Virus record (IMG/VR): IMGVR_UViG_3300027741_000215
Location: 1-27,920 of that record
Source of the DNA: a virus
Direction: 5' to 3' (one strand)
Length of the DNA: 27,920 bases
Made by a program: the position numbers and the translations under genes. The notes beneath the pieces were generated by a model. The model searched no databases and had not been told where the DNA came from. It was given only the letters and a program-made list of their open reading frames with translations. Positions within the stretch are counted from its first letter, which is position 1, and each line of letters opens with the position of its first letter. Shown one piece after another: positions 1 through 27,920 of this stretch.

Positions 1-81
1 ACTACTGATGATATCGAAATTACTAGTTCTTTTGAATTCATGAGACATTCTATTAATACTATTCGTTCACTTTTCGTTTAA
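1..81 (+). CDS. C-terminal end of an unidentified upstream gene (partial)
   Basis: The frame beginning at base 1 is open for 26 codons and ends with TAA at 79-81, so this is probably the tail of a gene starting left of the window. The visible residues are a mix of acidic and hydrophobic amino acids ending in IRSLFV. No motif can be recognised in so short a piece. It lies just before a hairpin with a short T run (98-120), which would suit the end of a transcription unit. The reading frame itself is the only support. Confidence 0.45.
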   Translation, partial: TTDDIEITSSFEFMRHSINTIRSLFV

Positions 82-97
82 ATTGTAATACTTAGAT

Positions 98-120
98 ACA
101 CAGATTCAGTTCTGTGTTTT
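98..120 (+). terminator. Possible weak intrinsic terminator
   Basis: ACACAG (98-103) and CTGTGT (112-117) form a perfect 6-bp stem with an 8-nt loop, followed by TTT and then CTAGG. The stem is short and the T run modest. It could be a weak terminator for the upstream gene or simply a leader hairpin. Confidence 0.35.
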
Positions 121-131
121 CTAGGTAAGTT

Positions 132-167
132 TTTTGAATACTTTTTCAGTACAGAGAGTATTCAAAA
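132..167 (+). repeat. Perfect 10-bp inverted repeat in the leader before the 203 gene
   Basis: TTTTGAATAC (132-141) and GTATTCAAAA (158-167) are exact reverse complements around a 16-nt loop. There is no T run after it, so a terminator is unlikely. It could be an operator or an mRNA leader structure controlling the gene that starts near 203. Confidence 0.55.
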
Positions 168-195
168 GACTTAATTGTAAACTTTTTCAGTACAG
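140..195 (+). repeat. 15-bp direct repeat pair before the 203 gene
   Basis: ACTTTTTCAGTACAG occurs at 140-154 and again, identically, at 181-195. The first copy overlaps the loop of the 132-167 inverted repeat. The second runs into the AGGAG ribosome-binding site (194-198). The pair looks like a leader duplication or a double protein/RNA binding site. Confidence 0.6.
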
Positions 196-202
196 GAGAT
201 TG

Positions 203-463
203 ATGATGAATACTATTTTCTTCAGCAAACGTCACGAATTAAGAGAAAATTACTATATAATACCTTTTTCTTGCTCTGACTTGATGAATGTTAATACGGA
301 AGTATCATATCGTGACAGGTCGGAAAGTACACAAAAAGTAATACAATCTGTAACGGATCGTATTGCAAAAGCATTACTGAACAACGGTTACATTCTACAA
401 GGTGTAAACTTTAGTTCTATGTCGGTTTCAGCAATAATTGATACTAAAGTATCACAGCGGTAA
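203..463 (+). CDS. Hypothetical phage protein, 86 aa
   Basis: I do not recognise this family. The start is chosen because AGGAG at 194-198 sits just before tandem ATG codons at 203 and 206. The spacing actually favours 206 (7 nt). An upstream TTG at 134 in the same frame is inside the inverted repeat and has no ribosome-binding site. The protein is soluble and mixed in charge, with a central segment rich in Ser, Arg, Gln and Lys and a C-terminal part that looks like alternating beta strands (GYILQGVNF, MSVSAIIDT). A repeat-rich leader precedes it and a consensus promoter follows it (486-514), so it is probably its own small unit. Confidence 0.6.
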   Translation: MMNTIFFSKRHELRENYYIIPFSCSDLMNVNTEVSYRDRSESTQKVIQSVTDRIAKALLNNGYILQGVNFSSMSVSAIIDTKVSQR

Positions 464-485
464 ACTGGAGTACTTTGGTAGTAGG

Positions 486-514
486 TTGACAAGTAGGTAA
501 AATTCTGGTATAAT
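486..514 (+). promoter_or_regulatory. Consensus sigma70-type promoter
   Basis: TTGACA at 486-491 and TATAAT at 509-514 are both perfect, with a 17-bp spacer. It lies 28 bp before the ATG of the next small gene. Its spacer contains AGTAGGTAAAAT, closely matched by the promoter at 993-1021. Host RNA polymerase should recognise it without phage factors, as expected of an early promoter. Confidence 0.85.
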
Positions 515-541
515 TGTGTTTTTAATGATTGAGGTAGAATT

Positions 542-691
542 ATGACGAAAAACGAAACTATAGCACTCATTATTGAGTCTATTGTAAACGAAGGTTATAA
601 AGATGCAGATGCGTTTGTGACCTATGTTACTATGATTCTTCCTATGATGAGTACGGAAGAGTTACAAGCCGAGTTGGCGTGTTTGGAGTAA
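542..691 (+). CDS. Hypothetical small early protein, 49 aa
   Basis: A 49-codon gene directly downstream of the promoter at 486-514. Its leader GAGGTAGAATT (531-541) is of the recurring type used across the first 7 kb and sets the ATG at 542. The product is acidic and probably helical, with a Met-rich central stretch (VTMILPMMST) and an acidic C-terminus (EELQAELACLE). Such small acidic proteins are typical of phage early regions that reprogram the host. I see no family motif, and the function is unknown. Confidence 0.65.
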   Translation: MTKNETIALIIESIVNEGYKDADAFVTYVTMILPMMSTEELQAELACLE

Positions 692-697
692 TACGAA

Positions 698-937
698 ATG
701 ATGAATTTTCTTGAGCAAATGAATACTTTTAACTACCTTGAGCGTTATCGTTCTCCGGGTAATAATTCCTTCTACAAAGGCGTGCCGGTTTCATATCGGA
801 ACTTAGTACTGAAGTATTACAAAACCCGTGGGTTCAAAGTAAAACTTAGGTATCGTGGTCCTCGTACACATGGTACACAATCGTATTGCGTCCTTCAGGA
901 TGCTACTACTTTTGCAGTATATGTGCGTACATGGTAA
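698..937 (+). CDS. Hypothetical small basic protein, 79 aa
   Basis: It begins 6 nt after the previous stop with tandem ATGs (698, 701), no strong ribosome-binding site, and is probably translated by coupling. The protein is basic and aromatic, with many Tyr, Arg and Lys (for example LVLKYYKTRGFKVKLRYRG), and ends in a predicted beta segment. The basic, aromatic make-up would allow nucleic-acid or protein binding, but that is only inference. No family is recognised. It is followed by a 9-bp inverted repeat and the next promoter. Confidence 0.6.
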   Translation: MMNFLEQMNTFNYLERYRSPGNNSFYKGVPVSYRNLVLKYYKTRGFKVKLRYRGPRTHGTQSYCVLQDATTFAVYVRTW

Positions 938-951
938 TCAGTAGGTAAACT

Positions 952-982
952 TTAGTTCTCCAGGCAAGTAAGTGAGAACTAA
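952..982 (+). repeat. Perfect 9-bp inverted repeat upstream of an early promoter
   Basis: TTAGTTCTC (952-960) and GAGAACTAA (974-982) are perfect complements with a 13-nt loop. No T run follows, so it is a poor intrinsic terminator. It ends 10 bp before the -35 of the promoter at 993 and could be a binding site or an mRNA 3' end-protecting hairpin. Confidence 0.5.
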
Positions 983-992
983 GGTGTACAGG

Positions 993-1021
993 TTGACAAG
1001 TCAGGTAAAATCTGATAGAAT
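993..1021 (+). promoter_or_regulatory. Sigma70-type promoter driving the small-gene cluster
   Basis: TTGACA at 993-998 and TAGAAT at 1016-1021, spaced 17 bp. The -35 and first half of the spacer are nearly the same as the promoter at 486-514 (both read GGTTGACAAGT, then AGGTAAAAT after a 1-nt indel), which suggests a duplicated regulatory block. It precedes the ATG at 1050 by 28 bp and probably drives a long run of tightly packed genes. Confidence 0.8.
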
Positions 1022-1049
1022 GGTATCTTTAAATCAGTGAGGTAAAAGA

Positions 1050-1304
1050 ATGAGAAACGAAGCGATAATTGAAATGGTTGATGAATTGTTGGATATTGAT
1101 GGTCCTGTGATGATTGGTAATTTGACATTCTACAAGTCCGACATTGTGCGCCGTCTTGATCCTGTTGCATATCGTGAGATTTGCTTGGATATTGTAAATT
1201 CTCAAATTGAGGATTTACAGTATGACTTGGAACATTCGGATGACGAGGACGAGATTGAAGCAATAAAAGAAAGCATTGCTGAGTTGGAAGATTTTTCGGT
1301 TTAA
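1050..1304 (+). CDS. Small acidic paralogue A, 84 aa
   Basis: First gene after the 993 promoter, with the stereotyped leader GAGGTAAAA at 1039-1047. It is clearly homologous to the next gene (1315-1578). Shared blocks are an N-terminal helix (EMVDELLD / EMINEMID), MIGNLTF or VIGNLTF, the segment SDIVR followed by DP.AYR, a central IEDL.YDL and a C-terminal IAELEDF. The protein is strongly acidic in its second half. No known fold or function is recognised. The conserved D/E-rich helices would suit a protein-binding or DNA-mimic role, but that is speculation. Confidence 0.75.
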   Translation: MRNEAIIEMVDELLDIDGPVMIGNLTFYKSDIVRRLDPVAYREICLDIVNSQIEDLQYDLEHSDDEDEIEAIKESIAELEDFSV

Positions 1305-1314
1305 GAGGTAAAAA

Positions 1315-1578
1315 ATGCAGCGAAATGACATTCTTGAGATGATTAATGAAATGATTGATTGTGACGGTGACATTGTTATTGGTAACTTAACATTTTCACG
1401 TTCCGACATTGTGCGTAAATGCGATCCTACTGCTTACCGCATAATGGTCAATGAAATCATTGATTCTCATATTGAGGATTTGGAATATGACTTGCAGCGC
1501 ATGGATCCTGAATTCGATTCGGAAGATATGGAATTCGTGCGTGAGCGTATTGCTGAGTTGGAAGATTTTTACGTTTAA
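1315..1578 (+). CDS. Small acidic paralogue B, 87 aa
   Basis: Tandem duplicate of the 1050-1304 gene, starting 10 nt after its stop behind GAGGTAAAAA (1305-1314). IGNLTFSRSDIVRKCDP and IAELEDFYV line up with the first copy. The middle differs, with a Met-rich acidic insertion (MDPEFDSEDMEF). Conservation of the blocks across clearly diverged copies suggests that both are under selection. Function unknown. Confidence 0.75.
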   Translation: MQRNDILEMINEMIDCDGDIVIGNLTFSRSDIVRKCDPTAYRIMVNEIIDSHIEDLEYDLQRMDPEFDSEDMEFVRERIAELEDFYV

Positions 1579-1588
1579 GGGGTAAATT

Positions 1589-1855
1589 ATGGAAATGCAA
1601 AAACCGTTGATTGACCGTGTCATTACTCAAATTGAGTTGGATATGCGTGGTTATGATTTGACCGCTTTGGAAGAATTGCTGAAAAGTGTGCCAGAGCAGG
1701 TATTGGAATCTTATCTGCCTGAGGTAGATTTTGAAAATCTGGATATTGAAATTGACGATATTTCACACTTAAATGAAAATGACATTTTCATTGATGAAAA
1801 TGACGGTCAACCTGACGAAGCGCAGGAATGGCACGATTTTGATCCAGATTGTTAA
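1589..1855 (+). CDS. Hypothetical acidic protein, 88 aa
   Basis: The leader GGGGTAAATT (1579-1588) sets the ATG at 1589. The N-terminal half is a plausible helical region (LIDRVITQIELDMRGYDL). The C-terminal 45 residues are extremely acidic (many Asp, Glu, Asn), giving a strongly negative protein. It may be a distant relative of the two preceding genes by size and charge, but I cannot align them convincingly. Highly acidic small phage proteins can act as DNA mimics or inhibitors; there is no direct evidence of that here. Confidence 0.7.
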   Translation: MEMQKPLIDRVITQIELDMRGYDLTALEELLKSVPEQVLESYLPEVDFENLDIEIDDISHLNENDIFIDENDGQPDEAQEWHDFDPDC

Positions 1856-1866
1856 GAGGTAAGATT

Positions 1867-2100
1867 ATGGGATGGAATAAAGACGGAAACACAATCAAGG
1901 CGGTTTATATTGACCGACCAGTCACTGGCGTGGTGTTAAATTCACGGGTCAAATATGGCGGTCAGGTACAATATCAGGTAAAATTAGATGAACCAGTCTA
2001 TTTGCCTTGGTCAGGTGGCGAACCACGGGATATTGTGTTGGTTGATGACGGTGACGTTATTGCTGATTTTGGTATTATGATTGATTTGGAGTCTGTATGA
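1867..2100 (+). CDS. Hypothetical beta-rich protein, 77 aa
   Basis: GAGGTAAGATT (1856-1866) fixes the start at 1867; an in-frame upstream ATG at 1849 lies inside the previous gene. The sequence is rich in Val, Gly and Tyr with alternating hydrophobic residues (VTGVVLNSRVKYGGQVQYQV), suggesting a small beta-barrel (SH3- or OB-like). This is a fold guess from composition only. It overlaps the next gene by ATGA. Confidence 0.65.
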   Translation: MGWNKDGNTIKAVYIDRPVTGVVLNSRVKYGGQVQYQVKLDEPVYLPWSGGEPRDIVLVDDGDVIADFGIMIDLESV

Positions 2101-2219
2101 GTGAATTTTTTGTTGAACATGAGAATGGTTGCGATTTAATCGAGGCGCCTAACTTGGAAACGGCATATGAAATTGCTAATGAGTTAGGTTTGGTTGTTTA
2201 CCACATTAATGAGGCGTAA
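2097..2219 (+). CDS. Hypothetical very small protein, 40 aa
   Basis: ATG at 2097 overlaps the previous stop in the arrangement ATGA, and the frame runs to TAA at 2217-2219. The product is acidic, with the segments SEFFVEHENGCDLIEAP and ANELGLVVYHINEA. Translational coupling, and the gap it fills between two supported genes, are the main evidence. No family recognised. Confidence 0.55.
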   Translation: MSEFFVEHENGCDLIEAPNLETAYEIANELGLVVYHINEA

Positions 2220-2220
2220 G

Positions 2221-2451
2221 ATGAATCAGGTAAAACATAACGGTGAATATTATGGTATGTTCACCGATGCAGGTAATGCTGCTGTGAATAGCATCGTGCA
2301 AGGTGCCATTTCCAATGATTTGGCGTGGTTAGAGGTTTATCAGTGTTTGGTCAATTTGGCAGATAATCCAGATTTTGCCGAAGCGTTGGATACTGTGGTG
2401 CGTGAGTTGGTCTATGATGCAGTTGGTTGTACAGGAGATTTTTATGTTTGA
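2221..2451 (+). CDS. Hypothetical helical protein, 76 aa
   Basis: Starts one base after the previous stop. GAGG at 2211-2214, inside the end of the preceding gene, serves as the ribosome-binding site. An in-frame ATG at 2194 lies inside that gene and is less likely. The sequence is probably all-helical and acidic (NAAVNSIVQGAISNDLAWLEVY). No motif recognised. It overlaps the next gene by 8 nt. Confidence 0.65.
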   Translation: MNQVKHNGEYYGMFTDAGNAAVNSIVQGAISNDLAWLEVYQCLVNLADNPDFAEALDTVVRELVYDAVGCTGDFYV

Positions 2452-2644
2452 CCGTGAAATGGCAATTCAGGAATTGGTTGATAATGACTTTGACACCGTG
2501 ATGAATTCTGATTATGGTGTGGAATTATTGAGGTCCATATTAGATTCAGGTTTCAAAGGTTATCGTGCCATGACCGATGAAGAATTAATTATGGAATTAG
2601 AACAGCGTGACATTTCGTCCAATTTTGGTAATGATGATTATTGA
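2444..2644 (+). CDS. Hypothetical acidic protein, 66 aa
   Basis: The start at 2444 is preceded by CAGGAG (2431-2436) inside the 3' end of the upstream gene. An earlier in-frame ATG would overlap that gene by over 70 nt. The product is acidic and helical (MAIQELVDNDFDTVM; TDEELIMELEQRD) and ends in GNDDY. No family recognised. Confidence 0.6.
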   Translation: MFDREMAIQELVDNDFDTVMNSDYGVELLRSILDSGFKGYRAMTDEELIMELEQRDISSNFGNDDY

Positions 2645-2652
2645 GGTAAAAT

Positions 2653-2874
2653 ATGAAGGTAAAATTGCCGTTTGATTGTGTGATATATGATACCGAACCA
2701 GCAGAGGTAAAAAATCCATTCTCTGGTGAAGGTGTAGTATTGACACCTGAAGCGATTGCCGTTTATGACACAATTAAAGGTTGTGAAATGATTGGTGATT
2801 ATAAGATGATGGAAAAGGGTTTGCGTTGGTTCCGCCAATACTTTCCTGCTGAATATATGATTTTATTGGATTGA
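2653..2874 (+). CDS. Hypothetical protein, 73 aa
   Basis: The stereotyped leader GAGGTAAAAT (2643-2652) sets the ATG at 2653. The sequence contains PFSGEGVVLTPEAIAVYDTIKG and a C-terminal aromatic segment with WFRQYFPAEYM. The PFSG.....L.PEA.A.YD.I.G pattern is, as I recall it, common in small conserved proteins of T4-like cyanophages. Function unknown. Confidence 0.65.
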   Translation: MKVKLPFDCVIYDTEPAEVKNPFSGEGVVLTPEAIAVYDTIKGCEMIGDYKMMEKGLRWFRQYFPAEYMILLD

Positions 2875-2876
2875 TT

Positions 2877-3011
2877 ATGAATTTTATTCTTGGTGTTATT
2901 TTCGGCATTGTCGTGTCAACCATTGGGTTTTCAGGTATTGCTAAGATGTTGGATGCTGGTGTTCACACCACAAAAACAGTTGTTCAAAAAATTGAGGTAG
3001 ATAAGAATTGA
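2877..3011 (+). CDS. Small single-pass membrane protein, 44 aa
   Basis: ATG at 2877, two bases after the previous stop. Residues 1-20 form a hydrophobic helix (MNFILGVIFGIVVSTIGFSG) followed by an amphipathic, charged tail. This is a probable inner-membrane peptide with its N-terminus in the membrane. Its stop overlaps the TTG start of the next gene (TTGA). Function unknown. Confidence 0.55.
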   Translation: MNFILGVIFGIVVSTIGFSGIAKMLDAGVHTTKTVVQKIEVDKN

Positions 3012-3223
3012 AGAAAATCCGTGTAATCTGTAATGGTGTCAGTTTCTACACCAGCAAGAAAGCAATTCGGGAACGCCGTGTAGGTGACTTTGCTTTGCAA
3101 AATGATGCGTTATCGTATGCACTAGAGCAAATGGGCACCAATCAAGGTATCGGTACCACAGTGCGGTACTATGACCATAAGATGAAGCAGGAAGTTTTTA
3201 ATATTCAATTAAGTGAGGTATAA
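3008..3223 (+). CDS. Hypothetical basic protein with TTG start, 71 aa
   Basis: The start is TTG at 3008, supported by GAGGTAG at 2995-3001 and overlap with the upstream stop; no ATG gives a comparable position. The product is basic at the N-terminus (MKKIRVICNGVSFYTSKK), then helical (DALSYALEQMG), with a C-terminal strand TTVRYYDHK. Possibly a small alpha/beta nucleic-acid-binding protein; no family recognised. Confidence 0.6.
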   Translation: MKKIRVICNGVSFYTSKKAIRERRVGDFALQNDALSYALEQMGTNQGIGTTVRYYDHKMKQEVFNIQLSEV

Positions 3224-3224
3224 T

Positions 3225-3758
3225 ATGGAATTTAATTCAGGTAAACCGACCAAGTCGGCAATGTATTATGTCGACCGTGGTATGCAAGGTAAATATTATC
3301 GTTATTACAATACAGAGACTGATACTTGGTCGCTGTGTGGTTCAGACTTTGCAGAAGCAGTCGCTAACATGGATAAACCTTCTCCTGAAGCGGTTGGTTT
3401 CTTTCCTTGGGTGGGTCCTATGACTGGTCCTAATTTCAAAGGTCAGGTAGTCACTGTGAGCACCGATGAAGGTAACGAAAAAGTGGTAGATGGTAAGACC
3501 AAAAAAGTCAAACCTGTGCCAGTTAAAAAGAAACCTGCAAAGGCGGCAGTTGGTAAATTATCACCAGTGCCAAAATCTACAGGCAAGGCAGTACATCCAG
3601 ATGGTACAGTATTCTATCGGGAAGACCGTCAGAAGTGGGTTGCTGTCGTAGGTGGTAAACAAGAAGCGGCACGTCCTACTGCTGAGGCGTGTTTGAATTT
3701 CTTGACTAAAAAATATGGTATCGCAGGAACAGTTACAGTAAAGGTGTTGAATGACTAA
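3225..3758 (+). CDS. Two-domain hypothetical protein with a Lys/Pro linker, 177 aa
   Basis: GAGGTATAAT (3215-3224) precedes the ATG. Residues about 1-65 form an aromatic domain (AMYYVDRGMQGKYYRYY, then PEAVGFFPWVGPMTGP). A low-complexity linker rich in Lys, Pro and Val follows at about residues 85-120 (KKVKPVPVKKKPAK). The last 55 residues form a small domain (HPDGTVFYREDRQKWVA, then ARPTAEACLNFLTKKYG) that resembles the AP2/integrase-N-type DNA-contacting modules with an F..D...W.A pattern. A DNA-binding role fits the basic linker and this C-terminal module, but is inference. Confidence 0.65.
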   Translation: MEFNSGKPTKSAMYYVDRGMQGKYYRYYNTETDTWSLCGSDFAEAVANMDKPSPEAVGFFPWVGPMTGPNFKGQVVTVSTDEGNEKVVDGKTKKVKPVPVKKKPAKAAVGKLSPVPKSTGKAVHPDGTVFYREDRQKWVAVVGGKQEAARPTAEACLNFLTKKYGIAGTVTVKVLND

Positions 3759-3948
3759 TTCAGAGTTGAGAGAAAAACTGGAACAAGCACAAGCGTTGCT
3801 TGCTGATGTATATCATTGGGCAGAAATGCCTATGTCAAATGGATTACAAGTGTCTCCATTGAAAACAAATGCCGAAATTGCAAGCCAAATGAGTTGTGCT
3901 GATTCGTGTATTATTGACGCTTTGAGTGAATTAGAGGATATGGAGTAA
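3751..3948 (+). CDS. Hypothetical helical protein, 65 aa
   Basis: ATG at 3751 overlaps the previous gene by 8 nt. The N-terminal part is a good coiled-coil candidate (SELREKLEQAQALLADVYHW). The C-terminal half is acidic with paired cysteines (SCADSCIIDALSELED). Probably a small oligomeric or protein-binding factor. No family recognised. Confidence 0.6.
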   Translation: MTNSELREKLEQAQALLADVYHWAEMPMSNGLQVSPLKTNAEIASQMSCADSCIIDALSELEDME

Positions 3949-3951
3949 ATC

Positions 3952-4341
3952 ATGGGTTTAGATATGTACGCTTGGCGTGTGAAGGCAGAAGATGCCATTG
4001 GTGATTTTGAGATTGCTCGTAACGAAGAAAATTCTGCTAAAGTGGAAGAATTGGCATATTGGCGTAAGCATCACGACCTACATGGTTGGATGGAACGCCT
4101 GTATCGGTTAAAAGGCGGCACCAAAGAATCCTTTAACTGTGTGCCTGTTCAGTTGTCTATGGCTGACCTCAATGCGTTAGAAAATGATGTATTGAATAAC
4201 CTACTGCCTGAGACACAGGGGTTTTTCTTTGGTACCAATCCACCTGATGAATACACTATGAAACAGGATATGGAATTTATTGCAAATGCCAAATTGGCCA
4301 TTGCAGCTGGTGATGCCGTTTACTACGATTCATGGTGGTAA
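3952..4341 (+). CDS. Conserved phage protein of the MGLDMY type, 129 aa
   Basis: The N-terminus MGLDMYAW, followed by an ELAYWRKH.DLHGWME segment, is a familiar signature of a widespread phage/bacterial family of about 110-130 residues that public records sometimes label, wrongly I believe, phosphoglycerate kinase. Middle and C-terminal landmarks are FNCVPVQLSMADLNALE, GFFFGT and the Asp/Trp-rich end YYDSWW. The biochemical role is unknown. It closes the first gene run; a promoter and inverted repeat follow. Confidence 0.75.
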   Translation: MGLDMYAWRVKAEDAIGDFEIARNEENSAKVEELAYWRKHHDLHGWMERLYRLKGGTKESFNCVPVQLSMADLNALENDVLNNLLPETQGFFFGTNPPDEYTMKQDMEFIANAKLAIAAGDAVYYDSWW

Positions 4342-4354
4342 TAGTAAACATCGC

Positions 4355-4383
4355 TTGCCAAGGCACCGATATTATTGTAGAAT
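4355..4383 (+). promoter_or_regulatory. Sigma70-type promoter with TTGCCA -35
   Basis: TTGCCA (4355-4360), 17-bp spacer, TAGAAT (4378-4383). It sits in one of the few real gaps in the window, 44 bp before the next ATG. The same TTGCCA -35 is seen at 5796 and 9330, so it may mark a second promoter class. Confidence 0.75.
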
Positions 4384-4390
4384 GTCGGTG
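4364..4390 (+). repeat. Operator-like inverted repeat straddling the -10
   Basis: CACCGA (4364-4369) and TCGGTG (4385-4390) are perfect complements 15 nt apart; adding a bulge extends the match to GG and CC on the outside. The -10 hexamer lies inside the loop, so a repressor bound here, or a hairpin at the RNA start, could control the promoter. Confidence 0.5.
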
Positions 4391-4426
4391 TCCCCCCATG
4401 AGTTACACTATTAATAAGGATTATAA

Positions 4427-4531
4427 ATGAAAACCAAAACCAATGTACCAAATGAATGGTGTACCTTTGACCTGTATATGTTGATTAACCAAATGTGGTT
4501 TGATAGAGTTGTTGTTACTAAGGGCAAGTAA
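4427..4531 (+). CDS. Hypothetical very small protein, 34 aa
   Basis: First frame after the 4355 promoter, with AAGGA (4415-4419) before ATG 4427. The product has a short basic/hydrophilic start (MKTKTNVPNEW) and a hydrophobic, aromatic middle (CTFDLYMLINQMWFDRVVV). It overlaps the next start by one base (TAATG). Function unknown. Confidence 0.5.
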   Translation: MKTKTNVPNEWCTFDLYMLINQMWFDRVVVTKGK

Positions 4532-4686
4532 TGGGAAAAATGAAAGATTTATACATGGAAGTCCATGACCTCTACCGTGAAGGCATGACACCTGTAGATA
4601 TTGCTACCAAGTTGAATATTCCACTTGATATGGTTTTTGGTGCATTGAATATGCAGACACCAGCAGAGGATGGTAAATTATCATGA
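4531..4686 (+). CDS. Small helix-turn-helix-like protein, 51 aa
   Basis: ATG at 4531 is coupled to the previous stop. The core (DLYREGMTPVDIATKLNIP, then LDMVFGALN) has the helix-turn-helix look of a sigma-region-4 or resolvase-like motif: an acidic first helix, a turn, and a recognition-type helix preceded by IATKLNI. It is clearly similar to the 45-residue protein at 8922-9059, which has EIATKLRIDPEIVRIAM. Possibly a tiny DNA-binding transcription modulator; the function is inferred from fold only. Confidence 0.6.
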   Translation: MGKMKDLYMEVHDLYREGMTPVDIATKLNIPLDMVFGALNMQTPAEDGKLS

Positions 4687-4922
4687 TAAATGAACGAATT
4701 AAACAACTTGCTATACAGGCTGGATATTTACCTGATAATTTTGGTATTGGCCACTGGGATATGCCAGAATGTAAAAAGTTTGCCGAATTGATTATTGGTG
4801 AATGTATTGATATTGTACAGAATTTATCTCCTGGTTATGATGACTATCGTAACCAAATTGAAGATGCGTTCCGTAGAGATTGTGTAGAAGAAATCAAACA
4901 TAAGTTTGGAGTAGAAGAATGA
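4683..4922 (+). CDS. Conserved small phage protein, IKQLA family copy 1, 79 aa
   Basis: ATGA overlap with the previous gene. The N-terminus NERIKQLAIQAG and the segment KKFAELIIGECIDIV match a small family that I recall as common in T4-like phages. Shorter copies are at 5235-5429 and 5433-5570. The C-terminal helix EEIKHKFGVEE resembles the end of the 5235 copy. The proteins are likely all-helical. Function unknown. Confidence 0.7.
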   Translation: MINERIKQLAIQAGYLPDNFGIGHWDMPECKKFAELIIGECIDIVQNLSPGYDDYRNQIEDAFRRDCVEEIKHKFGVEE

Positions 4923-5023
4923 CAGTAGAAGTGGTTCAGGCGATTGGTTTATTCATTGTAGTGCCAATCTGTATTGTGGTGTTCTTTGTGAGCATGATGT
5001 ATTTTACAATTAGGAAAATGTGA
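4919..5023 (+). CDS. Small single-pass membrane protein, 34 aa
   Basis: ATG 4919 overlaps the preceding TGA (ATGA). Residues 5-30 are almost wholly hydrophobic (VVQAIGLFIVVPICIVVFF), followed by a short basic tail (TIRKM), so it is probably anchored in the inner membrane with the C-terminus in the cytoplasm. No family recognised. Confidence 0.55.
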   Translation: MTVEVVQAIGLFIVVPICIVVFFVSMMYFTIRKM

Positions 5024-5238
5024 TGAACGAAAATGATGAAGAAGAATTTGATATTGTGGTTGATGTATTACAAAAGCAGATTGCTGTATTTGAAAAGATG
5101 AACAAAGAAAGCAACCAAGTGGCCATGAATATGGGTTGGGGTGGTATTGGCATTATGGATGAAATTCGTTATGAACAAATATGGCAAATGAAGAAGGCAA
5201 TTAAAATATGGAAACTGTTGAAGGATGAATTGGCATGA
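5023..5238 (+). CDS. Hypothetical acidic/helical protein, 71 aa
   Basis: ATG 5023 overlaps the previous stop (TGATG). It has a very acidic start (MNENDEEEFDIVVDVLQKQ), then a helical stretch with a Gly-rich turn (NMGWGGIGIMDEIRYEQIW) and a basic C-terminal helix. The Met/Gly-Trp-Gly segment is distinctive, but I do not recognise the family. Confidence 0.6.
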   Translation: MNENDEEEFDIVVDVLQKQIAVFEKMNKESNQVAMNMGWGGIGIMDEIRYEQIWQMKKAIKIWKLLKDELA

Positions 5239-5429
5239 ATGAACATATTAAGAAACTTGCTGAACAGGCCACAGTTTGGCAAGACGCCAATCATGGATAT
5301 ATCTTTGACAAAGAAAAGTTCGCCGATTCGATTGTATGGGAATGTATGAAAATCTGTGAAGATGTTATGAAAAAAGATAACTCCGCACTTGCCTGTTGGA
5401 GTGAAATCAAAAGAACATTTCGGAGTTGA
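5235..5429 (+). CDS. IKQLA family copy 2, 64 aa
   Basis: ATGA overlap with the upstream gene. NEHIKKLAEQAT and EKFADSIVWECMKICEDV align with NERIKQLAIQAG and KKFAELIIGECIDIV of the 4683 gene, so this is a tandem paralogue with the spacer between blocks shortened. Function unknown. Confidence 0.65.
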   Translation: MNEHIKKLAEQATVWQDANHGYIFDKEKFADSIVWECMKICEDVMKKDNSALACWSEIKRTFRS

Positions 5430-5432
5430 AGA

Positions 5433-5570
5433 ATGAATGATGAATTGAAAGCATTGGCAATGGCAGCCGGCGCACCAGAAGAATTATTGGAAGAATTGTG
5501 GTTCTCCATATTTTGTAAACAGTTTGCACACCTGATTATTGAAGAAGTGGAAAATACCTTAAATGCGTAA
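5433..5570 (+). CDS. IKQLA family copy 3, 45 aa
   Basis: ATG 5433 follows the preceding stop by 3 nt. NDELKALAMAAG and KQFAHLIIEEVENTL keep the spacing of the two earlier family members but lack their C-terminal tail. It overlaps the next gene by 8 nt. Its small size makes the assignment depend on this similarity. Confidence 0.55.
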   Translation: MNDELKALAMAAGAPEELLEELWFSIFCKQFAHLIIEEVENTLNA

Positions 5571-5766
5571 GAAAGCCATCGCCGAAGAAATCACCAAAGA
5601 TATCACCACGGAAGATTTTAATTATCGGTGGAATGATGCCGTTGTCACCCTAGATGACTATAAACGACTGGTCCAAGAGCACCAGGAGTGGGTGGAAGAA
5701 CAGGAGAAGAAGGCGCTCGCCGCCAGTACACCGTCCACCACAAAGCGTTCCAAGAAGAATACTTGA
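5563..5766 (+). CDS. Hypothetical charged protein, 67 aa
   Basis: ATG 5563 lies within the end of the previous gene. The sequence is highly charged, with a long helix (DYKRLVQEHQEWVEEQEKK) of coiled-coil character and a Ser/Thr/Lys-rich, disordered basic tail (STPSTTKRSKKNT). Last gene before the promoter at 5796. Function unknown. Confidence 0.6.
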   Translation: MRKKAIAEEITKDITTEDFNYRWNDAVVTLDDYKRLVQEHQEWVEEQEKKALAASTPSTTKRSKKNT

Positions 5767-5795
5767 CCAAAAATACTGAGAACTATAGTAGTATA

Positions 5796-5823
5796 TTGCC
5801 ATCCTCACCAGTTCCTGTATACT
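5796..5823 (+). promoter_or_regulatory. Sigma70-type promoter before the first AAA ATPase
   Basis: TTGCCA (5796-5801), 16-bp spacer, TATACT (5818-5823), 30 bp before the ATG at 5854. It lies in an 87-bp noncoding gap and shares its -35 with the promoters at 4355 and 9330. Confidence 0.65.
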
Positions 5824-5853
5824 CTCTTTATTGATTGAAACAAAGGCGAGAAA

Positions 5854-6732
5854 ATGATTGACGTAAAATTTGTAAACGGTAAGTATGTTGCAGTTATCAA
5901 TGGCAAGACTGTAAAGCGTTCCAAAAAAGAGCACATGGATTATGTTATCCGCAAAGCACAATCAGAGTCCAACACTGGTTCTCCTGTTGCTGAGTCCCGC
6001 TTCTCTATCAACCAACGCTTCGGTTTTGTGTCCGATATGGTTACTATGCTTGCCAATGGCGCACAATCATCCGTGGTTGTGACTGGTCCTGGTGGTCTTG
6101 GTAAGTCCTTTACAGTGTCTCAAACATTGACAGCACTTGGTTTCAAGGATGTGTCCGTGCTTGACGATATCGCTGTTGGTTCTATCCTCAAAACCAACAA
6201 GACTTTCCGTGTTATCAAAGGTTATTCAACACCTAAAGGTCTGTACCGTACGCTGTACGAAAACAAAGATGGCGTTATTGTGTTTGATGATTGTGATTCC
6301 GTCCTCAAGGATCCTACATCATTGAACCTGCTCAAAGGTGCCTTGGATTCTTATTCACGCCGTATCATTTCATGGCGTGCTGATATCAAGGATGAAGATT
6401 TGCCTACATCCTTTGAATTCAAAGGTCGTGTTGTGTTTATCTCCAACTTGTCCGCTACCAATATCGACCAGGCTATCCTGACTCGTTCAATGGCAGTTGA
6501 CTTGTCAATGACCACTAAACAGAAAATTGAGCGTATGCGCCACCTGTTGTCTACAGGTGAATTCATGCCTGAGTTTGACAAGACTATCAAGTCCGATGCC
6601 ATGGATTTGATTGAGAAGCACCAAGATTCAGTTAAAGAGTTGTCACTCCGTACACTGATTCAGGTAACTAAAATCCGTCAGAGCGCAGGTAAAAACTGGT
6701 CTGATTTGGCTGAGTACACAATTTGCGGTTGA
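5854..6732 (+). CDS. P-loop AAA-type ATPase, 292 aa
   Basis: A nucleotide-binding protein with Walker A GPGGLGKS (residues about 78-85), Walker B VIVFDD (141-146), a sensor-1-like Asn in VVFISN (about 198) and an arginine in ILTRSM (about 211) that could act as a finger or sensor. The first 60 residues are an extra domain (VKFVNGKYVAVINGKTVKR). The C-terminal 75 residues form a helical lid-like region. This is a standard AAA core, but the family resembles ATPases of unknown role in large T4-like phages. It heads the unit behind the 5796 promoter. It could remodel a replication or DNA-packaging complex; that is inference. Confidence 0.85.
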   Translation: MIDVKFVNGKYVAVINGKTVKRSKKEHMDYVIRKAQSESNTGSPVAESRFSINQRFGFVSDMVTMLANGAQSSVVVTGPGGLGKSFTVSQTLTALGFKDVSVLDDIAVGSILKTNKTFRVIKGYSTPKGLYRTLYENKDGVIVFDDCDSVLKDPTSLNLLKGALDSYSRRIISWRADIKDEDLPTSFEFKGRVVFISNLSATNIDQAILTRSMAVDLSMTTKQKIERMRHLLSTGEFMPEFDKTIKSDAMDLIEKHQDSVKELSLRTLIQVTKIRQSAGKNWSDLAEYTICG

Positions 6733-6744
6733 TGAGGTAAAATT

Positions 6745-6978
6745 ATGATGTGGCGTAAAAAACAAATAGATGATTCAATCAACCATTCATTGGTGAAAGA
6801 TGAATGTGACAATATGTTGAAAGCATTGTTAGGTTCGGAAGTGTTTGTTGAAAAATGGTGGCAAAGTCCAAACCTATATTTCAACATGAAAACACCATTT
6901 GAAGTGTTTGTGCAAGATGCGGATGGCCGCCAAAGTGTGTTTAATTATTTGTCAGGACATTGTGGAGGAGGTTGGTGA
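6745..6978 (+). CDS. MbcA/ParS/Xre-type antitoxin-domain-like protein, 77 aa
   Basis: The leader GAGGTAAAATT (6734-6744) sets ATG 6745. The segment VEKWWQSPNLYFNMKTPFEV followed by a Gly-Arg-x-Ser-Val-Phe-Asn-Tyr-Leu pattern and a terminal Gly-rich end resembles the toxin-binding C-terminal domain of Xre/MbcA/ParS antitoxins (DUF2384), whose usual pattern is W...PN..L.G.TP, then G...V...L....G. No toxin gene (RES or COG5654 type) lies next to it. It could be a free-standing antitoxin that neutralises a host toxin, or an unrelated protein with a similar pattern. Confidence 0.5.
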   Translation: MMWRKKQIDDSINHSLVKDECDNMLKALLGSEVFVEKWWQSPNLYFNMKTPFEVFVQDADGRQSVFNYLSGHCGGGW

Positions 6979-7391
6979 TGATGCAAGCAGGTAAGTATTA
7001 TATCGGCGACTTATGCCATATAATGACAGATAGTGAATGGCTCGAAATTTGTGAGCTTACTATTCAAGGTAGTCGAGTCATTGACGGCGAATTCCAATTG
7101 AAAGATGGCCGTAAATTTGCCATTTATTCTACAAAATGGGGTGATGGTCTTTATGATGACCATTATGGACATTCATATTCAGTTGATTCGGGTTCTATTG
7201 GCTGTATCAGGCTTGAAGATATCAAGTATGTTGACAACTATGACCAATTTTTGGATATAGGTGCCATTGTGGATTTTAAAATTGATTTTGTAACAGGCGG
7301 TGGTAGAGGTACAAAAGGATGGGATGGTATAATCCAGTTTGGTAGTATTGCCATTGAAACCGATCCAAAGTATAATGAGGACGAGGAGTAA
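6978..7391 (+). CDS. Conserved phage/bacterial beta-rich protein, 137 aa
   Basis: GGAGGAGG (6964-6971) precedes ATG 6978, which overlaps the previous stop (TGATG). Landmarks are AGKYYIGDLCHIM, DGEFQLKDGRKFAIYSTKWG, a DGLYDD...GHSYSVDSGSIGC stretch and an acidic tail. This pattern of an AGKYYIGD start, a D/G-rich middle and a VDSGSIG motif is a recurrent family of small beta-sandwich-like proteins in phages. The function is unknown; the asparaginyl/aspartyl turns could bind metal, but that is a guess. Confidence 0.7.
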   Translation: MMQAGKYYIGDLCHIMTDSEWLEICELTIQGSRVIDGEFQLKDGRKFAIYSTKWGDGLYDDHYGHSYSVDSGSIGCIRLEDIKYVDNYDQFLDIGAIVDFKIDFVTGGGRGTKGWDGIIQFGSIAIETDPKYNEDEE

Positions 7392-7394
7392 AGA

Positions 7395-7676
7395 ATGAAA
7401 GTTGTTATTAATAGTTGTTTTGGTGGTTTTGGTATGACCGATGCTGCCTTAGATGAATACAAAAGCCGTAAGGATATCACAGACCCTAATTTTTGGTATT
7501 ATGATATACCAAGAGATTGTCCAGTATTGGTTGCAATGGTTGAAGAACAAGGTACCGCAATCAACACTAGTTATTCAGAATTGAAAGTTGTAGAAATACC
7601 CGATGATGTAAATTGGTACATTGAAGAATATGACGGCCTTGAGCACGTTGCTGAACGACACAGGACTTGGAATTAA
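7395..7676 (+). CDS. Conserved phage protein, 93 aa
   Basis: It opens with MKVVINSCFGGFGMTDAAL, contains DCPVLVAMVEEQG and SELKVVEIPDDVNWYIEEY, and ends with DGLEHVAERHRTW. These blocks are hallmarks of a widespread phage protein of about 90 residues with no assigned activity. A ribosome-binding site (GAGGAG, 7383-7388) precedes it. Confidence 0.75.
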   Translation: MKVVINSCFGGFGMTDAALDEYKSRKDITDPNFWYYDIPRDCPVLVAMVEEQGTAINTSYSELKVVEIPDDVNWYIEEYDGLEHVAERHRTWN

Positions 7677-7687
7677 AGGATAAAAGA

Positions 7688-8791
7688 ATGAGTTACTACA
7701 TGAAATCAGGCAATACATTCCGTATTGCTACAAAAGAATCTATGGACTTGCATGAATCGTTGCCTGCTGGTAACTATGTCGTGAAGCAGGATCCATTTGA
7801 GAATTTTTACATCGAACAGATTCCATCGTTTGATATTCCTGCCAGAATGTACGGTGATACGATTAAGAACACCAATCGTATCATCAGCAGTTTTTGGAAC
7901 CGTGATAAGTCTACAGGCGTTATGCTTGTTGGTGAAAAAGGTTCAGGCAAAACCTTGCTCAGTAAGAATATCTGTATTGAATTGGCCAAACAAAGTGTGC
8001 CGACCATTGTTGTCAATGCACCATGGCATGGCGATAAATTCAATACACTGATTCAATCTATTCAGCAACCATGTATTGTGTTGTTTGATGAATTTGAAAA
8101 GGTGTACAGTAGCGATGAACAGGAAGAATTGTTGACATTGCTTGACGGCATCTATTCATCCAAAAAACTGTTCATGTTGACCAGTAATGATAAATGGCGT
8201 GTTGATAGCCATATGCGTAACCGACCAGGTCGTATCTTTTACATGATTGACTTCAAAGGTTTGGACGAGGCATTCATCCGTGAATACTGTTTGGAAAATC
8301 TGGCCAATCCAGAACCGAAAACAGTTGACACCGTTGTGAACATCAGCTCTGTATTCGCTGCATTTAACTTTGATATGTTAAAGGCATTGGTTGAAGAAAT
8401 GAACCGTTATGGTGAAACACCACAAGAAGCAATGCGTATTCTAAACGTGAAGGCAGAGTTTGACGCTGGTGCCGCATATCGTGTTGAAATCTTTAAAGGT
8501 GACCGCACGGCTACTCGTATCAGTCCTTCTACTTGGAATGGTACACCATTGTCTGCAAAAGAAATCTGTATCAATTGGAAATTTGATCCTAAAAAGAAAA
8601 CAGGTGGAGAAACTTCCGTTCTCGGTACTGTTGAAGATGATGAAGATGGTGGTTGGGGTGAAGAAGATTTCACCCAAGATGATTTGGTTAAATTCAACAA
8701 CAAAACTGGTCAGTTTATCTTTGAGAAACAAGGCGTGACTATGATTTTGACCAAAGAACGTCCAAAATATTTTAACTTTGATGCGTTCTGA
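7688..8791 (+). CDS. AAA+ ATPase, 367 aa
   Basis: The ATG at 7688 follows AAAGGATAAAAGA; an earlier in-frame ATG at 7667 lies in the preceding gene. The AAA+ core has Walker A GEKGSGKT (about residues 82-89), Walker B IVLFDEFE (130-137), sensor-1 TSN (165-167) and an arginine-finger candidate in RNRPGR (177-182). The N-terminal 75 residues carry a beta-rich adaptor. The C-terminal third contains an acidic stretch (VEDDEDGGWGEEDF) and ends in YFNFDAF, which may be a protein-docking tail. Similar ATPases occur in T4-like cyanophages without an assigned role. The acidic/aromatic tail suggests coupling to a DNA-processing partner, which is inference. Confidence 0.85.
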   Translation: MSYYMKSGNTFRIATKESMDLHESLPAGNYVVKQDPFENFYIEQIPSFDIPARMYGDTIKNTNRIISSFWNRDKSTGVMLVGEKGSGKTLLSKNICIELAKQSVPTIVVNAPWHGDKFNTLIQSIQQPCIVLFDEFEKVYSSDEQEELLTLLDGIYSSKKLFMLTSNDKWRVDSHMRNRPGRIFYMIDFKGLDEAFIREYCLENLANPEPKTVDTVVNISSVFAAFNFDMLKALVEEMNRYGETPQEAMRILNVKAEFDAGAAYRVEIFKGDRTATRISPSTWNGTPLSAKEICINWKFDPKKKTGGETSVLGTVEDDEDGGWGEEDFTQDDLVKFNNKTGQFIFEKQGVTMILTKERPKYFNFDAF

Positions 8792-8793
8792 TT

Positions 8794-8925
8794 ATGAAAT
8801 ACCTAAGTAAAGCAATAGCAGGTCTTGGATGTATTGCGTTGGCCTTTTGGGGATATGAACACAATATTGAAGATTCTGTTTGGTTGGTAGTCTTAGGTGT
8901 TTTACTTTTACTGGACTTAGAATGA
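8794..8925 (+). CDS. Small two-helix membrane protein, 43 aa
   Basis: ATG 8794 is 2 nt after the previous stop. Two hydrophobic segments are visible: AIAGLGCIALAFWGY and SVWLVVLGVLLLLDL, separated by an acidic loop (EHNIED). It is likely an inner-membrane hairpin. Its end overlaps the next gene. Function unknown. Confidence 0.55.
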   Translation: MKYLSKAIAGLGCIALAFWGYEHNIEDSVWLVVLGVLLLLDLE

Positions 8926-9059
8926 AACATACAATATTGTTGCAAGTCAGGGAGATGATGGATCGAGACTGGAGTTTGCTAGAGATAGCAACAAAACTCC
9001 GTATTGATCCTGAAATTGTTAGAATAGCAATGGACATTATACAGGACCTATTAACATGA
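8922..9059 (+). CDS. Small helix-turn-helix-like protein, paralogue of the 4531 gene, 45 aa
   Basis: ATG 8922 overlaps the previous stop (ATGA). The segment MMDRDWSLLEIATKLRIDPEI, cut here for length, parallels the 4531-4686 protein in its IATKL core and its following helix (VRIAMDIIQDLL). The turn plus recognition-helix pattern is similar to sigma-70 region 4 HTHs. A DNA-binding or RNA-polymerase-binding role is a reasonable but unproven guess. Confidence 0.55.
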   Translation: MKHTILLQVREMMDRDWSLLEIATKLRIDPEIVRIAMDIIQDLLT

Positions 9060-9304
9060 GTACAGAAGAAGATAAAATCAAGCGTACCAAGCGTATGCAA
9101 AAAGATGAATGTGCCGTGGCAAAGCAAGTCAAAATTGCCAAGGCTTCTGGTATGAAAGTGGACGAAGCACACAAGTTTGCTAAACGCCACGCCATGGATT
9201 GTGGAACCCCAGGTTGTTTTCTATGTGGTAATGCCAGAACACATGATGGCCCCACCGTCCAGGAAAAGTCCTTTGAGCAGACTTCCAAGTGGATGTACGA
9301 ATAA
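9056..9304 (+). CDS. Conserved small phage protein with Cys cluster, 82 aa
   Basis: ATGA overlap with the previous gene. The N-terminal half is basic and helical (KRTKRMQKDECAVAKQVKI). The C-terminal half has a CGTPGCFLCGN block (C-x4-C-x2-C) followed by THDGPTVQEKSFEQ. This combination recurs in small phage proteins whose function is not known. The cysteines could bind zinc together with the nearby histidines. Confidence 0.7.
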   Translation: MSTEEDKIKRTKRMQKDECAVAKQVKIAKASGMKVDEAHKFAKRHAMDCGTPGCFLCGNARTHDGPTVQEKSFEQTSKWMYE

Positions 9305-9329
9305 ACCTGTTGTTTTCCTACACAACCGC

Positions 9330-9358
9330 TTGCCACTTGCCTAAATTTATGATATAAT
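9330..9358 (+). promoter_or_regulatory. Sigma70-type promoter for the cobS-like gene
   Basis: TTGCCA (9330-9335), 17-bp spacer, perfect TATAAT (9353-9358), 29 bp before ATG 9388. It lies in an 83-bp noncoding gap after the Cys-cluster gene and is the third promoter with a TTGCCA -35. Confidence 0.8.
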
Positions 9359-9387
9359 TGATTCACCGAATAACTGGAGTTTTTATA

Positions 9388-10524
9388 ATGAGTTTAAACA
9401 GAAACCAAAAAGCCTTTGTCACAGCGGCAGAAGCAATCTTTGGTGAGAAAGCAATTCTTTCCCGTGACCAAATTCAACGTGTTGTTGAAGAAAATAACAT
9501 TTCATTTCCCTATTGGTTTGTAACCAAGTCCGACTATCGTGCTGAACGTGGTCAGTATCAACTACCTGACATTGGCACAAAACCTAAAGTACAAGAACCT
9601 GAGTTTGAAGTTGCTTTGGCTGCACAAGTGCTTGAGTTCAAACAACCTAAGTTGATTGATGATTCAGATGTTTCAATTCCCGCAAAGTACCCTGATTATG
9701 TTCCATTTGGATTCTATAAAGACCTTACTGACATTATCAGGACTAATATGTATTATCCTGTGTTTATTACTGGCCTTTCTGGAAACGGAAAGACGCTTAT
9801 GGTCGAGCAAGTTTGTGCAAAGCTTAACCGAGAATGCATTCGTGTTAACATTTCGATTGAGACTGATGAAAGTGACCTGTTGGGTGGTCCTACTCTTGTC
9901 GGTGGTAATGTTGTTAATAGAGATGGTCCTGTTATCACGGCTATGAAGCGTGGTGCCATTCTGTTGATTGACGAAGTTGACCGTGGATCCAATAAGTTAA
10001 TGTGTTTGCAAGGTATCTTAGAAGGCAAACCATACTACAACAAGAAAAACGGTGAGATGGTGTATCCAAAGAATGGATTCAATGTGATTGCTACTGCAAA
10101 CACCAAAGGCCGTGGTTCAGAAGAAGGTCGTTATCTGTCACAGATTCTTGATGATGCTTTCTTAGAACGATTCCCGATTACTGTTGAACAGGAATATCCT
10201 GATGCAAAAACAGAAAAGAAAATTCTGTCACCATTGATTGATGACAAAGAATTTGTAGACCATTTGGTCCAATGGGCTGACATTGTTCGCCAGTCCTTTG
10301 ACCAAGGCGCCGTAGATGAAATTATCTCTACTCGCCGACTTGTCCATATCGCCAAGGCATTCAAAATCTTTGGTGATAGGACGAAAGCCATTGAATTGTG
10401 TGTCAGCCGTTTTGATGCTGAAACCAAGACGGCTTTTTTAGACTTGTACTCTAAGGTAGATGCTAAGGTAGAACCTGAAACAGAAACCGTGACTACAAAA
10501 TTTGATGATGAAATCCCATTTTAA
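9388..10524 (+). CDS. cobS: CobS-like (MoxR-class) AAA+ ATPase, 378 aa
   Basis: The start at 9388 follows CTGGAG (9375-9380); an in-frame ATG at 9358 overlaps the promoter. The AAA+ core has Walker A GLSGNGKT (129-136), the block NISIETDESDLLGGPTLVGG, Walker B ILLIDEVD (191-198), and a sensor-1 region IATANTKGRGSEEGRY. This order matches the CobS subunit of aerobic cobaltochelatase and its phage homologues, found in many T4-like cyanophages. No CobT or CobN partner is visible, so the role in phage infection is uncertain: cobalt insertion with host subunits, or another MoxR-like chaperone activity. The N-terminal 100 residues are a separate helical domain. MoxR-class relatives also assist maturation of methanol dehydrogenase in methylotrophs, which may or may not be relevant here. 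Confidence 0.85.
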   Translation: MSLNRNQKAFVTAAEAIFGEKAILSRDQIQRVVEENNISFPYWFVTKSDYRAERGQYQLPDIGTKPKVQEPEFEVALAAQVLEFKQPKLIDDSDVSIPAKYPDYVPFGFYKDLTDIIRTNMYYPVFITGLSGNGKTLMVEQVCAKLNRECIRVNISIETDESDLLGGPTLVGGNVVNRDGPVITAMKRGAILLIDEVDRGSNKLMCLQGILEGKPYYNKKNGEMVYPKNGFNVIATANTKGRGSEEGRYLSQILDDAFLERFPITVEQEYPDAKTEKKILSPLIDDKEFVDHLVQWADIVRQSFDQGAVDEIISTRRLVHIAKAFKIFGDRTKAIELCVSRFDAETKTAFLDLYSKVDAKVEPETETVTTKFDDEIPF

Positions 10525-10544
10525 TTTAAATAAGGAAATATATT

Positions 10545-10880
10545 ATGAATACAGTTCGTAAAGGTAAGATTAATCGCCATGAAAAAATCACACAGGTTCT
10601 CCTGTCTGGCAACCCTGCATCACCTGAAGAAATTGCTTCAGTCTTTAAAGGCACAGACCAAGAAGCGGTGTTGTATCGCTTGTCAACCAACATTTACAAT
10701 ATCCGCAAAGATGGTGGTATTGTGAAAGTTATCAAAGAAGGTCGTAAAGTCAAGGCCTATCAGTTGATGAATTACACCGAGTTTAATGCTGATGGTCGTT
10801 ATGTTGGTAAAATTGTACCTGCATCACCTGCTGTTGCTGAAATAACCGAAGTTCAAGAAACTGAAACTGCTGAGGCTTGA
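10545..10880 (+). CDS. Hypothetical winged-helix-like protein, 111 aa
   Basis: AAGGA (10533-10537) precedes ATG 10545. The first 80 residues read like a winged helix: a helix (HEKITQVLLSG), a second unit (SPEEIASVFKG), a recognition-type helix (AVLYRLSTNIYNIRKDGG) and a strand pair (IVKVIKEGRKVKAYQLM). The tail is acidic and low-complexity. This would suit a small DNA-binding regulator following the CobS-like gene. Family not recognised. Confidence 0.65.
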   Translation: MNTVRKGKINRHEKITQVLLSGNPASPEEIASVFKGTDQEAVLYRLSTNIYNIRKDGGIVKVIKEGRKVKAYQLMNYTEFNADGRYVGKIVPASPAVAEITEVQETETAEA

Positions 10881-10881
10881 T

Positions 10882-11094
10882 ATGACCGTACAAAAAATCC
10901 TAGGCGTTACAATCGGCGCAATTTTATTTGCCGTTGCTCTGAGCTTTTTGCTTAGTTGGCCTGTTATGGCATTATGGAATGATTGTCTTGTTCCTGCTGT
11001 TCAAGGTATCAATGAGATAACTTGGTTACAGGCTTGGGGTTTGAGTGTGTTATCTGGCTTCTTGTTTAATAGAACCACAACCGTGAAAGATTGA
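10882..11094 (+). CDS. Small membrane protein, 70 aa
   Basis: Starts one base after the previous stop. It has two transmembrane segments: ILGVTIGAILFAVALSFLLSW near the N-terminus (cut at 20 residues it still spans a membrane) and LQAWGLSVLSGFLF near the C-terminus, linked by a segment with PAVQGINEITW. The EITW.QAWGLS.LS..LF pattern recurs in phage and bacterial small membrane proteins of unknown role. A holin-like function cannot be excluded. Confidence 0.6.
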   Translation: MTVQKILGVTIGAILFAVALSFLLSWPVMALWNDCLVPAVQGINEITWLQAWGLSVLSGFLFNRTTTVKD

Positions 11095-11095
11095 T

Positions 11096-11314
11096 ATGGT
11101 ATCTCGCACAATTTATACTGAAGTTGAGGTTGATGTTGACCTTACTTATTTTGAAACCGATGATTTGATTGATGAATTGGAAAATCGTGGTTATGCGACT
11201 GACACCGGTGTCAAAGAAATTGTAGAATTCATTTATCAAAAACGGAGAAATGGTAAAGCATTTTCAGAAGAATTGGATCAATTGATTTATACTGTGTTGG
11301 GTAAGATGGCATGA
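11096..11314 (+). CDS. Hypothetical acidic protein, 72 aa
   Basis: ATG 11096, one base after the previous stop. The N-terminus is beta-rich and acidic (TEVEVDVDLTYFETDDL), then helical with a basic segment (IYQKRRNGKAFSEELDQ). It overlaps the next gene by 4 nt. I recognise a general resemblance to small cyanophage proteins with the V.V.DL..FDTDDLI.EL start; no function. Confidence 0.65.
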   Translation: MVSRTIYTEVEVDVDLTYFETDDLIDELENRGYATDTGVKEIVEFIYQKRRNGKAFSEELDQLIYTVLGKMA

Positions 11315-11544
11315 ATGATTGGGACCGTGATAATCTCCATTTCATCCTCAATACAACCGATGAATCATTTGAAGAATGGTTAGACCAAGCAGACAATGAT
11401 GACGTTGATTATGCTTTGAGTTTGATTCGTATGGCAAAGGCTGAGTTGCTGACACAAGAGCATGAGTTGCTTGATGATATCAGTGACACAGCCGAAGCTA
11501 ATTTGTTAATTGATAGGATTCGTAATGTTGGAAAAAATAGTTAA
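11311..11544 (+). CDS. Hypothetical acidic helical protein, 77 aa
   Basis: ATGA overlap with the previous gene. It is strongly acidic and helical (ESFEEWLDQADNDDVDYAL; ELLTQEHELLDDISDTAEA). Its last 20 nt overlap the start of the next gene. No family recognised. Confidence 0.65.
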   Translation: MNDWDRDNLHFILNTTDESFEEWLDQADNDDVDYALSLIRMAKAELLTQEHELLDDISDTAEANLLIDRIRNVGKNS

Positions 11545-11707
11545 TTTTTTGAATGAGTATGGTTTTGAGATTGCATGGTTCACCATGGGTTTTATGTTCA
11601 GTAATTTGTTGGCTGAGGCTTATGCTGACAATTTTTCTGGTGTGATTTTTGATTTTATTGTTATTTTGTTTATGGCATGGAGTGTGAAGGAGAATTATGA
11701 TGAATAA
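11525..11707 (+). CDS. Small membrane protein, 60 aa
   Basis: The start at 11525 (MLEKIVNFLNEYG) gives a two-helix membrane protein: one segment around AWFTMGFMFSNLLA and another around GVIFDFIVILFMAW, with an acidic end (KENYDE). It overlaps both neighbours, by 20 nt upstream and 11 nt downstream, which makes the start slightly uncertain. Function unknown. Confidence 0.55.
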   Translation: MLEKIVNFLNEYGFEIAWFTMGFMFSNLLAEAYADNFSGVIFDFIVILFMAWSVKENYDE

Positions 11708-12320
11708 ATTGTTTTGGTTTTTACCATTAATTTTGGTTGTTGGTTGTGCCAGCAAACCACAGATTGTTGAAGTTGAAGTGCCTGCAAAGCCTAAAGTGGC
11801 CGATGCAGCAGTATCACAACCACCACAACCACAGATTATCATTCAACAAGCACCAACGCAAGTGCCACAAATTCAACAACCTGCATGGGTGGTTGGACCA
11901 TCTAACAATCCCAATGTTGTAAGTGGTTTCAAAGATGTTGAATATATGCAACGTAATGAAGTTATTCAGGCTTCAAAAGATTGTATTGAAAACCGCATGA
12001 AACCTGTGGTTCAATATGTTCCGCAAAAAACAACACACGGCACTTTGATGTTGCCTGCAATGGTTAACTGTGAAGTGATTCCTGGTTATACAATTGTTGA
12101 TGACAAAAAGTCATCATCATTGATGCCTATGGATGGTGTACCGCCAATGGTTTTAGGTACTACAGGTGTTTTGCCATCACATCCAGTTGTATCATCATAT
12201 GTTCCATCAGAACAAGTGAAAATACCTGATTACAAACTTCCACCAGGAGACTATTGGGCGTTAGATGCAAATGGTTTCCCAAGACCATCATCTTTCTTAG
12301 GTTTACCGAAAAGATATTAA
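11697..12320 (+). CDS. Pro/Gln-rich lipoprotein, 207 aa
   Basis: AAGGAG (11687-11692) precedes tandem ATGs at 11697 and 11700. The N-terminus is a classic lipoprotein signal: MMNKLFWFLPLILVVGC with Cys about residue 17 as the lipidation site. A long Pro/Gln/Val-rich, probably extended segment follows (residues about 25-70), then a compact region with two cysteines (SKDCIENRM and MVNCEVIPGY) and a Pro/Ser-rich C-terminus. Exported lipoproteins of phage can act in lysis (spanin-like) or superinfection exclusion. The composition does not decide between these. Confidence 0.75.
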   Translation: MMNKLFWFLPLILVVGCASKPQIVEVEVPAKPKVADAAVSQPPQPQIIIQQAPTQVPQIQQPAWVVGPSNNPNVVSGFKDVEYMQRNEVIQASKDCIENRMKPVVQYVPQKTTHGTLMLPAMVNCEVIPGYTIVDDKKSSSLMPMDGVPPMVLGTTGVLPSHPVVSSYVPSEQVKIPDYKLPPGDYWALDANGFPRPSSFLGLPKRY

Positions 12321-12335
12321 ACATAGGATTGATTA

Positions 12336-12569
12336 ATGATTGAAGATACAATTCACGATGCGGAATTAATGGAATTGACAGAAAATATAGATTCCATGTT
12401 GTTAGATTCCTGCGTTAAACACAAAATTGGTTTTGAGGTTATTACTGCTATAGTACTAGCAAGGATTGTTGCCATTTCACAACAGATTAACAACGAATCC
12501 GACACGGAACGGTTGCTTTCTTTAGCCCAATCTAGTATAATGGAGACTTCAAATCAAACACTTCAGTAA
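12336..12569 (+). CDS. Hypothetical helical protein, 77 aa
   Basis: ATG 12336 follows AGGATTGATTA. The sequence is mostly helical and acidic with a hydrophobic centre (IGFEVITAIVLARIVAISQQ). That segment could insert in a membrane but carries an Arg, so a buried soluble helix is equally likely. A possible promoter overlaps its 3' end (12513-12541). Confidence 0.6.
   Translation: MIEDTIHDAELMELTENIDSMLLDSCVKHKIGFEVITAIVLARIVAISQQINNESDTERLLSLAQSSIMETSNQTLQ
12513..12541 (+). promoter_or_regulatory. Possible internal promoter
   Basis: TATAAT (12536-12541) is perfect and TTGCTT (12513-12518) is a partial -35 at 17-bp spacing. It lies inside the coding region, 29 bp before the next ATG (12570). 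The distance is the same 28-30 bp seen at several better promoters in this window. Confidence 0.4.
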
Positions 12570-12776
12570 ATGCGTTATCTCTTATTATTGTTTCTTAGTG
12601 GATGCACAGCAGCCAGCACAGTAATAAGTAGTGGTGTTTACGTAGTTACAGATAAAACAATTACAGACCATATGTTAAGTTACAATACTGGACTGGATTG
12701 CCAAACTGTTAGGGTGTTTGAAAATCAAACAGTATGTAAACCATACAAAGGTATTTACGTAGAAAGAAAAAAATGA
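12570..12776 (+). CDS. Small lipoprotein, 68 aa
   Basis: It begins with a minimal lipoprotein signal (MRYLLLLFLSGCTAAS; lipidated Cys about residue 12). The mature part includes VYVVTDKTITDHMLS, a GLDCQTVRVFENQTVCKPY segment with two Cys that may form a disulfide, and a basic end. Small lipoproteins with K.ITDH.LS...G.DC...R are frequent in T4-like cyanophages. They may act at the outer membrane late in infection. Function unknown. Confidence 0.7.
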   Translation: MRYLLLLFLSGCTAASTVISSGVYVVTDKTITDHMLSYNTGLDCQTVRVFENQTVCKPYKGIYVERKK

Positions 12777-13663
12777 AGATTGCAGTTTGTTCAGACATTC
12801 ACCTTGAATTTGGTACTATCAGCCTCGAAAATACCGAAGGTGCTGATGTGCTGATTCTTGGTGGTGATATTTGTGTGGCTAAAGATTTGATGAATAGAGA
12901 TGAACATGGTATTTTCGACAGGTTTGACCGCAATAGCAGAGTACATACGTTCTTTCAAGAATGCTGTGACAGATTCTCTAATGTTATCTACATCGTTGGA
13001 AACCACGAACATTATCACGGTGATTTTAGGGACACTATTAAACGTCTACGTGATAATCTTGGTTATTTGGATAATCTGTACATACTAGATAAGGAAATGG
13101 TCAAAGTAGGTGATGTTAAGTTCATCGGTGGTACATTGTGGACTGACATGAACAAGGAAGATCCAATTACATTGATGCATATGACCAGCATGATGAATGA
13201 TTTCCGTTGTGTTACAAACAGTAACAAACAACCTGTTATCTATCAAGGCGGACATACCAATGAAGCTGGTGATTGGGTAAAAGACCCTTGGGGTACTCAT
13301 ACTAAGCCAGCACAATTCACACCAGAAGATGCTGTTGTTGACCACAAGGAAATGCTTGAATATATAAGATTGATGATTGAAGGCAAGTTTGACCAGAAAT
13401 TCGTTGTTGTTGGTCATCATGCACCAAGTAAATTGTCAACACATCCACGTTATGCGGATGAAGTGATTATGAATGGTGGTTACAGTACTGCATTGGATGA
13501 ATTCATCATGGATCATCCACAAATTAAATTGTGGACTCATGGTCATACACATGAAGATTTTGACTACATGATTGGTTCTACTCGCATCGTTTGTAACCCA
13601 CGTGGCTATGATGCTTATGAGGATCGTGCTGATAGATTTAAATTGAAATTTTTGGAGGTTTGA
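12773..13663 (+). CDS. Calcineurin-like metallophosphoesterase, 296 aa
   Basis: All core motifs of the family are in order: SDIHLE (Asp 8, His 10), GGDI (about 30-33), VGNHEHYHG (about 73), VVGHHAPS (about 215) and THGHTHEDFD near residue 258. These residues bind the two metal ions. The reaction is hydrolysis of a phosphomono- or diester; the substrate cannot be read from sequence. Phage homologues are common in T4-like genomes, where nucleotide or RNA end processing is possible. ATGA overlap with the lipoprotein gene links their expression. Confidence 0.85.
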   Translation: MKIAVCSDIHLEFGTISLENTEGADVLILGGDICVAKDLMNRDEHGIFDRFDRNSRVHTFFQECCDRFSNVIYIVGNHEHYHGDFRDTIKRLRDNLGYLDNLYILDKEMVKVGDVKFIGGTLWTDMNKEDPITLMHMTSMMNDFRCVTNSNKQPVIYQGGHTNEAGDWVKDPWGTHTKPAQFTPEDAVVDHKEMLEYIRLMIEGKFDQKFVVVGHHAPSKLSTHPRYADEVIMNGGYSTALDEFIMDHPQIKLWTHGHTHEDFDYMIGSTRIVCNPRGYDAYEDRADRFKLKFLEV

Positions 13664-13664
13664 T

Positions 13665-13970
13665 ATGGAAAAGAAATTGTATTTGGTTGAAACAGTGTCA
13701 ATGTTTCGTTTGCGTTATGTTGTAGAGGCTCGTGAAGAAGGCCATGCCATGGATGAAGTGGTGTGTGAAGCAGGTAACCATGAATTTCATGAGTTCTCAC
13801 AGAAGCACATTGATGAAGTAATCGTATCAACACGGGAATTATCTGCAACAGACTACATGAATTTGTTTGATTCAGATAATGATTATTTGAAATCTTGGTC
13901 TAATGAACAAAAAATGTCAATGATTAACACAATTAAGTATGAAGATGAAAAAGATCCTAGTAACGGGTAG
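13665..13970 (+). CDS. Conserved phage protein, 101 aa
   Basis: GGAGG (13654-13658) precedes ATG 13665. The sequence KLYLVETVSMFRLRYVVEAR, followed by HAMDEVVCEAGN, HEFSQKHIDEVIVSTRELS and LFDSDNDYLKSW (with short gaps), is a characteristic family of about 95-100 residues common in T4-like phages. It is likely a small alpha/beta protein; no activity is known. Confidence 0.75.
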   Translation: MEKKLYLVETVSMFRLRYVVEAREEGHAMDEVVCEAGNHEFHEFSQKHIDEVIVSTRELSATDYMNLFDSDNDYLKSWSNEQKMSMINTIKYEDEKDPSNG

Positions 13971-14769
13971 TTCTGGTTACATCGGCAGACACCTGCTTGA
14001 TGTATTGCCTAATTTTTATACTGTAGGTTTGGATCGTGTATTCGCACCACAGTCAGCAGACAAATTCATACTACATAATATCTTAGAAGATAAGATGGTT
14101 GAGGGTGAATTTGATGCTGTGGTGCATTTGGCTGGATTGGTTAATGTTGGTGATTCTGTAAAAAATCCAATGCGTTACTATGAGACCAATGTAACAGGTA
14201 CATTGAAAATGCTTGAGCACGTTGACTACAAACATTTTATTTTTGCCTCTACTGGTGCTGCTGAGAATCCTAACAGTCCATATGCCACATCTAAACGGGT
14301 AACCGAGGATATGGTACGACAGTATTGTGAATTGAACAATAAAGATTGTACAATATTCAGATTCTACAATGTGATTGGTTCTGCTGGTTATGATCCAACA
14401 AATATGGATGGTCTGATGTACAATCTGATTAAAGCAGGTATGGAAACAGGTGTGTTCAATGTATATGGCGATGACTATGATACATATGATGGTACCGCAT
14501 TGCGTGATTACATTCATGTATCAGAAGTTTGCCAAGCAATTAAATCTGCCATTAGATTGCCATCTGATGGTACAATACAAAACTTGGCCACAGGTTCTGG
14601 ATATTCTGTATTGCAGATGGTTGATTTTTTCAAAGAGGTCAACGATATGGATTTTCAGGTAAATGTATTACCAAAACGGACAGGTGATTTGGCTAGAAGT
14701 GTGTTAGGTGATATTTCTCCTTACATGAAAGAATTGTTTACAATTCAAGAAAAACTAAAGGTGATTTGA
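13945..14769 (+). CDS. NAD-dependent epimerase/dehydratase (GalE-like SDR), 274 aa
   Basis: An extended short-chain dehydrogenase. The NAD-binding GSSGYIG motif (G-x-x-G-x-x-G) is within the first 12 residues, followed by HLAG (about 67), the catalytic pair in SPYATSK (Tyr and Lys, about 112-116), then RFYNVIGSAGY and LRDYIHVSEV. This is the pattern of UDP-glucose/UDP-galactose 4-epimerases. The start at 13945 gives the usual MKKILVTG; an ATG 6 nt earlier is possible. It overlaps the previous gene by about 26 nt. It is shorter than bacterial GalE (about 335). It may supply sugar nucleotides for host surface or virion glycosylation during infection; no glycosyltransferase is visible nearby. 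Confidence 0.85.
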   Translation: MKKILVTGSSGYIGRHLLDVLPNFYTVGLDRVFAPQSADKFILHNILEDKMVEGEFDAVVHLAGLVNVGDSVKNPMRYYETNVTGTLKMLEHVDYKHFIFASTGAAENPNSPYATSKRVTEDMVRQYCELNNKDCTIFRFYNVIGSAGYDPTNMDGLMYNLIKAGMETGVFNVYGDDYDTYDGTALRDYIHVSEVCQAIKSAIRLPSDGTIQNLATGSGYSVLQMVDFFKEVNDMDFQVNVLPKRTGDLARSVLGDISPYMKELFTIQEKLKVI

Positions 14770-15440
14770 TGAAAGTTTATATTAACAGTTATCGCAGTCA
14801 TTGGATTTCTCCGTACGAAATCTTGGAAAAGGTTTGTTTTTGGGAGAAAGACAAAGATGTATTCTACAACCATGAAGATGAACCTAATCACAAGTATGAA
14901 AAGTGGGTGAACCGATTGACACCTATTTGTGGTGCCATTAGAAAGTTCCTTGACTTTGTACATCCCAAAATTGATTATGTAAAGATTGACAAATGGGATA
15001 CATGGTCAATGGACGCCACACTAGGTATGATTGTTTTGCCTATGTTGAAACAGTTGAGGGTAACCACACACGGTGCAGGTTTTGTTGATGATGAAGATGT
15101 ACCAGAAGAATTGAAGTCAACCAGTGCGCCATCAAAAGTAAATGTATGGGACACTGATGCTAATCATTTTAAGCGCTGGGATTGGGTGATGGGTGAAATA
15201 ATTTTTGCCTTTGAATCTAAACAAGATGATTCTTGGATGGATGCATATCGTTCAGGTACCCACGATATGAAAACTGTTGCTGTTGCATGGGATGACAATG
15301 GTAAGGCCACAATGTATCAATGGGTTGAAGGACCGAATAATACATACAAGTGTGACTATGATGGAATCAAAGTAGTTGAAGAACGAATTCAAAATGGTTT
15401 CCGTCTATTTGGAAAATACTATCAAAACTTATGGGATTAA
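14769..15440 (+). CDS. Conserved phage protein, 223 aa
   Basis: ATG 14769 overlaps the epimerase stop (TGATG). The blocks KVYINSYRSHWISPYEI, VKIDKWDTWSMDATLGMIVL, PMLKQLRVTTHGAGFVDDED and NGFRLFGKYYQNLWD define a well-conserved T4-like phage family. It looks soluble, with many Trp, Asp and Lys. No enzymatic motif is recognised. It probably acts in the virion or in metabolism of late infection, but no evidence decides this. Confidence 0.8.
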   Translation: MKVYINSYRSHWISPYEILEKVCFWEKDKDVFYNHEDEPNHKYEKWVNRLTPICGAIRKFLDFVHPKIDYVKIDKWDTWSMDATLGMIVLPMLKQLRVTTHGAGFVDDEDVPEELKSTSAPSKVNVWDTDANHFKRWDWVMGEIIFAFESKQDDSWMDAYRSGTHDMKTVAVAWDDNGKATMYQWVEGPNNTYKCDYDGIKVVEERIQNGFRLFGKYYQNLWD

Positions 15441-15442
15441 TT

Positions 15443-15622
15443 ATGAAAACAGAAGATATATTGAGAATTATTACAAATTTGGAAGAAGAAATGCGGGTTC
15501 TCAGAGATAGAGTTAATTCAATGAGTGAGATGCAGGAACAACTGAATGAAGTTGATGACCGTACACGACAATTCAAAAAGTTTACACAAACCAGCCATCC
15601 GGATTTTGATTTAGGTGCCTAA
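15443..15622 (+). CDS. Coiled-coil protein, 59 aa
   Basis: ATG 15443 follows the previous stop by 2 nt. Residues about 3-42 are a heptad-rich helix (ILRIITNLEEEMRVLRDRV; MQEQLNEVDDR), which should form a dimeric or trimeric coiled coil. Its stop TAA overlaps the next ATG (TAATG). Function unknown. Confidence 0.6.
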   Translation: MKTEDILRIITNLEEEMRVLRDRVNSMSEMQEQLNEVDDRTRQFKKFTQTSHPDFDLGA

Positions 15623-15861
15623 TGATTTCATATATACATTACATTTCAGCCAAGCGCAGGCTGCATGAATCCGAGAAAACCATCCGTATGATGGGTGGAG
15701 AAACAGAATCCTCACAGATGTTGTGTGCTCAAAGAGACATGATTAAGTTGGAGGTTGAGTATTATGGTGAGGAATCCACCAAGTTGTCAATCCTGTTGGT
15801 AGCTGTTGCCTTATTTGGCATTGGTGTGTATAATCTCTTATCTAAACTAGGAAAAATATGA
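15622..15861 (+). CDS. Membrane protein with N-terminal amphipathic region, 79 aa
   Basis: One-base overlap with the upstream gene. The first 50 residues are charged and helical (SAKRRLHESEKTIRMMGGE). One transmembrane segment is near the C-terminus (ILLVAVALFGIGVYNLL). This topology (cytoplasmic helical domain plus one anchor) is seen in phage accessory and lysis proteins, but no family is recognised. Confidence 0.6.
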   Translation: MISYIHYISAKRRLHESEKTIRMMGGETESSQMLCAQRDMIKLEVEYYGEESTKLSILLVAVALFGIGVYNLLSKLGKI

Positions 15862-16100
15862 TTGATTGGTTCAAAAACAATATATCAAACTTGATTGGTT
15901 ACATACTGGCCATTTTGTTGATTGTTTATACAGTGGTATTTTATGTCAAACCCACACCAACACCAGATACATTAAAAGACTTTAAAGATGGCATTCAAAA
16001 CCACCTTGTATGGTCTATTAAAGGTGAATGTTTCTTTGTACGTCCACACGCAGAGACAACAGTTTATTTAATTCGTGTGGCTGATTGTGATAGAAAATAA
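15858..16100 (+). CDS. Small membrane-anchored protein, 80 aa
   Basis: ATGA overlap with the upstream gene. A transmembrane segment lies at residues about 12-30 (LIGYILAILLIVYTVVFYV). A Pro/Thr-rich region follows (KPTPTPDTLKDF), then a C-terminal domain with two Cys (ECFFVRPHA, ADCDRK) that could form a disulfide in the periplasm. The layout would suit an inner-membrane spanin-like (i-spanin) subunit, but no partner o-spanin is evident. Confidence 0.6.
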   Translation: MIDWFKNNISNLIGYILAILLIVYTVVFYVKPTPTPDTLKDFKDGIQNHLVWSIKGECFFVRPHAETTVYLIRVADCDRK

Positions 16101-16110
16101 GGGGAAAGTT

Positions 16111-16434
16111 ATGAGTTTATTTGTTGAAGTTGATTCTATGGAAAAGAATTGTCCAGTTATCATTAACTTGGACCATCTTGTTGAAATTGCACCATTGCTC
16201 AATGGTGGATGTGAATTGTCTATGATTCATACTGCTGGCATGAATGTTAAATCAGTAATGCGTGTAAAAAATAGTTATGATGAATTCAAACAATTTGCTA
16301 TGCAACCAGTATCTGCTGATGATATTGCTCGCCGTTTCCCTAAAGCAACTAAAGAAGAAACACCTACTGTGCCTGTAAAAGTTAAAAAGAATGGTGAATT
16401 AGAAATTCCTAAATTTGGTCAAGGCGGCGCATAA
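16111..16434 (+). CDS. Hypothetical phage protein, 107 aa
   Basis: GGGGAAAG (16101-16108) precedes ATG 16111. The start FVEVDSMEKNCPVIINLDHL followed by VEIAPLLNGGCELS resembles a small family in T4-like phages with an INLDH..EIAPL..GGC core. The last 45 residues are basic and Pro/Val/Lys-rich (PTVPVKVKKNGELEIPKFG), perhaps a docking tail. Function unknown. Confidence 0.65.
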   Translation: MSLFVEVDSMEKNCPVIINLDHLVEIAPLLNGGCELSMIHTAGMNVKSVMRVKNSYDEFKQFAMQPVSADDIARRFPKATKEETPTVPVKVKKNGELEIPKFGQGGA

Positions 16435-16436
16435 AA

Positions 16437-16625
16437 ATGAAATTCGAACTTAAAGCCCAACACATACAAATCTTGTCATTTACTGACAGACACCCAGGAA
16501 CAAAAATCAATATGGAATTTGAAGCAGAACATATTGATAATGTTCTAGATGAATTTGCCATGTTCCTGCGTGGTTGTGGTTATATTATTGATGGTAGATT
16601 GGATGTGGTGTCACACGATGAATGA
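16437..16625 (+). CDS. Hypothetical phage protein, 62 aa
   Basis: ATG 16437, three bases after the previous stop. Short acidic alpha/beta protein: KFELKAQHIQILSFTDRHPG, then INMEFEAEHIDNVLDEFA and a C-terminal FLRGCGYIIDGRLDV. It overlaps the next gene by 8 nt. No family recognised. Confidence 0.6.
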   Translation: MKFELKAQHIQILSFTDRHPGTKINMEFEAEHIDNVLDEFAMFLRGCGYIIDGRLDVVSHDE

Positions 16626-16908
16626 TATTGTTTATGGTATTTTTGAATGGATAAAAAATGATTGGAAGAGTAACAAAATTCGTTTTGTCTTTGAAGTTTT
16701 TGCTTGGGCTGCTTCTATTTGTTGTGCTATCATTTTTGCCATCTCTGTACCAAATGTTCCTTTCCATATTCTCTATCCCGTATGGATCAGCGGCTGCGCT
16801 ATATACAGCTGGGCTGCTTATACTCGGAGAAGTTTTGGCATGGTTGCTAATTATATGTTGCTTACCTGCATTGACACTGTGGGTTTTATTCGGTATTTAA
16901 ACACATGA
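16618..16908 (+). CDS. Conserved phage membrane protein, 96 aa
   Basis: ATG 16618 (MNDIVYGIFEW) lies just before the preceding stop. Three transmembrane helices are visible: VFEVFAWAASICCAIIFAI, a second around ILYPVWISGCAIYSWA, and a third around MVANYMLLTCIDTVGFI. The segments FAWAASI, VPNVPF.ILYP.WI.GCAIYSWAAYTRRSFGM and NY.LL match a family seen in T4-like marine phages. It is probably an inner-membrane protein; function unknown. Confidence 0.7.
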   Translation: MNDIVYGIFEWIKNDWKSNKIRFVFEVFAWAASICCAIIFAISVPNVPFHILYPVWISGCAIYSWAAYTRRSFGMVANYMLLTCIDTVGFIRYLNT

Positions 16909-17456
16909 ACATTTTTTATCTACATAACGATCCTAAAATTTGTGCTGAAATGCACGTTGACAAACATGTGTGTAAAATGGTTATTGAGTATGCTCAGCTG
17001 TTATGTACATCTCACCGTGTACTTGACGGCGAAGAATACCGTAGACTAACAGCAAACAATCGGTCAATCAAAGCATGGCGACTACCTGATGCTCGTGAAA
17101 CACGCCTCATGAAACCAACTATGCAAAATCATCCGTCTGCAATCTGGTCTCGGCAATCAGATAAAAACTATGTGTGGTTGTATACTTTGTGGTGTGAACT
17201 GCTTGAAGAATTCACATATCGTTATGGCAAAACCCATGCCTGTGCTAGATTGGTGCCTGACCTTGCAAGAATTCCTGACAACATACCTAAAGGTGAATTC
17301 ACAGGTCCTACACCAGCCATGCCTGACGAAGTAAAAGTGGCAGGTGATTCTATGGCATCATATCACAATTACTATATAAATAATAAACAGCACCTTGCTT
17401 CATGGCAAGGAAAAATTAACTCACGTCCAGTTCCAAACTGGTTTCAACCTACATGA
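16905..17456 (+). CDS. Conserved phage protein with DKHVCKM motif, 183 aa
   Basis: ATGA-type overlap with the membrane protein. The N-terminus NIFYLHNDPKICAEMHVDKH followed by VCKMVIEYAQLL, then NHPSAIWSRQSDKNYVWLY, EEFTYRYGK and SYHNYYINNK, is a family common in T4-like and other large phages. The conserved His, Lys and Arg suggest a nucleic-acid enzyme; distant likeness to pyrimidine-dimer DNA glycosylases has come to mind, but I cannot support it from motifs. Function open. Confidence 0.75.
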   Translation: MNIFYLHNDPKICAEMHVDKHVCKMVIEYAQLLCTSHRVLDGEEYRRLTANNRSIKAWRLPDARETRLMKPTMQNHPSAIWSRQSDKNYVWLYTLWCELLEEFTYRYGKTHACARLVPDLARIPDNIPKGEFTGPTPAMPDEVKVAGDSMASYHNYYINNKQHLASWQGKINSRPVPNWFQPT

Positions 17457-17731
17457 TTTATACATTTCTCAATTTAGATACGAATGAAGTTGAAGAACAT
17501 ATCATGCGCCTTGCTGAGTATGATGAATTCAAAGAAAAAAATCCAAACCTACAAAGATACTTTGCACCTAATGGCATACCAGGTCTAGGTGATGGTATGC
17601 GTATGGACACACCAGGAACTGGTAAGGCCGACTCTACGTTTGAAAAGTATATCATCAATCGTATGAAAGAAACCATTCCAGGAAACACTATTAAAGGTGG
17701 TCATAAAACCAAAATGAATAGGGAATGGTAA
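17453..17731 (+). CDS. Conserved small phage protein, 92 aa
   Basis: ATGA overlap with the upstream gene. YTFLNLDTNEVEEHIMRLAE followed by YDEFKEKNPNLQRYF resembles the front of the phage FmdB-like family (YTF.N..T.E..EE.M.....D.FL..NP...). The CxxC zinc ribbon of true FmdB proteins is missing. The C-terminus is basic (KGGHKTKMNREW). Possibly a nucleic-acid-binding regulator; unknown. Confidence 0.7.
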   Translation: MIYTFLNLDTNEVEEHIMRLAEYDEFKEKNPNLQRYFAPNGIPGLGDGMRMDTPGTGKADSTFEKYIINRMKETIPGNTIKGGHKTKMNREW

Positions 17732-17735
17732 AAAA

Positions 17736-18308
17736 ATGTCTATTGAATTGTGGTGGCCAACACCAATATATCATTCCGAATTTGATGAAGATGAAAATTC
17801 ATTTGAACTGATGCATCAGGAAATTGAAAATACTATAAAAACAATTGAAACAAAACCATCACCTTTTCAATTTTGTGAATTTGAAACTACATTCACAAAT
17901 GAATATAGTTTTTGTGACAAAACACCTTTATTAAAAAAGTATATTGAAAAACACATTGAAGAATTTTCTCAAATTTATACAAAAATAAACAATTTATCTA
18001 TTTCAGAATCATGGGTAAATTTTAATGGAAAAGGGCATTTTCAAGAATTACATGACCACTCTGGATCAACAATTTCTGGTTGTTATTATTTTGATACAAA
18101 TGGCAACGATGGTGATATAGTTTTCAAGCCAACTATTGATATGTATAGGCATACAAATGTTGAATGTTCTTTATATCCAGAACATGTTAAATGGACTCCA
18201 GCAAATGGATTAATTCTTTTATTTCCATCATTCTTAAATCATTTTGTCACTGTAAACAAAACTGACCACAAAAGAATTTCAATTTCCTTTAATGTATTTA
18301 ATAGTTAA
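17736..18308 (+). CDS. 2OG-Fe(II) oxygenase-like protein, 190 aa
   Basis: Jelly-roll dioxygenase signature of the phage/bacterial TIGR02466-type family. It starts ELWWPTPIYHSEF, has ESWVNFNGKGHFQELHDHSG with iron-ligand candidates at His 106 and His/Asp 107-108, SGCYYFDTNG, and a distal FPSFLNHFVTVN (His 169) followed by RISISFN, with Arg 180 as the likely 2-oxoglutarate anchor. The reaction would be a hydroxylation using O2 and 2-oxoglutarate; the substrate is unknown. A second, diverged copy is at 25321-25941. The gene is markedly A-rich compared with its neighbours, which may indicate a different origin. Confidence 0.8.
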   Translation: MSIELWWPTPIYHSEFDEDENSFELMHQEIENTIKTIETKPSPFQFCEFETTFTNEYSFCDKTPLLKKYIEKHIEEFSQIYTKINNLSISESWVNFNGKGHFQELHDHSGSTISGCYYFDTNGNDGDIVFKPTIDMYRHTNVECSLYPEHVKWTPANGLILLFPSFLNHFVTVNKTDHKRISISFNVFNS

Positions 18309-18312
18309 AAAT

Positions 18313-18456
18313 ATGCCACAAATTCCAGCTCTGTTTCTTCCTAAGAAAGGTGACCATGATAAAAAATCCAGCGTGATACCTAACCTGAAAAAAATTCGTA
18401 AGAATAAACCGAAGCAACAAAACAATAAAAAATATGCAGCTTTGTTGCAATTATAA
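18313..18456 (+). CDS. Small basic protein, 47 aa
   Basis: ATG 18313, four bases after the oxygenase stop. It has a hydrophobic start (MPQIPALFLPKKGDHDKK) and then a highly basic, Lys/Asn/Gln-rich run (LKKIRKNKPKQQNNKKYAA). This looks like a nucleic-acid-binding or structural-core-like peptide. Short proteins opening with P.IP.LFLPKK occur in T4-like cyanophages. There is no strong ribosome-binding site. Confidence 0.55.
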   Translation: MPQIPALFLPKKGDHDKKSSVIPNLKKIRKNKPKQQNNKKYAALLQL

Positions 18457-18473
18457 ATCTAACAGGGGTCTTG

Positions 18474-19229
18474 ATGGTAACCAAAAAAACACCAGCTCGT
18501 CAGAGAGTTGAAAATAACGAAAACGAAGAATATAAGCAACCATCAGTTTCAAATTCATTAAAGATAAAACTGGATCACTTAAAAACATTTGATGCACTAA
18601 CAGAAAATCAGCAGAAGTTTTTTGATGCATACAAGCGTGGAGACTATTTCATTGGCCTATTTGGTTCTCCAGGTGTAGGTAAAACATTCTTGGCAATGTA
18701 TCGTGGACTAGAGGAAGTCCTAGATAGGTCCAACCCATTCAAACAAATTGTGGTAGTTCGTTCAGCAGTTCAGGTAAGAGACCAAGGTTTCGTTCCTGGT
18801 TCGTTGGATGAGAAAATGGAGATATACGAGACACCTTACAAGGAAATCTCGGAGACTCTCTTTGGTCGTTCTGATGCATGGGACAGACTAAAGGAACAAA
18901 GCTATGCCAGATTTATTTCTACTACTGCCATTCGTGGTATTTCTATTGATGATGCTATTATTCTTGTAGATGAATCACAGTCAATGACATTCCATGAATT
19001 GAGTTCAGTTATTTCCCGTGTTGGCCATAGGTCTAAAATCATTTTCATTGGTGACCTGAAACAAAATGACCTGATTAAATCTAAGAATGATGTATCTGGA
19101 CTGAAAGAATTTCTAAATGTGGCAAGACACATGGATGAATTCAGTGAGATTACCTTTACACCTGATGATATCGTGCGTAGTTCGTTGGTGAAATCGTTTA
19201 TTGTGGCCTGTGATAAGTTAGGAATTTAA
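18474..19229 (+). CDS. phoH: PhoH-like P-loop ATPase, 251 aa
   Basis: AGGGG (18463-18467) precedes ATG 18474 at normal spacing. After about 37 variable residues the protein has FDALTENQQKFFDAYKRGD, Walker A GSPGVGKT (64-71), VVVRSAVQVRDQGFVPGS, a Walker B IILVDESQ and FIGDLKQNDL. This is the full PhoH/RNA-helicase-like ATPase core. phoH is a widespread phage marker gene whose molecular role in infection is unsettled; cell-stress and RNA metabolism have been proposed. It is followed by a late promoter and fibre genes, so it is the last gene of its block. Confidence 0.9.
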   Translation: MVTKKTPARQRVENNENEEYKQPSVSNSLKIKLDHLKTFDALTENQQKFFDAYKRGDYFIGLFGSPGVGKTFLAMYRGLEEVLDRSNPFKQIVVVRSAVQVRDQGFVPGSLDEKMEIYETPYKEISETLFGRSDAWDRLKEQSYARFISTTAIRGISIDDAIILVDESQSMTFHELSSVISRVGHRSKIIFIGDLKQNDLIKSKNDVSGLKEFLNVARHMDEFSEITFTPDDIVRSSLVKSFIVACDKLGI

Positions 19230-19231
19230 CG

Positions 19232-19239
19232 GATAAATA
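19232..19239 (+). promoter_or_regulatory. T4-type late promoter box
   Basis: GATAAATA, the -10-like box read by T4-family gp55/gp33-modified polymerase, 25 bp before the first fibre-tip-like ATG at 19264. There is no -35. The same octamer stands before 24273 and 27088. Confidence 0.65.
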
Positions 19240-19263
19240 TAGGTCATAGGAGAACCATAAAAT

Positions 19264-19611
19264 ATGGCAATAACCGCAAACACCACGACAATTATATACA
19301 ATGATGCTACGACACAATCTACAGCAGACCTTGGTTATATACCATGGACAACACCAAGTAGAGTGGTTGGAACAACATATACCAATAGTACAGGTCGACC
19401 AATAACTTGGTGGGGTACTATTGGTAATAATGTTTCGACTTCTAACATAGAAGTGAGGGTTGATGGCGTAACGATTGCTCGATTGTATGATTTTTCAAAT
19501 ACATCACAACAAAATTATGCTGGTTTTTTTGCAGTTATTCCTAATGATTCTACATATGGTTTGTTTGTAACACAAGGAAGTCCTGTTCTCTATTATTGGG
19601 CTGAAGCATGA
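19264..19611 (+). CDS. Tail-fibre-tip-like protein, tandem copy 1, 115 aa
   Basis: First of three tandem genes (with 19608 and 19982) sharing the pattern TTYTNSTGRPI plus a C-terminal region with STYG/STYK. It is a small all-beta protein with a run of alternating hydrophobic and polar residues. The core R.V.TTYTNSTGRPI is found at the C-terminal end of many marine phage tail fibres, so these are probably separate fibre-tip or receptor-binding modules. The AGGAGA leader (19249-19254) and the late promoter at 19232 make it a late structural gene. Overlaps the next by ATGA. Confidence 0.7.
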   Translation: MAITANTTTIIYNDATTQSTADLGYIPWTTPSRVVGTTYTNSTGRPITWWGTIGNNVSTSNIEVRVDGVTIARLYDFSNTSQQNYAGFFAVIPNDSTYGLFVTQGSPVLYYWAEA

Positions 19612-19982
19612 GTATACAACTATACAACGGAAATAATACTATTATTTTTAATAATGGTTCTTATCAAACTGATGTTGCTATATGTACAGGACAAACTTGG
19701 CAGTCATTTTCGAGAACTGTTAATACACTTTATACAAATAGTACAAGTAAAACAATTGTTGTGGCTATAACTGTGTCAATTAGTAACAGTCTAGCGACAG
19801 CGGCAACAATAGATATAGATGGTGTTCCTTTAGGTAGACTTGGTTGTAGTAACGGAAATCCATCAGGTGGTAGCAATCGTTATCAAGCACAGTTTTATGT
19901 AAAACCTGGTTCTACATATAAATTTACTACTGTAGCAGGTAATGGTAATCCAAGTATTGCAATATGGGCGGAGTTAAGATAA
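19608..19982 (+). CDS. Tail-fibre-tip-like protein, tandem copy 2, 124 aa
   Basis: ATGA overlap with copy 1. It contains GQTWQSFSRTVNTLYTNSTS, then KTIVVAITVSI and a C-terminal GSTYKFTTVAGNGNPSIAIW region. The core (WQS..R...T.YTNST...I.V) aligns with both neighbours, and WQS is shared with copy 3. Likely a beta-sandwich on the virion that contacts the host surface. Confidence 0.7.
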   Translation: MSIQLYNGNNTIIFNNGSYQTDVAICTGQTWQSFSRTVNTLYTNSTSKTIVVAITVSISNSLATAATIDIDGVPLGRLGCSNGNPSGGSNRYQAQFYVKPGSTYKFTTVAGNGNPSIAIWAELR

Positions 19983-20344
19983 TGGCAATAACATTAAATT
20001 CAACTGGAATAATTTTTAATAGTGGTAATTTCAAATCAACAGGATCTAATTTTGGAACTGGTGGCCAAACTTGGCAATCTGTTTCAAGAGCTTTGGATAC
20101 AACATACACTAATAGTACTGGTAGACCAATATTGGTTGTATTTACTGTTCGTGGAAATGCTAATAGCAATTCTTATGCGGATTTTTATGTTGACGCAATT
20201 ATACAAGGATCATCTGGATCAGGTAGCGCAACAAGAGATGGTGTAGATAGTCCAATCTGTTGTATTGTTCCAAACGGTTCTACATATACTTGTAACGTTG
20301 GAACAGGCAGTCCATCTCTACAACTTGCATATGAATTTAGATAA
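19982..20344 (+). CDS. Tail-fibre-tip-like protein, tandem copy 3, 120 aa
   Basis: ATG 19982 overlaps the previous stop (TAATG); an in-frame ATG at 19964 lies inside copy 2. GGQTWQSVSRALDTTYTNST, then GRPILVVFTVRGNANS and GSTYTCNVGTGSPSLQLAYE repeat the family pattern. Copies 2 and 3 are closest to each other. Function as above. Confidence 0.7.
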   Translation: MAITLNSTGIIFNSGNFKSTGSNFGTGGQTWQSVSRALDTTYTNSTGRPILVVFTVRGNANSNSYADFYVDAIIQGSSGSGSATRDGVDSPICCIVPNGSTYTCNVGTGSPSLQLAYEFR

Positions 20345-20353
20345 AGGAAAAAA

Positions 20354-20653
20354 ATGAAACATTATAAAGACTCAAACAATCAAATATGGGCTTTTGAATT
20401 GGATGGAAGCCAAGACCATTTAATCAAAGATGATATGGTTTATGTTACAGATGAACAAGCAGATATTATTCGTGAAGAAAATAGAGCAGCAGCTGATGCA
20501 CTATTCAAAAGCACTTTAGATTACAAACAACTACGTCAATTTGAATATCCATCTATTGGTGACCAACTTGATGCTTTGTTTCATGCTGGTGTTTTTCCAG
20601 AATCAATGGCAGCAACAATAAGAGCAATCAAAGAAAAATATCCAAAACAATAA
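20354..20653 (+). CDS. Tail-fibre assembly-like protein, 99 aa
   Basis: AAGGAA (20344-20349) precedes ATG 20354. The C-terminal block LRQFEYPSIGDQLDALFHAG followed by VFPESMAATIRAIKEKYP is very common in the C-terminal part of phage tail-fibre assembly/chaperone-like proteins (the R...YPSIGDQLDAL.HAG pattern). The N-terminal half is aromatic and acidic (NNQIWAFELDGSQDHL). Its position between fibre-tip and collar genes supports a role in making the host-recognition structure. Confidence 0.7.
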   Translation: MKHYKDSNNQIWAFELDGSQDHLIKDDMVYVTDEQADIIREENRAAADALFKSTLDYKQLRQFEYPSIGDQLDALFHAGVFPESMAATIRAIKEKYPKQ

Positions 20654-20675
20654 AAATTTTAACCATGAGTATATT

Positions 20676-21329
20676 ATGTTCAATTACTGTCCACCTAAAG
20701 TATTACCAGACCTAACTTCACAAACATTTCCTGATGGTAAACGTTACTATGTCACACCAGCAGGAAACAAACTCCCATCTGTAACCACAGTCATTGGTGC
20801 TCAAAAGAAGGCATCCATTATGGCTTGGCGTAAGCGTGTGGGTGAAGAAGCAGCCAACAAAATCTCTAAACAGGCCAGTTTCCGTGGTACAAATGTGCAT
20901 ACATTATGTGAAAGATACCTAAATAACGATAAGTTAGGTGACATTATGCCGGATGCCAAAGAGATGTTTATCGCATTGGTACCATTACTTGATAGAATTG
21001 ACAATATACATTATCAAGAACAGGCACTATGGTCTGAGCAATTAGGACTTGCTGGTCGTGTTGACTGTATTGCTGAGTTTGATGGCGTACTTTCAGTCAT
21101 TGACTTTAAGACTTCTAAACGAATTAAACAACGTGATGATATTCTAGATTATTTTTGGCAGGAAACTGCGTACAGTCTTATGTATGAGGAGCTTGTTGGT
21201 CAACCTATCAATCAGCTGGTGACTATTATGGCGATTGATAACGAACCACCTGGCTTGTTTATTGAAAAAACGGAAGACCACATAGATGGTCTAGTAAAAG
21301 CAATTCAATTTTATAAAGAGCAAAAATAA
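20676..21329 (+). CDS. PD-(D/E)XK nuclease, Cas4/RecB-like exonuclease, 217 aa
   Basis: It has the N-terminal KLPSVTTVIGA and GTNVHTLCERYL (His 75) blocks and the catalytic core GRVDCIAEFDGVLSVIDFKT, with Asp 130, Asp 143 and Lys 145 as metal/catalytic residues, followed by QETAYSLMYEELVG. This matches phage exonucleases of the PD-(D/E)XK class. It is probably involved in DNA end processing for recombination or host DNA breakdown. No Cas4 cysteine cluster is evident. Its place among tail genes is unusual for a nuclease. Confidence 0.85.
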   Translation: MFNYCPPKVLPDLTSQTFPDGKRYYVTPAGNKLPSVTTVIGAQKKASIMAWRKRVGEEAANKISKQASFRGTNVHTLCERYLNNDKLGDIMPDAKEMFIALVPLLDRIDNIHYQEQALWSEQLGLAGRVDCIAEFDGVLSVIDFKTSKRIKQRDDILDYFWQETAYSLMYEELVGQPINQLVTIMAIDNEPPGLFIEKTEDHIDGLVKAIQFYKEQK

Positions 21330-21340
21330 AGGATTAGAAG

Positions 21341-21796
21341 ATGGCACAACAACGTTCTGTTGTAGATGTACAGCCAGCTGGAATGGTTTCAATGTTTGGT
21401 AACTCTACTGTACCAACAGGTTGGTTACAATGTAATGGTGCTGCTGTATCACGTACTACATATTCAGATTTGTTTGCAAATATCGGCACCACTTTTGGTG
21501 TAGGAGATGGTTCAACTACTTTTAATCTTCCAGAATTGCGTGGTGAATTTATTAGAGGTTGGGATAACTCTAGAGGTGTAGATTCTGGTCGTACATTTGG
21601 TTCTTTTCAATATGCTACTGGAATGGATGAACAGGCATTACAAGATGCTGCACTTAGATTAGATAATACAGATAGTACTGCATATAATGTACGAGGTGTG
21701 AGTGGTGTTCCTGGAGATAATAACACAGGAAGAACATACAGTATGTACAAAATACGACCACGTAATGTAGCGTTTATGGTTTGTATTAAATATTAA
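21341..21796 (+). CDS. Tail-collar domain protein, tandem copy 1, 151 aa
   Basis: Phage tail collar (PF07484-type) pattern: PAGMVSMFGNSTVPTGWLQC, NGAAVSRTTYSDLFA, GVGDGSTTFNLPELRGEF, RGWDNSRGVDSGRTFGS. The C-terminal third varies among the three copies and ends in the shared KIRPRNVAFMVCIKY type motif. It is a late virion protein of the baseplate/tail-fibre tip. Copies 2 and 3 follow directly. Confidence 0.85.
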   Translation: MAQQRSVVDVQPAGMVSMFGNSTVPTGWLQCNGAAVSRTTYSDLFANIGTTFGVGDGSTTFNLPELRGEFIRGWDNSRGVDSGRTFGSFQYATGMDEQALQDAALRLDNTDSTAYNVRGVSGVPGDNNTGRTYSMYKIRPRNVAFMVCIKY

Positions 21797-21806
21797 GGTA
21801 TAAAAG

Positions 21807-22265
21807 ATGGCACAACAACGCACATTCGTAGATGTACAACCAGCTGGAATGATTTCGCTATTTGGCAATTCTACTGCACCAACAGGTTGGTTGCAGTGTA
21901 ATGGTGCTGCTGTATCCAGAACAACTTATTCGGATTTATTTGCAGCTATTGGTACAGTATATGGTGTTGGTGATGGAAGTACAACATTCAATGTTCCCGA
22001 ATTACGTGGAGAATTTGTCAGAGCGTGGGACAATTCTAGAGGTGTAGATCCTGCTCGTACAATAGGTTCACGACAAGATGCTACCGGTGTTGATGATAAA
22101 ATTTATCAAGGTGTTACATTGGGTCATGACAATATAGATGGTCCTTCCACATACAATACACAAAGTGTTGCTTCAAATCCAGGTAATGCGGATACAACAC
22201 AAACACATTATCGTTATAAAGTACGACCACGTAACGTAGCATCATTATATTGCATCAAATATTAA
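21807..22265 (+). CDS. Tail-collar domain protein, tandem copy 2, 152 aa
   Basis: Same order of collar blocks (PAGMISLFGNSTAPTGWLQC; GDGSTTFNVPELRGEFVRAW; VRPRNVASLYCIKY). The collar core is nearly identical to copy 3, whereas residues about 95-135 are different. The intergenic 31-nt segment with the start codon is identical before copies 2 and 3, which fits recent duplication. Confidence 0.85.
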   Translation: MAQQRTFVDVQPAGMISLFGNSTAPTGWLQCNGAAVSRTTYSDLFAAIGTVYGVGDGSTTFNVPELRGEFVRAWDNSRGVDPARTIGSRQDATGVDDKIYQGVTLGHDNIDGPSTYNTQSVASNPGNADTTQTHYRYKVRPRNVASLYCIKY

Positions 22266-22275
22266 GGTATAAAAG

Positions 22276-22731
22276 ATGGCACAACAAAGAACACTTGTAG
22301 ATTTACAACCAGCTGGAATGATTTCCAGTTTTTGTGCATCATCAGCACCAACAGGTTGGTTACAATGTAATGGTGCTGCTGTATCTAGAACAACTTATTC
22401 GGATTTATTTGCAGCTATTGGTACAGTATATGGTACTGGTGATGGTTCAACCACTTTTAATGTTCCTGAAATGCGTGGAGAATTTTTGCGTGGATGGGAT
22501 AATTCTAGGGGTATAGATTCTGGTCGTACAATAGGTTCACGACAAAATGCTTACGGAACTGATAACCAAGCTCCACAACGAGTTGATGTGGGTTTTGATA
22601 ATAATGATGGACCTTACTACACACAATTTAGTGGATCATCATCAACTATTCAAACTGGCGCTAGTCGTACTGTAAGCCGATATAAAGTACGTCCTCGTAA
22701 TGTGGCATTATTAACGTGTATTAAGTATTAA
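22276..22731 (+). CDS. Tail-collar domain protein, tandem copy 3, 151 aa
   Basis: Third collar protein, again with PAGMISSFCASSAPTGWLQC, then the GDGSTTFNVPEMRGEFLRGW block and the ending VRPRNVALLTCIKY. Its variable segment (DNNDGPYYTQFSGSSSTIQ) differs from copies 1 and 2. The three genes could give a mixed or switchable set of fibre tips. Confidence 0.85.
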   Translation: MAQQRTLVDLQPAGMISSFCASSAPTGWLQCNGAAVSRTTYSDLFAAIGTVYGTGDGSTTFNVPEMRGEFLRGWDNSRGIDSGRTIGSRQNAYGTDNQAPQRVDVGFDNNDGPYYTQFSGSSSTIQTGASRTVSRYKVRPRNVALLTCIKY

Positions 22732-22741
22732 GGAGTTTTAA

Positions 22742-23029
22742 ATGGCTAATGTAAAAATGGTTGCACAACTTGATGCTGATGGTTATTTCCAAGGAATGAC
22801 AACAGCACAAGAATCACCACTTGAACCTGGAATTTATTTGATGCCAGCATTAAGTGTTGATGCTGAAGAACCTGCACCTATGCAAGACCATTTGCCTGTT
22901 TGGAATCATACTTTGAATAAATGGGACTATGTAATATCACAAAAACCTGTTGTTACCTTATTGAATGATGGTGATATACCAAATTATATCATCCAAGCAA
23001 ATACCGGCAATACCTCACCAAACAATTGA
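22742..23029 (+). CDS. Hypothetical protein downstream of the collar genes, 95 aa
   Basis: AAGGAG (22730-22735) precedes ATG 22742. The sequence MVAQLDADGYFQGMTTAQES, then PLEPGIYLMPALSVDAEEP and LPVWNHTLNKWDYV resembles the N-terminal domain of tail-fibre assembly proteins, where a D.W.....G.... and W.......W pattern is usual. Its end overlaps the tmRNA promoter (TTGACA at 23026). Confidence 0.65.
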   Translation: MANVKMVAQLDADGYFQGMTTAQESPLEPGIYLMPALSVDAEEPAPMQDHLPVWNHTLNKWDYVISQKPVVTLLNDGDIPNYIIQANTGNTSPNN

Positions 23030-23054
23030 CAAACTATATAATTTAATGTATAAT
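23026..23054 (+). promoter_or_regulatory. Perfect consensus promoter of the tmRNA gene
   Basis: TTGACA (23026-23031), 17-bp spacer, TATAAT (23049-23054), both hexamers perfect. Transcription should begin near 23061, just before the acceptor half of the tmRNA. The -35 overlaps the last codons of the preceding gene. Confidence 0.9.
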
Positions 23055-23061
23055 GTGAAGT

Positions 23062-23395
23062 TATGGTTGTATGAAGCAACTTGAAATGTGTTCTGGACGG
23101 GGGTGCAAATCCCCCCACCTCCACCAAAAGAATTCTTCATCCTGTATAGAGACAGACAAGTGCTATAGACTATACTAAAGAGTTCTTTTGATGGGGGTGC
23201 ATAGTTTCGACAGGGCAAATAGTACAGAAGTGGACAACTCACCAGAGTAGGTGTAAAAACTAAAACAAACGTAAATGCAAACGATAGCTCTTATGAGTAC
23301 GCATTAGCAGCCTAAACACTGCTTAGGGTTTTTGGTAGTTTATCCTCGTAACAGAATTAAACTACTACAGTATTAACACTGGTGTAGATTCATGA
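23062..23395 (+). ncRNA. ssrA: Circularly permuted (two-piece) tmRNA
   Basis: The tRNA-like 3' half comes first. A T-arm with a GGGGG/CCCCC stem (23099-23103, 23111-23115) and loop TGCAAAT is followed by acceptor strand CACCTCC (23116-23122), discriminator A and encoded CCA (23124-23126). The 5' half starts downstream at 23193: GGGGGTG (23193-23199) pairs fully with CACCTCC, including the G3-U70 wobble used by alanyl-tRNA synthetase, then GTTTCGACAGG matches the conserved tmRNA 5' region. The tag reading frame is likely GCA at 23277 to TAA at 23313-23315, giving ANDSSYEYALAA; an earlier resume codon is possible. The processed-out spacer 23127-23192 closes a 13-bp helix (23125-23137 with 23178-23190). 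A later 8-bp stem is at 23335-23342/23358-23365. The 3' end of the coding piece and the exact 5' end of the acceptor piece are estimates. No CCA end is found downstream, so a standard order is excluded. Role: rescue of stalled ribosomes. Confidence 0.9.
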
Positions 23396-23405
23396 TTATC
23401 TCTGC

Positions 23406-23435
23406 TTGACATTCTCATATCTGTCCATATATAAT
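23406..23435 (+). promoter_or_regulatory. Consensus promoter of the pqqA-like gene
   Basis: TTGACA (23406-23411), 18-bp spacer, TATAAT (23430-23435), both perfect. It follows the tmRNA directly and lies 41 bp before the ATG at 23477. The 24-codon gene therefore has its own strong host-type promoter. Confidence 0.85.
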
Positions 23436-23476
23436 CCAGTTGCAACAATTCGTTGTGACATTATAGGAGAACTAAT

Positions 23477-23551
23477 ATGAAATGGTCTACACCACAAGCA
23501 AGCGATATGAGATATGGGTTTGAAATCACTATGTACATCGCTAACCGTTAA
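23477..23551 (+). CDS. pqqA: PqqA-like PQQ precursor peptide, 24 aa
   Basis: AGGAGA (23465-23470) precedes ATG 23477. The 24-residue product has the PqqA layout: start MKWSTP, then a DMRYGFEITMYIANR end. The conserved pair Glu 16 and Tyr 20 (E-x3-Y) is present; these residues are cross-linked by the radical SAM enzyme PqqE with PqqD to make pyrroloquinoline quinone. Length (22-24 aa typical) and the terminal NR also fit. It has a private promoter (23406) and a terminator (23559). No pqqB-F genes are in the window, so host enzymes would have to process it. It is an unusual auxiliary metabolic gene that points to a methylotrophic or other PQQ-dependent host. A decoy peptide is the main alternative, but both reactive residues are kept. 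Confidence 0.9.
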   Translation: MKWSTPQASDMRYGFEITMYIANR

Positions 23552-23558
23552 AGAGTTT

Positions 23559-23596
23559 TGGTGGGTTTACTCTAAAAAGAAACCCATCATTTTATT
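23559..23596 (+). terminator. Intrinsic terminator after pqqA
   Basis: TGGTGGGTTT (23559-23568) pairs with AAACCCATCA (23580-23589) in a 10-bp stem with one G-U pair and an 11-nt loop. TTTTATT follows at 23590-23596. It would end the pqqA transcript before the outer-membrane protein gene. Confidence 0.8.
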
Positions 23597-23614
23597 AACA
23601 ACAAGGAGTTTTAA

Positions 23615-24193
23615 TTGAAAAAAGTAGTTCTAGCAACAATCCTAGCCTCTGTATTCGGTATCGCATCAGCAGCAGGTCCTTATGCCGCCATCACTTATGA
23701 TGTAAAAGACAAACAAAATGCTTCACAAACAAACTATGTTTATGGTTTGAACGTTGGTCAGAAGTTTGACAATGGTTTTACTGTTGAAGCACGTATGGAA
23801 GATGAACGTGTTGAAAGCACTTCACAAAAACAAGAAGGTCTTGCACAAATTAAAGTTAGTTATGATATCGCAACAGGCACTATGTTCACACCATATGTTG
23901 CAGGTGCAGTTGGTCATAAAAACAAATCAACAATTGACTTCAACATTTGGGTAGCAGAAGCCGGTGTTAAAGCTAAGATGGGTGATTTCGGTGTACGTTA
24001 TGGTTATCGCCGCCGTTCTGATTGGGCAGAAAGCGACACCAACGCATATAACACTGATGAACAAACAATCGCTCTTGGTTACAACATCACCAAGAATGAT
24101 AACATCAGCGTTGCATACAAATTGGAACGCCGTAATGATTCAGTATCATCTGAGTACAATACAAAAGGAATCTACTACACACGTAGTTTCTAA
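23615..24193 (+). CDS. Secreted outer-membrane beta-barrel protein, 192 aa
   Basis: The start codon is TTG at 23615, with AAGGAG (23603-23608) upstream; it gives a typical signal peptide (MKKVVLATILASVFGIASAA, cleavage near Ala 20). The mature part is made of alternating hydrophobic/polar strands separated by turns (for example YVYGLNVGQKF, GFTVEARMED, TPYVAGAVGHK, FGVRYGYRRR, ISVAYKLERR) and ends in YYTRSF. The terminal Phe is the usual outer-membrane barrel insertion signal. The size suggests an 8-stranded OmpA/OmpX-like barrel. Phage-encoded barrels could change receptor access (superinfection exclusion) or permeability; this is inference. It follows pqqA and its terminator; a leader promoter of its own is not obvious. 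Confidence 0.75.
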   Translation: MKKVVLATILASVFGIASAAGPYAAITYDVKDKQNASQTNYVYGLNVGQKFDNGFTVEARMEDERVESTSQKQEGLAQIKVSYDIATGTMFTPYVAGAVGHKNKSTIDFNIWVAEAGVKAKMGDFGVRYGYRRRSDWAESDTNAYNTDEQTIALGYNITKNDNISVAYKLERRNDSVSSEYNTKGIYYTRSF

Positions 24194-24196
24194 TTG

Positions 24197-24204
24197 GATA
24201 AATA
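24197..24204 (+). promoter_or_regulatory. T4-type late promoter box
   Basis: GATAAATA directly after the outer-membrane protein stop and 69 bp before ATG 24273. It matches the late boxes at 19232 and 27058. No -35 hexamer is evident. Confidence 0.55.
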
Positions 24205-24209
24205 AGTAT

Positions 24210-24243
24210 ATGGGTTCGGTGGGGCCCATTTAAAAAACCACCG
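24210..24243 (+). other. Two overlapping, mutually exclusive hairpins
   Basis: ATGGG (24210-24214) can pair with CCCAT (24225-24229), or CGGTGG (24217-24222) with CCACCG (24238-24243); the stems interleave and cannot form together in a simple fold. The first could act as a weak terminator for the barrel gene. They also lie in the leader of the late transcript from 24197. Confidence 0.45.
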
Positions 24244-24272
24244 CTACACTTAACACACACAAGGAGAAAACT

Positions 24273-24551
24273 ATGTCAAACATGACACCATTTGAAATAC
24301 GTCTTGAGCTTTTAAAGATGGCAAGAGATATGTTATATGATTCATACAACGCAGAGCGTGACCGCATATCTCAAGGCTGGCACATGCAATGCGAATCGGC
24401 AAGGTCTAAGGGTGAAACACCACCTGAACATCCGGCACTGCCAACAATCCCCTCAGAACAAGACATTATCAACAAGGCTATGACCTTGAATGGATTTGTG
24501 TCTAATACACCTGTAGCACCTGAAGTCAAGGTCACCAGAAAAACTGCCTGA
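24273..24551 (+). CDS. Conserved late phage protein, 92 aa
   Basis: AAGGAG (24261-24266) precedes ATG 24273. MSNMTPFEIRLELLKMARDM is followed by a helical charged part, then TPPEHPALPTIPSEQDIINK and TLNGFVS. This is a well-kept small family in T4-like cyanophages, of unknown function. It is followed by a strong terminator and preceded by a late box. Confidence 0.75.
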   Translation: MSNMTPFEIRLELLKMARDMLYDSYNAERDRISQGWHMQCESARSKGETPPEHPALPTIPSEQDIINKAMTLNGFVSNTPVAPEVKVTRKTA

Positions 24552-24557
24552 GGGTTC

Positions 24558-24581
24558 AAAGGGGGTTCGCCCCCCTTTTTA
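24558..24581 (+). terminator. Strong intrinsic terminator
   Basis: AAAGGGGG (24558-24565), a TTCGC loop and CCCCCTTT (24571-24578) form an 8-bp G+C-rich stem that runs into a T tract ending at 24580. It sits right after the 24273 gene. Confidence 0.85.
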
Positions 24582-24600
24582 TCACACACAAGGAGTACAG

Positions 24601-25086
24601 ATGAAGTTATTGTCATCTATTGTTATTTCTATCACAATGATTCTGCCAATTTCGGCACAAGAACAAACATTCTCGTATGAACAAATACTAGCACAAGATA
24701 TTGGCAAGCAAGTTCTTTGCATGGCCAAAAACCTCTACTATGAAGCTGCAAAAGAGTCGTTTGAAGGCAAACTAGCTGTAGCACAGGTCACCATGAACCG
24801 TGCAAATAGTTCCAAATTCCCCGCAAATATCTGTGATGTGGTATACCAGAAAACAGGTAGCACATACCAATTCAGTTGGGTTGGTTTAAAAGTAAATGAA
24901 ATCAAAAATAAGTATGCATGGGAAGAATGCCTAATCGTTGCAAGGAAGGCCTTGACACAGGCAAAGTTACATGATACAATCTACAAAACGCAAGCAATGT
25001 ACTATCATAATACATCGGTAAATCCGGCATGGAAATTGAAGTATGTTGCTAAGATTGGTAACCATTTATTTTACACAAGAGCCTGA
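24601..25086 (+). CDS. SleB-like cell-wall hydrolase with signal peptide, 161 aa
   Basis: AAGGAG (24590-24595) precedes ATG 24601. It has an N-terminal signal peptide (MKLLSSIVISITMILPISAQ), then a Hydrolase_2/SleB-type core: MAKNLYYEAAKESFEGKLAV (Glu in YYEA is the catalytic candidate), VAQVTMNRA and a C-terminal YHNTSVNPAW. The family contains muramidase/transglycosylase-type enzymes that cut peptidoglycan. The Sec signal means it can reach the periplasm without a holin, so it may be the lysin or a cell-wall remodelling factor. It lies between late control genes. Confidence 0.8.
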   Translation: MKLLSSIVISITMILPISAQEQTFSYEQILAQDIGKQVLCMAKNLYYEAAKESFEGKLAVAQVTMNRANSSKFPANICDVVYQKTGSTYQFSWVGLKVNEIKNKYAWEECLIVARKALTQAKLHDTIYKTQAMYYHNTSVNPAWKLKYVAKIGNHLFYTRA

Positions 25087-25087
25087 T

Positions 25088-25309
25088 ATGCCGACAAAGA
25101 ATGAGATTAGTGAATTTAGTGATATGATAGGTGAATTGTCATATGCACTTGGTACATCACATATGGATGCTATTGTGCATCACTGTGAAACTACAGGAAT
25201 GGAAATTGATGTGGCATCTTCTCTTATATCTCCGGCATTGAAAGCCAAGATTAGAGAAGAAGCCGAAGATTTAAACTTAATGAAGAAAAGTTCTAAATTG
25301 CCACTGTAA
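25088..25309 (+). CDS. 33: gp33-like late-transcription coactivator, 73 aa
   Basis: ATG 25088 one base after the hydrolase stop; longer in-frame starts lie inside that gene. The pattern FSDMIGELSYALG, SHMDAIVHHCETTGMEIDVA, SLISPALKAKIREEAEDLN and SSKLPL matches the phage late-transcription coactivator family (T4 gp33 type; cyanophage members have YMDAI..YCE.TGLE.E.A). T4 gp33 links RNA polymerase, the gp55 sigma factor and the sliding clamp at late promoters. The GATAAATA boxes in this window agree with such a system. Its neighbourhood with gp59 and gp32 parallels T4. Confidence 0.75.
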   Translation: MPTKNEISEFSDMIGELSYALGTSHMDAIVHHCETTGMEIDVASSLISPALKAKIREEAEDLNLMKKSSKLPL

Positions 25310-25320
25310 GGAATTATATT

Positions 25321-25941
25321 ATGTATGACAATAACATATTTCATTTGTTTGCTAAACCAGTATATCACAGAAATATTGGTAGAGACCTAACAAAAGAAGA
25401 AAATGATTTTATTCTGAAAAACTGTGAAAGAGAAAATACATTTTTCAATTTGGGTAATTACACAAGCAATGATACCTATATTCTGGAGAATCCTGTTCTT
25501 GCAAATCTGAAAGAAGATATACAATCAGTAATTGACGAATATGTTGAAAATATCATTAATCCAGTTGATGGATTCAGTTTGTATATTACACAATCTTGGA
25601 TGAATGTTGCTGACAAGGATAAATTTCACAATGTACATACACATTCAAATAGTGTATTATCTGGTGTTTTTTATTTTGATGTGGATAATATTTCAAATTT
25701 TACAATCTTTCATAATGAAGAATATGAAATTTATGGTATAGAAAATAAATCAACAAATTATTACAATTCAAAAGAATATTGTATTGAAGTTGATAAAGGT
25801 GATATAATTGTTTTTTCATCAAACATGAGACATTCTGTTCCGCCAAATAAATCAGATAAACCTAGAATTAGTTTATCTTTCAATACCTTTATCAAGGGTA
25901 CAATTGGCGTTAAGCGTATATTAAATGAACTGGTGTTATGA
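25321..25941 (+). CDS. Second 2OG-Fe(II) oxygenase-like protein, 206 aa
   Basis: Same family as the 17736 gene: a start with IFHLFAKPVYHRNI, then ITQSWMNVADKDKFHNVHTH, with iron-ligand candidates His 103-108, SGVFYFD, a distal FSSNMRHSVPPN (His 171) and PRISLSFNTF (Arg 182 for 2-oxoglutarate). Substrate unknown. It separates the gp33-like and gp59-like genes, which are adjacent in T4, so it may be an insertion. It is noticeably A/T-richer than the genes on each side. ATGA overlap with the next gene. Confidence 0.8.
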   Translation: MYDNNIFHLFAKPVYHRNIGRDLTKEENDFILKNCERENTFFNLGNYTSNDTYILENPVLANLKEDIQSVIDEYVENIINPVDGFSLYITQSWMNVADKDKFHNVHTHSNSVLSGVFYFDVDNISNFTIFHNEEYEIYGIENKSTNYYNSKEYCIEVDKGDIIVFSSNMRHSVPPNKSDKPRISLSFNTFIKGTIGVKRILNELVL

Positions 25942-26561
25942 GTTTTACTTTTGAGGAAGGGTCAGGCTTCTCAGCCTTTGCTTTATTCAATGCAATCAAA
26001 TTACATTTTACCTCTGATAGTTATGATTATTTTAAGTATGGCGGTAAAACCAATGTCTCAAAGGATACTTTTGCCAACCGAAAGGACAAGTATACATTCT
26101 ATCGCCTGTCCAGAAAATACAATCTCCAAGACCTAAGGGACTTTTATATCTCCAATTTCTTGGTTAAGGATGTAAATTGGGTTGGTGATATTGCCAATGC
26201 CGAAGGTGAAGAAAACTACAAGATATGGCAAAAAAGAAACCAGCGCTTGACATATGAGTTTGAACAAGATATAATACGTATCTTAGAACAGGCAGATAAT
26301 CCAGATGAACTGATTGTGGTACCATCTGGTGGTTATCCGGCATTGTTACTAGGTGCAAAGCAGCACAAGATTTGTATTGAAACACTGGTGATACTTGATG
26401 ACATTATGAATTTCTTTCCTATGTGGAACAAAAAGATATCCGATGATATTATATGGCCAACATACCAAAGAAAATGTATGAGGTATAAACCTTTCATTCA
26501 GTATGACAAAGAGAAGTTTAAAACCATTCTTAAAGAAAGTATTAAAGAATTATGTCAGTGA
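25938..26561 (+). CDS. 59: gp59-like replicative helicase loader, 207 aa
   Basis: Length (207 vs 217 aa in T4) and pattern match T4 gp59, which loads the gp41 helicase on gp32-coated DNA. Landmarks are FALFNAIKLHFTSDSYDYFK, the KTNVSKDTFANRKDKYTFYR block, LSRKYNLQDLRDFYISNFL, then VNWVGDIANAEGEENY, FEQDIIRILEQ, ICIETLVILDDIMNFF and a basic end. It lies a short distance from gene 32, as in T4. No catalytic motif is expected for this loader. Confidence 0.8.
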   Translation: MSFTFEEGSGFSAFALFNAIKLHFTSDSYDYFKYGGKTNVSKDTFANRKDKYTFYRLSRKYNLQDLRDFYISNFLVKDVNWVGDIANAEGEENYKIWQKRNQRLTYEFEQDIIRILEQADNPDELIVVPSGGYPALLLGAKQHKICIETLVILDDIMNFFPMWNKKISDDIIWPTYQRKCMRYKPFIQYDKEKFKTILKESIKELCQ

Positions 26562-27052
26562 AAATCTCAAAAATTTATTTGGACATGGATGGCGTAATCT
26601 GTGACTTCCATAAGAGATATGAAGAAATGTTTGGTACATTACCAGAACGTGATGACAAGTCAAAAAAGTTCCATAAGAATTTTGATACATTTATTGAGGC
26701 AAGAAGTTTCGCAACACTGGACATGATGCCAGGAGCCATTGCACTCATTCGTTCATTGGAACAAATGTATGAAGAATATGGTGTTCCAACCGAGATTCTT
26801 TCATCTACTGCATCACCAAAACGACATGATGAAATTAAAGTACAGAAAGAAGAATGGCTCCAGAAACATGGAGTTACATTCAAACAAAATTTTGTTCCAG
26901 GCAAACAATTGAAATATAAGTTTGCTGAACATGATGCACTAATTATTGATGATACTGTAAGTGTTATTGATGATTGGCGTAGAGCAGGTGGTCTTGCAAT
27001 ATGGCATAATAATGTGCCGGCCACTCTGGCAATGTTGAAAGTTTGGCTTTGA
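26552..27052 (+). CDS. HAD-superfamily phosphatase (5'-nucleotidase-like), 166 aa
   Basis: ATG 26552 overlaps the gp59 stop by 10 nt. Motif I is DMDGV (Asp 11 nucleophile, Asp 13 acid/base) in IYLDMDGVICDFHKRYEEMF. A Thr/Ser in ILSSTA is the likely motif II, a Lys in PGKQLKY motif III, and IIDDT motif IV. The length and pattern resemble 5'(3')-deoxyribonucleotidases, which remove phosphate from nucleoside monophosphates. A nucleotide-salvage role in infection would fit. Confidence 0.8.
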   Translation: MSVKISKIYLDMDGVICDFHKRYEEMFGTLPERDDKSKKFHKNFDTFIEARSFATLDMMPGAIALIRSLEQMYEEYGVPTEILSSTASPKRHDEIKVQKEEWLQKHGVTFKQNFVPGKQLKYKFAEHDALIIDDTVSVIDDWRRAGGLAIWHNNVPATLAMLKVWL

Positions 27053-27057
27053 AATTG

Positions 27058-27065
27058 GATAAATA
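27058..27065 (+). promoter_or_regulatory. T4-type late promoter box
   Basis: GATAAATA, 22 bp before ATG 27088 and just after the phosphatase stop. Third late box in the window, in the same position relative to a gene start as that at 19232. Confidence 0.65.
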
Positions 27066-27087
27066 TAATATAACTTAGGAGACACTC

Positions 27088-27468
27088 ATGGAATACAAAT
27101 CAGTTCAACACAAAATCTACATGGAACGTGCCGGACTTCTTAAAAAAAATGAAGAAGTTGAACAGATTGATGAATCATATTCCGAAGAATTAACGCCATC
27201 TAAACATGGTAGTTTTTCGGTAAAAAGCAAAGTCATTTCACCAAAAGAAGGTTTTCATAAAGGAGAGCATGTTGGAATGGATACATTGGTACACAAAGGA
27301 ACTGTTCAACATAAGGACAATTCAAAACCTACCAAATTTGAAGTTCATAATCATGTAAATCGTGGACTTACTTTTCAGACACATCATTCCGATGAAGAAA
27401 AACAAGCAATAAAACAGCATTTCGTAAAGAACAAGTATGCAGGTAAAGGAACAGATATAACTGATTGA
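27088..27468 (+). CDS. Hypothetical late protein, 126 aa
   Basis: AGGAGA (27078-27083) and a late promoter box precede ATG 27088. The protein has a helical start (EYKSVQHKIYMERAGLLKKN), an acidic patch (EEVEQIDESYSEEL), then a Lys/His-rich region (HKGEHVGMDTLVHKGTVQHK) and a basic helical end. The charged N-terminus resembles phage capsid/scaffold-associated small proteins, but no motif is decisive. Timing should be late. Confidence 0.6.
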   Translation: MEYKSVQHKIYMERAGLLKKNEEVEQIDESYSEELTPSKHGSFSVKSKVISPKEGFHKGEHVGMDTLVHKGTVQHKDNSKPTKFEVHNHVNRGLTFQTHHSDEEKQAIKQHFVKNKYAGKGTDITD

Positions 27469-27490
27469 TAAAAGTATGCCAAAAGAATTC

Positions 27491-27519
27491 TTGACACAGG
27501 CTTCGGCCTGTGTTAGAAT
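27491..27519 (+). promoter_or_regulatory. Gene 32 promoter with a palindrome in its spacer
   Basis: TTGACA (27491-27496), 17-bp spacer, TAGAAT (27514-27519). ACACAGGC (27494-27501), TTCG, GCCTGTGT (27506-27513) is a perfect 8-bp inverted repeat that fills the spacer and overlaps the -35. It could be an operator or, in RNA from upstream, a stable UUCG hairpin. The ATG of gene 32 is 75 bp downstream. Confidence 0.8.
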
Positions 27520-27593
27520 ACAAGAACATTATGAATAATGTGGACAATCCGTTTATAAATTTTATACTCCGTTAATACTAGAAAGGTAATACA

Positions 27594-27920
27594 ATGGTAG
27601 ATTTTTCAAAAATGAAAAAGAGTTCAGGCAATCTGGACAAACTCAAAACAGCCGTAGAAGCTCTTAACGCTTCATCAGAAGGTGCCTCTGACAAAGAAAA
27701 ATTCTGGCGACCTGAAGTTGACAAAGCAGGTAACGGCATGGCAACAATCCGATTCTTACCCGCATCACCAGCCGATGGTGAAGATGGATTACCTTGGGTT
27801 AAAATCTTTGGTCATGGTTTTCAAGGTCCTTCTGGTTGGCTTATTGACAACTGCTTGACGACTAAGAATCAGCAATGTCCTGTGTGTGAACACAATTCTA
27901 CTCTGTGGAATTCAGGCATT
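27594..27920 (+). CDS. 32: gp32-like single-stranded DNA-binding protein (N-terminal part)
   Basis: ATG 27594 follows GAAAGGTAA. The frame stays open to the right edge, so only 109 residues are seen. The basic start (MVDFSKMKKSSGNLDKLK) suits the N-terminal cooperativity domain. The block ATIRFLPASP...LPWVKIFGHGF and the zinc ligand set H-x12-C-x7-C-x2-C (GHG ... NCL ... QQCPVC) match the T4 gp32 core (H-x12-C-x9-C-x2-C). It coats single-stranded DNA and organises the phage replisome; the gp59-like loader lies upstream. It has its own sigma70-type promoter at 27491. Confidence 0.85.
   Translation, partial: MVDFSKMKKSSGNLDKLKTAVEALNASSEGASDKEKFWRPEVDKAGNGMATIRFLPASPADGEDGLPWVKIFGHGFQGPSGWLIDNCLTTKNQQCPVCEHNSTLWNSGI

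Follow-up and report, generated by a model that had tools for sequence, protein, structure and literature searches.

A pqqA gene beside the tmRNA of a T4-like phage

The DNA analysed here (the window) is an entire IMG/VR record of 27,920 bases. Since it encodes T4 gp59, gp32 and PhoH, the initial annotation was right to regard it as a T4-like phage genome. Between the tmRNA and a gene for a 192-residue barrel-like protein, again as initially annotated, lies a short gene, pqqA, whose translation is MKWSTPQASDMRYGFEITMYIANR followed by a stop codon. The locus comprises the following features:

23034..23406, + strand: two-piece (permuted) tmRNA gene, 5' of pqqA (ARAGORN; the predicted 3' end lies against the pqqA promoter and may extend too far)
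23406..23435, + strand: sigma-70 promoter TTGACA-18-TATAAT, 5' of pqqA (12/12 matches)
23464..23469, + strand: Shine-Dalgarno motif AGGAGA before the pqqA start (from sequence)
23477..23551, + strand: pqqA, 24 codons plus stop (PF08042 and TIGR02107 above curated cut-offs; kept in relatives)
23559..23589, + strand: hairpin 3' of pqqA, GGTGGGTTT...AAACCCATC then ATTTTATT (MFE -13.5 kcal/mol, z -2.5)
23615..24193, + strand: gene for a barrel-like outer-membrane protein, 192 aa (PF13505, E=8.6e-5, under the cut-off of that profile)

Identification of the 24-codon gene as pqqA was borne out by hmmscan with two profiles, both matched over their full models: PF08042 (E=1e-7, 32.2 bits versus a cut-off of 21.1, profile positions 1-19 of 19) and the TIGR02107 equivalog (E=3.6e-8, 33.1 bits versus a cut-off of 20, model positions 1-21 of 21). 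The presence of a phage-borne pqqA at this site is therefore confirmed. Like other members of the family, the peptide has 24 residues, the invariant Pro, Arg and Gly, and the Glu16-x3-Tyr20 pair; Glu and Tyr are the residues that PqqE cross-links in known PqqA. Unlike bacterial family members, it is phage-encoded, lies outside a pqq operon and has its own promoter and hairpin. No PHROGs family matched the peptide, and no sequence relative was found in the PDB.

Elsewhere in the window, three similar tandem proteins of about 151 residues with diverging C-termini are encoded at 21341-22731, the first tested of which is a phage tail Collar-domain protein. There are also two 2OG-Fe(II) oxygenase genes (17736-18308 and 25321-25941) and an AAA ATPase gene (9358-10524) with a C-terminal CbbQ/NirQ/NorQ match, placed by PHROGs in the category porphyrin biosynthesis.

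Conservation of the flanking signals in related phages, which the initial annotation had proposed to look for, holds for the hairpin, but not for the perfect promoter beyond the lineage of the window. A hairpin of -10 kcal/mol or lower follows 71% of phage pqqA genes (versus 18% at random sites), and the one in the window, absent from the results of a simple terminator scan, looks like a terminator or an mRNA stabiliser. A 12/12 promoter was present in only 3% of pqqA phages (versus 0.3% at random sites), ruling it out as a universal trait; it is a trait of the window phage's lineage, with the window-type promoter also conserved in L190 (the contig of L081), L191, L194 and L047.

Relatives at the insertion site were retrieved through the barrel gene. 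Three of them (L190, L191, L194) contain the pqqA cassette, so that close relatives do keep the gene. In four others (L192, L193, L195, L198) the tmRNA tail is followed directly, without pqqA, by the barrel leader (ATTAACAACAAGGAG or a closely similar sequence), and L196 has neither tmRNA nor pqqA at the corresponding site. The split between occupied and empty sites implies a discrete gain or loss of the cassette. A functional tie between pqqA and the neighbouring barrel is unlikely, because the barrel persists in relatives without pqqA. The tmRNA is one landmark of the insertion site, outside PQQ function, and the barrel gene is the other. In L019, L080, L072 and L042 the pqqA hairpin is similar to the 3' tail of the tmRNA of the respective phage (z 3.5-8.9), as if pqqA had inserted along with a duplicated tmRNA tail; the similarity is weak (z 2.2) for L081, which is identical to the window (window region 23034-23600).

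This polymorphism at the site raises the question whether pqqA is a mere passenger, host scrap acquired beside the tmRNA, of no benefit and lost again in relatives. The surroundings of tRNA and tmRNA genes do collect cargo: 26 pqqA loci were found within 500 bases of such a gene, versus 13 expected. The presence of dedicated expression signals speaks against a passenger, as do recurrence and selection (see below).

Occurrence and conservation of pqqA among phages

A scan of IMG/VR with a degenerate PqqA pattern found at least 120 stretches, as did a scan with a second pattern, and at least 200 pqqA loci are present in this collection. The same pattern with its codon order reversed had no match in IMG/VR, so that the matches are not due to chance; together with the profile scores, this control also rules out a chance open reading frame in the window.

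When the peptide was compared by tblastn with 50,697 phage records, 12 records matched. Ten of these are the spring-water podovirus ctXG6705 and nine cultivated methylophage records (four of Melnitz, and one each of P19250A, Venkman, MEP301, MEP401 and MEP402), which are not equivalent to all methylophages, as other named Methylophilales phages exist. None of the ten has the gene annotated as pqqA. The other two, from Acinetobacter phage MD-2021a, were excluded, as they contain a full pqqABCDE set and are probably chromosomal; one of them (L004, CAKLQF020000010.1) carries ppk as well as pqqABCDE and is probably a piece of bacterial chromosome filed as phage. In Melnitz (MZ577097.1, L002), a hypothetical antisense ORF is annotated over pqqA at 2467-2562, the real gene being on the opposite strand, 11 bases from a tRNA-Leu gene.

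Host contamination of IMG/VR was ruled out as a general answer by the isolate phages and by gp23 or terminase in many records, including pqqA-bearing ones of up to 364 kb and 356 kb. The gene recurs in phages that are unrelated to one another and infect PQQ users, namely the myovirus Melnitz, P19250A/Venkman, MEP301 and MEP401/402. Like the window, these Methylophilales phages have a lone pqqA with a ribosome site; unlike the window, they encode a Methylophilaceae-type peptide, belong to other phage lineages and use other insertion sites.

An initial pN/pS estimate was biased, because the retrieval pattern fixed C-terminal residues. The selection test was therefore redone with a pattern restricted to the N-terminal half, leaving the C-terminal codons free. 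All 201 viral loci matching this pattern keep the frame, the length and the Glu and Tyr residues, as does the window, and none shows the broken frames or lost residues that would have spoken against a genuine PqqA. Most of the 201 loci had originally been retrieved by C-terminal patterns, but in the clean subset found by the N-terminal scan only, the result was the same (29/29). For the 83 unique sequences present in 89 loci from the N-terminal-pattern scan, pN/pS was 0.125 over the last ten codons, which are free of the pattern (bootstrap 0.104-0.142), and 0.037 through Tyr; as the sequences are related, these values are statements about the population.

The pqqA of the window is hence a metabolic gene of host origin inside a genuine phage genome, of a kind that is under purifying selection in viruses. 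Such selection already strains the idea of a passenger, and the recurrence in many unrelated phages, with sequence types that match the hosts, makes it improbable.

Phage PqqA as such was already known. The Lake Baikal phage population VP_266 has been described as encoding both PqqA and methanol dehydrogenase (PMC7678222), and a list of viral genes from reservoir sediments also includes pqqA (PMC13188868). VP_266 and VP_139 are also T4-like, and their PqqA was proposed to serve PQQ and methanol oxidation; besides PqqA they carry a methanol dehydrogenase gene and others, whereas PqqA is alone in the window and in the 50 records checked, and that of the window is of Burkholderiaceae type. A 2024 study makes a different claim, co-expression of a PqqA-annotated peptide family with defence systems (PMC11118758). 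The OM43 phage papers make no mention of pqqA. The literature searched seems not to mention the breadth of occurrence, the solitary state, the insertion cassette or the host matching.

Peptide type and the probable host

Chromosomal PqqAs of Burkholderiaceae type (a label inferred from order- and family-level draws and general knowledge) read EITMYIANR almost throughout. Those of Methylophilaceae, present in 1-12 copies per sampled genome, were all EVTMYVCNR or EVTMYVMNK, in a set that may under-represent forms with GC-rich codons, because it was retrieved by an AT-biased pattern. The window peptide agrees with the former at 18 of 20 compared positions and with the latter at 13 of 20. The initial annotation had linked the phage to methanol dehydrogenase and Methylophilaceae, which this comparison does not support: the PqqA is of Burkholderiaceae type, not Methylophilaceae type, and so the methanol link is unproven for the window phage. 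In the window we found neither a Methylophilaceae-type PqqA nor other evidence for a Methylophilaceae host, with the caveat that this concerns one short peptide. Judging from these 24 residues, this T4-like virus of freshwater-type bacteria probably has a Burkholderiaceae-type host. Such a host would have use for PQQ, because several PQQ-dependent dehydrogenases are encoded in several of the Burkholderiaceae-type genomes sampled.

Methylophilaceae are among the hosts infected by other phages with pqqA, and the methylotroph reading does hold for phages with a Methylophilaceae-type pqqA, cultivated methylophages included. Cultivated phages of OM43/LD28 have Methylophilaceae forms, mostly VMNK or VLNK (IMTR in Melnitz), and this MNK/LNK form is also that of orphan Methylophilaceae copies. 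Methylophilaceae have 3-12 pqqA copies versus one pqqBCDEFG set (PMC4109929), with which the 1-12 copies counted here agree. Their orphan copies are, like the window gene, alone and apart from the single pqqBCDEFG set, and share the MNK form with OM43/LD28 phages; unlike the window gene, they are chromosomal and of a different sequence class.

Orphan copies also occur in Burkholderiaceae-type genomes. In L229 and L230 an orphan chromosomal pqqA adjoins a sensor histidine kinase gene; that of L229 also has a gene for a TonB-dependent receptor nearby. These may perhaps be regulated extra copies. The peptide of the L120 phage is identical to the orphan copy of L230.

Absence of partner genes and the proposed role of a lone precursor

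As the initial annotation had noted, no other pqq gene is near. By tblastn, PqqB, C, D and E and methanol dehydrogenase were absent from the window and from 289 phage loci (2.39 Mb, some overlapping), whereas the same search found pqqB in 23 of 54 host loci. Likewise, 50 whole pqqA-bearing virus records contained neither PqqB nor a PQQ-dependent alcohol dehydrogenase, nor any PqqE above the cut-off; the weak PqqE matches below it are probably other radical-SAM proteins. As many records are fragments, the absence is strong in aggregate alone. These searches rule out a complete phage PQQ pathway, and there was no co-carried methanol dehydrogenase among the 50 records. In the window, pqqA is not followed by pqqB-E; a pqqABCDE context is not defining for PqqA, because orphan chromosomal copies exist.

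One PqqA is destroyed for every PQQ made, whereas the PQQ enzymes are reused. Upon shut-off or degradation of host genes, the precursor alone would therefore run out, and being exhausted first, it makes a lone pqqA the expected minimal form of PQQ support. We thus infer, with a probability of roughly 0.7, that the phage gene is a functional auxiliary gene that supplies the consumable precursor to host PqqB-F and sustains PQQ-dependent oxidation. The earlier suggestion that the phage provides only the precursor, with host PqqB-F assumed, is upheld as the best inference.

After infection, the gene's own promoter, which is of host type, would drive synthesis of a short pqqA mRNA with its end at the hairpin. 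Host PqqD would bind the 24-residue peptide, host PqqE would cross-link its Glu16 and Tyr20, and host PqqB, PqqC and PqqF/G would process the product into PQQ, which would keep PQQ-dependent alcohol oxidation (in methylotrophs, of methanol) running for energy during infection. A Gluconobacter cell-free extract supplied with PqqA peptide is reported to have turned it into PQQ (Wang 2021, cited in PMC9851590). The multiplication of pqqA alone in Methylophilaceae (PMC4109929) may serve as a host precedent for an effect of dosage.

The auxiliary-gene reading is supported by the profile matches, the dedicated expression signals, the empty sites, the solitary state, selection, recurrence and host-matched peptides. 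Against it stand the lack, in the phage, of a dehydrogenase needing new cofactor, and the several relatives without pqqA. Moreover, PQQ enzymes work in the periplasm and the cell already has a pool of the cofactor when it is infected, so that extra PQQ might matter little within one lytic cycle.

The solitary state would also suit a decoy, since a flood of substrate could titrate PqqD/PqqE; the phage peptide would then saturate these proteins, lower PQQ and stop host alcohol oxidation or PQQ release. A decoy would gain nothing if it retained the C-terminal part and the two reactive residues, yet Glu and Tyr are invariant at all 201 loci and pN/pS through Tyr is 0.037. Hosts themselves multiply solitary pqqA (PMC4109929), and overall we consider a decoy highly improbable.

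Alternatively, PQQ might be raised for a non-respiratory end: it could act as an antioxidant, or it could leak out and block superinfecting phages by occupying PqqU, the TonB receptor that they use. We know of no PqqU-dependent phage of these hosts, which counts against superinfection exclusion, and energy use is the simpler purpose. An E. coli phage that depends on PqqU is indeed kept from infecting by PQQ (PMC12124388), but we regard such an end as very improbable. Decoy, passenger and superinfection exclusion are all less likely than precursor supply.

We lean, somewhat less firmly, towards a broader view of precursor supply, in which phages from many lineages with PQQ-dependent hosts (Burkholderiaceae, Methylophilaceae and perhaps Methylophagaceae) have convergently acquired lone pqqA as a general module that has been overlooked, targeting the step that is limiting because its substrate is consumed, and leaving all enzymes to the host. 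Such small genes are missed by gene callers, as the nine matching cultivated methylophage records (0/9 annotated) illustrate. Infection of OM43 strain H5P1 by Melnitz or Venkman would be a testable case among cultivated phages and hosts. If precursor supply is true, phages would sustain a host cofactor by supplying a precursor of 24 residues that is sacrificed in the process, and no metabolic intervention could be cheaper; viral infection would then be linked to the oxidation of methanol and alcohols in lake and coastal sea water.
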